Positions 1 through 64,000 of a DNA stretch of 64,000 bases are shown here, in pieces. The notes under the pieces are model-generated. The model was not told the origin of the DNA. It saw only the letters and a list, made by a program, of their open reading frames with translations, and did not search any database. How positions within the stretch are numbered: the stretch's first letter is position 1; each line of letters opens with the position of its first letter. This DNA is from Oncomelania hupensis (taxonomy: Eukaryota; Mollusca; Gastropoda; Littorinimorpha; Pomatiopsidae): assembly GCA_036898135.1 (NCBI GenBank), contig CM072520.1, positions 2,432,343-2,496,342 on the forward strand. Direction: 5' to 3'. The position numbers were made by a program, and so were the translations under genes.

Positions 1-145
1 AGGGAGCGTTTGAACTGCTCCTTACAAGGAAAAGCGCTTAATAAATATCCTTAAAATTAGTTCCCAGCAAAGCTGGGGAACTATAGTTTTAGGCTTTGTC
101 GTCCGTCAGTCCAGCTGTCACTTTTGCGCACTTTTCTCTCAAACT
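1..145. other. Unassigned flank
   Basis: No gene, repeat or regulatory motif was recognised here. The stretch ends where the pentanucleotide tail of the neighbouring LINE begins. Confidence 0.5.
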
Positions 146-1335
146 ATACTATCCTATCCTATCCTATCCCGTAACTCGAAGGTCGTAGGGGCACCACAGA
201 TGATCGTGTAACCAGCGCACTCCATCTTTCCCTGTCCTCAGCAACCCTGATTGTTTCGCTCAGTGTCAAACCAGTCCATTCTCGAATGTTGTCCTCCCAC
301 CTCTTTTTCGGTCTCCCTCTTCTTCTACCTCCTTGTACTGTGCCTTTCAGGATGGTCTTTGCAAGACCTGATTATCTGGTGACGTGGCCGTCGGAGTTTC
401 CATTTCTTCACCACTTTGAGCAGGTCATCGTGCTGCCCAATGGCTTGTTTGATGGTCTGTCGGACTTCGTCGTTGGTGGTGTGCTGGGTATAGGAAATGC
501 CCAGAAGTCTTCTGTAGCACCTCATCTCCATGTCTTGTATTCTTCGTTGTAAATCTGCTGTGAGGGTCCATGTTTTGCAAGCGTATAGGAAGATGGAGAT
601 GACAAAGGAGTGCAACAGTCTTATCTTGGAATGTAGATTGATAGTCTTGTCTTCCCAAATGGGCTTCAACCTCGCCAGTGAAGCAGTTGTTTGTGCGATC
701 CTGGAGAGGACCTCCTGTCGGGACCCATTGTCTGATACAATGGCTCCTAAATATTTGAAGCTATGGCTTGTGTTGGGGGATTGGCCTTGGACTTCGATGT
801 CCGTGTTGATGCCATTGGTGTTGTTGGTCATTATTTTGGTCATCTCTGAACTTATTTCCATTCCATAGGTTCTGGAGGTGGTGTCAAGCCTCGGTACCAG
901 CTATTCAAGTTCTTGTTCCTCTCCAGCCAATCCATCAATGTCATCCGCAAAACGAAGGTTGGAGATTGCTCTTCCTCTATGCTGACTGTGCCTTTGTGAT
1001 CTGCAAGGGCATTTGACATGATGCACTCTAGGAAGATGTTGAAGAGTGTTGGAGAGAGTATGCATCCCTGACGCACACCGATTGTTGTTCTGAACCAGTT
1101 TCTGATGGTGCTGTTGTGAAGGACTCCACTGGTAGCCTTGTCATACAGGCTTTTGATGACTTCAATAATTTTAGGGCTGATGTTGTACACTCTCATGGTT
1201 GCCTACAGAGCTCATGCCACACTCGGTCAAACGCCTTTTTGAAGTCTACGAACGCATGATATAGATGTTGTTGGTGCTGTAGGTATTTCTCGCAGATTAT
1301 TCTGAGGATCTCCCTTGTCATCTCCATCTTCCTAT
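146..1335 (-). pseudogene. RTE-like LINE copy A, reverse transcriptase and C-terminal part
   Basis: This is the 3' half of a non-LTR retrotransposon polyprotein. Read on minus from 1335 it begins with the RT fingers motif FVDFKKAFDRVWH, then GVRQGCILSPTLFN around 1050-1090. The FADD box (catalytic Asp pair) is broken by a frameshift near 960. The C-terminal segment LQRRIQDMEMRCYRRLLGIS follows, then a basic KKWKLRR stretch. The 3' end is a (GGATA)n tail at 146-170. At least two frameshifts separate the open pieces (852-1196, 325-861), so it is dead and 5' truncated. Copies B to E in this window share the same C-terminus. The family is a common RTE-like endonuclease/reverse transcriptase of molluscs and cnidarians; the clade name is inference. 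Confidence 0.9.
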
Positions 1336-2845
1336 ATGTCACGTGGGGTTTATGGGCTCTGCACAATGGAATTATGGACCCTCACGTTTATTCGGTGGGA
1401 ACTGCTAGTAAGTCACCCTATGAATTACTTTAATAAATTTATTTGTTTAGCTCGTTCTGTGTTAAGGTTGGGGTACAGAAATAGATAGAAAAATGGTAAA
1501 AGATTACTGTCACACTAGCTTTCACACGGCTATGAATCATATGTAGTCCAGCCACTTGATAACAGTTAAAATCACACATTTATTTCTTCTACTCTATACA
1601 AGATTCTCTAAGTACTAATCTAACTTACAAAGTCTCAGTCACTGCTAATAGTTCGATCGCTGATAGTCTAGGCAGCTGTTATATCTTCCTCGGGCACTTG
1701 CTATTATATTTCATGTAGATTTGGACTACTGTGGTCCGTTTTACAGTTTCTGAAGAGTTGGACTACTGTGGTCCTGTTTTGATCAGTTTAAGTGCCCCTT
1801 CGTTTTTGCACTTAACTGCTAGATGGTGCGTGCGAAGTCCTTCTGTGAGGTAGCTTCTGGTACACCGTTGTCGTGGTGTAGTTGGGTTCCCTTGCCACGC
1901 TGTGGGGTCTGACAGGGTGTTTTTCAAGGTAGCTCTTTCCGACTTGTGCGGTAGAGGCTCCTCAACCAACTAGTCGTTTCTGTGGAGTGGGGTGCACAGG
2001 ATAGCTCGCCTGCTCGTCTGTAATATAAGAGACGAAATTCTGCACAACCCTGAATAATCGGTTTGTGCAGAGCGTCTCACTGAAAGCCAAAGTAGCCCTC
2101 AGTGATAGCTCCACATCTCTATACATAAGCGACGAACATTCTGCTACTTCCGGGGTCCACTGGAATCTCAACTCTAAATTCCCATACATACATAAATATA
2201 AATCGTGGCTAATTATACACATACAGAATTAATAATAATATAAACATTCAGTGGTACAGTCACTGGTCTGCAAACATACATATAAGTTAAACAACAGTGG
2301 TTCCGTATGGTATGCAACATGGCGGCGCAACCGGTCGTGTTTCGCCACGTGTTCGGCTTTTCCACATGGTCACGCAAATTCGGATTAACAATTCACATTT
2401 ATGCATAGCAAATTCTTCAAACATAATTTCAACAATAATATAAATATATCACGATGAAACAGAAGGGTGTTCATTTACCTGTTTGACAAGTTCAGGCCCG
2501 TGATGACTTGAGAGAATTCTAAGATTCTTCAGTCCTGCTTCCTGGTCTATGAGTGAAGAGATTTCTCTAGCTATCTAAGTAGATGTTACTTCTTCCTCGT
2601 CTCACACACGACTGACTCAAACTGTGTGTAGGTTTTGACCCATCAGAACCGGCTCTACCCGCTTAGCCTGCTGGTCATTGGTTAAACGGTCCGATTCAAA
2701 GCTCAAGTGCTGACTCACTACGCAGCGTGGGTCGGGCTCGCGGTGTGTACTTTAATTGCTGCTGTGTACTATACTGACTCTCTACTGTTACAATGACTAC
2801 ACAAGGCTAAATAGTCATTGGGCAGAGTTAAAACTAGCCAGTTCA
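1336..2845. other. Region without a recognised gene
   Basis: Short ORFs here have no recognisable domain. The phrase TTGGACTACTGTGGTCC occurs twice about 35 bp apart (near 1725 and 1758), a small tandem duplication. An ATGGCGGCG motif, which resembles a YY1 site, lies near 2320. Parts could be LTR or leader of the decayed Ty3 element that follows, but I see no paired LTR. Confidence 0.4.
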
Positions 2846-2855
2846 TGACACTATA

Positions 2856-3020
2856 TACTTGCGAAACATGGACCTTCGCATCAGATCTACAACAAAGAAT
2901 ACAAAGCATGGAGATGAGGTGCTACAGAAGACTTCTGGGCATTTCCTATACCCAGCACATCACCAACAACGAAGTCCGACAGACCATCACACGAGCCATT
3001 GGACAACACGATGACCTGCT
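2856..3020 (+). pseudogene. RTE-like LINE copy B, C-terminal fragment
   Basis: A 55-codon piece of the same LINE as copy A, with the block IQSMEMRCYRRLLGISYTQH. It runs in frame directly into Ty3/Gypsy coding sequence after the residues DDLLAL, so one open frame (2818-3432) joins two unrelated retrotransposons. No LINE 3' tail is present at the junction, so this is not a simple insertion boundary. Confidence 0.85.
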
Positions 3021-3540
3021 CGCTCTTCTCAAGACAAAGAGCATCGATGAACTGTCGCCTCGCATCCAAATGTTCAGAATGGGGCTTATGCTCTATCAGT
3101 TTGACATTGAGTATACTCGTGGCAAAAATCTTATCACAGCCGATGCATTGTCCAGAGCATCCCGCAGTACAGCCACCGAAGACGACCACATGTTTGAAGA
3201 AAACGTCGACCTCATGGTACATCAGGTCATCGCCAATGTCCGAGCCCGAGAACCGAGATTTGAACTGATAAAGAAACACCAAAAGGAAGACCGGGTCTGT
3301 CAACAGATCGCTATGCACTGCAAAACAGAATGGCCAGAAACCTGCCCAAAGATCCCAGACTCAAACCATACTGGTCTGCTCGCTTCGATATCACGCTGGA
3401 CAACGACCTATTTCACTATGGGCCGAGACTGATCGTTCCAGAGAGGCCGAGGGTCCGACATCCTACAGAACATTCACAATGGACATTAGGGCATTGTGAA
3501 GTGTAGGGCGCGAGCAAGAGAAAGTGTCTGGTGACCAGGC
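3021..3540 (+). pseudogene. Ty3/Gypsy-type polyprotein fragment: end of RNase H and linker
   Basis: The phrase FDIEYTRGKNLITADALSRA (about 3103-3165) is the hallmark end of the Ty3/Gypsy RNase H domain, followed by the tether that leads to integrase. The frame ends at 3432. The next stretch, up to the integrase ORF, keeps a recognisable GH..V..CRARAKE zinc-domain remnant around 3487-3540 but contains a stop, so the polyprotein is interrupted here. RT proper, protease and gag are absent. It is a 5'-deleted relic. Confidence 0.85.
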
Positions 3541-4538
3541 ATGTCTACACAGATAGAAGCAATGGTGAAGTGTTCTACCTGTGTTAGAGAAAGAAAAGTG
3601 CCGACTGAACCATTGGTCCCGACAGAAACGCCAGACTATCCATGGCAGAAAGTGGCCATGGATCTATTCGAACTGAACAAGCAGAAGTACCTGATCGTCA
3701 TCGACTACTATTCCAGGTACATTAAGCTGGCCTATCTTACCACCTCTTCCGCTTTCACCGTCATTGACCACCTGAAAGGCATTTTTGGACGTCTCGACAT
3801 CCCTGAGGTCGCCGTATCTGATAAGGGTCCCCAGTTTTCAAGTCGGCAGCTCAAAGCCTTTGCGGAGAAGTATGGATTTACACACCGATATCGATACCGA
3901 TATATCATTTATCAGTACAACTTATGTTAATGTGATGAATAAAAATTGATACAACAACAACAACAACAGATTTACACACCAGTCTAGCAGCTCTTACTAC
4001 CCCCAAGCAAACGGGAACAGAGAGAGCAGTGCAAACGGTCAAGGCGTTGTTGAAGAAAGCAGAGGATCCCTACCTTGCCTTGCTCACATACAGGTCAACA
4101 CCGCTGCAGAATGGCTCGAGTCCTGCTGAACTGCTCATGGGTTGTAAACTGCGGACTGCTCTTCCGGCACTGAAACCCCATTACATTCCCAGAGCTGAGA
4201 GGGAAAACTTTATTAAGAAAGACAGTATCATCAAAGCCAAGCAGAAGATAGACTTTGATCGAGCTCATCGTGCCAGACCTGCAGTAGAGCTCCATACTGG
4301 ACAGGCAGTCATTGTCAATCCAGGCCGAAGAGAAGTGATAATCATAAGATCCCTAGGCAACAGGTCCTATGAAGTCAACATCAACGGTGACCGGCAGCAC
4401 AGAAACCGCCGACAGCTCATCCAGGACAACGAGAGACCAAGAACCAGAGCTCCGGTTCCCGGATCAGATGGCAACATCCTCCCAAGATCAGTGAATTGTG
4501 AACAAGATCCGCCAGAAAAAACAGTCACTGGCAGATGA
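3541..4538 (+). pseudogene. Ty3/Gypsy integrase, split by an insertion and a small deletion
   Basis: The ORF begins with the end of the HHCC zinc domain (CSTCVRERK), then the catalytic core with the first Asp in VAMDLFEL, the second Asp in AVSDKGPQFSS, and the third-acid region YYPQANGNRE after the break. The C-terminal ORF (4029-4538) carries KALLKKAEDPYLALLTYRST and PAELLMGCKLRTALP, typical of the end of Ty3 integrase. An 82-bp element with a 12-bp target duplication sits at 3887-3968. An apparent 2-bp loss around 4015 shifts frame again; together they account for the frame difference between the two ORFs. It is inactive. Confidence 0.9.
3887..3968 (+). mobile_element. 82-bp (CAA)n-tailed retroposon inserted in integrase
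   Basis: The insert is flanked by perfect copies of GATTTACACACC (3875-3886 and 3969-3980), a 12-bp target-site duplication. It ends in (CAA)n, and just before the tail carries GATGAATAAAAATTGATA. This is how the 3' tips of some I/Nimb-type LINEs and their SINEs look. It is therefore a heavily 5'-truncated LINE or a short SINE-like insertion, younger than its host. Confidence 0.85.
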
Positions 4539-4597
4539 AGCTGGTACATCCACTCAGAACACCAATTATGTGACCATACATGCTGTTGTCCGCCGTT

Positions 4598-4935
4598 TCA
4601 CAGTCTAATAGGCCTTCTTGCTGTTGTTCTTGTTCTGTTCAGACTGTTCTCTATTTCCTGGCATTGCTCTTCTATCCAGTTCTCCTTTGCTGTGCGCATA
4701 CCTTTTTGGATGTCATTGTTGATTTTTCGGTAGGCATCAGCTCCCTGTGAGGTGTTCTTTTTCTTTATCATCTCTTCTTTTATCATACAGATCCAAATGT
4801 TCAGGTGTGATCCACGGCGTCTTCTTTGGCCGGTGCATGTCAAGGATCTCAGTAGCGGCATCTGTCACAGCTGAGTTGAAGGTGGTGGTCATGGTGTTGA
4901 CATCTGCTTCACCAACTCCCAAGTGTACAACATCA
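4598..4935 (-). pseudogene. RTE-like LINE fragment, endonuclease-RT linker
   Basis: On minus, two overlapping frames together read as the connector between endonuclease and reverse transcriptase: KKTPWITPEHLDLYDKRR followed, after a frameshift near 4770, by AKENWIEEQCQEIENSLNR. This part lies upstream of the RT region in copies A and C, so it is another piece of the same LINE family. It has neither start nor RT domain. Confidence 0.75.
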
Positions 4936-4949
4936 GCCTTAAAACTACA

Positions 4950-5012
4950 TTACATTACATGGTTATTGCTTTAGGTCCAGCGGGCTCTTCCGAGCCAAAT
5001 CAGGACCAGAGA
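4950..5012 (-). repeat. R1 tail-only copy
   Basis: A minus-strand copy of the 40-bp R1 3' tail (GGTCCTGATTTGGCTCGGAA to GCTGGACCTAAAGCAA) with a (TAATG)n-like simple tail. Other copies are at 16569-16631, 32872-32928 and at the end of 36262. I do not see a clear target duplication here. Confidence 0.75.
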
Positions 5013-5037
5013 GACGTTATCTTAAAATGTTATAAAA

Positions 5038-5211
5038 GTGGTTCAAATCTTAAAATATATACCTGTTACTCTTAAATACTCAAATAAACTTTCACATGAC
5101 ACCTCTTGAAAAGTCTTCTTTAAAACTGATGTATTAAAAATATGTTCTCCTTCCTCAATCAAATCACTAAATTCGGTCTTATCAATAAAATCCAAAACAA
5201 AACGACATGGT
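5038..5211 (-). pseudogene. Second copy of the LINE C-terminus
   Basis: Just downstream of the stop ending DVGLFYRI there is a second, diverged version of the same protein end: CRFVLDFIDKTEF, FNTSVLKKTFQ, LFEYLRVTGIYFKI. It lines up with SECADLLDERETYFGSIPFK and LFQFLHDVGLFYRI of the first. The element therefore carries two successive C-termini, either from template switching between related copies or insertion of a tiny truncated relative. Confidence 0.7.
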
Positions 5212-6018
5212 TTATATGCGATAAAACAAACCAACATCATGTAAAAATTGAAACAAGTGTTGACCATTGCATATTTTAAAAATCTCTTTGAAAGGTATTG
5301 AACCAAAATATGTTTCTCTTTCATCAAGCAGGTCAGCACATTCAGACATGAAATGACGAACGGAAAAGAAGGATTTATCACATGCAAAGCACCATGGTGG
5401 TTCTTCTCCTTTTAACAGGAAACTGTGGGTTACATAAGTATGCCCAATATGAAGGCGAGACAAAACTGTTTCTTCTTTGCGAGTGGATGCAAAGTTAGGC
5501 AAAGAATCTGACAAATCGGGAAGAATTTGAAATAATTTGTTGTTGATATGGTTAGACCAGTCAATCTGCCACAGTCGTTTACAATAAGATCCAGTCATAC
5601 AACGTAGGTCAGAGTAGGGCACAAACTGGAAAATTTCTGGAGGGAAATCGAGATGCAGAGCATCTTTAGCCGCTTTGTCCACTGCAATATTGCCGCGGAT
5701 GCCCATGTGACCAGGGACCCTCAGAAACAAGTTGTGTATGGAGGTCATGGATCTCTGCAAGAAAAGGGTGTGATATCTTTCTCGTGGAAAGAACCTGGAG
5801 TACTGACAGTGAATCAGACATGATTAAAAACGAGTTTTTTTAAATTGATAAACTTGTTTCAGAGCGAGATGAATTGCCTTGAGCTCAGCTGTATAAACAG
5901 AACAAAAATCAGGTAAACGCTGTTGCAAAGGCTGGTCTAAATGTCTCCCAGAGACCGACGCAGCAGCAACTGAATTTCCTTTCTTTGACACGTCCCATAT
6001 CCTGGGTATAAAGCACAC
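5212..6018 (-). pseudogene. LINE RNase H and C-terminal domain
   Basis: Two frames. The first (5824-6018) has DVSKKGNSVAAASVS, where the first catalytic Asp block is expected, and SVYTAELKAIHLAL, the Glu motif. The next codons on minus read IMSDSLSVLQ, the second Asp motif. The second frame (5212-5760) has VPGHMGIRGNIAVDKAAKDA, the His-Asp end of RNase H, followed by LSRLHIGHTYVTHSFLLKGE and a CFAC...H...C zinc-like C-terminus. A frameshift lies near 5800 and another near 6000. Confidence 0.9.
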
Positions 6019-7751
6019 TGTTCTAAATAAAGTTGGTTATAGATGGTTTCAGATGTATTGTTTTTGAGGAAAGCGGACAATTGCCAATTAATGTTTGGGG
6101 TACATAATTTCCATGGGGGAGCTTCAGTCTGAAGCTCATCATCGTTGATGGAAGCAACATCAATGCCTGCTTTTTCCAAATGAGCCTGCATTCTGATGCC
6201 AAACGGAGGTATTGTGTTAGGTTTGGCTTCAAATTTCTGAACAAAATCTGGGTTGAAAACGCAGTCATAGGCGGGGTTCATGGGATCAGTTTTTAATTGT
6301 AAATAGTAATTCAGTGCCAATTTTGTACGTCTCAGCTCCAGCGGGGGTTTGTTAGCTTCCACGTAAAGGCTTTCACAAGGGGAGGTGCGAAACGCACCCA
6401 AAGCAATGCGTAGGGCCTGATGAGCAACTGGGTCTAACATTTTAAGATACGATTTTGTAGCAGAACCATAAACAGTGCAACCATAGTCTAATTTGGATCT
6501 AATTAAAGAACGATATAACAGCAGTAAAGTTTTCTTGTCAGCTCCCCAGTCTGTACCACTGATAACCTTGAGCAAATTGTAGGCCTGCTGACATTTAGTT
6601 TTCAAATCTTTCAGATGAGGAAGGAAGGATAACCTTTGATCAAAAATAACACCCAAAAATTTGACTTGTTGGACCGCTTTTATTGGAGTTTTATTGAGGG
6701 TAATATTAGGATCTTGAATAAATCCCCGGTGCTTGGAAAAGTGAATACATTCAGTTTTTGCTCCAGAAAATTTGAAACCATTTTGTAAAACCCAGTCTTT
6801 AACAGCATTGACACATAACTGTAGCTGACGTTCTGCAGATGCCAAGGTTTTACCTTTGGCTACTAATGCAAAATCGTCAACAAACAAAGAATTGTCGATT
6901 CCCTGTTTCACTGAACGAACATTATTATTTATTTTAATATTAAACAGCAAGGGAGACAAGATGCTACCCTGAGGCACTCCCATCTCCTGTTCCCTCGTAT
7001 CTGATAAAGATCCCCCAACCTTAACCTGAAAAATTCTGTCCGTTAGAAAGTTGGATATAAACAGAGGTAAATGTCCCTTCAAACCCATTTCTTGTAAATC
7101 TGAAAGAATGCCATATTTCCATGTGGTATCATAAGCTTTTTCCAAATCAAACATGATGGCAACGACATGTTCACCCTGGACGAACGCGTTACGGATAAAA
7201 GTTTCCAGTCGCTCCAGGTGATCAACAATACTTCGACTACTTCGAAAGCCACACTGAGTGCTGGATAATATATTATTTCTTTCCAAATACCACAGTAAAC
7301 GGGAATAAACCATTCTTTCCAGCGTCTTGCATAAGCAGGACGTTAAGGCTATTTGTCTGTAGTTTGTTGGATTAGTATGGTCTTTGCCAGGTTTAGGAAT
7401 GGGTACAATAATGGCCTTTCTCCAAGAGGGAGGAAAGGTGCCAGTGATCCAAATCTGATTGAAGATGTCCAGCAATTAAGACCGTGAGTACTTTGTTAAA
7501 TGTCGTAGAAATTGATAATGCACATCATCCGGTCCAACTGCTGAATCTGCACTTTTGTTAATTGCATCGTCAAGCTCGACTAATGAGAACGAAATGTTGT
7601 AGTCTTCAGAATTATCAGAGGTAAACTTTAACCGTTGTTTTTCTTTACTTGCTGCTTGCTGCTTGCTGAAGTTTTTTACATTCATCATCAAACCATGGTT
7701 TTTTAATTGTATACGGTTTTGATGAAGTTTGCGGGATGGACTCCTTGGCAC
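5937..7751 (-). pseudogene. LINE reverse transcriptase
   Basis: One continuous frame with a single TAA at 7476-7478 between KYSRS and LLDIFNQ. RT motifs in order: PGKDHTNPTNYRQIALTS, FRSSRSIVDHLERL, VAIMFDLEKAYDTTWKYGIL (first catalytic Asp), MGVPQGSILSPLLFNI, SLFVDDFALVA (Asp pair, about 6868-6890), then the thumb LDYGCTVYGSA. The region before the stop, up to 7751, holds the usual pre-RT block SADSAVGPDDVHYQFLR. The frame ends at 5937 after a frameshift near 6000 into RNase H. The polymerase core itself is well preserved. Confidence 0.93.
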
Positions 7752-7917
7752 TGTTTTATAACTATGTCAGTGTAGAGCTGTATTGGATCTATGGCATTCG
7801 AAAATTCCCGTTTCTTAGCACGTAACTGAACCTCAGACAGGTTAGAAAACAGACTCCAGTTAGCTTGTTTCAGTTTCCACCTGCCATGAGTTTGCTCAAG
7901 GTTGTCTGAATCATGTT

Positions 7918-8577
7918 TTAATAAAACCGGAAATGGTCGCTGCTATGTAGGTCTACTAAAACTGCCCATTTAAAATCCAAAAGTAAGGAGGGATCACACG
8001 ATATATCAATGTGGGACAAAGAAGCGGTTCTTGCACTGGAAAAAGTTGGAGCACCCTCGTTCAAAGTTACTAGATTCAACGAGTCTAAAATGTCTTCAAT
8101 TATTTTACCCTGAGAATCGGTACGATCGCTACCCCACAGGGGAGAGCGTCCATTAAAATCTCCCAACAACAAAAAAGGGGTAGGTAGCTGTTGGATCAAA
8201 TTCTCAAGTTCATTTTTATTTACTTTTATTGATGGGGTCAAATATATAGAACAAACTGTGAGGGATTTAAAAAGAGATATTCTGGCTGCAACTGCTGGTA
8301 AACTTGTATTAAGTGAAATTGGGTTAAATGGGACGTTTCTATGAATAAAGAGTGAAACGCCTCTAGAAGATATACAATCTAGAGACGCATAACCAGTAAT
8401 ATCGATAAGCTGTTTCTCTGATAAGAGAGTTTCCTGAATGGCCAACACTTCAGGTCGATGCTCTGTCAGCAGACAGCATAGCTCCTCATAATTTGCCCTT
8501 ATCCCTCGGATATTCCATTGTAAAATGGCCATAAAAATAAAGTAAAAGAATGCTAAAATTTTGATATCTGAGAGCAC
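7918..8577 (-). pseudogene. LINE endonuclease domain
   Basis: A 219-codon frame. WNIRGIRANYEELCCLL is the N-terminal Asn motif, VLAIQET carries the catalytic Glu, LLLGDFNGRSPLWGS is the central Asp-Asn motif, and HIDISCDP with SSDHFRFY gives the final Asp-His. This is a full exonuclease-endonuclease-phosphatase fold as used by LINEs to nick target DNA. Downstream, frames are shifted before the RT (7751-7918 is a patchwork), so it is separated from its polymerase. Confidence 0.9.
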
Positions 8578-8579
8578 AA

Positions 8580-9300
8580 TTACGTCTCTTTAGCTTTCGG
8601 ACCCTCGTCCATCTCTTCTTGGTCCATCAACTCCCCGAAACGGTTCTCCGTTTCGAGAGGTTGATGGTGCTTGGAAGAAAGGGGTCGGGCCTTTGAATTT
8701 TCGTCAAAGCCCCGGAACCCGAACTGCCAGCCGACTTCTTCCCCTTCTCCCCAGCACCGGATTTTATATCTTCCTTCTCTCTTTCACCCTTTCAAACCTT
8801 TCCCTCTCCTCCTCTGACGCTCCTCTGCTGAGCCACTAGAATCTTAGCCGCCTCAGCAACTACCCGGTCGCTAAAACCGGTCGTTGCTGGTGCGGCGGCC
8901 TGAGGCCTAGCCTCCTTTGCAGCAGGTGTGACGGCTTTAGACACGGCCGTCTGCGTGTTGTGGGTGACGGTTGGGGACGTGCCCGTCGACACGTTCTCCA
9001 GTGTTATCGGTGGGGCTGGAGAACCCCCGTTTTGAGCAAACAATGTGAGCATTTTTTCTAGGGCTACAGGGTGGATATACACCCAGACAATCCCGCACTG
9101 CCACTACGGTTTTGTTCAAGTTTGACCCATGAGCCGCAGCCTTCTAGCAGAGCTAGGGCAATACACGACCAGCCGTTAGACTGACGCGGGCCACGCCAGC
9201 CTCCCGTCTAGGAGGAGTCCGGGCCAAAGAGTTGTGTTAGTGTGAGGGGCCACAGTCCCTCAGTGACCTCAACCTCCAGGATCCCATTCTCCCCCGACAT
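8580..9300 (-). pseudogene. ORF1-like region of the I-type LINE
   Basis: An ATG at 9300 opens MSGENGILEVEVTEG. The same start is conserved in the second 5'-end copy (around 45527, MSGENGILEFEVIEG), which supports it as the true ORF1 start. Frames break after about 30 codons. An Ala/Pro/Thr-rich piece follows (8792-9082, with PAAKEARPQAAAPA), then a basic tail region to about 8580. ORF1 proteins of this clade bind RNA. I could not find a clean CCHC knuckle, perhaps because of decay. Confidence 0.55.
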
Positions 9301-9597
9301 GGGTTGCCCTGCACGGCAAACGCAGGGGGCCAAGAGAAGGCCACAGAGAAAAAGGAGGGTAGAAAAAGAAGAAATGATGGGGAAAAAGAAGACAGGAAAA
9401 GTCCGGTAAGGCAGAAGAGAGGAAGTCAAAACTGCAGTTTATTGGGAGAATTTACGGGTGAAGAGAATATAGGTGAAAGGGACAATAAGACAGAAACAAG
9501 ACAAAAGAGAAGAAAAATGGGGAGGCAACTTTGTCACCCAGCCAGAGAGAGACTGGGGTCCACCCCCGGCGCGCGGAGCCGAGCCCGTGGGGGCGCC

Positions 9598-10690
9598 CTA
9601 AAACTATTGAAGTCATCAAAAGCCTGTACGACAAGGCTACCAGTGCAGTCCTCCATAACAGCGCCATCGGAAACTGGTTCAGAACAACAATCGGTGTGCA
9701 TCAAGGATGCTACTCTCTCCAGCACTCTTCAACATCTTCCTAGAGCGCATCATTTCAGATGCCCTTGCAGATCACGAAGGCACAGTCAGCATAGGGGGTA
9801 GAGCAATCTTCAACCTTCGTTTTGTGGATGACATTGATGGATTGGCTGGAGAGGAACAAGAACTTGAACAGCTGATACAGAGGCTTGACAGAGCCTATGG
9901 AATGGAAATAAGTGCAGAGAAGACCAAAATGATAACCAACAACACCAATGGCATCAACATGCGATATCAAAGTCCGAGGCCAATCCCTCAACACAGTGCA
10001 TAGCTTCAAATATTTAGGAGCCATTGTATCAGACAATGGGTCCCGACAGGAAGTCCTCTCCAGGATCGCACAAACAACTGCTTCACTGGCGAGGTTGAAG
10101 CCCATTTATAAAGACAGCACCATCAGTCTACATTCCAACGTAAGACTGCTGCGCTCCCTAGTCATCTCCATCTGTCTGTATGCTTGCAAAACATGGACCC
10201 TCACAGCAGATCTACAACGAAGAATATAGAGCATGGAGATGAGGTGCTACAGAAGACTTCTGGGTATTTCCTATACCCAGCACATCACCAACGACGAAGT
10301 CCGACAAACCATCACAATTTGTTTAGGGATTTACAATTAAAAGGTGACAATCAGCATTCAATGGTAATTAATTAAATTTTTTCCTATTTGCGCACACATT
10401 ATGTTGGGTTTCAAATTTGGTTGTAGGACAACACAGTGGTGAAGAAACGGAAACTCCGATGGTATGGCCACGTCACCAGATCATCAGGCCTTGCAAATAC
10501 CATCCTGCAAGGCATAGTGCAAGGAGGTAGAAGAAGAGGGAGACCGAAAAAAGAGATGGGATGACAACATTCGAGAATGGACTGGTTTGACACTGAGCGA
10601 AGCCATCAGGGCTGGTAAGGACAGAGAAAGATGGAGTACGCTGTTTAAACGTTCATCTGTGATGCCCCTACGACCTCCGAGTTACGGGAT
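9598..10690 (+). pseudogene. RTE-like LINE copy C
   Basis: It starts abruptly at the 5' end of the I-type LINE with IEVIKSLYDKATSAVLHN, then the RT block (a frameshift is visible at CYSLQHSS), FVDDIDGLAGEE (catalytic Asp pair near 9825), EISAEKTKMITNN and the tail block with YGHVTRSSGLAN from about 10440. It ends in a (GGATA)n tail near 10690. A 113-bp foreign patch replaces part of the coding region at 10315-10427. The frame is broken several times. Confidence 0.88.
10315..10427 (+). repeat. 113-bp patch, identical to 11035-11147
   Basis: Every base matches the segment 720 bp downstream. It sits in LINE copy C between ACCATCACA and ACAACACAGTGG, and LINE bases present in copies D and E are missing on its right side. 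There is no target duplication, so filler-type repair or a 5'-truncated SINE insertion with deletion are both possible. Confidence 0.9.
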
Positions 10691-10760
10691 AGGATAGGAT
10701 AGGATATTATAATATATTATATTATAAAATATTATATTATTAATTATATTATAATTATGT
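10681..10760. repeat. AT-rich low-complexity stretch
   Basis: The (GGATA)n tail of LINE copy C passes into irregular TTATA repeats. Confidence 0.7.
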
Positions 10761-10844
10761 TTATTATTTTATTTATACACATTTTTTCCAGTCCAGTTCA
10801 GAGGGACTATATAAAACTCAAGGCCTCTTTTGTGTATCCCAGGG

Positions 10845-11147
10845 GCCGGGTAACGCAGTTAATAGAGCGGTTTACTAGTAACCGAAAGGTCCCTGGTTCG
10901 AATCCTGGCTTGGTCAACATGTGGGGTGTCCATATTATTTTCCTCTTGCCATCAACTGGTTCGCTGGTGTGTACAATTAACCTTTTGGTGTCCTTCTTTC
11001 TCATGTACATTATTACATTTGCCTGTTTGTTTGGCAATTTGTTTAGGGATTTACAATTAAAAGGTGACAATCAGCATTCAATGGTAATTAATTAAATTTT
11101 TTCCTATTTGCGCACACATTATGTTGGGTTTCAAATTTGGTTGTAGG
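10845..11147 (+). mobile_element. tRNA-derived SINE
   Basis: The head resembles a tRNA: A-box-like TAACGCAGTTAATAGAGCGG, an anticodon-like hairpin CGGTT/AACCG around TACTAGT, and a perfect B box GGTTCGAATCC near 10895. The acceptor stem pairs poorly, so this is not a working tRNA. The body runs to 11147, where identity with the 10315-10427 patch ends. No long simple tail is seen, and the boundaries are approximate. Confidence 0.65.
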
Positions 11148-11650
11148 CTAATTATTTTTCTGTCGAGATCAAGATGATTTGTTAAAACAGAGTGTACGAG
11201 TCCGCTGGCATCGGACCTAAAAAGACTGTAGTCTGTGGCCAGTTTGTCCCCCCCTGACGCTAGACTAAAAGGTAGAACCTTATGAGAGCACGCCGCGAAT
11301 GTGGTGTTTCACCCGTCCCCTATACGCTTAATGTGTCCGGGGAGGTAAATTTACTCCAAAAGAGCACGCCGCCACAGACATTTGACTGAAATCAATATCA
11401 TGGAGGTAGGCATTTTCTCGTTATTTTTACTGCATCGCCATTTATGGTGACTGTTTGTTGCTTTAATGTTCCCAGTTGTGAGCACAGGCTGTGAAGTCTC
11501 GTCTTTCGTAGGCCGCAATTATTTATAGTATGTAGGAGGCCTACGAATTTACAAAAACGAAAGAAGAGACTGTGGTGTAAGGCGCTCAGTCTCGCAAATA
11601 AAACAAACGGAAGACTAGACTCGTTTAGAACTTTTACTCTTGCTTTTTAC
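11148..11650. other. No gene; small inverted repeat
   Basis: A perfect 10-bp inverted repeat TTCGTAGGCC/GGCCTACGAA with 25 bp between arms lies at about 11504-11548. Nothing else was recognised. Confidence 0.5.
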
Positions 11651-11880
11651 CCCCAGTGGGGGTGCCGTGGATATAGTATCCGCACTTTGTGGAAATGTAG
11701 TGCTTTAGAAAATGCAGAAGTTGATGAAAGCGAGGAGTCTAAGGAGAGAATGCAGCAATGCATTGACAAATTCAAATTGGTTGAATGGACGAAAACATGG
11801 CTACTTAAATTATGTAGTAGTAGTAGTAGGGACAGATGTAGGCCGTGGAGCCTTTCTGAACGTCCCATCTTTTATATAAT
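11651..11880 (+). repeat. Diverged R1 5' fragment and TAG-repeat tail
   Basis: CCCCAGTGGGGGTGCCG and ATATAGTATCCGCACTTTGT resemble the start of R1 at 14143 and 35684. The downstream (TAG)n and GAGCCTTTCTGAACGTCCC resemble 53710-53765. The 86-codon frame over it has no recognised domain. Confidence 0.5.
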
Positions 11881-12002
11881 TATTTGTCTTGTCTTGTCTT
11901 TCCGTAGGCGCCCACAATCATACTTGTTGATTATACTGGCACTATGAGGGTTTTGCACATGTTTCACAAAAGGCCGTTCTCCTAGTTCATGGACAGTCCA
12001 GA

Positions 12003-12549
12003 TCTGATTAGTGACAGAGGGATTTGGGAGGTGGGGGGGAAGGGGAGGAGTTGTAGTGTTGTTGATTAACTACTATTCTGGTAGGCGGGAGGCTCTTGAT
12101 GCAAAGGCATCAACAGTTGTGGCCTCCACTACCTCCTGGGGAAGAGCATTCCAGTCTTTTATAGTACGGGGTAGGAAAGAGGATGAACGGTACTCAGTTC
12201 GGCAGGTGATGCGGCTAAATTGGCTGTCATGGCCTCTGCGTTGGCGGAGAGACAGTGGTATCAGCTTAGTGAGGATTGAGGGACAACGCACCAGTCCTCT
12301 GTTGATTTTGTATAACATCGACAGGCGAGATGTCTTCCTGCGCAGTTCCAAAGATGACCACCCCAGCGAATCCAACATCTGATTCACACTTGAAGTGTTG
12401 TGGTATCTATTGAGGACAAAACGGGCAGCCCATCTCTGTACGGCCTCCAGCCTGTCAATGGACTTCTGGGTGTGAGGATCCCATACCGTCGAAGCGTACT
12501 CCAGTATGGGTCTGACAAATGCCTGTATTGCATTTGGTCTGTATTGCAT
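12003..12549 (-). pseudogene. CR1/Jockey-like LINE, RT thumb and C-terminus
   Basis: A 158-codon minus frame: FVRPILEYASTVWDPHTQKS, EAVQRWAARFVLNRYH, SVNQMLDSLGWSSLELRR, and the ending FLPRTIKDWNALPQEVVEA. These are the conserved last segments of CR1/Jockey-type polyproteins. It is strongly 5' truncated, as usual for LINE copies. The frame itself is open to its natural stop, so the insertion is not very old. No target duplication was established. Confidence 0.88.
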
Positions 12550-12610
12550 GCAATTTGCCTACATATATTTATATTAGTCATAGCTGTAAAATAAGTATAA
12601 ATTTCGAAGT

Positions 12611-13090
12611 GGCTGCTCGTACGGGACCGTACGACAAGAAAATCTTCTATTCGTACGGGAAATCTCTGTTGCAGGACTTGGGAAATCTCGGTTACGGGGC
12701 CTTGGTGAGAAAAGTCAAAATGGCTGCCAACAGCACGATGCGCTTTCAGCGCGGCGAAACTTTCTGTAGCTATGATGAATTTTTAGCAAAAGTTGATGAG
12801 TTTGAGGAAACTACGTTTGTGAAACTGTTAGGGTTAGAGTTATTTTTATATTTTGTTTGCCCAGGCTTACTTAAACACTTACTAGAAAGGTAACGAAAGG
12901 CGAGCTATTTTAGAGTGGCGCATTGATTTCTTGTTTTTGTTTTTAACATTCAAACTTCTGTAAAATGATAAATACAGCATACTTTGGGTGTATGGCATGA
13001 CTACGGCTTAAATTATTGGTCAAAATCGTTAGGGTTACGGTGCCGTACGAATAGAATGTTTTCTTGTCGTACGGTCCCGTACGAGCAGCC
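12611..13090. mobile_element. 480-bp TIR element with modular ends
   Basis: Ends are 49-bp inverted repeats with a few mismatches (12611-12659 and 13042-13090). Each starts GGCTGCTCGTACGGGACCGT and contains the palindrome CGTACGGGACCGTACG plus a third CGTACGG unit. No convincing target duplication was found. It carries the start of a coding region (12720-12893), so it looks like a deletion derivative of a larger DNA transposon rather than a random MITE. Confidence 0.85.
12720..12893 (+). CDS. N-terminal exon-like ORF inside the TIR element
   Basis: 57 codons starting MAANSTMRFQRGETFCSYDE. The first 35 residues (RFQRGETFCSYDEFLAKVDE then FEETTFVKL) look like the opening of SWIM/MULE-type transposase proteins, which begin with a short block of this pattern. 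The remaining hydrophobic 20 residues look like read-through into noncoding sequence. The start context AAAATGGCTGCC fits a YY1/TISU-type initiator. Family assignment is inference. The transposase core is absent. Confidence 0.45.
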   Translation: MAANSTMRFQRGETFCSYDEFLAKVDEFEETTFVKLLGLELFLYFVCPGLLKHLLER

Positions 13091-13148
13091 TGGTTAGCCA
13101 ACTGGTTTTTGAAGTGATTAGACGATTAGTAGTTTTAGCACTCTTAAA

Positions 13149-13175
13149 AGACATTGGAAGGTCGTTCCAATGTCT
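13149..13175. repeat. 11-bp perfect hairpin
   Basis: AGACATTGGAA and TTCCAATGTCT flank a 5-base loop, just outside the TIR element. Confidence 0.7.
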
Positions 13176-13277
13176 TACAGTTCTATATGAAAAAGAGAAT
13201 TAAATTCTAACATTAGTGTTACAGTGTCTAACAAAGATTTTGCCTTCAGATATAAGCGTGTCGTATTACTATGACGC

Positions 13278-13718
13278 GAAGCATGGACCCTCACAGCAGA
13301 TCTCCAACGAAGAATACAAAGCATGGAGATGAGGTGCTACAGAAGACTTCTGGGCATTTCCTATACCCAACACATCACCAACGACGAAGTCCGATAGACC
13401 ATCACACAAGCCATTGGACAACACGATGACCTGCTAACAGTGGTGAAGAAACGGAAACTCCGATGGTATGGTCACGTCACCAGATCATCAGGCCTTGCAA
13501 AGACTATTCTGCAAGGCACAGTGCAAGGAGGTAGAAGAAGAGGGAGTCCGAAAAAGAGGTGGGAGGACAACATTCGAGAATGGACTGGTTTGACACTGAG
13601 CGAAGCCATCAGGGCTGCTGAGGACAGAGAAAGATGGAGTATGCTGGTTAAACGATCATCTGTGGTGCCCCTATGACCTTCGGGTTACGGGACAGGATAG
13701 GATAGGATAGGATTACTA
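13278..13718 (+). pseudogene. RTE-like LINE copy D, C-terminal end
   Basis: It begins at GAAGCATGGACCCTCACAGC and contains the frame VKKRKLRWYGHVTRSSGLAK, then KRWEDNIREWTGLTLSEAIR, ending before the tail (GGATA)n at about 13690-13718. The final 78 codons are intact and close to copy E. Strongly 5' truncated. Confidence 0.9.
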
Positions 13719-13734
13719 TGACATATGAGGATTA

Positions 13735-14122
13735 GCAAAAAAGTCATTCCATTCTAAGTCATCAATGTTATTATAAATTTTGAATACTTGCATTAGGTCA
13801 CCTCGTAATCTCCTACCAGACAGTGAATGTAAACCAAGGAAAAAAAAGTCTCTCTTTATAGGACATTTTTCTACATTCTATAAGTAACTTTGCTGCCCTT
13901 CTTTGAACTTTCTCTATACTATAGAGAAAGTTCAAAGAAGGGCAACAAAGTTACTATAGTAATACACTGCCGTTTAAGTTTAGGATACCATACAGAATTT
14001 GCATATTCCAGATGGGGCCTCACCAAAGCCTTATACAACATACAAAATGATTCTTTATTGATAAATTTGAAAGTTCTTTTAATTAGTCCAATCATTTTAT
14101 TTGCCTGTTATGTTCCCAATGA
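13735..14122 (-). pseudogene. CR1/L2-like LINE fragment with fold-back
   Basis: On minus: LYKALVRPHLEYANSVWYPK (about 14050-13990), then an inverted duplication, then FFLGLHSLSGRRLRGDLMQV and FKIYNNIDDLEWNDFFAN. These are the thumb segments of a LINE different from that at 12.0-12.5 kb. The coding line is interrupted by a palindrome (13878-13960) in which the codons at the EKVQRRA position are repeated in reverse. Confidence 0.8.
13878..13960. repeat. Palindromic fold-back inside the LINE
   Basis: Two arms of about 36-40 bp with CTATA-rich centre: AGTAACTTTGCTGCCCTTCT on the left and its reverse complement on the right, one clear mismatch (C/T) plus one indel at the base. The spacer is almost zero, so single strands would form a near-perfect hairpin. 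Confidence 0.95.
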
Positions 14123-14142
14123 TATGCTCACACCAGCTCAAT

Positions 14143-14585
14143 TTCCCCCGTTGGAGTGCCAGGGGTTTCAGTATAAATAGTATCCCCACTTTCTGGAAAT
14201 TTAGTGCTTTAAATTCCCACTGTTGCCGTCTTTCTCATTTGCTCTTTCTCATTCCTGCTCTGTTCTATCAATCTGCTATACTATCTTCTTCTTCGCTAGA
14301 CCAGTCACCTACCTTTTTTCTTGAAAACTCTTCCGGGACAAGATTCCTTATTTGTGTATGAGGTCTGTTGGATCAGCTTGGGAATATTGGATGCTTTCTG
14401 CCAGGTGGTCACTATGGCTTCCTATGATGTTATTATTTAGCAATGTAGGCATTATGTGTTTTGTTGATATTTTATAATGATGTTTGTATTCTATTTTGTT
14501 TTTGTAAACGGGGGTTCGAGTACAGCCTCAGCATCCCCTGCGTGGGATGTCTTTTTTGTAAAGTGTAATCATGTAATGTAATGTA
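14143..14585 (+). repeat. R1 repeat, copy 1
   Basis: From CCCCCGTTGGAGTGCCAGGG through TATAAATAGTATCCCCAC to GCATCCCCTGCGTGGGATGT. It closely matches 35684-36120, and its 3' half matches 28931-29110. It lacks the GGTCCTGATTTGGC tail and ends in (TAATG)n. No protein family was recognised in any frame. It may be the 3' part of an unknown LINE. Confidence 0.8.
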
Positions 14586-14775
14586 ACCAGCTCAATTCCT
14601 ATGTCAGCAGCACTTTTCAGTGCCTCTGCTTTTCGCATGTTGTGGGCTTTTTATAGCTTGCCTGCACCCCCCTTCCAGTGAAAGGCAGCATCGGCGAAGA
14701 TATTTATAGCTATCCTGGCTGACCTAACCTCAAAATCTGAAAAGCTTTGGTTGGGCCGCTGTGTGCTTACAGTTC
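14586..14775 (+). repeat. R2 repeat, copy 1
   Basis: ACCAGCTCAATTCC to AAAGCTTTGGTTGGGC matches 17317-17485, which is nested in a TTAA element. About 180 bp, noncoding. The ends share a short CACAC-type inverted match (clearer in the other copy), so a small DNA transposon is possible. Confidence 0.7.
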
Positions 14776-14930
14776 TTAATGACACGCTTTAGAGACTTGG
14801 TAACTGGTGCTAAATAATATATAACACTACATTTACATGTTAAACTTAAAGTTAGCAGATCTGTTAAATCTCTGCTGTTATTTTTGTCAATTCGTCATTT
14901 TCTGGTGTTCTACAATGAATTAAAAAAGGT

Positions 14931-15185
14931 AAAGGTAGTCCCATAGCCTTGTGGCCGTAGGGGAGCGTGATGTTGGAGATCACACTTATCTTGGGCCAGC
15001 GTAATGAGGGTGATGCCCAACTCTCTCCCTCGCTGCTTTACCTTCCCCACCCTCAAGAGAGTAGGTACTCAATCACAGTTGAGTCAACTGGGGGCGTTGT
15101 TGTTTGTCGCTTCACACCTTAGCGGTCACCCATCCAAGTGCTAACCGCACCGGACGGTGCTTCACTTTCGACACAGTGAATTGTG
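14931..15185 (-). mobile_element. 5S rRNA-derived SINE, copy 1
   Basis: On minus the head reads GTTAGCACTTGGATGGGTGA, preceded by GAAGCACCGTCCGGTG. This corresponds to the internal promoter half of 5S rRNA. The body follows (CCCCAGTTGACTCAACTGTG, then CTGGCCCAAGATAAGTGTGA), and the end is CCACAAGGCTATGGGACTAC with a (TTTACC)n tail. This is the SINE3 architecture. A second copy is at 39755-39998. Confidence 0.85.
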
Positions 15186-15316
15186 ACAAGTAAATTTAAT
15201 TTGGCTATAATTTACCACAATTCTTGTCAACAACTAATACACCCTGCCTAGTATTATAAATGATAAAAATTATGATGTTTTGGCATACATTATGACTTTT
15301 ATGTATTATTTTACAG

Positions 15317-15421
15317 GTGACCTTGAGCTATCTCTGACGCATTAGTGGGCAGATAATGGGAGAAATCATACCTGAGACCTGCAAGGCTATCTACAGAGCA
15401 CTGTCGGAGTAGTACTTAAAG
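15317..15421 (+). pseudogene. PIF/Harbinger-type transposase exon
   Basis: A 105-bp, 35-codon exon bounded by TTTTACAG and GTAAGTAA. It contains GEIIPETCKAIYRALSE followed by YLK, the block just before the catalytic DDE domain of PIF/Harbinger (HARBI1-like) transposases, preceded by the LSYL..RIS helix-turn-helix end. Two nonsense codons, TGA (15335-15337) and TAG (15410-15412), kill it although both splice sites are intact. No neighbouring exon was found, so it is an isolated relic. Confidence 0.75.
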
Positions 15422-16568
15422 GTAAGTAATGCTTCCTTATTTTCTGATTCAGGCCACTGCCATCACACTCCATGCCCCCCAGCCACCTTACCCCATGGCT
15501 GCTTTCCTCCCCCCTCTCCCTTTTATAATTTACTTGTAATTATTATTTTTCATGTTATGTTTTTCCATAATTAGTGTCTAGGTTTTGTTTGACTTTGTTC
15601 GTATGTGTTTTGATGTTGATGTTAAGTATGAGTGCGTGAGAACTGCGCTTTGAGAGTTTGATATATAAATAAAACACTTCTAAAGAACTTTTATCCACTT
15701 TAGTTTTGCTTTAACTCTCCACAGTTCTTGCATTTGAGATTATGTTCTCATTTTTGGTTCAGTATTTTCTTCAAGTTTAAGTTGTTCAATGTATGTTGTT
15801 TCTGTGCAGTATTGTTACATACAGACTTGCCTACCGTACGTTTATTTGCCATATATTGGTATGCAATTTAGCCTTGGAGTACGTTGGTCTGGTCACCTCG
15901 CTAAAAATAAGGCCATGTTTTATTTTATTTTATTTTTGTCCGATTAAAAAATGCGCAGTGTATTTACTTTCAAGGTAGCGCATGCTCACATATCGTAAGT
16001 GGTCTATCATTCTCCCTCTTTTGACCATCGGCCCACCATTGGCAACTGATGGTTGCCGTCAAAATGCCAGCCCATTGCCTACAGTCGAAGCTAGATGACC
16101 CACATCCTGCTTTCCATGCTGCATGTGTGTGGGTGAACATATTTATGCATGCAATTTGTCCATCTTACTATTTCAGAGCACAAACAAAAGCAATTAAGAT
16201 GAAATGCAATTGATTTATTAAATCTCATAGAAAGGCATATTAAGTATATAACATATTACTAGACCATACATCAGACACAATACTGAGAACAACCTTAAAA
16301 GAATTTATAAGTTATTTTTATTCATTGTTTATAGGGTCTAGCGAACTAAGACAAGCTGAATCAGGACCCTCACTAAATAGGTCATCTATCACTCGTTTAA
16401 TTTATAATGACCTCAGATAATAAAAATGTATTAAAGATATATGACACATATTCATAAGAACTGACTAAGGCAGTAGCACAGGCAGCAAAATATTGCTAGA
16501 AATGACTAGAAAACAACACTGACAGACACCTTAACAAAGAAAACATCAGCCAGCATGACAGTCTAATT
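15422..16568. other. No recognised gene
   Basis: Only short ORFs without domains. ATTTTATTTTATTTTATTT low complexity lies near 15915. Confidence 0.5.
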
Positions 16569-16631
16569 CGGTCCTGATTTGGCTCGGAAGAGTCCGCTGG
16601 ACCTAAAGCAACAATCAATCAATCAATCAAT
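16569..16631 (+). mobile_element. R1 tail-only insertion with 15-bp target duplication
   Basis: The 42-bp tail GGTCCTGATTTGGCTCGGAA...GGACCTAAAGCAA plus (CAAT)n is flanked by perfect copies of CATGACAGTCTAATT (16554-16568, 16632-16646). It is a clean target-primed insertion of just the 3' tip of R1. Confidence 0.92.
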
Positions 16632-16699
16632 CATGACAGTCTAATTAAATAGTAATGTAAACAAGAACAAAATAATTTATCAACTCTTAACAATATTAA

Positions 16700-17571
16700 C
16701 TCTTAGCGTCCTATAAGGTTTTCTGTACATTTGCGCCTATATCCTGTAAGGATTTCAAGTTTATTGCAATAAATTGGGTTATGAATTTTAAAAAATTGCA
16801 AAAAATTTATTTATTGTCACATTAACTTCATATTTTAGTATATGTTTACAAAATGGTTATTCTATGTACCCAAAGAACCAATTTGACTTTAGTACTATTT
16901 TTACCTGTTGGAATCTTGTAATTCATAATTACAGGTATTTTATGGACTATGTTAATAAAACAACAAGAAGACAGTGTGGATTGCATGTGAATGTGTGCAG
17001 TCAGTCAACACAGACAAGAAAACTCACTCTGGTTGTCTACACCAAGTCCTTGTGCTCTTTCAGCAATAAGCTCATCAATAAAGTTACAAAATTCACTATC
17101 ACTGTCGGAGCTATCCCATGCCATCATGGCCGAAAATTTCGCAAACTAAAACCTCAAACAAAATCGTTTAAAAAGTACACAAATCCACGTCAAACTTACG
17201 AAAACGATAGCGGAAAACACACGGGAACCTTTCCAGAAGTTGACTAAACCTCTCACGCACTGGAGAGTTCCTATTTCCTGTGATTTCATGACTAAAAGGT
17301 GCACTAATGCACACCAGCTCAATGCCTAAGTGAGCAGCACTCTTAGGTTCCCCCCCATTTTGCTGGCTGCGGGCTATTTATAGATTGCCTACACCCTCCC
17401 TTCCAGTGAAAGGAAAGGAAAGAAGCACTGGCGAAGCTATTTATAGCTAGCCTGGCTGAACTAACCTCAAAACCTAAAAGCTTTGGTTGAGTCAGTGTGA
17501 ACGAGGCGCGCATTACCGCGCTTCAGGATTACGGGCGAGGCGCGCATTACCGCGCTATAGAACGCTAAGAG
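16700..17571. mobile_element. TTAA-flanked element 1 (deletion derivative)
   Basis: Flanked by TTAA (16696-16699, 17572-17575), with terminal CTCTTAGCGTCCTATAAGG on the left and the complement CTCTTAGCGTTCTATA on the right: piggyBac-type target and end. The right end has two copies of GAGGCGCGCATTACCGCGCT. From 16733 it matches 22792-23441, but everything between the splice acceptor of the second exon and the left end is deleted. It keeps exon 1 on minus (M near 17127, DSSDSDSEF...IDELIAERAQGLG). R2 copy 2 is nested in it at 17310-17499. Confidence 0.85.
17310..17499 (+). repeat. R2 repeat, copy 2, nested in element 1
   Basis: Absent from the corresponding place in the related element at 23350-23380 (GCACTAACGAGGCG is continuous there), so it is an insertion. 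It matches 14586-14775. Confidence 0.8.
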
Positions 17572-17575
17572 TTAA

Positions 17576-19310
17576 ACAAAATACACTCAACACAAAGATC
17601 ATACATTAAAAGATAACAACTTTATAATGATGCCTATCTTTATAGACAATATTCAGATCATGTACATTTACAAGCCATAAAAATCATTCTCTTTCCATAA
17701 CAAGCTTCAACATCCTCTGCTTTCTTCCACCATCTCGATCCGCAGTGTTTCGCAGCCAGTCCTGCAGGACTTTCTTAATTTGACAGTTGCTTCCTTCGTG
17801 GGTCCATTCTGTCTTACAGCACCCGGAGTAATAAACAAAATTTAGGTCAACATTTATTTGCCTAAAATAACGGATCTTGTTTATGCCACTATGTGAGTAT
17901 ACACTGCGAGAATGTACCTCTTTAACATTATGTAAATTATTCATCAAATATTTTACTTCATAATTTATGCCTGTCTTTACTTTATAAGTTTATTTTCAGT
18001 CTACTGTAAAGTTTAAAAATTGATTGTGAATCTACACAACTATACTCATTCTAAAACTAATACTATTACATTCAACTGCTGTTAAGTGCTCCGCCTGTCA
18101 AGTTGTTTGGCCCAATGCAAATCAGTTATTGTGCACTTGTACAGACAGGTATTTCCTCTTACAGCTGAACGAACATAATCCAACTTGTACAGTTATATGG
18201 CAGGTTTCATAGTCTTGCATTGGAGAGTGTCCCAAAAAAAACAGGGTAGAAGGTGAAAAATAAAATGTTATATTAGGGTGTTTTGATATTGCAGGGTGAA
18301 AGTATGACCTTTGAACTTTCAAAAACAGTCGTTTACAGAGTCAGCTCATGCCCAGTTTTCAAGTTATAGGTGTTGCAAGTACGCTACATGGTTTTCTATT
18401 AATAATTCAGTAGCCATAAACATTTGACAATGTATGCAGATATCATGCCATTTTATGTTCATAAATGATTGAAGGCATAATCATAGAAATGTGTGAACAG
18501 GATTTGTGTATTTAGACCACAAAGGAGTGACTTTGTGCATGGATTTTGTGCCCAGTTTTTCATTTTGCTGTACGCTCGCACTTAATCACTCTTGCACACA
18601 CACAAATAATGTAAAACATGGAAGAGTTATGGTACTGGAGTAAAGTATATTTATTCCTTTATACCATCAAAACAAATAGAATCATATACCTCCATATATT
18701 TTGGTCAAAAGTGTTGAAATTCTTCCCCTACCCCCTAAATTTCCCAATACGCCAAATGGCGTATCAAGACAAACTTGCATCAGTGGTTACAAAATGCATA
18801 CATTTCATCATAAAACTTATTGCAGTGATACATCTTTGACAAAAATAATTTGTTTTACACATGTATCTGCGTACACAACGTGCACACTCAAATATTGTTT
18901 TCAAAAAAAGATAATTACGAACAGAATTATACTTGTAAGTTGTATTCTTTCTTTCGATTTCACACATGTACGCAGAAAAAAATATATCTAGTACACAGTA
19001 CCAGCTCAGATGTACAACACATTTAAATGATCTCTCTCTCTCTCTGGAAATGTATAACAAGGATACTCACACAGATTTCAGTAAAGAAAGCACAAATTCA
19101 GATCAACATATAATTATTTGTATTAAATATATGAGTTCGTCTTCAGTACTGAGCACCAAAAACAGGAAAATAGGATGAAAAATAAAAATAAAGCTAAAAA
19201 GGAAATAATTCATGTTTTAGACATGCCAGACCAAGTATTATACAATTCTGAAAAAATAAAATAAATATATCATAAGGTGTTGAAACACTTGATGAATGAC
19301 TAAGGGGGGT
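17576..19310. other. No recognised gene
   Basis: Short ORFs only. A perfect 8-bp inverted repeat ATACGCCA/TGGCGTAT lies at 18747-18764, and a short (TC)n at 19029-19045. Confidence 0.5.
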
Positions 19311-20024
19311 ATTATAACCCGTTTCGGATGCATCATAGGGACACCTGCAATACATCTACTGTAATTAAATTTAATAGGCACCATTTTGTCAAAATGTGAT
19401 GTTCATACAAGCTGTAAATAAACTTTCTGACTTGATTTCAGAAGAAAAACCCACCTAAAGGGAAAGTTATAGTTGCCCCAAACATGGGACACCGCAGCAT
19501 CCGAAACATCTTCCCAAATCTTTTAACCACAACAGCAAGATCACTTGTTTTCCAGTAGTTAAGCTTAATCAAGTCATAAAACTAGAGAAACAATATTGTA
19601 GGCCCAAAAAATGAAATATATTAGCCAGATCTTCAAAACATTATACATGTTTGTTAGGATGTTTTAGATTTTCATGGGACACCACGAAAAGAAAAAAAGA
19701 ACTTGTTATGACTTAAATTAGTTAAATTAGATGTCCATTTCCTTTATTGTTGCTCTGGTGGTCATGCAATCATTGACAACATTAGGTACTTCATAATATA
19801 GAGAATAATATTGCAAACATTAATGGTAATGGAAGATGGCATGAACAGATTTAGCTCATTTACCAGTGACTGTAAAACAATACGTGGTGTACAAAAGTGG
19901 TTTTGAGGGTATGGAGCAGGTATATATGTACATAAATGTGAATGCTTATTTGGAATGTACTGGCTAAGCTTTGTGTCAGTGATTTATTTTGAATTGTTAA
20001 AAAATGTAAAAAAAATAAATAAAT

Positions 20025-20060
20025 AAATAAATAAATAAATTATATATTTATTTATATAGA
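20025..20060. repeat. (AAAT)n microsatellite
   Basis: AAATAAATAAAT repeats passing into TATATTTATTTATATA. Confidence 0.9.
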
Positions 20061-20099
20061 TGAAGGACCGGGTGCATAAATGTAAAAATAAACGGTCAC

Positions 20100-20420
20100 A
20101 GGCACACTTTAAAATGATCTAGCAAATACAGTACATTATTTATTGTCAGTATCGGGAAAAAATATAATCAGTTGACAAATTCTAAAAACAAACAAATGTC
20201 AAACTAAAGCATTGGTAGCAAAAATTACTCTCCACACTACATTCCCTCAAAATTAACAGTCAACACACATGAAAATGATCCAGCGAATCCAGTTCATTTG
20301 TTGTACATTCATTAGCATATTGGAAAACGATTAATAAAGAAACCAGTAGTAGTAATTAAAAAAAAATTCGTGGGCAAAAACATTACTCAAAATTCAAAAC
20401 CCTCCACCCTCCATTCCCTC
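20100..20420. repeat. Diverged tandem duplication, about 165 bp
   Basis: AAAATGATCTAGCAAATACA near 20111 corresponds to AAAATGATCCAGCGAATCCA near 20272. The following CACTACATTCCCTCA corresponds to CCCTCCATTCCCTCA at about 20405. Two old tandem copies. Confidence 0.55.
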
Positions 20421-20596
20421 ATACTGTTCCCAGTCGGAACAAAGCAAACTTCTGCTATAATCATGTCCAAGGACACAAGTTGCACATCATCAGCTGCTGG
20501 GTAAAGAAAAAAATGACTTCTTTTTTGTGTGCTCGAATCTGACACGGCGTGTATCTTTATCAATATTGTCGGTGACAACTGCTGCACACGATTCAA
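20387..20596 (-). pseudogene. C-terminal fragment like the OTU-element protein
   Basis: A 69-codon minus frame with FFLYPAADDVQLVSLDMI. It resembles YYVFPPNDDVSVVSLCEAKI at the end of the OTU protein at 21.8 kb. It is probably the 3' end of a second gene of that family. It lacks the protease domain, and similarity is by eye over about 25 residues. Confidence 0.45.
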
Positions 20597-21546
20597 AAGT
20601 ATGTAGTCAAAATAATGCCTACGTGTTTCAGACGAACGGCGGACGGAAGTCGGGACACGTCACTGTTTTTTGCATACCAAACCTAAACCTTATATGGATT
20701 TTCTGTGTAAACGTCATCAGTTTATGTGGGATTCCCCGTAAAAATTTATGATTACGAGCACATTTTTCGGAAAGCGAGTTTTGAAAGACTGACCGCGATT
20801 GTTTAGGTTGCGTTTCAGACGCTGCATTTGGGACACATCGACATAAAAATATTCTCAGCGTCCAAATTATTTGAATATTTGTAGCTTGTTAGGATTTAAA
20901 ATGAAGTATTTTTGGTTATAATTTGTTAAAGCTCATCATGACCTAGCTGAGTTTATGTTGTTGCCGACTTGGGGAATGTGAAAAAATACATGTCAGTGGG
21001 ACACTTCATGATGCGTCTGAAACGCCATTTTTCGGCCATATTTTTGTCAATATTTAGCTCTAAAGGAAAAAGAACAAAGTTTAGTACTAATTTTCAATGT
21101 ATGAAGACTAAATTAAAACCATAATATCTTGTATTGATGCACTGATTTAGTCACAATCTCCGTTTTAGTTAACCTACTGTAGCCGTTCCTGTTTTGGGAA
21201 GCCATTTTGGGCAGCTAATTCGACATTTTATTATATTTTAAAAATTAAATTCACCATGCAGATAATCCAAAATACATTAATTTATACCTTAACATCATCT
21301 TAATGCAATGAAACTAAAGAAATGTGATGACATGCATATATAAAATAACAAGCAGAACAATGTACACAGTGATCATCCAGAAGTAGGCAAGCATTCAGAA
21401 TGTAAATTTATATGGATTGATAAGTGCATAATACTATACATGTGCACACTTAAAAGTTAAAAACTTGCCAAAATCTCAAATGTTAAAAAACAAACCAGTC
21501 ACTCGTAAAAATTCAACCAACTTTCTAAAATCAACTTCTCTAAAAA

Positions 21547-21676
21547 TCTGTGTGTTCATCATGACTAGATACATGTACAATTACTGTGTGTTCATCATGA
21601 CTAGATACATGTACAATCACTGTGTGTTCATCATGACTAGATACATGTACGATCACTGTGTGTTCATCATGACTAG
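21547..21676. repeat. 36-bp minisatellite, 3.6 copies
   Basis: The unit CTGTGTGTTCATCATGACTA + GATACATGTACAATCA repeats almost without change. Being a multiple of three, it makes both strands appear open, but no gene is implied. Confidence 0.92.
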
Positions 21677-21768
21677 ATTTACTATTCAAATACAGACTAT
21701 ATTTAATTTTGTTCTCTCCAGGAACAATATTTGGGCACAGCAACATAGCATCAAAACAAGGCAAAATG

Positions 21769-22811
21769 TCAGTTGAAAAAATGTCGTCCCCTGTTATCAA
21801 TAAGTGGCGGGTCAACCACCTCAATCTTAGCCTCGCAGAGAGACACAACTGACACATCATCATTTGGTGGGAAAACATAGTAAGTGCCATTTGGCCTCAG
21901 ATACTTCACAAAAAACTCTCCTTCTTGTAAAGGTATATCAACAGGAGCAGGAATGACCATTCCGTAATATGTGACCGTATTCCTTTTGACAGTAAAGCTG
22001 GCCTTTACAAAGACCCCAACTTGGGGAACCTGCCCAACCCCTTCCTCATGCAAAAATCACAAGCTGAGGTTTCTTCAAGGACTGCTTCATTCAGATCTAC
22101 CCCTCTGACAAGAGGTACAAAATGATTTGGTACCCATCGATTCTTGTCGTCCCCTGTTTCTAACTTTCCTGTGGATGTCCACATGATGTAAATGGGAAAG
22201 TAAGCGTTGCCATCTCCATTAGGCACAAATGGCCTGTTTAAGAATCTGCGTGCCACCTGGTTGCCTGCATTTGGGTGAACAGAATGAACACACCTTCTCA
22301 AAATACTTGCAGCTGCATGTATTTGGAAAGGGCCCAGATCTTTTGACCCTGTGACTGCTGCCATTGCTTCTTCTTTGTAGGCTGAAAAGAGGTCTTTGTC
22401 TACAAAGTCACCTGTCATGTGATAGAAATGAAGCAGCTCGCATCCATCCAAATTAGTCCCTTTACTAACAAACTCTGGTGAGAGGTAGGAGTTTTTATTC
22501 TGGACCAGTTCGCACGCTATTCAAACCCTGAGTTCACTAATTTTATCAGTAGTGTCCCCAAATGCCGCAGCAGACAGAGAGTGGAGCAAACAGTGCCCAT
22601 CTGCTCTGCTTTTCTTCGGAAACCTTCCTGCTGGTGTGACATCTGGGGAAAGAATACCTTGCGCTGCCTTATCTAACTCAGCTAGGGAGAAAAGTGGCTC
22701 TGTGTCAGGACATTCCAAAGGGTATCCCTCAGATTTCTTTATGTAATCTTGGACACACTCTTCAAAAAACCTGTACCCCAACGCTTTAGCTCTGCGCCTA
22801 TATCCTGTAAG
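21769..22811 (-). pseudogene. OTU-type cysteine-protease-like protein, main exon
   Basis: From the splice acceptor CTTACAG at about 22812, the exon reads GYRRRAKALGYRFFEECVQD, then SRADGHCLLHSLSAAAFGD. The Asp-Gly-x-Cys-Leu motif carries the catalytic Cys of an OTU domain. A TGA interrupts at about 22519 (after ISELRV). The same frame resumes with LDGCELLHFYHMTGDFVDKD, LGPFQIHAAASILRRCVH and NHFVPLVRG, which supplies the catalytic His. A frameshift near 22040 leads to the last frame (21769-22053), ending NDDVSVVSLCEAKIEVVDPP. OTU proteases remove ubiquitin; here the domain resembles vertnin-like transposon-associated OTU proteins (inference). Decayed by one stop and one frameshift. Confidence 0.75.
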
Positions 22812-23437
22812 GATTTCAAGTTTATTGCAATAAATTGGGTTATGAATTTGAAAAAATTGCAAAAAATTTATTTATTGTCACATTAACTTCATATTTTAGG
22901 ATATGTTTACAAAATGGTTATTCTATGTACCCAAAGAACCATTTTGACTTTAGTACTATTTTTACCTGTTGGAATCTTGTAATTAATTCATAATTACAGG
23001 TATTTTATGGACTATGTTAATAAAACAACAACAAGACAGTGTGGATTGCATGTGAATGTGTGCACAGTCAGTCAACACAGACAAGAAAACTCACTCTGGT
23101 TGTCTACACCAAGTCCTTGTGCTCTTTCAGCAATAAGCTCATCAATAAGGTTACAAAACTCACTATTACTGTCGGAGCTATCCCCTGCCATCATGGCCGA
23201 AAATTTCGCAACCTCAAACAAAATCGTTAAAAAAGTTCACAAAACCACGTCAAACTTGCGAAAACGATAGCGGAAAACAAACGGGAACCTTTCCGGAAGT
23301 TGACTAAACCTCTCACGCACAGGAGAGTTCCTATTTCCTGTGATTTACTGACTAAAAGGTGCACTAACGAGGCGCGGTTTACCGCGCTTCAGGATTATGG
23401 GCGAGGCGCGCATTACCGCGCTATAGGATGCTAAGAG
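22792..23437. mobile_element. TTAA-flanked element 2, right part (carries the OTU gene)
   Basis: The right end ATAGGATGCTAAGAG abuts TTAA at 23438-23441 and is preceded by two GCGC...TTACCGCGCT repeats, as in element 1. The OTU gene runs leftward out of the shared region, so the element extends at least to 21769. I could not find its left CTCTTAG end. Confidence 0.7.
22972..23194 (-). pseudogene. Exon 1 of the OTU-element gene
   Basis: ATG at 23194 opens MMAGDSSDSNSEFCNLIDEL and then ERAQGLGVDNQSEF. The exon ends at CCAACAG followed by GTAAAAAT, a good donor, and the acceptor of the main exon is about 160 bp further. An in-frame TGA after SCLC shows decay. The same acidic start exon occurs in element 1 (near 17127) and element 3 (28542, MAESDSDNES...ERADQLGNKNQSD), so it defines the family. 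Confidence 0.65.
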
Positions 23438-23441
23438 TTAA

Positions 23442-23770
23442 GGTAAATTATGCTTTTCAGCCGTAGAGATGAAAAACCCACCTTGCCTCCGACGTTGGTA
23501 CAAGCTAACGTACTTGAAACAGCAAATGGTAAGATCTTAACTAGGTAGTCAAAAGCCATTTTTAAAAAATGATTTCCTCATCACAAAACTGACATAGATT
23601 TAAAGAGCTTTTCATTCTGAACACAGTGGTATATTTTTTTCCCCCATAGGACAAATAGGTAAAAAGTTATTAATGTTTGAAAATGCCGAATGTTGGTGTT
23701 TTTTTGGCAACGTTTTGGAATTGAAGAAATTGACAACTTTGGAGTCTCAAAGTGAAGCCAATATTGATAC
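23442..23770. other. No recognised gene
   Basis: Nothing beyond short homopolymers. Confidence 0.4.
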
Positions 23771-24585
23771 CAGAAAGCTGATTTTTGACAGGTAACCCCT
23801 TCATATGTTATACTCCAAGCCCAATTTTCTTCAGGCCTATCCCATGTAATGTTCAGCCGTTTTGGTGCTTCAAAGTTGGGAAATCATCAAATTCGCAGTG
23901 CGTGCCGGCAAAGTATAGGCCTACTGGTGTGCTACTACGCTCAGCACTCGTGTCGCAGAATAGGCCTACGAGTCGGCCTTGGCCGGAAAAAAACCCGAAC
24001 ACCGTTTGGGTACACTTTTCTACGGCAAAGCGCTCCGAGATACAGTAATGCACAAATTAATAAATACCCTAGTTTTATAAAGGAAAGTCTGCTCTTTATT
24101 TCTTGCTAAGTTTTAAACTTCTAGTTAAAATCAAACTTACATCAAAACCGCTTTATCCACTTTGTTCGGCTCGTAACAAAACTTTTACACACGAGAGCCC
24201 CACAATACCTATATGTAAATGAAGCTAAGTATCCGAACTTCTCATTGGTTCTTATTTTTAGGCCATCCAATGAATTATCGCAAAGCGCTTGACGTTTGAA
24301 ACGAGTCACCTCTCATCAAACGACGGTGACATTTTTTTCGCAGCGGCATTCAGCGTTCGGATAGGGGTGTATTCAAAAGCTGTTTTCTCGGAATCTTTCG
24401 CATAAACATGCATTAAAAACAACACAGATGTAAAGATAAAGCTTTCAATTTTTATTTGAATACAGCCACTGTTCGTTTTGATGCAGTTTTACATTAATAA
24501 TAAGTGTTGAAAGTGAAGTGAAAACTGAGTCAAAACTGCCGACCGGACAAGAGCCAATGAAGGGCTTGGAGTACCTACTTAAACA
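23771..24585 (+). repeat. R3 repeat, uninterrupted copy
   Basis: AGAAAGCTGATTTTTGACAG to GGGCTTGGAGTACCTA. The same sequence occurs at 53770-54347 and, after a 1.8-kb interruption, at 56166-56370. It is closely similar throughout with no coding domain, and no terminal inverted repeat is evident. Confidence 0.85.
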
Positions 24586-27112
24586 GAATAAGATCATTAG
24601 ACCCATAATACTTGGATAAAAAATATATTAAAGCCAGGACTACAGAAATGTAAAGTAATTCACCACGGGGAGTAAGTACAGTAAATCATTAAATGTAATA
24701 ATCTTTTTAAAACATGTAGAAAAGACCACAACTAGTAGGTAGATCCAAGAAAAAATTCAAACACAAAAAGAGTGAAAAACAATTTTATTACTTCAAAGAA
24801 TACTGTCACAAGTTAGCTTTCAAACAAAACTGACTGGACACACTTTCATGCGCACAACCCAAACAACAACAGAGTAGGTTTAATAATTTAAATAAATAAA
24901 TAAATTTAAAATATTTTAATTATTCATATACTTTTTAAACAGATAATAATAACAACAAAAATCAACTCCTCCACTCTCTTCCAAACTTAAAAGTCTTTAG
25001 GAAGGTTCTCGCTGAAACCTTTGTCCACTAGAAAACTCAGGTTTTCCTTTAAGCAAATGTTAACAGTCCACAATAAGCACAGAAATAATGTCTCCCCTCC
25101 CTTAACTTCCCCAGAACCTAAAAGCGTTTTACTCAGATTTTATATATAGAAAGGTCACTCGCGGTTCCAACACAGTTCCGTCCCAGGGGTTCCAGCGCAG
25201 TTCCCAACACACAAGGGTCACTTTCTTGTTCTCCAACGGAGTTTGTCCTAGCACCAACACGACAGAGGGACACCTTTTCCATCCGCTGTAAGGGCTCTCG
25301 TCGGTCTTTTCCAGGCTGGTTCCCTCAGTTCCAGATAGGGAAAAGTAAAAACAAGAAGGCCTACATGGCCAAGATTAGTACCAAAAAGTCTAATAGCGCA
25401 GTGAGCTCCCCTACATCCAATCTGCATCTCCGCCACCAAGCTCGCACGGGGAAGGAGAAGGGAAACTCACAAACGCACTATTAAAAAAAATCAATAGGTT
25501 CTTAATACTAATAAGCTGAAAATTAGCAATAACAATAGTTGCAAATTCCAAACAAATTATTTCTCCGACGCAGCACTGAAAATGGATACATTAATTAAAT
25601 AACTATCCAATCAAGTAATACACTTTAAACAATCTTATAATTTCACAAACAACATCAACTTTCCCTTACATTAAAGTAAGGTAAATCTCACAGTCAAAGA
25701 AAACAATGGCGCCCTCAAATATCCAACAAAACCATTTTATCCCCGAACACAACACAAGAAGATATTAATAATAAAATAAAATAATTATTTTATTAATTAG
25801 TAAAATTTACAGGCAAGACTATCACACGTACATATTCACAGCAAGTCGGCAATACAGGTCTCCCTGTCACGATTAAACGAGCCCACGGTATCTACCGGTA
25901 GTTACACACACTAACTACAAAAAATGGCTAACACAAAAAACCAATATTTTCTTACCCCAAACGGACCTATGATAGGACTCGGATCCCGGTTACGAGTAAC
26001 AAAGTCTTTTGACCATACAGCTGCTTCAGGTCAAGTAAATTCCTCCAAGTGTGGTCAAACTTCTCTTCAATCATCCACACCCAAAACTTTCCCCTTCTTC
26101 TCAGTCTTTTCCACAAGTCGAGAAAAAAAGATGAGAAAGAATGACAAACCACCCGAATCCGTCAGGCTAGTCAACCACAATTGGAGTTCACAATAAATCT
26201 TAGCCGATTAACTTATGCAGCACGTGCAATGCATGAAAATTATTCTATAATCGCTATTTCAACAATAGGACCTAGAAACAACGTAGAGACGTGCCACGCA
26301 ATCATACGAATATTAATACACCACCCCCTTCTTTATCCAACCCTGCTACTGTCTAGCTTACTGCTGTTTATCAACAGGTGCTGAAATCAACTTGTCCGCG
26401 ACAAATACATTAAAAAAAAAGAAGAAATCCAAAATTTGAGACAGATATCTTTATTGGTTAATGAAATATTTGTATTTGAAAATCGTCCGAAATGTTGTTT
26501 TTGTGTAAAATTGATCAATCGCCAAGTTTGAGGCATCACAAAATAAAATTTTCTCAAGTTATTGTTATAAAATGTTCAGAATAGTTCCATACCTAATCAT
26601 AGTTTAAGCCTAGTTTTTTCAGAGTGTACAAGAAAACCATTTATGAGTTATTACCACTCAAAAATGACAAAATAATCATTTTTCGAAGGCGTCGGGGGGA
26701 AAAGCAAATTTGAGTATTTGACGCATATTAGTTAAACAAGTATAATTCTTGAACTATTTAAGATACAAAAAAGATGTACATATCAAAATCTTCAGGAAGG
26801 AATGAAGCACCTCAAAAACACACAATAAACAAATAGTGAATAAAGCTTTATTAGATTATAATAGATTGAAGATAACAAATAATTCATAAAAACGCTCAAA
26901 AGCATGCAGGCATGCAGGCATTGAAGGAAGTAAAATGACAATATTCAATTATTTAGTTTAAAGTAACACTTTTAATCTATGACACTATTAGAATCTAATT
27001 TTGACTTGTTTACTAAAGCAAAACAAAAAAACCAAATTAACGAAAACTTTCATTAGAATTTAGATCAGCATAATTTCTCAAGGCAGCAATAAGCTGACAC
27101 TACTGGCACTTC
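24586..27112. other. No recognised gene
   Basis: A long AT-rich stretch with short unrelated ORFs. No transposon ends, splice pairs or RNA genes were recognised. Minus-strand AATAAA signals near 26850 could serve the gene-like unit ending at 27113. Confidence 0.45.
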
Positions 27113-27875
27113 TCAGCAAAAAGTCTGAACAAAAGATCTCCACTTTTTCAGCAGCAGTGGCCACTCCTCATCTAACACCTTCCAAATGCGGTGCTGTGAT
27201 GTCATTGTAAAATTATGGGAAGAGACAAACTTTGCCTCCACCTCCTCCACTCTCTCCACGTCTGGCCACTTGAAAATGTTCTTGTCGTCTCTTTGCACCA
27301 TAAAGGTAACCTCTGCTCGTCCTTTGTCTAGGACTCGGCATGTTTGTCCAAGGTAAAATCCTTCATCATAAAAAACAGCAATGTTGATTCCAGCTGTTTG
27401 GAAGTTAAAGTCAGGGTCGTTATATTCTTCAGCTTCTTCTTCGTCTGATGTCAAGTTGACTTCCTCCTGCTGAGTATCAGGCTCTCCTGTATCCTATTCC
27501 CCAGCACACAGATCACTCAGATATGCTGAGAAATTGGACAAGAGGTCTTCAAATGGGATACTCAGCACGAGTCGGTCATACTTGACATCCAAAAAAAGTT
27601 TTTGGTACCTAATTTGTTCCTTCAATGCTGCGATTTTTGCTGTTTTGTGAGGAAGACTATCCATTAGTCGCTTCAAGTCGGCATTGTTTTTACAATCTCC
27701 TCTGAGAGTTTCCTCTTCGTCTCTGTAATTTTCAACTTCTTCGCAGTCTCTTCCTCCTGCTGTTTCAGCATTGCTTCCTGCGTACCCGTCTTGAGGCTTG
27801 CTTGCCTGCTGGCCAGACTCATCTGTGGAGCAAGTCGTCTTGACTGCCGCAGTAGGCTGCTTTGCTCCTCCAGAC
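27113..27875 (-). pseudogene. Near-intact last exon of an unidentified (probably transposon-borne) protein
   Basis: The acceptor TTCCTTTAG at 27876 opens a frame of about 254 codons to the stop at 27113, interrupted only by one TAG at 27494-27496. The N-terminal third is acidic and Ser/Gln-rich (SGGAKQPTAAVKTTCSTDES). The middle has KTAKIAALKEQIRYQKLFLD, a basic coiled-coil-like helix. The C-terminal domain has FYLGQTCRVLDKGRAEVTFM, NIFKWPDVERVEEVEAKFV and RIWKV. I have an impression of a domain widespread in transposon-derived invertebrate proteins, but cannot name it. An upstream exon may be missing. Confidence 0.6.
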
Positions 27876-28112
27876 CTAAAGGAAAAACATACAAAGAGAA
27901 AGAAAAAGATGTCAAAATTTTTAAACTAGAAAAAGTACAAATGGATGAAAGACAAATTTGAAAAATAAACGAATTTCCCTTTTATTTTAACCCTAATACT
28001 AATAGCCTTATAATTATATAAATAGTACCTTAAAAATTGCACAAAAGTGCAGAGGAAAAAAGCATTAAATTACCCAATATTAACATATCCTGATCTTACT
28101 TTTTACATTTAA

Positions 28113-28800
28113 AACTCTTAGTCTCATATAGCAAAACAGCACATTGATCTTCTCCTTCATGTAAGGATTTGACAAAAACAAGCCAAAAATAGGTGCATGT
28201 GTTTAAAATGCTATATCTACTGAATGGTTGGTCAGAGCTTCATGGGACTTAGTCAGTGTGTAGATAATTGGTAACTATGCAAGTATTGAGTAAGCTTTAG
28301 TTCTGTCAGTGTCATCTGTCTGTGTTACCTGCTATTTTACCTGTGATTATAGGTAATTTCACAACCAATTCTTCGGATGATGAAAGGTCCAATCTGTAGT
28401 CGGAATGATCGCTAGTGTGCACACTAGACACTGACAAATCACTCTGATTTTTATTCCCTAACTGATCAGCCCTTTCATCTACTAATTGCTGCCACAACTG
28501 CTCATATCATGTAGACTCGTTGTCGGAATCAGATTCTGCCATTTTTAGAGTTTCCCCGCTCTCGAAAAAGCGACCAAAAACTAAACAAAAACTTCGATTA
28601 AAACGTGTTGTTGACACAACTGCAGTTGACAGGAAGGAAGTACACTGCTTTTAGAATCAGCTAGTGCGCATGCGCAATTGGAACTGGTTTCCGTTAAGTG
28701 GGAGAGAGGTGCTAAAAGTAGACGGTAACTAGGCGCGCTTTACCGCGCTTCATGAGCCGTGACGAACCACGCTTTACCGCGCTTCATGAGACTAAGAGTT
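28113..28800. mobile_element. TTAA-flanked element 3 (non-autonomous)
   Basis: TTAA at 28109-28112 and 28801-28804 flank AACTCTTAGTCTCATATAGC and, inverted, AACTCTTAGTCTCATGAAGC: 20-bp ends with two mismatches. Right-end subterminal repeats GGCGCGCTTTACCGCGCTTC and CACGCTTTACCGCGCTTCAT parallel those of elements 1 and 2. It carries only exon 1 of the family gene (28347-28542, minus). Confidence 0.88.
28347..28542 (-). pseudogene. Exon 1 of the TTAA-element gene, element 3 copy
   Basis: MAESDSDNEST, then a TAG stop, then YEQLWQQLVDERADQLGNKN and an acidic/Ser stretch to a donor ATCACAG|GTAAAA. It is homologous to the exons at 23194 and 17127. A perfect TGCGCATGCGCA (NRF-1-like) lies 123 bp upstream at 28665-28676. 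Confidence 0.6.
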
Positions 28801-28930
28801 TTAATGATTATGGATTGATATTGCTAGCCGTAATTGTCTCCATTAAGGCAGTGTGCACCAATGTTCTTATCTGATGTTTAACAATGCACAATCGCTTTTC
28901 ACATTTGATCTGACACAGATCATCTGTCAA

Positions 28931-29281
28931 AGGGGGTCACTGGGGCTTCCTATGATGTTATTATTGGGCAATGTAGGCAATTTATATGTATGTGTTTTGT
29001 TGATATTTTATAATGATGTTTGTATTCTATTTTAATTTTGTAAAATGGGGTTCGATAAATTAGATTATACTTTATAGCCTTAGCGTCCCCTGCGTGGGAT
29101 GTCTTTATTGTAAAGTGACTGGCTGGTGGAGTACCTTAAGTGTTACCACTAGGGTTGTTTCGGCCGATCTTTTATGCTGATCAGGGGTGAGTCCTCTTTC
29201 AGCGAAGTTGTGGTTTTGATTTTGTGGTCCTGATTTGGCTCTTTGCAGTCCACTGGACCCTGTAAGCAATGAATAACTAAC
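28931..29281 (+). repeat. R1 repeat, copy 2 (3' half)
   Basis: GGTCACTGGGGCTTCCTATG through CCCTGCGTGGGATGTC to a degenerate GGTCCTGATTTGGCTC tail. It matches 35946-36240. Confidence 0.8.
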
Positions 29282-29772
29282 TAATCACTGGGATAGACCT
29301 ACCGCGCTGAAACCGGCGATGCCCAGCTTTGTAGGGTGTGTTATTTACGTTTTGACGAGCACAAAGTTGACTTCGTGTATACCGAGAGGATGCAGCGTGT
29401 TACACACCGGTAGAGCGAGTTCAGAGCCGCATGGCTGGAGCAACAACAGTTTGTCTCTATCGCACACCACATGGGCGGGCGGCTGTGCCACTGAAGATGG
29501 CTGCAGTGGAGCATGAACCGCACGCACAGGCGAGCAACCATAGAGTAGACTTGTGATGGTGTAATTCCTGAGTTGTGCTATTTGGCTGAAGAAGATGAAA
29601 AATGTCCAAAACAAGAAGTGAAATTGTGCCATAATTCCTCTGTCTGTTGACCAATTCCAACAAATTTGGCACCACGATGACCTGCGTTCCATCACAAACA
29701 CACCGATGCCCAACTCGGTACCAGACTTGCACTGTCTCTCACAAACACAAACATTGAGGAGCACTCCCTCTA
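29282..29772. other. No recognised gene
   Basis: Several overlapping minus frames without clear domains. It may be the decayed 3' part of the P-type transposase next to it. Confidence 0.35.
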
Positions 29773-30175
29773 TCACACATAGGCAATGGCGAGTACAGAG
29801 GCCCTTCGAAACACGTATCCAAGCAAGTCTACCCGCAGAAACCTGAAATGCTCATCATTTGCATTTGTGTATGCCCTGAGATCCGGTTTCCTCTTGTGTT
29901 CCGCATGAAGATGACGGGGGTTGAGGCAGTCGAAGAAATGGTCCATGAGTTTAACAAACGTGGCCATTTCTTGGCATTCCAGCCCACCATAGGTCTGCAC
30001 GACAGCTGCCACTATTGATCTCAGAGTCTGGGCATCAAGGCGAACATTCATGACATAGTGAGGATTCAGGTGGATGTTCTGCAATGTCAGGCCACTCTGT
30101 GCAACTCCCATCTCCATGTCTTGGTGGTAAAGTTGGGAAATATGCTTCCACAAGTTCTGATGGGCATTGTTCTAC
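29773..30175 (-). pseudogene. P-element/THAP9-type transposase fragment
   Basis: A 126-codon minus frame, open further upstream to about 30175: LNPHYVMNVRLDAQTLRSIV, MATFVKLMDHFFDCLNPRHL and KRKPDLRAYTNANDEHFRFL. These are the insertion-domain segments of P-element-like transposases (the ...VRLA.Q.LS.SVA... and ...FFDCLN... blocks). The N-terminal THAP and the catalytic ends are missing. It is of the same superfamily as 42764-44338 but not obviously the same family. Confidence 0.75.
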
Positions 30176-30369
30176 AAATATCTAGTTTCTCACTGTCTTA
30201 ATCAAATGAGGGGGGTCACTGATGAAGAAGATCCACCTTTCAGGATGTATACACAACAAGAAGCTATAATAAATTTTACTCATAAGATTTTGTCTACATG
30301 TTTAAAACAAGAGTTGGTTGATGTTTTCACCCCAATTATCATTACACATTTGCTTAAAACTAGCTGGGA

Positions 30370-30466
30370 GAAAAAGAGAGAGCAAGAGAGAGCAAGAGAG
30401 TTAGCGAGAGAGGGGAGAGAAGAAACAGGATAGACTCCAAATAGCCAGGCCATCATGGGTGCTGAG

Positions 30467-30509
<43 letters not shown>

Positions 30510-30575
30510 AAAAAGTGAGCGAGAGAGAGAGAAAAGAAAAAGAGAGAGAGAGAGAGAAAAAAGAAAAAGGGAGAG
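30370..30575. repeat. (AG)n-rich microsatellite block
   Basis: An uninterrupted (GA)n run at about 30470-30504 with flanking GAGA/AAAAG variants. Confidence 0.95.
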
Positions 30576-30847
30576 AGTGATAAAAAGTATACATTACATA
30601 GTACAAAGTCGGTTTATTGTTTGCTTTTTGCCTGTAACAAAAACAAAACAAAAACATTTTTATTATAAAATTGTATAACAATGTATATATATTGTTATAA
30701 TAACATGTTAATGTATAATAAAAGCATTTTTTATCATAAAATTGTATTATCAATGTGTATATAGTTAAAATTGGTATAAAATATTCATTTACTTACTTTT
30801 TATTTTTTATGCTTAACATTGGGGTGTGTGAACGCCCGCGGCATCTG

Positions 30848-31512
30848 AAACAAAAAAAAAACAATAATGCATTGGTATTATTATTTTTAATTTTTAAAGA
30901 TGTTGTTCATTAATAAACTATTTTATACCTTATTTCTGGTGTTGTCGTTTTTTACTTTTTTCGTTGTTGTTGGTCTTTTATTTAAAAAAAATTTTTTTTT
31001 ACCTACTTGTAGCATCCTTATGCTCTGTGGTTTGGTGATGGTGATGGTGGAGGTGTTGGGTATCCCTCATCTGGTTGGTGTCCATCATCATCTCCCGGCT
31101 CCGACAATAGGTGTACAACCACTTCGTGGATGCTATATGACGGGTTTCTATTAAAAAAAAAATTATAAAAAAGATAAAATAAATAAAACTAAAATAAAAA
31201 ATAATAAATAAAAATAAAATAAAATATTTGTTCAGTATATAATAACATGGCCTTTTTTTTTTCATAAAAAAAATAAAAAAAATAAAAATATAACATAAAA
31301 TAAAATTAAATCTTTATATCTTATTATCCTTTCCTTTTTTTTTTTTCATCACTATACAATAAAATCAATTAAAAAAAAATGTTGTACTTACTCAGTAATA
31401 AACCATCGCAGTGCATCCCGCACTCTGGTTGTATGTACGTTCAGCGACTCCCATCTTAATGTAGGATTTTCAGGGCAGGAAATCCAAAATACAAGTAGCA
31501 CGCGCATCTTTG
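30848..31512 (-). other. Possible exon chain, unknown protein
   Basis: On minus: ATG at 31512 opens MRVLLVFWISCPENPTLRWE and then TTRVRDALRWFIT, ending at a GTAAGT donor (about 31394). An acceptor TTTTTTAATAG at about 31150 starts a 138-bp exon ending CTACAAG|GTAGGT (about 31012). An acceptor TTTGTTTCAG at about 30848 follows. The phases agree and the joined frame stays open. The RVRDALRWF block faintly recalls the Helitron/DUF6570-type N-terminus, but this is a guess. Confidence 0.25.
31160..31380. repeat. A-rich low-complexity region
   Basis: (AAAAT)n and poly-A/T runs. Confidence 0.8.
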
Positions 31513-32089
31513 CTGTAAGGCTGATCTTTTGGAATGAAGTCTTTACAACGATGCCGGTCTTTTAAACTATCGCCACTGAAAGGGCTGTGAAAATCTGTTC
31601 CTTCCGTCTACAAGTCTTAATTAACTATCTATAATTACAACTATCTCCCTCTCACCGAGCTCCTATAGACAATATAACAGTCCTCCCTTTTCTAACCTGC
31701 AATCCGATAGCGCTTGCCCACAAGATACAATTAACCCCCACATTGCGTATGTATATGTAAGCATCTGCTTGCCATTTTCGCGTCCCAACATCCCGCGTCT
31801 TAGTCCAGCATCTCTCTGTCTTGTCTCAACAAATGCAATCAAGTCTCAACAGTGTCAAACACGGTTTTACTAACACCATCGTCTCTAGGGATCCTCGCTC
31901 AGACATATCTCATTTGTTTGTCAAATACCTTCACTCATTTCCGTTCATCCTTGATTCGTTCCCTAATCAGCTTTTCTAAGACGCCCCCTCTCCAAAAATA
32001 ATATTGTCGTCATCTTTTCATCTACCTCCAAACGTGTCATGCATTCATTCATAAAGTACTCATTACACAAAATTGCCATTCAGATTTAA
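31513..32089. other. No recognised gene
   Basis: Only short ORFs. Confidence 0.4.
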
Positions 32090-32164
32090 GGTACAGTGGT
32101 CGAGTGGTTAAGACTTAAGATTCCATAGATGCATATCCGCGTGGGTTCAAACCTCAGCCCAACC
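32090..32164 (+). tRNA. Serine/leucine-type tRNA-like sequence (pseudogene or SINE head)
   Basis: TGGTCGAGTGGTTAAGAC is a strong A box of class II (Ser/Leu) type, and GGGTTCAAACC is a B box 40 bp later. The acceptor ends (GGTACAG / CCCAACC) pair only partly, and the anticodon region is irregular. It is therefore unlikely to be a working tRNA and is more likely a tRNA pseudogene or SINE head. Confidence 0.45.
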
Positions 32165-32454
32165 TTTTCTTTTTCAAATAAAAAAACCTTTTTCAAAACA
32201 TCACACATACACACACACGCATCATCTAATATAAAAAGTCAATTATTATATACTAAAGGTAAAAAAAAAAAAGAGAGAGGGACATCACCATCATTATGCT
32301 GGTCCCAAGATCGATATACTCTTTTTTTTACAAGGCAGCCTATAGCTGTATACGTTTTCGGCTAAATCAACACTAACACTATAAAAAACAATTATACTGA
32401 AGAAAAAATTGTATTTGTTGATCAATAAAACAGACCCCCTATCAAGACCACACG

Positions 32455-32560
32455 TGATATAAATAGATGCCGTGGACCGCCCGCGCACGCCTACCCCACC
32501 CGCGCACGCCCCGCGCACGCCAGACCGCTGCCGGCCGCTCCGCGCTCCGCCATTAAATAA
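32455..32560. other. GC-rich island with CCGCGCACGCC repeats
   Basis: Three near-identical CCGCGCACGCC units in an otherwise AT-rich stretch. No gene start is evident beside it. Confidence 0.6.
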
Positions 32561-32871
32561 ACGCCGCAACAACAACAAAAAACAAATGCCGCCATTACCC
32601 ACAAACAAAATGCCGCACCAGTGATATAATATACCACAACAGCGATGACGGCAGCCAATGACCCTGACCTCACATACCCTCATATGACGTCAGCCTATGA
32701 CGTCAGCCAGCCGTGTCAGCCGCATCAAAAAAAAACCCAACCCATCCGCCGAGTGCTATTACTACTATAATTTTTAATGCATTAATGCCAGAAAAAAACA
32801 CCTATATGATCTGAGAAAAAGCATCCCACTTATACAGAGGCAGTAAGAAACAAAGGTATACAGCATGGATT

Positions 32872-32928
32872 ACATTACATGATTATTGCCTTAGGTCCAG
32901 CGGACTCTTCCGAGCCAAATCAGGACCG
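32872..32928 (-). mobile_element. R1 tail-only insertion
   Basis: A minus-strand copy of the R1 3' tip with a (TAATG)n tail, flanked by ACAGCATGGATT (32860-32871) and ACAGAATGGATT (32929-32940), a 12-bp duplication with one mismatch. Confidence 0.82.
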
Positions 32929-33019
32929 ACAGAATGGATTTTAACCACACACCACATTGATAAAATATGTATTACAGAGGTCAAAAACTCCTTTACTTTT
33001 CAATGTAAAGCAAGCTTAC

Positions 33020-33205
33020 CCTGAGAGCATCATCTGCATTAGTGTCCTTTCTCATCAGCTGCAACACAATCTTGAACAACTGTGTTAAGTTTATGGAACA
33101 CTTTTTTGCCACCTTCTCACCCACTTTCCTCTTGAAGGCATGGTAGATCTGAACAAATATTTTTACATGGTGATACACTTGATTTGCAAAAGACACAGCA
33201 GGTAT
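33020..33205 (-). CDS. Clean internal exon of an unknown gene
   Basis: 186 bp, exactly 62 codons, between acceptor ATTACTTACAG and donor CTCAGG|GTAAGC, without a stop. The protein is IPAVSFANQVYHHVKIFVQI...NLTQLFKIVLQLMRKDTNAD: helical, with basic and hydrophobic residues alternating. I do not recognise the family. The intactness of both splice sites and the phase-0 frame argue for a recently active gene, host or transposon. Possible further pieces of the same gene are at 33239-33906 on the same strand. Confidence 0.55.
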
Positions 33206-33238
33206 CTGTAAGTAATTAAAGAGAAAAAAATGGTAAGG

Positions 33239-33906
33239 CTAACTTATTAGCATTCCATAAAATCTTGCCAAAAAACAAAAACAAAAAAAAAACACAACTA
33301 AACACCCAAAAATCAATATGAAAAAAGGATTTGTACATGTATAATGTACTGGCTCATCCTGCATGCCTGGGTGCCAGGAATAATAATTGTTCTTATATAG
33401 CGTATTTATCCCACCAGAGTAACTCAAGGCGCTGTTGGTACATGGGTCACCGATAAGAAACATACACATCAACTTTGCTTCCCGGTCATCATCTTGCTTG
33501 TACCACATGCCCAGCTCACTCACTTTCATATCGGAGGAGATACCATTAGTGGTGTAGATTTCTTGCCTCCTCTGTCACTTTCATCTGGGTCTTCAGTTTG
33601 TCCCAGTGTGTTAGGCTGCACTGTATATTCGGTCTTAAGCTGCACGGTAGATTTTGGTCTTTTATGATGTTATAATGTGCCAAGAAGCAAAACAAAAGTC
33701 ACACTCTTGAATAAAATGCCGTATGCACCACTGATTTCTGCTGTCAGGAAACTGTTCCTTTCACTAACGGTGGCATCAAGGAGGTGTTTGATGTGCTCTG
33801 CATTTCTCCTCCCTGGCCCTTTGGCCCACTCTTTTTCAAGTTCTGAGACAAAATTCCAAAACATTTTACTAAAGTTTAAACAGCTAAGAAAATATGCTTC
33901 ACACAT
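33239..33906 (-). pseudogene. Decayed coding fragments of unknown gene, with LINE tail
   Basis: Minus frames include EKEWAKGPGRRNAEHIKHLL and DATVSERNSFLTAEISGAYG (33670-33906), and LTHWDKLKTQMKVTEEARNL continuing after a one-base shift in MKVSELGMWYKQDDDREAKL. At about 33375-33445 a minus-strand LINE 3' tail GGGATAAATACGCTATATAA cuts into the frame. No domain was recognised. Together with 33020-33205 it could form one multi-exon gene. Confidence 0.4.
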
Positions 33907-34797
33907 TCCATTTGGTAAAATGATTGCAAAGCATGCTCATCGATGGCTGTGCTGGGTTGGTGTTGGCTGCGGCATGTGCATTGGAGGCAGTGACACGACC
34001 TTTACAAAAATGGCATAATATTATTCATAAAGCCTCAAAATACACAGTGGTGCTATGAATAATAATGTTACTAGATACAAACTTACTAATTTTTTTTATT
34101 GTGTAATGCACAAATATAAGTTTTGTATAAATAAATAACCTCTCAAATGAAACAACTTCTGCAGTGAGCGGCATATAAGCTTACTAGCCACTTAGTCAGT
34201 TACTAAATTTTTTATTTTTGTACTGGACGTTAGTACAAAACTAAAAATTTAGTAACTGACTAAGCGGCTAGTAAGTTCATATGCCTTTCACTGCAGCTCA
34301 AAAGCTAGAAGTTGACAGCTAGAGCAGATATCTTTCTTTACTATTACTTTAACTTACTAATGCCCAAAATGTTTTTCAAAGTGCAAATTAGTTTATATTA
34401 TGGATAATTGTCTACAATGGACATGTGTTGGTCAAATTTTGATTAAAACTTCGAAATTTATCATTTAGACAATAAAATGTAGATGTCCCAAAAATGGGGG
34501 CAGGAATGGGTAGGGGTTTTTCATTTTTCAAAGAGTGAACACAAGAACCAAAATACTGAAACTAGTAAACTTTTATTGAAAGAAAATGTAATAATTGAGG
34601 TGAAAACAAAGTAAACACAACAAAACAATATTTTGATTTAAATTGCTTTTAGGTATCTTTAGAAAACAAGAAAATCGTAACTATTAAAAGAAGGAAAAAA
34701 AGAAACAATTGCAAGTAAAGGACAGTTTCAATTTTGTCTATTTTTTTGTGATGTCCAGCTGTTACTGTCTTAGGTGATTTTAGCACCACATAAGCTG
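33907..34797. other. No gene; fold-back repeat
   Basis: At 34177-34283 the sequences GCTTACTAGCCACTTAGTCA and TTACTAAATTTTT are followed by their near inverse (AAAATTTAGTAACTGACTAA, then GCGGCTAGTAAGTTC), giving an imperfect hairpin of about 50-bp arms. Confidence 0.7.
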
Positions 34798-35158
34798 TTA
34801 AGAGTTACAGTGAGTATGGTAATGCTGGAAGCATTTGTCGTTGAGGCCAACCTTGAACTTGGCACAGCGGCGCTTAGTCTTCTTTCCGCATGATGCACAT
34901 CTCAGTTGTGTAGGCCAACTTTGAACAAGATGGTCAACACGGTCAAACCTGACCTCTGTTGGGACACGCTTGTCAAGAGATACAAATCCTCTTGGACGAC
35001 CAGGCCCTGCATGACCGGCTCGTGCAAGATGGACTCTGACAACGCTCCTGCGGATAAGGAGAAGGTCCAAATGGTTGTCTTTCGCTACATCTGTGTTCCT
35101 GTAGAGGTGCCAGGCTTGTTGGATACTGAGGTCCAGACAATAGGCAAAGATGGGCCAC

Positions 35159-36996
35159 AGGGCTCGAAATTAGCGGGGGCCCGGGGCCAAAAACCCGCAA
35201 AGTTGATTTCGGGCTCGGAAAGTTGAAAAACGAAGGGCCCGCTTGGCCCCCGCAAATAATTCGTCTGATAAGCTAGCTCTACTCGGCAGTTTCGTATTTG
35301 GGTCAAGGGAAGCAACCCACACCGGTGCCCTAAATTTGGACAGAAAAAAAAAACAGAGAAAAGAAGCGAAAACCCTTTAATTTTGCACTCAAAAGTTTAA
35401 TATACACTTCAATATCTTTTTAATATAATAAACAAAAGGCTATGGCACAACATAAGCGCAAAATGTCCATCTTTGCAAGTACGAAAGTATGGCTACATAT
35501 CGTCGCCATATAGTTGCTAAAACAATCGGCAATGGCGTATTTTCCAATATTTGGGAACCCCTTGGGGTCATGAGCAATCTTGCCACTGTAGATTGTTCTA
35601 ACCTATAAAGGGTACAGTGAAAGCCCCAGTTGAAAACCTGTCTTGCCTTTGTAGGCATGACAAATTAACTGTGGCAACAGTTCCCCCCGTTGGAGTGCCG
35701 GGGGTTTCAGTATAAATAGTATCCCCACTTTCTGGAAATTTAGTGCTTTAAATTCCCACTGTCGCTGTCTTCCTCATTTGCTCTTTCCCATTCCCGATCT
35801 GTCCTACCACTCTGCTATACTATCTTCTTCTTCGCTAGATCAATGACCTACCTTTTTTCTTGAAAACTCTTCCTGGACAAGACTCCTTGTTTGTGTATGG
35901 GGTCTGTTGGATCAGCTTGGGAGTGTTGGACGCTTTCTGCCGGGTGGTCACTAGGGCTTCCTATGAATGTACTATTTAGCAATATAGGCATTTTATATGT
36001 ATGTTTTTTGTTGATGATTTATAATGATGTTTGTATTCTATTTTGTTTTTGTAATCGGGGAGTTCGCGTAGTTGAGGTCAACCCTCAGCCGTCCCTCGCG
36101 TGGGATGTCTTTATTGTAAAGTGACTGGCCGGTGGAGGGCATTCAATTTTCCCACTGGGGTTGTTTCAACAGATCTTTTATGCGGATCGGGGGTTGTCCG
36201 GTCCTGATTTGGCTCGGAAGAGTCCGCTGGACCTAAAGCAATAATAAATCAATCAATCAAACCAATATTTGGGAAGCGAAAGACGCCAGAAGAAAACGTA
36301 GACGAAAGGAAAGAACAAGAAAAAGAGAGAAAAAAGAAGTATGAAGAGGAAAAAAGATCAAGGAACTACAATGAAGGGTGGAAAAAAATATTTCCTTTAC
36401 TTCTGTTAACTCAAGTGCACATAAGTGTAATATGAATAGATGATTGAAAAAAAAGAAAAGGCAAAATCTGTTTGTTTTAGTTTATCAGGAAGAGTACTGT
36501 TAAGTTTAGTTCCCTTTCATGGTTTTGTTTTGAACTTTTGTGCATTGAGGTCAGATTTTTTTGTTAGGTTACTCATATTAAAAATTTAATGATGTGTATT
36601 GTGCAATACTCCGTCACAAAACTAAGAATTATTATACAAGAGACTCACTTGATTTTTTTCTATTTTGTTTATTGGCCATTTCAGGCTCACTAGTCACTGG
36701 AATATGTGTGTCACTGAATGTGTGTGTGTGTTTTTTCCCCTATTTTGTTGGTAATGTTTAAAAGTGAAAGAAAAGGCAAATAAAAATGACATCACTCAGC
36801 AAAATTGGAAATTCAATTGTTTTTATTTTAGATTATCAGACAAATTGTACTTTCTACTTATTATATTGTCAATAATTCTTTTGTTTTTTGTTTGCATTAT
36901 TTTTCAAGTTGGGCCCCGAAAGTTGTTTGTGGGCCCTCAAATTTTTCAATCAAGGGGCCCGGTGGCCCCCAAAGAAAAAAGTTAATTTCTAGCCCT
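35159..36996. mobile_element. hAT-like element nested in piggyBac
   Basis: Ends AGGGCTCGAAATTAGC and (inverted) AGGGCTAGAAATTAAC are flanked by GGGCCAC (35152-35158 and 36997-37003), a 7-bp (possibly 8-bp) target duplication. Inside, the plus frame at 36262-36435 reads KERKKKYEEEKRSRNYNEGW and KKIFPLL, like the lead-in (R.F...W...FPWL) of ZNF862/TTF-type hAT transposases. R1 copy 3 (35679-36262) lies inside it. Both ends also carry GGGGGCCC-rich inverted subterminal sequence. Confidence 0.82.
35679..36262 (+). repeat. R1 repeat, copy 3 (longest)
   Basis: The fullest copy: CCCCCCGTTGGAGTGCCGGG, TATAAATAGTATCCCC, GATGTTTGTATTCTATTTTG, CGTGGGATGTCTTTATTG and the complete GGTCCTGATTTGGCTCGGAA tail with (AATC)n. 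The simple tail and tail-only copies elsewhere indicate LINE-type mobilisation. No protein domain is visible. Confidence 0.85.
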
Positions 36997-38090
36997 GGGC
37001 CACCACCACTTCTTGCAGCGAATTACCGTTCTGTACTTTGCCATATTCTGGTCTGTGCGGTCCACACCGCCCATAGTGTAGTTGTAATGGCGGATCATGA
37101 AGGGTTGAGGAATGGTGACTTGCTTTGATTCAGCCCTTGACCATCTGTTGGCTGTCTGACGTGGTTGCACTCCTACATTGTTTGAAACAATATTGACGAT
37201 GTAACGGATGTTGTTGTCATTCCACCGAACAACAGTGAGGCCAGTCTTTTTGTCGGTTGCATGGTCATAGGTTCCGCTTGGTGTCTTCTTCATCTCGTTT
37301 ACATTCCTCAAAGGGCAATCCTGAAGGTGATTTACACGTATCGTTCCTGTGCATGCATCCACCAGCTGCAGGCTTGTGAACAAATTGTCAAACGTGAGAT
37401 GGTATGAGCTACCCTCTTCTTGCAGCTCTGCAATGAGATCAGCAACAACCGAACCCCCCATTCCAAGTCCTGGGTATTCAGTTTGGCGTCCTCTTGCACC
37501 TTGATAGGGCTCAAACTGGATGACATAGCCCAGAGGCTTGCTCAGCATCCACATCTTATAACCAAATCAGAAACTTTTCATTCATGTGTGTCAGCACTTT
37601 GCTCATCTTGTCAGCAGCATCCAGATGTGCGTTATCACTGACATGGAAATACCGCAGCATTTCTTCAAAGCGGTTTCTTGACATAGCAGACTGAACAGCA
37701 TCCTTCCCCACATCCTCATCTGAAGACCAATCCATTCATCTCCTGGGCACAGGACTGTATCCAGACAGGAGTAGAATGGCAAGAAAGGTCTGGATCTCTT
37801 CAGGTGTGGTTAAAAATGTCAAGTTGCCCTTGGATCGTGCATATATCTTGCTAAAATCAGCAAAGGTTTCAAGGATTTCTTTGTCAAAGAAGCACTCAAA
37901 CAGATCAACTGAAGAAGAAGGCATTTTCGACAGGTCAACATCTGTCTTGTTCCAGGAAAAGTGTTGCTTTTGCCTATTTGACAGATCTGTATTTCTCCAT
38001 TTTCGTTGATTTATTGCTGCTTTCTTTGAAGATGGAGCTTTAGTTGCTGCAGTTACTTTAAGATCTTCTGCTGACACTCGCACACTCAAG

Positions 38091-38610
38091 GTTCCCGTCA
38101 CCCGCACTAAGACATACGGCCAACGTGCATTCGCTTACTCCGCACCTAAGCAGTGGAACTCCCTTCCCTCCCATATCCGCAACATACAATCAACACAAGC
38201 ATTCAAAAAGGCCCTCAAAACCCACCTCTTCAAACTTCACTATTCAGAATGATCTGTATCCCGCTGCCATTCTCTCCTCTTTGTCTCTGTCTGATCCGTA
38301 AGTGTATACACGGCTGTACATATTTATACTGTTCTTCCTCCTGGGCCTAACCGGGCATATAAATAGCTGTGAATATGTTTTTTGCTATTCTATTTGTCTT
38401 TTCTGTCATGTGTGTACATAGTTGTAAATTGTAATTTGTGTACATAAATGTAAATAATTTGTACCCTTATTGTTCTGTCTTTTGGTGTATTGTAGCGAAA
38501 GCGATGTTTTATCAAGTGCATGTACTTATATGTAATGACTATGTAAAGCGTGGTGAGTCTGGTCATAGGCTGGAGTATCCGCTATATAAAAATCCGTTAT
38601 TATTATTATT
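38091..38610 (+). mobile_element. 5'-truncated L2/CR1-like LINE nested in piggyBac exon
   Basis: A plus frame TYGQRAFAYSAPKQWNSLPS, HIRNIQSTQAFKKALKTHLF ends at a stop near 38250, the usual C-terminus of CR1/L2-type LINEs. A 3' UTR follows, ending CCGCTATATAAAAATCCG and (TTA)n. It splits the piggyBac reading frame between MGRKRK and VSAEDLKVTA. No target duplication was seen. Confidence 0.88.
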
Positions 38611-39057
38611 ATTACTTTCCTTTTTCTCCCCATGGATGTAGAAGGAATTGGTGCTGCATCGTCTGACTCCAAGGATTCTGAATCCCCAGATGCATCTTGC
38701 ACTGTCCCTGTGGCAGCAGGAGCACTCTGAATAGGAGCACTGATATTCTCTGATACATCAGCAGATTCCTCCATCTCATCATAGGACACTTTTTCACCCT
38801 GTCTCCGGATAGTGACAGTAGCAGGAGCCTGCAGCTGATTTCTGTTTAGGTTGGAGACAGTACCATCTTCATCTTCGTCTCCGCTGTCCTCATCGGTGTC
38901 TTCATTTGTAGGAGGGGGTTCAATAAAGATGTCAGCTTCTTCAAAGTTAGCATCATCTTCCAGCATTGATACCACTTCATGAACAGTAAAAATCCTGGAC
39001 AAAAGCAGAAAAAAACCAGTATGTAGTATAAGCAAAAACCCCTCTCCTCTCATGCCC

Positions 39058-39079
39058 ACCGTCCCATTTTTGGGACGGT
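39058..39079. repeat. 9-bp perfect hairpin in piggyBac intron
   Basis: ACCGTCCCA and TGGGACGGT around TTTT. A looser GTCCCAAAAATGGGGG occurs at 34484, outside the gene's other end. Confidence 0.8.
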
Positions 39080-39383
39080 AAACATATACAGATCAGTACA
39101 TATTCAAGTTATCATCAAACTGACAAAAACATATCCAGATAACAGTATAGTCTCTAGGTTTTGTTCTTAGTGTTATACTGTATATAAAAGTGTAATGTAA
39201 AAAAAGTAATCCTTACCTTTTCTTGGTTGCCATGTTGATGCTGCAGGCACCAGCTTTTTTCTGCAAATGGCAGCTCTCACTGCTAGCGTGAAGGGAAAGT
39301 ACTCAAACAAAAACAATGCCTGGATGCAGTGATGTCCCCTGATTAACACAATAGGCTGCTGAGTCACAGTGTAGCAGTAATAC

Positions 39384-40908
39384 CTGCGCTTAGTGACATC
39401 CACAGTTTTGACTTGGACTGGTTCCTTGTTTGCTGCTCTGCCATGGCTGCCTGCTCTTTTGTGACAGTTATGTCCAATCCTTTGCAGAAGTCAACCACAT
39501 CATCATGGTGGTACGGCTTAGTTACTAAGTCCTCATTAAAGAGGTTTGAGAGGCAAAGTGGCAACTCAGTTGGCTGTTCTGCTGGGATGTAGTTGTCTGA
39601 GTACTCTGGTATCAGAGACAGCACTGCAGGCTTCATTCCTGCATAATATATTACATACAACTCTTATCAGAAGCCAGAAAGGCTAACTCATGCACTACAT
39701 TCTTTTGACAAGTAAGACATATAGCAAGCATAGGCCTAATACTGCTGTAGTAGTAGTAAAAGATATAGTCCCATGTAGCCTTGTGGTTGTAGGAGAGCGT
39801 GATGTTGGAGATCATGCTTATCTTGGGCCAGCTTAATAAGGGTGGTGCCCATCTGCTCTCCCTCACTGCTTTATCTTCCTCCTCTCAAGAGAGCAGGTAC
39901 TTAATTACAGTTGAGTCAACTGGGGGCGTTGCTATTTTGTCGCATGACGTTTAGCAGTCATCCATCCAAGTGCTAACCACACTGGACGATGCTTAATTTG
40001 TTACACAGTAGTATACAGTGTGAAACCTCAATTTAAAAAAAAAAATTGTTATCAAATAGGCACAGATGTTGTTCCAAGTACATGTACTGGTATTTGTTAC
40101 TGTTGAACCACATTAGAATTTTGCTTGGCAGTGTAATATGTTCCTGCCTGCTACATGTGCCGCACAGCTATTTATGATAAGGGAAAAAACTCACTTGGCT
40201 AGTGTCAGCCTCTCCTTTACTTCCCCGATGACACCAGTGTCCACCCCCATCTGCCTGAATCTGGGACCTTGATACCCGACAATGTAGGTCAGGAAGTCCT
40301 GGATAGGAAAAATAGAAGCAGAAGTCTGGCCTGGAGAAAACAGTACTAAAAATGATGACGATGTAAACAATGAAAAAGAAAAATACACCCACAACCAAAA
40401 CAACTTACAGGTTTTTTTCATGTCACAGACTAACATGGATTTCTCATGTTCATGATGCCTTTCATCCTCCCAAAGGCACTGAAGTGGGTTTCCAATGTCC
40501 CTTTGTCCGGTTCAGGCTGAACCAACCAGATTGCTGAGTCCACCCCCAAGTTATGCAGCTTCTTCAACTGTAGTAAAACAAAAAATAATAAATTATAAAT
40601 AAAATTAAACAGTTGTGCATGACTGACGTTTGCGTTTTCTTTAAATGGTATGGATATCATTTTGACATTTTCTGAGGATACACTTACACAGCCCTGCATC
40701 AGGAAATATAATCAGTTTACTCTCACTCACAGTAGTTCAATCAACTTCCAAGGTTTACTTACGTCATTTTTCAGTCTTCGTATGATGGCTTGCTTACTTG
40801 TGGCACCATCCAGACACCTCTCTGCTGCCTTGTTGTGGTAGACCTGTCTTTCTTCTGCTGAAAGCAACCTCCACTGTGCTCCTTCATCCTTGCACTGCAG
40901 ACCTTTTC
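39384..40908 (-). pseudogene. Decayed multi-exon gene with HMG-box-like start and YqaJ-like lead-in
   Basis: Four candidate exons with good sites. 40763-40908: KGLQCKDEGAQWRLLSAEER then QVYHNKAAE, like the second half of an HMG box. 40435-40567: LHNLGVDSAIWLVQPEPDKG. 40195-40298: DFLTYIVGYQGPRFRQMGVD. 39384-39638: EYSDNYIPAEQPTELPLCLS ending TRNQSKSKLWMSLSAG, like the TRxQSxSxLW...RAGR opening of YqaJ-type nucleases. Phases between exons 2-3 and 3-4 do not match, so there are probable indels. A 5S SINE lies in the third intron. The piggyBac element begins right after the last exon, and the nuclease core is not present. Confidence 0.45.
39755..39998 (-). mobile_element. 5S rRNA-derived SINE, copy 2
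   Basis: On minus GTTAGCACTTGGATGGATGA (5S internal promoter part), CCCCAGTTGACTCAACTGTA, CTGGCCCAAGATAAGCATGA and CCACAAGGCTACATGGGACT. It is more diverged than 14931-15185. The simple tail has become (CTA)n. Confidence 0.85.
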
Positions 40909-41005
40909 CTTGAGAAACAGATACACACATGCCTGACATGTTGGGCCTATCTATGCACGCTGCATGATTTCATAATTTCTCATCAACAGTGTTAGTAGTA
41001 CTCAC

Positions 41006-41086
41006 AGACTAGTAATACAGCAGACTGAGCATTCCTTGTGCGCGAGTCGCAAAAACATGTTCCAGGCGTCTGCTGAGGTACGCCAT
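41006..41086 (-). other. Possible first exon with YY1/TISU-type start
   Basis: ACAAAATGGCGTACC places an ATG at 41086; 25 codons (MAYLSRRLEHVFATRAQGML) end in TAG three bases before a good donor CT|GTGAGT. It may be a 5' exon of the decayed gene at 39.4-40.9 kb, or a uORF. Confidence 0.35.
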
Positions 41087-41239
41087 TTTGTTTGTTATTA
41101 CTCGGACTGTGAAGCGAGTGCGGTATTGAATGCATTCAGAACGCAGTTTTGCATAGAGCTGTTTAAACACACACAAATATTTGGCCTAGCAAATAAACTG
41201 TGTAAAACTAATAGTTATGCATATGTTTCTTCATTTTAA

Positions 41240-42190
41240 GTGCATTTTCTAGGTCCGATAAAATCACAAACTTGTATGCAAACGAAATAGTATCGTAGGT
41301 CTATACTGGCTATACAATAGTAGGCCTACACTCCAGTAGGAATAAAAAAAGTAGCCTACAAATAAAGCAGTTAATGATCAATCACCAGGTGATGTACTTG
41401 TAAATAATGAAGTAAAATTGTATTCCTTTTTTATTTATTTCTCAAGTATACATGTAATGTAAATGATAGACCTAAATGAAACAATCCGGTAGCCTTAGTA
41501 ACTGAGTAAAGTAAGGCATTAGCCTATATGTTAGTCATTCAATATTATTATTAGTCAGTGCTCAATAGTGAATACACAGAAAAATAAAAACAGCACATGT
41601 AATTATTGAACATCATTAATAGCTTAGTTATGTACAGTAATAACAAAAAATATATTTACGTTTAACAAGTTTATGTTAAAGAGGTGTGCACACACACTCA
41701 TCACACAGTAATAAAACAAACATAAAGTTGAGAACAACACATAAACACTCACACTTAATCAACTTAATGGTTATGAATTATATGATGATGATGATTATTA
41801 TTATTATTAAGAAAATAAAACAACACTAACTTATAATAATACTATGTGCATGTAACTGAATCAAACCTGCAAACACACCACAGTCTTGATTCCAATGTTT
41901 TAGATTAGTAATGAGACTAGAGAGAAAAATAATAGCCTACTAGTACTAGTACTTGTTATAGATAAAATAAAATAATAATCCACCAATAATAAAATAAGGC
42001 AATAAATCATTTGCAAATTTGTGTGCAACTCATTAGATTTAACTCACAGATATGTACAGGGTCACAAGTATATCAACTAACAAGTTAGTATCTCTCTTCT
42101 ATGTCTCTGTCGACGTGCGCGTACAACCGGTTGCTTCCCTTTACATGCTTTGCGCTCCATAGAGCGTCGTCAGCCTGAAATAACTTTTTA
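41240..42190. other. No recognised gene
   Basis: AT-rich, with (ATG/ATT)n near 41785-41810. Confidence 0.45.
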
Positions 42191-42196
42191 GAAACT

Positions 42197-42450
42197 TCAA
42201 AACCCAGGGAAATTATGGGTAGGGAAATCCTTTTCTGAAATGACGTCGGCCAAATCCTTCTTTAGTTTCTTTGCTTGAGCAAAGGCAACCTCATAGGTAT
42301 GGAGCACTTCGTCCATTATAACTCCATCGCTGATAATACTGCTGACAAGTTTCTGCCTTTGTTCACTACCAGAAATATGCAGTTCCTCTCCCAACTTTCG
42401 TTTCATTTCAGCGAGCACATCTTCGCGAGAACAGATTTCCCAGAATTCTC
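42197..42450 (-). CDS. Unknown helical N-terminus-like ORF
   Basis: A minus frame open from about 42450: MKRKLGEELHISGSEQRQKL, SSIISDGVIMDEVLHTYEVA, QAKKLKKDLADVISE. It is Lys/Glu/Leu rich, probably an amphipathic helix or coiled coil. No family was recognised. It ends with HNFPGF and a stop. It may be a lone exon. Confidence 0.35.
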
Positions 42451-42603
42451 TATTTTATTTTTAGGTTTGGGATATACTGGGACAAATATACTGACATGAA
42501 TGTTTTATATTAATTATAAGAAAAACAAGAATATATTTATATAAAATAAATAAGTAAAAAATATAACAATAATAAACTTAATAAACTGGCAATACTAAAA
42601 AAG

Positions 42604-42606
<3 letters not shown>

Positions 42607-42651
<45 letters not shown>
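42607..42651. repeat. (CT)n microsatellite
   Basis: About 22 perfect CT units. Confidence 0.97.
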
Positions 42652-42653
<2 letters not shown>

Positions 42654-42763
42654 CAAACATAGTTTGTATGACCATTATGGGCATTAATTCACAGACATAT
42701 ACATGCAGTTTTAAATGTACTTTTTTAAAAGTGGTCAGCCACATGACAGTTTCACACTTCTGT

Positions 42764-44338
42764 CTACTTGTTTAGTTTCTTGTCCTTGTGTAATTCGGCA
42801 CCTCTTTTTCCTTTTCTTAGGTCTTTATTAAACAGTTTCACAAAATGAAATACGCGAATGTTACAATATAATAAGATCTGCTCAAGTAATACAGCAGAGT
42901 GAGTTGCATTGATGGAACACAACAATTCTTGTTGAATGTCTGGATCCATCACAAACTGAAAGAATTGACTGTCGTGGATGGGGCAAATTCAATATATGCT
43001 TTGTCATGCTTTGAAAATGAAGCTCAAATTTGTGGCAAAGAGTGGTGACAGGTGGTGTGATTTGAGTTAGGGCACCTTTTACATATTCTTTTAAATCTGT
43101 TAGCGTGTTTGTTTTTTCATTAGTTTCAGCCTCTGAAGCTGACACTGCAAGCAACTTTCTGCATTGTTCACAAATGTCCTTTTTGCTGATCATTTTCTAA
43201 CAGACCCAGCAATATAATCACATATATTGGACTCCACCTGAGAAAGTTCTGTTTCTGCTATTGTAAATTCCCATTCTGGGTGGGATTGTACAATAGCAGA
43301 ACAAGTAGAAGTATCCATGTGGGAGTCCAGTGCTCCTTGGTTATCTATGTAGTCCTGATGCTGTGATGACTGGGGATGTGCATATGTGCATTTAGCATGT
43401 AGTTTCACTTATTTGATCTCTAGGACAATGTGTGCTGTGCACTTCACCCACAGATGTGTGTTCAGTATCATCCTCATTGGCTGTGTTGTGCACTACCTGT
43501 AAAGAATCATATTCGGTATCAGATAGGCAGTTGGCACCAGAACTGATAGTCTTGTTAAGCAATTCTGTAGTTGAAACAGAGTAAGTTAGACATCGGATGG
43601 CTGTAATATATGTACTCATTGTCGGGTGGTCATGAAAACCATGAAATCCTCTTATTTGTGAGTGCATATTTTCATTGTGGTCTTGATTACATTTTCGTAA
43701 ACAAAGAAATGTCATGAGCTTTTGGCCTGCAATCAACTGTGTTGAGAGTTTTTCCATGGCATTTAAGCACAAGATCCATCCATCATAGCTTGGCAAACGT
43801 GACATGTTTGTTTTCTTTAATGAATTTCCAGCTGTTAACAAATTCAATGAAGCGATCAAACTGGACCATGTTCGAGTCAAAATATTTTGCAGTCGCAGGT
43901 TTCTTACCTACTGGTGCACTGAGGTCATGAGAGTCAACTAAATCCCACATTGCATTAACAGTCCCCAGAAACAGAACTGTGTGCATTGCTTCTGCTGGAA
44001 GTTTTCCTATCTCAACATAAAATCTCATTGCAGCAGCAGCTGAATTGGAAAAAATCTGACAAGCCAGTGTTGCTTTCATTTTTTTCCCTCTGGGAATAGT
44101 GAAATGTTCTTCTGTCCACCGAGGCACTGCTTGTATGGGGTAAGTGGTGTCAATGCTATAAAGCATTCTAACATACAGCCACTTTCCTGTCATCTGGATG
44201 CCGTCAACAGTAAACTCAATATCTTTATTAATGACATTGTTTCTTACATTCTTAATGAGATGTGGAGGATCTTGGATTATAAATGCATCATTATTTTCGT
44301 AAATTCTGCTGAAACTGGCAACACTTTTTGTTTTCTGA
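42764..44338 (-). pseudogene. P-element/THAP9-type transposase, C-terminal two thirds
   Basis: From a probable acceptor (TATGCTCAG, about 44338) on minus: YENNDAFIIQDPPHLIKNVR (the conserved DPPHL core), MKATLACQIFSNSAAAAMRF (insertion domain), a frameshift near 43810, then CLRKCNQDHNENMHSQIRGF (the NQD..E..F.IRG block with the catalytic Glu region), YIAGSVRKMISKKDICEQCR and LKEYVKGALTQITPP. A second frameshift lies near 42960, then ILLYCNIRVFHFVKLFNKDL to the natural stop at 42764. The N-terminal THAP domain is absent. Two frameshifts and one frame change near 43395 make it inactive. Confidence 0.88.
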
Positions 44339-44752
44339 GCATACTAGAGTGTTCTGCATTGTGTTGTGTAAATACAGTGCCTTTTTATGCAATTTTTAAT
44401 TTTTATTAATTTTATACACCTCAGCCACTTTTGGGAAAAACGCGTTTTATTTTTATGTGAGGGTTACCCACTTTGAACAGTTAAATGAATGCCTTAATAT
44501 TGGCCGATTTTAACATTTTAATTTTTTTAATCTTCTAAAGGTTTGTACTATATACAAAAAATAAAAAACATCCTGAACCAAAATAAAATGTTCGTTGGTA
44601 ATACCTAATCTAAGTGTCGCTGAATGTCGTATGCAGAGCAATGCTGAACTCTTTGTTGCAATGAGCATAATGAACTCCTTTCGAAGATTCGATTATTCCT
44701 CAAAAACGTTCACGGTATTCGCGTAAGAAATGTTGTCGCACTTTTTGCTTAC

Positions 44753-44824
44753 TTGCAACCTAACCCGCTTTTCTTCAGACTCGCTATCATCGTCACTCTC
44801 GTGTAAAGGCTTTCGTGACACCAT
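44753..44824 (-). CDS. 24-codon first exon, acidic/NLS-like
   Basis: ATG at 44824 gives MVSRKPLHESDDDSESEEKR and VRLQ, ending at donor GCAA|GTAAGC in phase 0. The upstream 60 bp contain CACAATGGCGG (YY1-like) and TGCGCATGCGC at 44883-44893 (NRF-1-like), a typical TATA-less promoter set. The owner is unknown. The neighbouring P transposase would need a THAP exon, which this is not. Confidence 0.55.
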
Positions 44825-44879
44825 GTTTAGCACAATGGCGGATACAAAGTCTCGCACTACCTCTCACGCACGAGTTTAC

Positions 44880-44895
44880 TTTTGCGCATGCGCTC
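44880..44895 (-). promoter_or_regulatory. NRF-1-like palindrome
   Basis: TGCGCATGCGC, 60 bp upstream of the ATG at 44824. It also occurs at 28665 and 54385. Confidence 0.6.
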
Positions 44896-45291
44896 TAGGG
44901 TCAGCAAGTAAAAGAAATAGCAGATCGAACATATATAAAATCAGGGCGAAAAAAAATATATTTTTTTTGGTACACCACGAAAATGCGTATTTTTATGGAA
45001 TTGCTCGTATTGTCATATTTTATGTTGAAAATTCGTAATAGCCGGATCCACCCCCTCCACAACCAAAAAACGAGGCCAGGCCCCACCCACCCCAGATGCA
45101 CAAGCTTTTTGTCTCGTATCCATGTCACTGTCTGTGTCTGGTCCGTCATCATGCAGTCGGTTTTTTGTTGTTGATGCCATGTTGTTTAGATTAGTAAATC
45201 ATCCCCCTGCTCCCCACCCACCATGGAGTCCAACAAGGGGATGCGTCCAAGCAGAAAGTCCAGCAAGGGAACGCACCAGGGCTTACCCGGC

Positions 45292-45828
45292 TACAGGGGG
45301 GATATACACCCAGACAATCCCGCACTGCCACTACGGTCTTGTTCAAGTTTGACCCATGAGCCGCAGCCTTCTAGCAGAGCTAGGGCAATACACGACCAGC
45401 TGCTTGAATGACGCGGGCCATGCCAGCCGCCCGTCTAGAGAAGTTCAGGCCAAAGAGATGTGTTAGTGTGACGAACCGCAGTCCCTCAATGACCTCAAAC
45501 TCCAGGATCCCATTCTCCCCCGACATGGGTTGCCCTGCACGGCAAACGCAGGGGGCCAAGAGAAGGCCACAGAGAAAAAGAAGGGTAGACAAAGAAGGAA
45601 TGATGGGAAAAAGAAGACAGGAAAAGTCCGGTAAGGCAGAAGAGAGGAAGTCGAAACTGCACAGTTTAGTGGGAGAATTTATGGGTGATAAGAATATAGG
45701 TGGAAGGACCAATAAGACAGAAACAAGACAAAAGAGAAGAAAAAGGGGTAGGCAACTTTGTCACCCAGCCAGAGAGAGGCTGGGTTCCACCCCCGGCACG
45801 CGGAGCCGAGCCCGTGGGGGCAACGGAA
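45292..45828 (-). mobile_element. I-type LINE, isolated 5' end
   Basis: It matches 9060-9597 almost base for base (GGATATACACCCAGACAATC, CCGCAGCCTTCTAGCAGAGC, CACGCGGAGCCGAGCCCGTG) including the ORF1 start MSGENGILEFEVIEG. Everything downstream (endonuclease onward) is absent. This is the reverse of normal LINE truncation. Confidence 0.88.
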
Positions 45829-46045
45829 AGGAAAGAAAAAATGAAAGAAGAAGAAGAAGAATAAGGCAGAGGAAAATTTACCTGGGAGACTTGAGTAGCT
45901 TCGTACGCTGCCAGCTGTTTCAGGCAGTGCTTCAGATTGTTTTTAGACATCATGGGCCCAATGACCCATGGCCATGCAAAATGAGGGGTCAATTTTGAAA
46001 AAGATGGGTCATTGACAATCGAAGGTATTAATATCGTATGTTCAC

Positions 46046-46468
46046 CTAGTCCTTCTTGAACAGATACCGCCTGCGTTTTTCCGCCCACACCTGCACTGCT
46101 CTCATAAAGGGCATGTCCTGGAAGCTAGGTCCATCAATGCACACCCTCATCAGCTGGTCACAATGTGTGTTTGTGAGGGCGCTTCTCCTCTGGGTGTGAA
46201 TGTAATTCTGCACTGAGAAGGACTTTTCACAGTCTGCTGTGTGGACAGGCAAGGTCAGAGCACAGGCTGTCAGCTCATTACTTTGATTTGTACTCTTATG
46301 TGTGGGCGTTGTCCTAAACAAACCTATTTCTGACACAGGGTTTTTCATAATATTTCCTAACTGAGTACATATCAAGTCTATTGTGGCTTGAGGGGCCTCG
46401 TCTCCACTGGCAAATAATTCATTTAAACGTTTATGTAATGCATTGATTTCCTGCTCATAGTCATTCAA
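46046..46468 (-). pseudogene. hAT transposase C-terminal dimerisation domain
   Basis: 140 codons: ALTLPVHTADCEKSFSVQNY, SALTNTHCDQLMRVCIDGPS, MRAVQVWAEKRRR. The pattern L.LP..TADCE..FS..N and L...L..L..I...GP is the hAT family C-terminus (ZNF862/KIAA-like group). Start and catalytic Asp regions are missing. The stretch upstream to 46809 has unclear frames. Confidence 0.85.
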
Positions 46469-47658
46469 TTTATCACAATATTTACTATGACTATCGTTAA
46501 ACCACTTAGGCCTAGAACAAAAACTACCTTATTAATAGGAACATGATTTTCCCGATTATTATTACCAGAAGGCTGCATATTATAGTGAGCGTTACTTACA
46601 TCGGCCTTCTTGAGTACTTTCAATGCAAGATCAACAGAAATCGGACAGAGGATATCAGAATACAGATAATTAAATTCGTGTACATGAAAATCGGCAACAA
46701 TATCAAACAAAGATAAAGATACAATAACATAGTCAACCACGCTGCATTCTTTAGATGTAAAATGTCCACTGTTATTGCTCTGTTGGAGGCAACGAAATGG
46801 GACAAGCAAAGTCTTATACTATTTACACATTGCTGTTTCGTAACAAAAATGAACTTTTAAAAAATCTTGTTTAATAATTAGAGACAATGTCCATAAACTT
46901 ACTTTGTCCTGGAGGAACACAATGTAATGGAGTGAGAGGAGTCAACGAAATGTTACCTGCATAGCCCAGAATTAAATGTATTATGCTATTTATGGATTCC
47001 GGTATTATATTAAAAGGTATGTGGTGATTAAGAGTACAGTAAAATGGTGCTCATGAAAGCACATGTCGTGACATGAAAAGGACATGTCCAAAAGGACATG
47101 AAATTGGTGTTCCAAACTACCAGAACATCATCGTGCTTGATGGTAAATTTTATCTTTTTTTTATTACTTTTCTCTTTCATAGTAAGAGGAAATTGTAGTT
47201 GACTTACTGCTTGGCTCCTCATCACTCCCCCCCCCCCCCCTGATGACCCTTGGACTTGCTGTACCATTTCTGGAACAGGTGGGGCTGCAAAAAGAATGAT
47301 ATGGATGTTGATGATGCTATGAAATAGAGGAAAAAAAAGTGGTGGGTTAGCCAAAGTAGCAGAAATTAATTGTGCTTAGTGGTACCATTGTGCTCTCTTT
47401 AGATCTCTCTCTCAATAAGAGGAAATTGAAATCAACTTACTGGTGTGTTGTTCATCCTCCAGCCAAGATGGCCCTGCCACCGGCTCGAAAGCAGTTTGCA
47501 CCGGTGGTTGTAAAGCAGGGCAATCTGCAAAAAAAAATAAAGAAAAACTTCATTTTTGATTCACATGAATAGTCGTGGAGTGAATTTTGAACATTATAAG
47601 TATATAACATGTTATAAACACAGAATGGAATGAAACTGGTTATCACAATTACCCGAAC
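46469..47658. other. No recognised gene; poly-C run
   Basis: A (C)13 run at about 47227-47240. The short ORFs have no domain. Confidence 0.45.
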
Positions 47659-48534
47659 TCACTTGTGTTTAGTGGTAACATTAGTGTTGTGAAGGGTAGA
47701 GGTGGTTTGTATATCAGCCTCAAGGTGAGCTAGAGTGTCCTGGAGTAGGGTAATAGTGAAATCTCTGATTTGTTTGTTGATATGTTGGCGAAAGTCTTCC
47801 CATTTTTGTTTGTTGACTGCTTTGGGAAAGGTCAGGCGTTTAGGGGTGTAGGTCAAGGACAGGGGTACACCCTTCTCCTGCCAATAGGAGAGATTGCGTT
47901 TGACCTTTGATTTCTGGTCATTGAGATGAAGATAGTGTTTGGAGGCAAGTGAGGTTGGAGAAGGGGTTTGATGGAGAGGTAGAGTGATGGTCTGGGCACA
48001 GTGTGTATGGTCAGAAGTGTTTGTGGGAGTTAGGGGTGTATGAGGTTGTTGAAGGTGGTGTGTGTCCATTGTAGGTGGATTAGGTTTGGTGGTTGAAGTG
48101 AATGCTAGGTTAGGGGGTTCAGCACGGGCCTCAGGTAAAGTCGTCGGGCAATGTGCCATGACCGAATTCATCACCGGCCTGTTGTCCCCTGGAGAAGGCA
48201 AAGGTGGAGAGGGTACAATTTGGGGTCCTGGAGAGGCCTCCTGAAAGAAGGGAGGTGTGGAACACCGATGGTGGTCCTGTGAAGGGTCCAGGTCCCCTGG
48301 AAGAGAGAGAGAAAAAAAAGAGAAAGTTGAAGAGGATTGACTAAAGGAGTCTGGAGAATCCCTATGAGTGTGGGGTTTGTCCCCGTGTTGGTCCTCCAAG
48401 ACGGAGGTGGTGACAGGAGTGGTCCCAAGACTAAGAGAGATAGTGGGTAAGGGACAGGTAGTAGGTAGGGTAGATGTGGGGGTAGTATGTGTCCGTGCAG
48501 ATTTGGATTGGGAACGTGTGTGTCTTTTAGGCAT
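47659..48534 (-). CDS. 291-codon S/T/P-rich ORF, unknown, possibly gag-like
   Basis: ATG at 48534: MPKRHTRSQSKSARTHTTPT, basic, then about 180 residues rich in Pro/Thr/Ser/His, then a structured end: HYLHLNDQKSKVKRNLSYWQ, KRLTFPKAVNKQKWEDFRQH, RDFTITLLQDTLAHLEADIQ. The layout (disordered basic N-terminus, compact helical C-terminus) suits a retrotransposon ORF1/gag-type nucleic-acid binder. It is the longest intact frame here apart from the RT. The DNA is strongly G/T biased on plus. No partner ORF lies beside it. Confidence 0.4.
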   Translation of the reverse strand: MPKRHTRSQSKSARTHTTPTSTLPTTCPLPTISLSLGTTPVTTSVLEDQHGDKPHTHRDSPDSFSQSSSTFSFFSLSLPGDLDPSQDHHRCSTPPFFQEASPGPQIVPSPPLPSPGDNRPVMNSVMAHCPTTLPEARAEPPNLAFTSTTKPNPPTMDTHHLQQPHTPLTPTNTSDHTHCAQTITLPLHQTPSPTSLASKHYLHLNDQKSKVKRNLSYWQEKGVPLSLTYTPKRLTFPKAVNKQKWEDFRQHINKQIRDFTITLLQDTLAHLEADIQTTSTLHNTNVTTKHK

Positions 48535-48647
48535 TGTGGGTGGGGGAAATAGTGTAATGGGATGGAGTGTCAGATATTCAGTATTGTAGGGAAAAGGGGA
48601 AATTTGAAGGTAGTGACTGTTGTGTCACTTTCCTGTTGTGACACTTG

Positions 48648-49408
48648 AACAGCTGGTACAGAGGCTTGACACCACCTCCAGAGCCTATGGAATGGAAATA
48701 AGTGCAGAGAAGACCAAAATGATGACCAACAACACCAATGGCATCAACACGGACATCAAAGTCCAAGGCCAATCCCTCAACACAGTGCATAGCTTCAAAT
48801 ATTTAGGAGCCATTGTATCAGACAATGGGTCCCGACAGGAAGTCCTCTCCAGGATCGCACAAACAACTGCTGCCCTGACAAGGTTGAAGCCCATTTGGAA
48901 AGACAGGACCATCAGTCTACATTCCAAAGTAAGACTGCTTCGCTCCCTTGTCATCTCCATCTTCCTATATGCTTGCGAAGCATGGACCCTCACAGCAGAT
49001 CTCCAACGAAGAATACAAAGCATGGAGATGAGGTGCTACAGAAGACTTCTGGGCATTTCCTATACCCAACACATCACCAACGACGAAGTCCGACAGACCA
49101 TCACACAAGCCATTGGACAACATGATGACCTGCTAACAGTGGTGAAGAAACGGAAACTCAGATGGTATGGCCACGTCACCAGATCATCAGGCCTTTCAAA
49201 GACTATTCTGCAAGGCACAGTGCAAGGAGGTAGAAGAAGAGGGAGACCGAAAAAGAGGTGGGAGGACAACATTCGAGAATGGACTGGTTTGTCACTGAGT
49301 GAAGCCATCAGGGCTGCTGAGGACAGAGAAAGATGGAGTATGTTGGTTAAATGATCATCTGTGGTGCCCCTACGACCTTCGGGTTACGGGATAGGATAGG
49401 GATAGGAC
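48648..49408 (+). pseudogene. RTE-like LINE copy E, 244-codon intact C-terminus
   Basis: It starts within the RT after the FADD box (LEQLVQRLDTTSRAYGMEIS, then AEKTKMMTNNTNGINTDIKV) and is open through FKYLGAIVSDNGSRQEVLSR, LQRRIQSMEMRCYRRLLGIS, RKLRWYGHVTRSSGLSKTIL and KKRWEDNIREWTG to a stop at 49352-49354, then GGGTTACGGGATAGGATAGG as tail. It is 5' truncated but the youngest-looking copy in the window. Copies A, C and D align to it. Confidence 0.92.
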
Positions 49409-49439
49409 TGTTGTGTAGTTGTGAAGTTATTTGTTATAA

Positions 49440-49960
49440 GTCAGAGTTGATGTATGGAAATATGGATACGGTTATGTAACTCATGTGAAATTGTATTGTA
49501 TGAAATGGAGAAAAGAAGTTCTTTTTAGGAAAATTGATGTGTGGAAGTAGTGAAAGAAATATTTTATATAAATGGGGTGTGGTCCAAGGGTGTGACACCT
49601 AAAAGTGTTGAAAGTGTCAAAGTTATAATGTGAGTTGGATTAAAAAATCAAAGAAAAGACTAGTCCAAGTCACAGAAAATACAAGTAGGCCATGTCGAAC
49701 AAAAGTTGTGTATCTAAGATAAAGTTGCAATGTGTGATAAGGAAAAGAAGATGGTTATTTGTTAGAAATTGATGTATGGAAGTGATGAAAAAAGAATTTT
49801 TTAAGGGAAGTGTAACCAAAAAGGTAACACCTGAAGGTGTTAGAAGTAATGTAGGTCTAAAGAATTTTGATTGAAAATTCAGAAGAAGCACTAGTCAAAG
49901 TCACAGAAAGATCAAAAGGCTGTCTCGTACAAAGGCATGAGAGTAGAAAAGAATTATTTT
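49440..49960. repeat. Diverged tandem repeat, unit about 230 bp
   Basis: AAAATTGATGTGTGGAAGTA (49530) and GAAATTGATGTATGGAAGTG (49765) start two units. Both contain a GTGACACCT/GTAACACCT block and AGTCACAGAAA. A partial third begins at 49445 (GAGTTGATGTATGGAAATAT). Confidence 0.75.
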
Positions 49961-50048
49961 GATATTTTATTGTGGCTGGTAAGGTTAGGCGAAAAGAAAA
50001 ATTAATAAAAAAATCAAAAGTTCGAAAGTCTGTGTGTATGCGAAATAT

Positions 50049-50477
50049 TTAGTAAAGAAGAAAAACAAGATGGTCAGGCCATGTAAACGTGAAATAGGTG
50101 ATTAAAACAATAGATATGAAACGTGAAGGTGTGTCTGCATATGTGTATGTATGTGTGATATGATAAAATAGTAATGTTTGTGAATGAGGGTAAGGGAGGT
50201 TATAGAGTGGATAGGGGGAGGTAAAGTATGAGTAGTTATGTAGTGGAATGTTTAGGGAAAGTGAAGTTGTAGTAGGGAGGGGATGTGTGTGTTGTGAGTT
50301 TGATGGTGTGGGAGTGGGAGGTCCAATAAGGAAGGAATGTGGGTTTGGTGAAGAGGGTGTGGGTGTTTGTGTGGGGTTTGGGGATGAGGTGGGGATAAAT
50401 GGGATTTGGATGGAGGATATTTCAGGGATGGGAATTAGTGCGCCCTGGTCGTATTTACGCCCCATCGAGTCCTTCAA
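50049..50477 (-). other. P/S/T-rich ORF over a G/T-biased island
   Basis: 142 codons, MKDSMGRKYDQGALIPIPEI then Pro/Ser/Thr-rich low complexity. The plus strand is almost free of C for 300 bp. The first 15 residues look like real coding sequence, the rest like translated GT repeat. Not confidently a gene. Confidence 0.25.
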
Positions 50478-50507
50478 AGCGCCCCAGCAATTGTTGTGTA
50501 CGCTCCT

Positions 50508-50534
50508 TTTTTTTTTTTTTTTTTTTTTTTTTAG
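50508..50534. repeat. Poly-T run
   Basis: Uninterrupted T, about 24-27 bases. Confidence 0.95.
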
Positions 50535-50919
50535 GTGATTTGTGTGTTTAGTCAGCGGACATTTAAAAAAAAAAAAGGGAAGTAACTAGATGAACTTCCT
50601 AAGCGTGTTGTGTGTGACCTAGCAAGATTATGATTCGCATTTAGAATGCTTTCATAGCCATAGGGACTGTTTTGACAAGACTGTATGCGAAATACACGCA
50701 AAGGAAAACCTTTGCCATTGCTAACTTGGGTTTATGCAACTCGGTCTCTTGTTTGTGAGATCCATGCGCTTTGCCGCAGTTTATGAGTTTGTGTTTCACT
50801 CACTGTGACTGTTTGTGTTTGATCGAGAAAAGGCTAGAGTATTATCAGTATTGTAAGTTTTTTTTTTTAATTGTTGTTTTTATTACTATTTTTTGCTTGT
50901 TATGGCGCGTTAAGCGTTA

Positions 50920-51207
50920 AGCAGCAGAAAAAGAAGCAGAGAAGATGTGACAGAAAAACATCCAGTGTCAGAAAAACATCCAGTCACAAGAAGCAGAGAA
51001 GATGCGACAAGAAGCACAGAAGATGTGACAGAAAAACATCCAGTCACAACACAAGAAACAGCGGTAGAGGGGGGGAATGAGATAGTAACAGTCAGTGAGA
51101 AAAGAATTGAGTCTGACACCAGAAAAGAAGATGAAGGAAATGAGGTGTTATTAGTAAAAAAGATAAAGAAGCAATCAAATATTAGTTCTTTCTTTTCAAA
51201 GTTATAA
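50920..51207 (+). pseudogene. hAT-type N-terminus with repeats and PIP-like motif
   Basis: The frame contains repeated EKHPVS/EKHPVT and SREDAT/STEDVT units (a 24-60 bp minisatellite) and ends KKIKKQSNISSFFSKL before a stop. QSNISSFF matches the PCNA-interacting pattern Qxx(I/L)xxFF, and a similar SISSFF motif opens many TTF/ZMYM-type hAT transposases. The rest of the transposase is absent downstream. GTTATAAT after SKL may be an old donor. Confidence 0.4.
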
Positions 51208-51779
51208 TTTTTTTTCATTTCAACATCTAAAATTAAAAAATTCCAAAAGAAGATAAACTGGTTTATAAACTGTTAAAGAACTTGACTATTTATATTTTAT
51301 ATTATAATATTAATAGTAAGAAAACTATACAGTGAAATATTTGGTTACAACTATGTAATGCTTCAGCTGCAAATGTCTTTGTGAAATAGTAGGTTTAAAG
51401 CAATGCTAATAGCACTGTTTCATAATGAAAGCGAAAGTGGCGGATCGGTTGCGGCCCTTGGGTTTCGGCTAGTTCCGGTTGAAGCAAGAAAGATGCAGGG
51501 TTATATAAATTATATTTCTCTTGTACAATCGTTCAAATTTTACTCAGGGTGGCTGCTTGCCTAAACATTGATTGCTGATTTGTTTGTTCAGTAGGCCTAA
51601 TTCGTTTGTCAGTGACCTACATTCACGAGAAATTCGAAGTCTCTTTCTTTTTCTTTGCTTTAATTTTTTAATTGAGAAATGTTAATTTTGCAGTTTATCT
51701 AGAAGATAACATTATTATACAGTAGAATAATTTTTGTTTTTAATTCAGTGAAGCAACTGCAATTATGTCTTATTATTTT

Positions 51780-52060
51780 CAGTCTTTCAGTTGTTATTAT
51801 TATTAGTTGTAGTAGTATTGTTATTATTATTATCATTATTACCATATATTAATTATTAGTTGTCTGTTGGTGATGCTGTTGTATTATTATTATTATTATT
51901 ATTATTATTAGTTGTAGTTGCATTGTTATTATTATTATTTTTATAATTATAAATTACTCTAATGATTACGATTATTATTAATATTATGATGATTATTTTG
52001 TATTATTACTCTTATTATTATAATGATTATTATTATTATTATTATTATGATCTAGGATGG
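51780..52060. repeat. (ATT)n-rich region
   Basis: Repeated TTATTATTATTA blocks with interruptions. Confidence 0.9.
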
Positions 52061-52363
52061 ATCTAAGGCATGGAAGAATGGGTGAGTGTTGTAGTTGTGT
52101 ATACATATACTGTGGAATAATTATCTGTGTGTTAAATGTGTACGCATGGGTATGTGGCTGGTTATCTGTTTATGCATGTGTGTTAGTGTTTATAGATTTG
52201 TATTTTGGTATGGAAGTTGTTTTTGATAGTATATCAAATGTATCAATATTGAATGTCCATGTTTGTAATAATTTTGATGTTGTTATCTCCTTCCTTATTG
52301 CACTGCTAAACAAATATCCATGCCTTGTGTTTGGACAATAAAGAATCTTTAATCTTATTTTAC

Positions 52364-52543
52364 ATTGTTGTAATCTTTCCGAATCAGTCGCAAATGTTGT
52401 TCCCACAATCGTTTCAGTGTTTTGTTAGCTGGTAATGTGTGTAACTTGACAATGCGCCCTTCAATTACTTTTCCTGCGAAATTAGGGCAGCAAACGCAAT
52501 ACTGTTTTTCTCCGCCACAAGTCTTCCGTCTACGTGCTGCCAT
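52364..52543 (-). CDS. THAP-domain first exon
   Basis: ATG at 52543, exactly 60 codons to donor AACAAT|GTAAAA. QYCVCCPNFAGKVIEGRIVK supplies the first Cys pair, LHTLPANKTLKRLWEQHLRL the core helix and the invariant Trp. THAP is the zinc-dependent DNA-binding domain of P-type transposases and derived host proteins. The CxxH half must be in the next exon, which I did not find. Intact start, phase and donor. Confidence 0.7.
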
Positions 52544-52940
52544 GCTTAATATTCAACCGGAACTAGCCGGTGTACGTGGCATAGGTGAAGGCAGGGCCGG
52601 ATAACTCTATCTGCACTAGTTTTGCAACAGTGCTATACAAGACTCGTCCATATATTATGTCTGTATCTCCATGTGGTATGTCTTTACAGTAAAATCAAAT
52701 TAGAGTAAAAATACATTTAATCACATTGTTTGAACAATTGGAACGGTGTGCATAATGTGACAAAGTACCAATCAAAAAGAAATGGTGGGAGATAAGTAGG
52801 ACTTACAGAGAAAAGCTTTAAAGATGTAAGAAGGAACAAGAAACTGATTAAATAATTAAACACCTTGCATCATCTTTTTCTTTTCTAGCTCTTAAAAGAG
52901 GCTACAAAATTGAGTTAATTTTGATAAAATGAATTTTCTT

Positions 52941-53044
52941 CCGGGGGGCTTCGCCCCCATGGGCCCCCTACAAGGGCTTTGCCCCTTGACCCCACCGGGG
53001 CCTAAGCGGCCCCTGGACCCCGGCTTGCAGTTGCAGTAAGCCCC
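52941..53044. repeat. Cluster of GC-rich hairpins
   Basis: Three consecutive short palindromes (GGGGGCTTCGCCCCC, CAAGGGCTTTGCCCCTTG, GGGGCCTAAGCGGCCCC) in 100 bp of about 75% GC, amid AT-rich DNA. Confidence 0.85.
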
Positions 53045-53045
53045 A

Positions 53046-53693
53046 TCAACTTTTGGCAATTCCCATCCCTGATATTTGGATGTGGTTGGTGAGGGGGAGT
53101 CTGTAGTAGTGGTTGAGTGTGGGATGGGTTGGATGTTTTTGTCGGGGGGGGGGGGGGGGGGGGGGTAGGAGAGGGCTAGTTATTTTGGGGAAGGATTTTG
53201 TAGAGGGGGGTGTGGGTAGAAGTGGGCTGGTTATGCGGTTGGAGTATGGGTGTGTATGATGTTGGGTTGTTTGGTGAGAGGGTCGAGGTCGTGAATGTGA
53301 TGTTGGTGAGTGTCTTGGGTTGGGTCGCGGTGATGGTTGTGGTTGTGATGGTAGAAGTGGTGTGGTGTCTGTATGGATGTGAGTATTTCGTTCTGTCTTG
53401 GTTGTGGTTGAGGGGCATTGGTTTTTTGTTTTGGAAGGGAGTGATGATTGAGGTTGTTGTAGTGATGGGGTCGATGTGGTGTTTGTTGATTGGTCAGTGG
53501 TCGGATTTGTGTTGGATGTGTGGGTGGAGTTTGGATTCGATGTTTGTGGTTCTTGTGTGTTTGTGTATGTTGTTGGTAATGGTTGTTGGAAGTAGAGAGG
53601 AAAAAAGGTAGGTCTTGGGCTGGGTAGGGGTGGTTGTTGTGGTTGGGGTGGTTGTTGAGGTGAATCTGATGTGGTGTCTGTATTTGGATTCAA
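53046..53693 (-). other. P/T/S-rich ORF over a G/T-biased island
   Basis: 215 codons of Pro, Thr, Ser, Gln and His with no domain, and a poly-G run at 53141-53166 in plus. It resembles the low-complexity part of the ORF at 47.7-48.5 kb in composition only. Most likely strand-biased repeat DNA rather than a gene. Confidence 0.25.
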
Positions 53694-53767
53694 TGTTTGT
53701 AGTTCTTGAATCCTTAGTAGTAGTAGTATTTTGAGGACAAAACAGGCCCTCGGGCCTCTCTGAATGT

Positions 53768-54347
53768 CCCAGAAAGCTGATTTTTGACAGGTAACCCCTT
53801 CATATGTTATACTCCAAGCCCAATTTTCTTCAGGTCTAGCCCATGTAATGTTCAGCTGTTTTGGTGCTTCAAAGTTGGGAAATCATCAAATTCGCAGTGC
53901 GTGCCGGCAAATTATAGGCCTACTAGTGTGCTACTACGCTCAGCACTCGTGTCGCTGAATAGGCCTACGAGTTCGCCATGGCTGCAAGAAAACCCGAACA
54001 CAGTTTGGGTACACTTTTCTACGGCAAAGCGCTCCGCGATAGAGTAATGCACAAATTAATAATTACCCTTGTTTTATAAAGGAAAGTCTGCTCTTTATTT
54101 CTTGCTAATTTTTAAACTTTTAGTTAAAATCAAACTTACATCAAAACCGCTTTATCCACTTTGTTCGGCTCGTAACAACACTTTTACACATCAGAGCCCA
54201 CCATATTTGATATGTAAATGAAGCTAAATATCCGAACTTCTCATTGCTTCTTATTTTTAGGCCATCCAATTAAATATCTTAAAGCACTTTGAGTTTGAAA
54301 CGAGCAACCTCGCAGCAGACGTGCTGACATTTTGTTTCGGAGCGGCG
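53768..54347 (+). repeat. R3 repeat, interrupted copy, left part
   Basis: It matches 23771-24340 closely. Continuity is lost at AGCGGCG, where a TIR element begins. Confidence 0.88.
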
Positions 54348-54384
54348 TAGACTGCTAGATAGTTCCGCCGCCATTTTGAAAACG

Positions 54385-54394
54385 GCGCATGCGC
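54385..54394. promoter_or_regulatory. NRF-1-like palindrome with YY1-like neighbour
   Basis: GCGCATGCGC, 6 bp from GCCGCCATTTTG, close to the element end. Confidence 0.5.
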
Positions 54395-55054
54395 ATGGGT
54401 CGGCGAAAAAAAATTCACGTAAAATCCTTTTGTTCATGACGATAGCAATGTGTGATCTGAACAAAATATATATCGAAAAGTTACGCTTATGGACACCACA
54501 GGCCATTAAAACAGGTTTATGTTTATTATTTTGGTTTACAAAATAATTTTATGAATAAAAACATGTGCAGAACATGACTGACTTGTTTAGTTTACTGACT
54601 CAGCGGAATCTTAATGACTTGTGTGTGAAGTAGGCCTATCCATCTGATGTAGTTATACGATTTTCAATTTAATTATTATTTCTATCACTGTATCAGTAAT
54701 ATTTGTGGTAGTTGGCAAAATTCAAAATTAATAATTCACAGATACATTTTTTTGTGTATGAATTATGTTTTGGGTTTAAGCAAGTAATTTTGATTTGTAC
54801 TTTGTATACTAGCAAAAACACAGACTATAGTACAGACTGACAATTAAAAAAAAATTGCAAGAAACAACAAATAGAATAAATGTTCATTATACTATTTAAT
54901 AACAATACAAACAGACATTTTTTTAATGCAAAACATAGTAGCCACAGATTGAGATAAACAATGATTGATGCTCATACTGTTACAGAAATTTGTATAAAAT
55001 ACAGATTTCTTGATCTGTGCGTACTATGACAGAGCTTTTGCTGCTCTCGAAAGT

Positions 55055-55242
55055 AATGCTGCAGTTGACAGTGATGCTGAAAATGCTGAAAGAATTCTTC
55101 TTGAAATGTTTTGAGCAGACACTAGCATTTTTTGTAGGAGACCAAAGCTTATCTTTTGCAGTGCCATCAACACGGCTTATAAGTCTGATCCATTTATACC
55201 TCTCTGCAGGTTTTTTCTTGCGCGTTGGGAGTGCATACAAGC
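55055..55242 (-). pseudogene. THAP-domain second exon
   Basis: From acceptor TTAACAATTACAG: LYALPTRKKKPAERYKWIRL, then SPTKNASVCSKHFKKNSF. W.+LI, a basic patch and the C-SKHF (C..H) second zinc pair identify the C-terminal half of THAP. The first Cys pair would be in a preceding exon, and none was found up to 56161. The frame after FSI degenerates. It is probably part of a P-type transposon. Confidence 0.6.
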
Positions 55243-55457
55243 TGTAATTGTTAAAGGATAATTAAGAATGTATTACCCCTTCTCTTGATATAAAAGTAAA
55301 AATATTACATTAGTACATGATTACTGTACAAAGTGCTGGCCATAACCACTGAGTTGCTAAACCTACAACTATCTGCAACACTGGATGACTGGTATTTATA
55401 GAGCAAACAGTAGGCTATGTTCTGCACATAACATAACCACAACTTATCTGGGCAGTA

Positions 55458-55460
<3 letters not shown>

Positions 55461-55532
<72 letters not shown>

Positions 55533-55570
55533 CATCATCATTATCATCATCATCATCATCATCATCATGG
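55461..55570. repeat. (ATT)n then (ATC)n microsatellite
   Basis: About 24 ATT units followed by ATC units. Confidence 0.97.
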
Positions 55571-56161
55571 TTGTAGAAACACGAAACCTGTGCCTCGTCT
55601 AGTCTACACACTAACACAGCCCAGTAGTGTAGTAGGGTACGTAGGCCTAATGCTTAGCCTACTTAGTCGATACAACTTGACACAATTTTAGTAAAGTATG
55701 TTTATTTTAAACGTCTGCATTTGGGAAGTTGCCTTTTTATGGTATCTGCGGTTTTGTTATTTATGCAAAGATATTATTTTCAACAATCTAAGCTACAAAA
55801 TGTTAATCAAAATGAGTTTTTAACATGTTTTATCGGAACGGTGGGTCGCACATACATGCAGAAGATTCGTGTGGTACTCCATGAATTTCACAGATAGCAG
55901 TTTTCCATTTCATCAGCCGATAGTATCCATTACTGCATCCGATGATTGGGCAATGATATGCCATAGTAATTTATAATTCTTCAAAGACAGAAATACTTTA
56001 GGATTTACTATTGGGATCGGTCTGTCGTACTTTCTACCTTCCTGCCATGTTGGCTTCAGAAAGTTTACGTGAAAAAATATGGCAGCCAATCAAAATGAAG
56101 GAACGGATCACGTGCTATGCCTTCATTGCTCCATGTAACGTTGGAACTATCTAGCGGTCTA

Positions 56162-56370
56162 TTAGAAGTGTATTCAAAAGCTGTTTTCTCGGAATCTTTC
56201 GCATAAACATGCATTAAAAACAACACAGATGTAAAGATAAAGCTTTCAATTTTTATTTGAATACAGCCACTGTTCGTTTTGATGCAGTTTTACATTAATA
56301 ATAAGTGTTGAAAGTGAAGTCAAAACTGCCGAGCGACAAAAGAGCCAATGAAGGGCTTGGAGTACCTAAT
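56162..56370 (+). repeat. R3 repeat, interrupted copy, right part
   Basis: GTGTATTCAAAAGCTGTTTT to GGGCTTGGAGTACCTA, matching 24368-24583. Shorter by a 10-bp gap near 56320. Confidence 0.9.
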
Positions 56371-56657
56371 AGAATTGAATTAAATCTTTGCAGTAATCCC
56401 CCAACTACTTCACACAATGCCTCTGGGCCTTAATGAATTGTGCATGCTTCAATACTAAATAGTAAATTAGTAATTTTAAACTATTCATTTGCTGTGCGAA
56501 AAATACACGGTGTTCATGATTTGGCAGAATTTAGAAGAGCTATTCCTGAAACTTCAGTTCACATTCCCAACCCAAGCTGTATGCTATTGAAAAAAAGTCT
56601 ATACCAACTGAAACAAGCCAAATCAAGCAAACCATTTAATTAAAATCTTTGACTTAC

Positions 56658-56741
56658 CTTAGCTTTTCGGAGTTGTCCTTTCTCTTTTCTAATTTTATCC
56701 ACTTGATACGTCAACTGGCTCAGCAAGTCATGTAAATCCAT
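56658..56741 (-). CDS. 28-codon first exon with coiled-coil N-terminus
   Basis: ATG at 56741, MDLHDLLSQLTYQVDKIRKE then KGQLRKAK, ending exactly at AAG|GTAAGT, a consensus donor, in phase 0. Leu/Val spacing and charged residues indicate a coiled coil. No family was recognised, and no second exon was found to the left on minus. As the cleanest start exon in the window it may belong to a real gene. Confidence 0.5.
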
Positions 56742-57195
56742 CTTTAATCTTATCATAAAAATAAAACATAAAACAAATCTATCGTCATCAAAAAACAAAC
56801 ATATTATCACAACAAAACTTGGATGCAGAATCTTAGCAGCCCCTTGAAAAGATTAAGAACACAACGAAACAAAATCGTGGATGCGCCATGCCAAGTTGAC
56901 CGGAAACATACCCGAAATGGCGCGAACATGAAACATGAAAGTTATGTCCCCTGACTACTGGTGTGTGAGAGTGTAAAAAAGCTAACGAGGATGTGTGAAA
57001 CTAAACACACGGTATGGGCACGAAAACGACGAATGAGGAAAAGTCGAGATTTGACGTTTGGGGAATAATTTGACGCCGTGGGAAGCATTTGCAACCCTAA
57101 AATAAATGGGGAAAATTTTTGCTACCCCATTTGTCTCACTTTCCTCATTTGATACTAAGATTGTACAGTTTTTTCCCCCATTTGTGTACCTTTAC

Positions 57196-57232
57196 AAGTA
57201 CACACATACACACACACACACAAACACATGTC
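57196..57232. repeat. (CA)n microsatellite
   Basis: ACACATACACACACACACACA. Confidence 0.9.
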
Positions 57233-57403
57233 ATTTATTAAGTAATGAGACAGCCTTTGGAAAAAAAACTGTTTTTCGTTCTGAGAGTTCTGACACTTGG
57301 TGTTTGGTAGTAAGTTGCAATTGTAATTCGGGATCTTGCTGCTGAAACATAATAAACATCAATTTTACAATGTACAACATAGCAAACATATAGGTTGCAC
57401 AAT

Positions 57404-57617
57404 ACTGTCAGATAATTACAGATATTGTGACATGGCATTGTCAGACAATTACAGATATTGTGACATAGCACTGTCAGATAACCACAGATGTTGTGATGTG
57501 GCACTGTTGGATAAACACAAATGTTGTCATGTTGCGCTGTCAGATAACCACATATGTTGTGATGTGGCACTGTCAGATAACCACAGATGTTGTGACGTGG
57601 CACTGTCAGATAACCAT
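57404..57617. repeat. 33-bp minisatellite, about 6.5 copies
   Basis: The unit CTGTCAGATAACCACAGATG + TTGTGATGTGGCA, with graded divergence from left to right. The 11-codon periodicity leaves long open frames on both strands (57336-57662 plus, 57238-57720 minus); neither has non-repeat domain sequence. Confidence 0.93.
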
Positions 57618-57941
57618 TTCTCAAACTCTCGCTTTGAACAGTTGCTTCAAGTTCTGGTTTAACATAAACACTGTTTGCACTGACTGTCACCTCGCCCGAC
57701 CGGTGTAAACATGCTGACACAATCGTGATGTCAGGTAGGATTGCAACAAAACCCCATGCTGGCTTGTGTGTTTTTGAGTACTGCGATGTCGCCTAAAATA
57801 ATTGAAAAGTTTTTTGTTTGTTTGTTTAAAAAGTATATTTTATTTAAATTCCAACTGCCTGCAGCCTGCAGCGCAATTGGTACATGCGGGTACAGTTGTT
57901 TGGGATTATATAGATTAATGTTCACATAAGTAAGAAGTGTT

Positions 57942-58013
57942 AATGGCTCTGAGGTAGCATCACAGATTTGTGATTGAAGAGTTGCGCGTTCGATTCCATA
58001 TTGCGCCATTATT
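57942..58013 (+). tRNA. tRNA-like SINE head or pseudogene
   Basis: AATGGCT and CGCCATT would pair as an acceptor stem with one mismatch. GAGGTAGCA is D-arm-like, and the B box CGTTCGATTCC is present. The T stem does not pair and the anticodon hairpin is abnormal, so it is not a functional tRNA. Confidence 0.4.
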
Positions 58014-58123
58014 TTTTATGTTGTAAAATTAATTTACTTGAATGTGTGTATATATGTGTGTACACGAGTGTGTTTGTGTACATAGTTTGTAGAAAAAACA
58101 CCCGGATTATTTATATAATGGTA

Positions 58124-58335
58124 CTAGACGCAGTTAATATAACAATTTAAAACTAAAAATTTGATTTTCTTTCCGTCTTTGAATGACGATTTTCCTCCAC
58201 CTGTTTGAGTGATAAATGTGTATTTGTTGTGTGTGTGGATGAGACAGTTGAGCGTGTATGTTGGTAAAGATCTTCGAGCAATGAGCCTGATTGATTTGGG
58301 GATAGGTGCGTACACAGCATCCAGTATTATTATTG
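58124..58335 (-). repeat. R4 repeat, copy 1
   Basis: On minus: TTACCAACATACACGCTCAA, ATCACTCAAACAGGTGGAGG, GTACCATTATAT. It matches 62400-62620 on plus. Unclassified and noncoding. Confidence 0.75.
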
Positions 58336-59012
58336 TTATTATTATAGTGTAGTCTTGCACCGTCGCACAATTCAGTCACTATGGTGCGCGTGGGCAGTGA
58401 TGTTGAAATTTTAAACCTCAGTGCACATGCTCACAATAGGCGATGAATATACGGACTGTCAGGTAGGCTAGGATTGCAGTTACCGTGCTGAAACTAAAAA
58501 CAGACAATACCACTAACCGGGCTTGTGTGTGCTTGGTGTTTTGTAGGGAATAAATGCTTTTTGAAGTGATCAGTGGCTTTTTCTCTTGAAACGTGGCACA
58601 GTTCAGTTACATATGAGGCAAAAAATAAAAATCACAATATTTTAGTGCAAAGCACTTTTTCTGATTAAAAAATGATGTTACTAGCCATCTGTAATGAAAC
58701 CAGAGCAAGAAGACTGTCCACTGTGGGCAAAATGATGGTTTCATATGTCAGTAGAGACACATCTCGGTTGTAACAACGGACACTAAAGTGAGGTTAAATG
58801 TATTGCACTAAAGAGCCATTTCAGGGAAAATATACATGAAACACAATGAAAGAAGGTATTTAACACAATCTGAGATGATTCTAGTCACTTATTTATAACA
58901 TTTGATGTTCGACAGCATTTTGTAAAAACGTGTGGTGGACCTGATAATTTTACGCGTCAGAATCTTTTCCCTCACATTGCCAAATTTACCAGAAAAAAAG
59001 ATATAAAATATT

Positions 59013-59395
59013 AAATTGATTGCCCAACAGATATGCTTTCCTGTGGCAAAGCTTAAAAGGGAAAGGTGGCATATATTGTGATGAATTTGGTACTTAGAGA
59101 TTTGTCATTTCAGTCGTAACATGGACACCATCAAAGTTGTAACAGAGACACAACAGATAAAAAGAACAGAAAACAGACAGATATGGAGGCACACCAATTA
59201 CTGAAATTGATTGCCCAACAGATATGCTTTCCTGTGGCAAAACTTAAAAGGGAAAGGTGGCATATATTGTGATGAATTTGGTAACTTAGTGATTTGTTAT
59301 TTCAGTCGTAACATGGACACCATCAAAGTTGTAACAGAGACACAACAGATAAAAAGAACAGAAGACAGACAGATATGGAGGCACACCAATTACTG
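59013..59395. repeat. 191-bp tandem duplication
   Basis: Two adjacent units beginning AAATTGATTGCCCAACAGAT, identical except for about five positions. Each contains one GTCGTAACATGGACACC motif. Confidence 0.95.
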
Positions 59396-59603
59396 AACTC
59401 TTTAAATGACTAATAACAACAACAAACACAATGTGTACACAAAGTACAGAAGTTTAATAGTGAAACTATTCGCAGCGAGGCATGAAAATTGGCGAAGAAA
59501 ACGTAAGAAGAAAAAAACAGCTAGGCAAATTTCAGCTGATCCCGCTGGTTGATGAAAGGATGGCCCATGCTCTGGAAGATGTCCTCCACTGTGACCCAGC
59601 TCG

Positions 59604-59790
59604 TCAGGGACATGGGTCTATGCTTAAAACTCCCCACAGTCCCTCAGGGAGGTGATGAGAGCCTCTGAAGCAATAACCACACTCAGAGTCCCCTGAAGGA
59701 GTTGCAGGAGCAGTCAAAGACTGAGCTGGATTGCTGCGCTTTTCTTGAAGCCGCCGCCTTTTCTTGAACTGTGAACCATCTTCACTCTCC
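59604..59790 (-). other. Possible exon of unknown gene
   Basis: After a long poly-pyrimidine tract: MLESEDGSQFKKRRRLQEKR, SNPAQSLTAPATPSGDSECG, ending shortly after. A basic NLS-like patch KKRRRLQEKR is followed by a Ser/Pro-rich stretch. Another frame downstream (GLWGVLKHRPMSLTSWVTVE) could continue after a shift. No family was recognised. Confidence 0.3.
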
Positions 59791-60425
59791 AGCATGGATG
59801 TAAAAAAAAAAAAAAGATGAAATATAATCACACACAAGTAAATCCTGTTCAAAGGAAATGCAAAAGCACATGTGAGAACATTATCTTTAATGCACACCTA
59901 CTCCCGAAGAGTAACATCAACCTTTCATTTGTGTCCATGTTACAACTATGTCACACTAAACATTATGCAACCAACATTTCATTAAGCATCATAGCAAAGT
60001 CAAAATCTTTGAAAGTATACATCATTTTGCATTTGAAAATGCATGTAAGCAAAAAGATATAACAATTAAAATTTAATTTTTAACTCATAAGAAACTATGT
60101 ACTTTTTTGTAACATGGACTCCTTGTTTTTGTGTCCATGTTGCAACAAAGTGGTACACAAATCATTTTCAGCCAATTACAGTGAACTCCGGATATAATAA
60201 AGGCCGGATAAAGTAAATATTCGGTTTTAGTAAAGTCCAGTCTTGGTCCCGACCAAAACTCTTCTTTGTCTCTGTTTTTAAAAATCGGATATAATAAAAA
60301 ATATAGTAAAGTCCGCTTATAATAAAGTGTTTTCTAAGGCCCCTGGCGAGTTTTGCTGCCGCTTATAATAAAGTTTCAAGGGAGATTATTGTATTAAAGT
60401 TTCATGAAAGTTACTGACGTTCATA

Positions 60426-60635
60426 ATGACGCAACATCGTCATGTCACGCTTACCCTGAAGCCTAAAATAGATCTAATTCACGCACTTGAAGATGAAAAG
60501 ATGAAAAAAAATTTAAAAAAAGAAATTGCTGCACAATTTGGAATTTCCGCATCAACAGTAACAGTGATTATGAAGGAGAGTGAAAAACTGAAGGAGAGAT
60601 TTAACTGTTTGGCAGAAAAAGAGTACCTAGCTTAG
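60426..60635 (+). pseudogene. CENP-B/Tigger N-terminal helix-turn-helix
   Basis: MTQHRHVTLTLKPKIDLIHA, then KEIAAQFGISASTVTVIMKE, ends at 69 codons. It corresponds to the first DNA-binding HTH of CENP-B and Tigger transposases (KIxLI...KK.IA..FGI..STV..I.K). The second HTH and the DDE domain that should follow are absent. The frame is intact from ATG to stop, so a short DNA-binding peptide could be made. Confidence 0.85.
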
Positions 60636-61070
60636 AAACTTACAAAGCAAATTAGACTTCACTTTCGCTATACATGATGAAATGCGTTTATGACTAAATA
60701 AGGGTGTTATAAGTTGAACACATTATAATTATACCTTTTGTACTGAGATGAATCCGAATCAATGGAGAACTGGGAAACCAACGTTTTGACTGGACTGCAC
60801 TTTCAAATGAGAAGTAAAGAAGAGATTTATTCCTAAGCTGTTGCATGGCTTTGCAAGACAAATCATCTTTTTTTTAAATCCACCATATTGTTTAGGTTTT
60901 GTTCATGTCTTTGTTTGGTTTAATTTTGTGAGCTTTTTGTTTTTCCACAATGACGATAGTACAACATGTACAATTCATAATCTACTTTTATGATTTATCC
61001 TTCCGATTAAAGGGTTGGTTTGAAATAATTAGGACACGAAGGCTCACATGTTATCTCTTATCGGTAATGG

Positions 61071-61101
61071 ACTCTCTCTCTCTCCCTCTCTCTCTTTCTC
61101 T

Positions 61102-61140
<39 letters not shown>
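61071..61140. repeat. (TC)n microsatellite
   Basis: Interrupted CTCTCTCT over about 70 bp, next to an (AC)n stretch. Confidence 0.95.
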
Positions 61141-61141
<1 letters not shown>

Positions 61142-61622
61142 TACACACGTGAACATACACACACGGACATAAACAAATAATACTGTAACATTTCAATCAA
61201 TATACACAAACTGGGTTATAAGAGAGGTATTCTTGAAGAGTTTATAATACCCGAGTTAATAAACAAAAATAATCAATCAACATAATATGTGAGCGTAATG
61301 GAATCCAATAAGGGACAATGGACCTACTGCAAGTGTTCATTAAAAAAAGTATCTTTTTCAGCTATTTCCCGTGGATTTCTGGTGGCTTCATACGAAAGAC
61401 TAAAAGGACCTTTTCACTTTCGTGAAATATCACTTGTTATCATGTGGCTGTGTCCAGAAACAATAGATCTTGACGATGAGTGCATATTCATAATGTTCAC
61501 TCAAGTAACGTAATTGCTATTTACCTGTAATTACGATAGCAATAGGTAATACCCATTGGGGGATGGGGGGGGAAGGGAAACACAAAGAAGAAGAAAATCT
61601 AAAATTTGAAAAGGCCATGTTC

Positions 61623-61730
<108 letters not shown>

Positions 61731-62254
61731 CTTGTCCAACCACTCAAATAAATACTTTGAATTTTGTTCTTGGCAACTCTGGTAAGACAAACGACTCCAC
61801 GACGACTTATAGACGGCTGTCCGGGGGTGTGGGGCTGGAGCTGGGGAGGGTGGGGGTGTTTTTTAAAATGGGAAAACATAGTTTTCGTGTGGAATTCAGC
61901 AAGGGACAACAAACCAACATAGAAATATTAATCTAAATTAAAATATGTAATAACGAAAGCGATTCGTTCGATTTGCACTGTCTTATTTTAACTGTTCAAC
62001 TATGTGAATCTAATCAATTAATGGGATCCAATTCCAATGTACATGTATATAACGCGCCAAATGTCAGCTCAATTTAGAACGATGTTGAGTTACGTGAACA
62101 CACAGACAAATAGACACACAGACGATTACAGTCTGCAGAAATCCTGGTAAAAGATGGAAATTCGAGAAGTCATTATTTTGTTCACTGATTTGTTTTGCTT
62201 TTCTTCTTCTTTACTTGCACCAGGGCTGGATCCAGGGGGTAGGGAGGGGGTGCT

Positions 62255-62335
62255 AGGGATGCTGCAGCACCCCCCACCCCCACCCCCACCACTTGGCAAC
62301 AACAAAAAAATAAATAAATAAATAAAATAAAGAAA
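62255..62335. repeat. Poly-C and (AAAT)n run
   Basis: CACCCCCCACCCCCACCCCC followed by AAATAAATAAAT. A similar CCCCCCCCACCCCC occurs at 62831, both beside GGATCCAG/GATCCAGCCCTG text, so the two stretches may be the ends of one small insertion. Confidence 0.7.
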
Positions 62336-62399
62336 GTAGAAGATGGAGGTTTTTGTTCAACTGGAAATACGTTATGTAAGGCAGTTAGTTATAGGACAG

Positions 62400-62620
62400 G
62401 ACAGGATGCTATGCTATGTACGCGCCTTTCCCCCAAGGCTCAAAGCGCGGCGATCTATACCAACATACACGCTCACCTGTCTCATTTTACCCTCACACAC
62501 ACCAAATACAAATATATCACTCAAACAGGTGGTGTACAGGCAGGGAGATCGCTATTAGAAGACGGAAGAAAATCGAATTTTTATTTTTGAAATTTTTATA
62601 TTGACTGCATCCTGTACCAT
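62400..62620 (+). repeat. R4 repeat, copy 2
   Basis: TACCAACATACACGCTCACC, ATCACTCAAACAGGTGG, CTGTACCATTATTG. It is the plus-strand equivalent of 58124-58335. It runs directly into the SINE that follows. Confidence 0.75.
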
Positions 62621-62639
62621 TATTGAAGGGAGGGAGGAA

Positions 62640-62780
62640 ACCGGAGTACCCGGAGAAAACCCTCGGTGACCTCAATAGTCTTGTACCTAAGTCACATACG
62701 TTCGCCCCTTGCGGCAATCGAACCCGCGACCTTCGGCATAGGAAACCGGCGACTTATCCACTGCGCCACGAGTTTTACTT
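62640..62780 (-). mobile_element. tRNA-derived SINE with a V-domain-like core
   Basis: On minus: A box GTGGCGCAGTGGATAAG, B box GGGTTCGATTGCC, then the core GGGTTTTCTCCGGGTACTCC + GGTTTCCTCC. That core motif is shared by V-SINE/MetaSINE-type families (named from memory). Within the Tigger element. Confidence 0.75.
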
Positions 62781-63191
62781 GTGGTGTTTCACCACTCTGT
62801 ACCATACATTTTAAAAAGAACTAGACTAGCACCCCCCCCCACCCCCTCCCTCGAAAATGGATTGATCCAGCCCTGTGCACCCACATACACTTTAGACCAG
62901 CGTTTTCTATCTCTTTATAATGAGAGTGTCGGATTAGTAAACGTTAAATTAAACCAAAAACAAAGTTTCGGTTATGCTAAATTAACCCTCTAAAATCGTT
63001 ATTATAAACGAAGTCGGTTATAGTCAAGTAAACCTCTAAAACTCTAAAACTGTATTATAAACGAAGTTTCGGTTATAGTAAAGTAAACTTTAAAAACTTT
63101 ACTGTAAACGGATTTTCGGTTATATTAAATATTCGGTTATACTAAAGATTTATTTGGTCCCAGGGCACTTTACTATATCCGAAGTTCACTG

Positions 63192-64000
63192 TACTACTTT
63201 CCAAACCTGACTTTAAAAACTAAGCAGGATACGTAAAACATCAATGAACAATTCCAAAGTGTTTCCTTTAGTGGGAAACTCGTAAATAGCGAATCAAAAT
63301 AAACTTTGATTGTGTCCAAAAATCGATCACGTTTCGATAGGAAGGCCATCCAAGACTTTTCACAAAAATAACTAGCCAGATAATCCCGGTTATCATTGAA
63401 AAAAGACAGCTTAATCTTTCTGATTCAATATCTGCAAAGAACAATTACACTTACCTGCTAAATCTTCACTTTCACGAGTTTGCAATGCGTCGACTGGAAC
63501 AAATCACTTTTGAATCTTCTTCGTAACACGGACCAAAGTTGTGGACACGGCATGCAGAAAACTCACAATGTCCTTCCGCATCGCACACCACTGGTTCATT
63601 CAAGATTTGTGAACTCGGAGGTCAAAAATATAGTCCCTCCATTGTCGTCGTCGTAACGTGATTTGGAGACACGAATGTACAAGTTACGCAACTTCGTTTT
63701 CTTTTTTATTTACTCTTCTCGATAATGATCCAATTACTTGCAATCTAAATGCTCCTAACATTTATTTTGTGAAACTACCTAAAACTGGGTCACTAGTTTG
63801 CATAGAAATTCATCCGCACTTCTATTTGTAAGTACACACACAGTGGACACAAACAGTTACGACGAAGACCAAACAGTTGAATTATATTATTATTTTAAAC
63901 AGAGCTCAAATTTTGTAACCACGATAGTCTAATTGCAAGCCTAGGTATAACAAATTACGATACAATCGTTGTTTTAGTGTTTTGAAGTAAATTGATGTTG
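63192..64000. other. Possible 5' exon and promoter region
   Basis: On minus a donor GCAG|GTAAGT at about 63453 is preceded by the frame VPVDALQTRESEDLA, but no ATG is in frame, so it may be a noncoding first exon. The GTAACA..GGAC motif occurs near 63522 and, inverted, near 63845. No other gene was recognised. Confidence 0.3.

Follow-up and report, generated by a model that had tools for sequence, protein, structure and literature searches.

A decayed OTU-type protease gene of Oncomelania hupensis, probably derived from a DDD transposase that carried an OTU domain

Introduction

Proteases of the OTU type have precedents in mobile elements, in the Ginger1 transposases and in animal Helitrons and Helentrons, as excerpts of PMC2836005 and PMC4067079 report, and the remark in an earlier note on the locus analyzed here, that a mobile element carrying such an enzyme is unusual, has to be softened accordingly. 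In Ginger1, a single transposase polypeptide has a DDE catalytic domain and, towards its C-terminus, an OTU-like protease domain, and the elements have introns and inverted repeats; the excerpts of its description mention OTU-bearing forms in Hydra, Aplysia and an aphid, target duplications of CCGG or CCGT, ends of the TGTNR type and, with H2C2 and GPY/F motifs, a core that resembles the Gypsy integrase, and they offer a DNA-repair role of the OTU domain as an idea (PMC2836005). Helentrons and animal Helitrons are Rep/helicase elements that encode an OTU cysteine protease as an additional open reading frame (PMC4067079, in excerpt). Kolobok elements duplicate TTAA, occur in molluscs and carry accessory enzymes in some lineages; the accessory proteins named in the excerpts of PMC9587614 are nucleases, a helicase and KolX, with OTU not among them, and the same source gives a C/DxxH motif before the third acid and ends with 5'-RR. 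Vertnin, in turn, is described in part of PMC10318531 as an inactive OTU homologue without the catalytic residues, and the accessible part of a soybean CACTA paper includes otubain genes in a BAC annotation table. In the open-licence literature we found no OTU protease in TTAA transposons or together with piggyBac.

In this work, we analyzed a minus-strand OTU gene in a window of 64,000 nucleotides of Oncomelania hupensis DNA (assembly GCA_036898135.1, contig CM072520.1, positions 2,432,343 to 2,496,342; coordinates below count from the first letter of this window unless a genome coordinate is given). Our preferred reading, to which we give a probability of roughly 0.7, is that the window gene is what decay and an internal deletion have left of an autonomous transposon of the cut-and-paste type, whose DDD transposase carried an OTU domain.

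Results

The earlier note had outlined a minus-strand gene with an acidic exon 1, a GT-AG intron and a main exon bearing DGHC and NHF motifs, and this outline was confirmed, the splicing being predicted from the letters alone. The ATG lies at 23194-23192; exon 1 (23095..23194, minus) encodes the acidic peptide MMAGDSSDSNSEFCNLIDELIAERAQGLGVDNQ and has a homologous counterpart in the MITE family of 28109-28804; the predicted intron (22805..23094, minus) has a GT donor at 23094 and an AG acceptor ending at 22805; and the main exon (21769..22804, minus), what remains of a linker, an OTU domain and a C-terminal domain, ends in ...IDNRGRHFFN and a stop. The codons of the OTU Cys (DGHC) and His (NHF) are at 22590..22592 and 22122..22124 (both minus). 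The gene, real in outline, is nevertheless broken. It has an in-frame TGA (22521..22523, read as 22523-22521 on the minus strand), which is the same in one of the two other genome copies (copy A) and Arg in the other (copy B). Furthermore, 16 bases present in both of these copies are absent near 22057 (site read from the sequence as about 22057/22058, minus, within 22050..22064), and this deletion shifts the frame ahead of the C-terminal part. Judged on this evidence, the window gene is a broken, dead fragment without a DDD domain, and with its catalytic core gone it would be capable of neither cut-and-paste nor deubiquitination.

The OTU homology, weak when one sequence is searched, becomes significant with a profile and clear once the structure of an intact relative is predicted. 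The Pfam OTU model matched the window protein alone with E=0.0074, weaker than Pfam's cut-off, and single-sequence searches of PDB with the OTU exon and the copy A frame as queries gave no match. With a profile from seven OTU sequences, OTUD1 was matched at E=2.2e-5, OTUD5 at about 7e-4 and A20 at about 8e-4. The Cys and His are invariant in all seven aligned OTUs (7/7, window included, two members being copies of one family), so that the conservation of these sites, which the earlier note had treated as decisive, was borne out. Folding and comparison with OTU structures, also proposed there, gave for the intact relative L048 a model with a predicted OTU fold and an integrase-like RNase H domain, the OTU part having moderate confidence (10-residue means 45-89).

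At the right end, a TTAA target-site half adjoins the element (23438..23441), as had been claimed, next to a 16-bp right terminal inverted repeat (23422..23437, CTCTTAGCATCCTATA on the minus strand). The heptamer CTCTTAG alone was rejected as evidence, since it occurs in the window at chance level (7 found versus 6.3 expected). The 20-mer that includes TTAA, however, was found at three window places with at most 3 mismatches (the query itself included) versus 0 expected, namely both ends of a MITE at 16696..17575 and, at 23422-23441, the right-hand end of the OTU copy. This MITE belongs to the right-end family of the window copy and has TTAA at both ends; an unrelated insert in it (~17308-17499) repeats the region 14586-14763 with 77-85% identity. 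The claim that two other elements share the terminal repeat thus holds for 16696-17575, whereas the MITE at 28109..28804, with a homologous exon 1, represents a different, related family. In that family, 27 of the 40 other genome match rows listed span exactly 28113-28800. The TTAA flanks of the window member stand 2 bases further out than this common homology and apparently enclose two additional bases, as if AA/TT had been taken over from an earlier site.

Genome-wide, the right end with exon 1 occurs in many copies (820 candidates at first look). We scored the best 40 of the 820 and examined 29 loci outside the window. The 16-bp repeat and TTAA stood at both ends in 29/29 of these MITE loci, less than 2.5 kb apart and mostly at ~690 bp, under a pattern that allowed at most 3 substitutions per repeat and itself demanded TTAA. 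Two groups of transposase remains elsewhere in the window were also recorded, both on the minus strand: remnants at 36982-39092 (MGGVDRTDQNMAKY...), whose motif looks piggyBac-like and which are another possible source of TTAA transposase, and transposase-looking frames at 43392-44343 (DPPHLIKNVRNN...), presumably of P-element/THAP9 type by their motif.

The match of the MITEs to the window ends at 22793, 12 bases into the main exon, in 29/29 loci (in L027 the match is split by an insertion). The last 12 bases common to the MITEs define a junction (22793..22804, minus), after which the OTU exon follows here and the DDD domain in copy A. This junction lies at the MITE break point, a coincidence not accounted for by a simple deletion, and the break point common to the window copy and the MITEs probably reflects a common step of origin. 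Around the window OTU gene only the right one of the two element ends was found: no left end was detected in the window at up to 3 mismatches, nor any left end or CTCTTAG repeats within 20 kb around copies A and B at up to 4 edits. The left terminus that the earlier note had hoped to obtain by aligning genomic copies was therefore not found in the window or around these copies, and the tie between OTU and TTAA consists of the junction at 22793-22804 and the analogy with L048; an OTU-type protease linked to a TTAA-inserting transposon is thus supported, for the window copy by one junction. A second C-terminal relic had been suggested at 20387-20596. It was rejected, as the profile gave it E=0.44, the best, after the true one, among the 1,252 ORFs with at least 30 aa in the window.

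These data bear on an alternative that we consider unlikely, a chance fusion in which a piece of an unrelated TTAA-family MITE and an OTU exon from another transposon were brought together by a rearrangement at 22793. The missing left end, the lack of the right end in both other OTU copies and the coincidence of the junction with the exact MITE breakpoint speak for it. On the other hand, the junction leaves intact both the splice acceptor and the frame that leads into the OTU, the RYRR after the acceptor resembles the basic RYR motif that intact relatives have in early coding exons (in L061 as read by eye), and a rearrangement that stops exactly at the MITE breakpoint is improbable in itself.

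A DNA-level search of the 1.45-Gb assembly gave two further copies of the OTU exon and no more. In copy A (C10:69637632), the OTU exon continues in frame from a domain with DGCAAQYK and HGKGEAD that precedes it, so that a DDD-transposase-like domain stands in place of the exon 1, intron and right-end part of the window copy. Copy A is broken as well: it has the TGA of the window copy and a second in-frame stop (two stops relative to copy B), and IVDYWKP replaces VMDFAEN in a degraded first DDD motif. Truncation and an insertion have damaged copy B. A low-copy segment (18196..19132) lies near all three OTU copies: in the window ~2.6 kb separate it from the OTU exon, in copy B the distance is 2.1 kb and in copy A 38 kb. 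This suggests that the three copies were spread by segmental duplication and not by separate transpositions. In the region of copy B (C12:44248500-44268499, L045/L046), an intact 655-aa frame (MPSDKKRRGKRSIKRVFQGNRYG...), which we assume to be Mutator-like, lies ~5 kb from the OTU fragment.

The frame of copy A (389 aa) gave at least 99 genome matches (106 of 139 candidates scored), and intact frames of 1029 aa (L048), 944 aa (L061, L062 and L064), 1073 aa (L070) and 1112 aa (L073) were recovered, together with a fourth copy of the 944-aa family with 838 aa (L063). Frames of the L048, L061, L070 and L073 type comprise a cysteine cluster, the DDD region, the OTU and a C-terminal stretch, to which L048, L070 and L073 add a basic N-terminal part. 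In L052 and L065 the DDD region runs directly into the C-terminal stretch, without OTU, and likewise in P0004 and P0016, among the Elysia and Aplysia records, where the DDD region has relatives. The acids D445, D531 and D568 of L048 fall in register on the modeled RNase H fold. The earlier note had asked whether a DDE transposase lies in the same element; an in-frame DDD region is indeed present in copy A and the intact relatives, but it is absent from the window copy. A functional, spliced OTU-only gene of a non-autonomous element, serving as a source of free deubiquitinase, is hard to reconcile with these data and seems to us very improbable: the deletion is in frame with exon 1, which speaks for such a gene, but the arrangement occurs in only 1 of the three OTU-exon copies, with a stop and a frameshift, and DDD and OTU stay together in the intact OTU-bearing relatives.

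In a midpoint-rooted tree built on 24 rows and 269 columns of the DDD region, the OTU-bearing proteins fell into two groups, copy A with L048 and L061 with L070 and L073 (support 86/82), and the OTU-less ones into two others. This topology could mean either that the OTU was ancestral and lost more than once or that it was gained by, or exchanged between, lineages. Pfam gave no match on the DDD part of copy A, and only sub-threshold lines on the four intact relatives and two others, for example Zn_Tnp_IS91 at E=0.012 in L073. No Pfam integrase matched at E<=0.01 in 25 alignment members. DDE_Tnp_1_7 was not found in L048, L061, L070 and L073 scanned singly at E<=1, and it matched 1/25 alignment members at E=0.0047, probably P0018, which has a piggyBac-like end stretch. 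Separately, a genome search with PF02338 gave at least 144 OTU matches (150 of 254 candidates scored), including dozens of equally scoring frames, often of ~451 aa, and several OTU families appear highly repeated in the genome. OTU genes are common in animals, and an ordinary cellular OTU deubiquitinase gene beside which a transposon landed might for that reason be proposed; yet the closest relatives found belong to repeated families of this genome in which the OTU is joined to transposase-like domains, and relatives of the DDD region occur in Elysia and Aplysia records, which makes this explanation scarcely credible.

The relative L048 shows the DDD-OTU gene inside a bounded unit. A unit of 6,249 bp (C2:23337688-23343936) encloses its frame; the terminal inverted repeats of the unit, GGCAGGTTTCACA(A/G)TATTC, match by eye at 18/19 positions, and GTAA stands on both sides, by eye a 4-bp duplication; matches at three other genome places begin within two bases of its left boundary (one over 84 bases at 76%). 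An acidic exon 1 was not recognised by eye in its 5' region, and its GGCAGG... repeats and GTAA differ from the CTCTTAG and TTAA of the window copy. The statement that the OTU gene lies inside a TTAA-bounded unit is accordingly sustained for this relative with GTAA in place of TTAA, and not for the window copy, which has no recognisable left end. In the L061 family, TTAA and a GTCGGTTGTCAC repeat were seen on the left side and no convincing right end was found; the boundary search met another, abundant repeat.

The changes among the three copies of the OTU exon look neutral: between the window copy and copy A there are 0 synonymous and 9 nonsynonymous changes, and between copies B and A, 1 and 9, stop changes counted. 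Recent copies in intact families gave ratios of 0.64-1.55 in 5 pairs, with no clear purifying signal. Between the old families L070 and L073, nonsynonymous changes in the OTU part amounted to 168.1 of 428 sites versus 98.9 of 124 synonymous ones (saturated), the same proportions as in the whole protein (946.1/2421 and 532.9/672). Nonsynonymous changes being the rarer, the OTU was kept while these families lived.

Discussion

Taken together, these results favor the window gene as the remnant of a transposon whose transposase contained both a DDD core and an OTU domain. In the ancestral protein, an OTU cysteine-protease (deubiquitinase-like) domain would have followed the catalytic core and preceded a small C-terminal domain. 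The DDD core would cut and join the ends at TTAA-like sites, and the OTU, tethered to the transposase, would be brought near the element ends and their chromatin, where it may remove ubiquitin from the transposase itself, with an effect on its stability, or, at the break, from proteins of the repair machinery or of chromatin. The MITEs would presumably be mobilised in trans by the full-length transposase. The earlier idea of an accessory enzyme that protects or replaces the transposase does not fit, given that the OTU is part of the transposase polypeptide in copy A and the intact relatives.

It is tempting to speculate, although we hold it doubtful, that these elements form an undescribed superfamily of TTAA/GTAA-inserting DDD transposons of molluscs and perhaps other animals, which acquired the OTU early and lost it in several lineages. 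If so, ubiquitin removal would be part of the transposition machinery and no passenger. OTU domains fused to or beside unrelated transposition proteins are found in the published Ginger1 and Helentrons and in the lineage described here, and a recruitment that recurs in this way would point to ubiquitin control as a limit on transposition in animals. As families with and without OTU coexist in one genome, several of them with near-identical copies, the contribution of the OTU is directly testable.

Within the TTAA elements, the lineage resembles piggyBac in the TTAA duplication; piggyBac membership was rejected on the DDE_Tnp_1_7 results given above. Sola3 is a group with a 4-bp, TTAA-type target, and a likeness to it may lie in the target site. 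Kolobok is matched by the TTAA at the MITE ends (29/29 loci), L048 having GTAA; the C/DxxH motif between the second D and the third acid, compared by its published description, was not seen by eye in the DDD alignment, and the 5'-RR ends of Kolobok contrast with CT...AG in the MITE family but not with GG...CC in L048. Kolobok and, foremost, Sola3 are candidate homes of the lineage. Vertnin is OTU-like too, but the proteins studied here keep Cys and His, in contrast with its published description. With Helentrons the lineage shares a mobile element that encodes an OTU cysteine protease, and it differs from them in having inverted repeats, a target duplication and the OTU in the transposase frame. 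A parallel in architecture is Ginger1, in which OTU and catalytic domain likewise form one transposase polypeptide, with introns and inverted repeats as here; the predicted core fold of L048 is integrase-like. Nevertheless, TTAA or GTAA with CTCTTAG or GGCAGG ends stands here against CCGG/CCGT with TGTNR, so that membership in Ginger1 was rejected by target site and ends, and the core lacks a Pfam integrase match at the threshold given above. Altogether, the sequence comparison points to an OTU fused to the transposase of a lineage other than Ginger1, which would differ from it in ends and target site.
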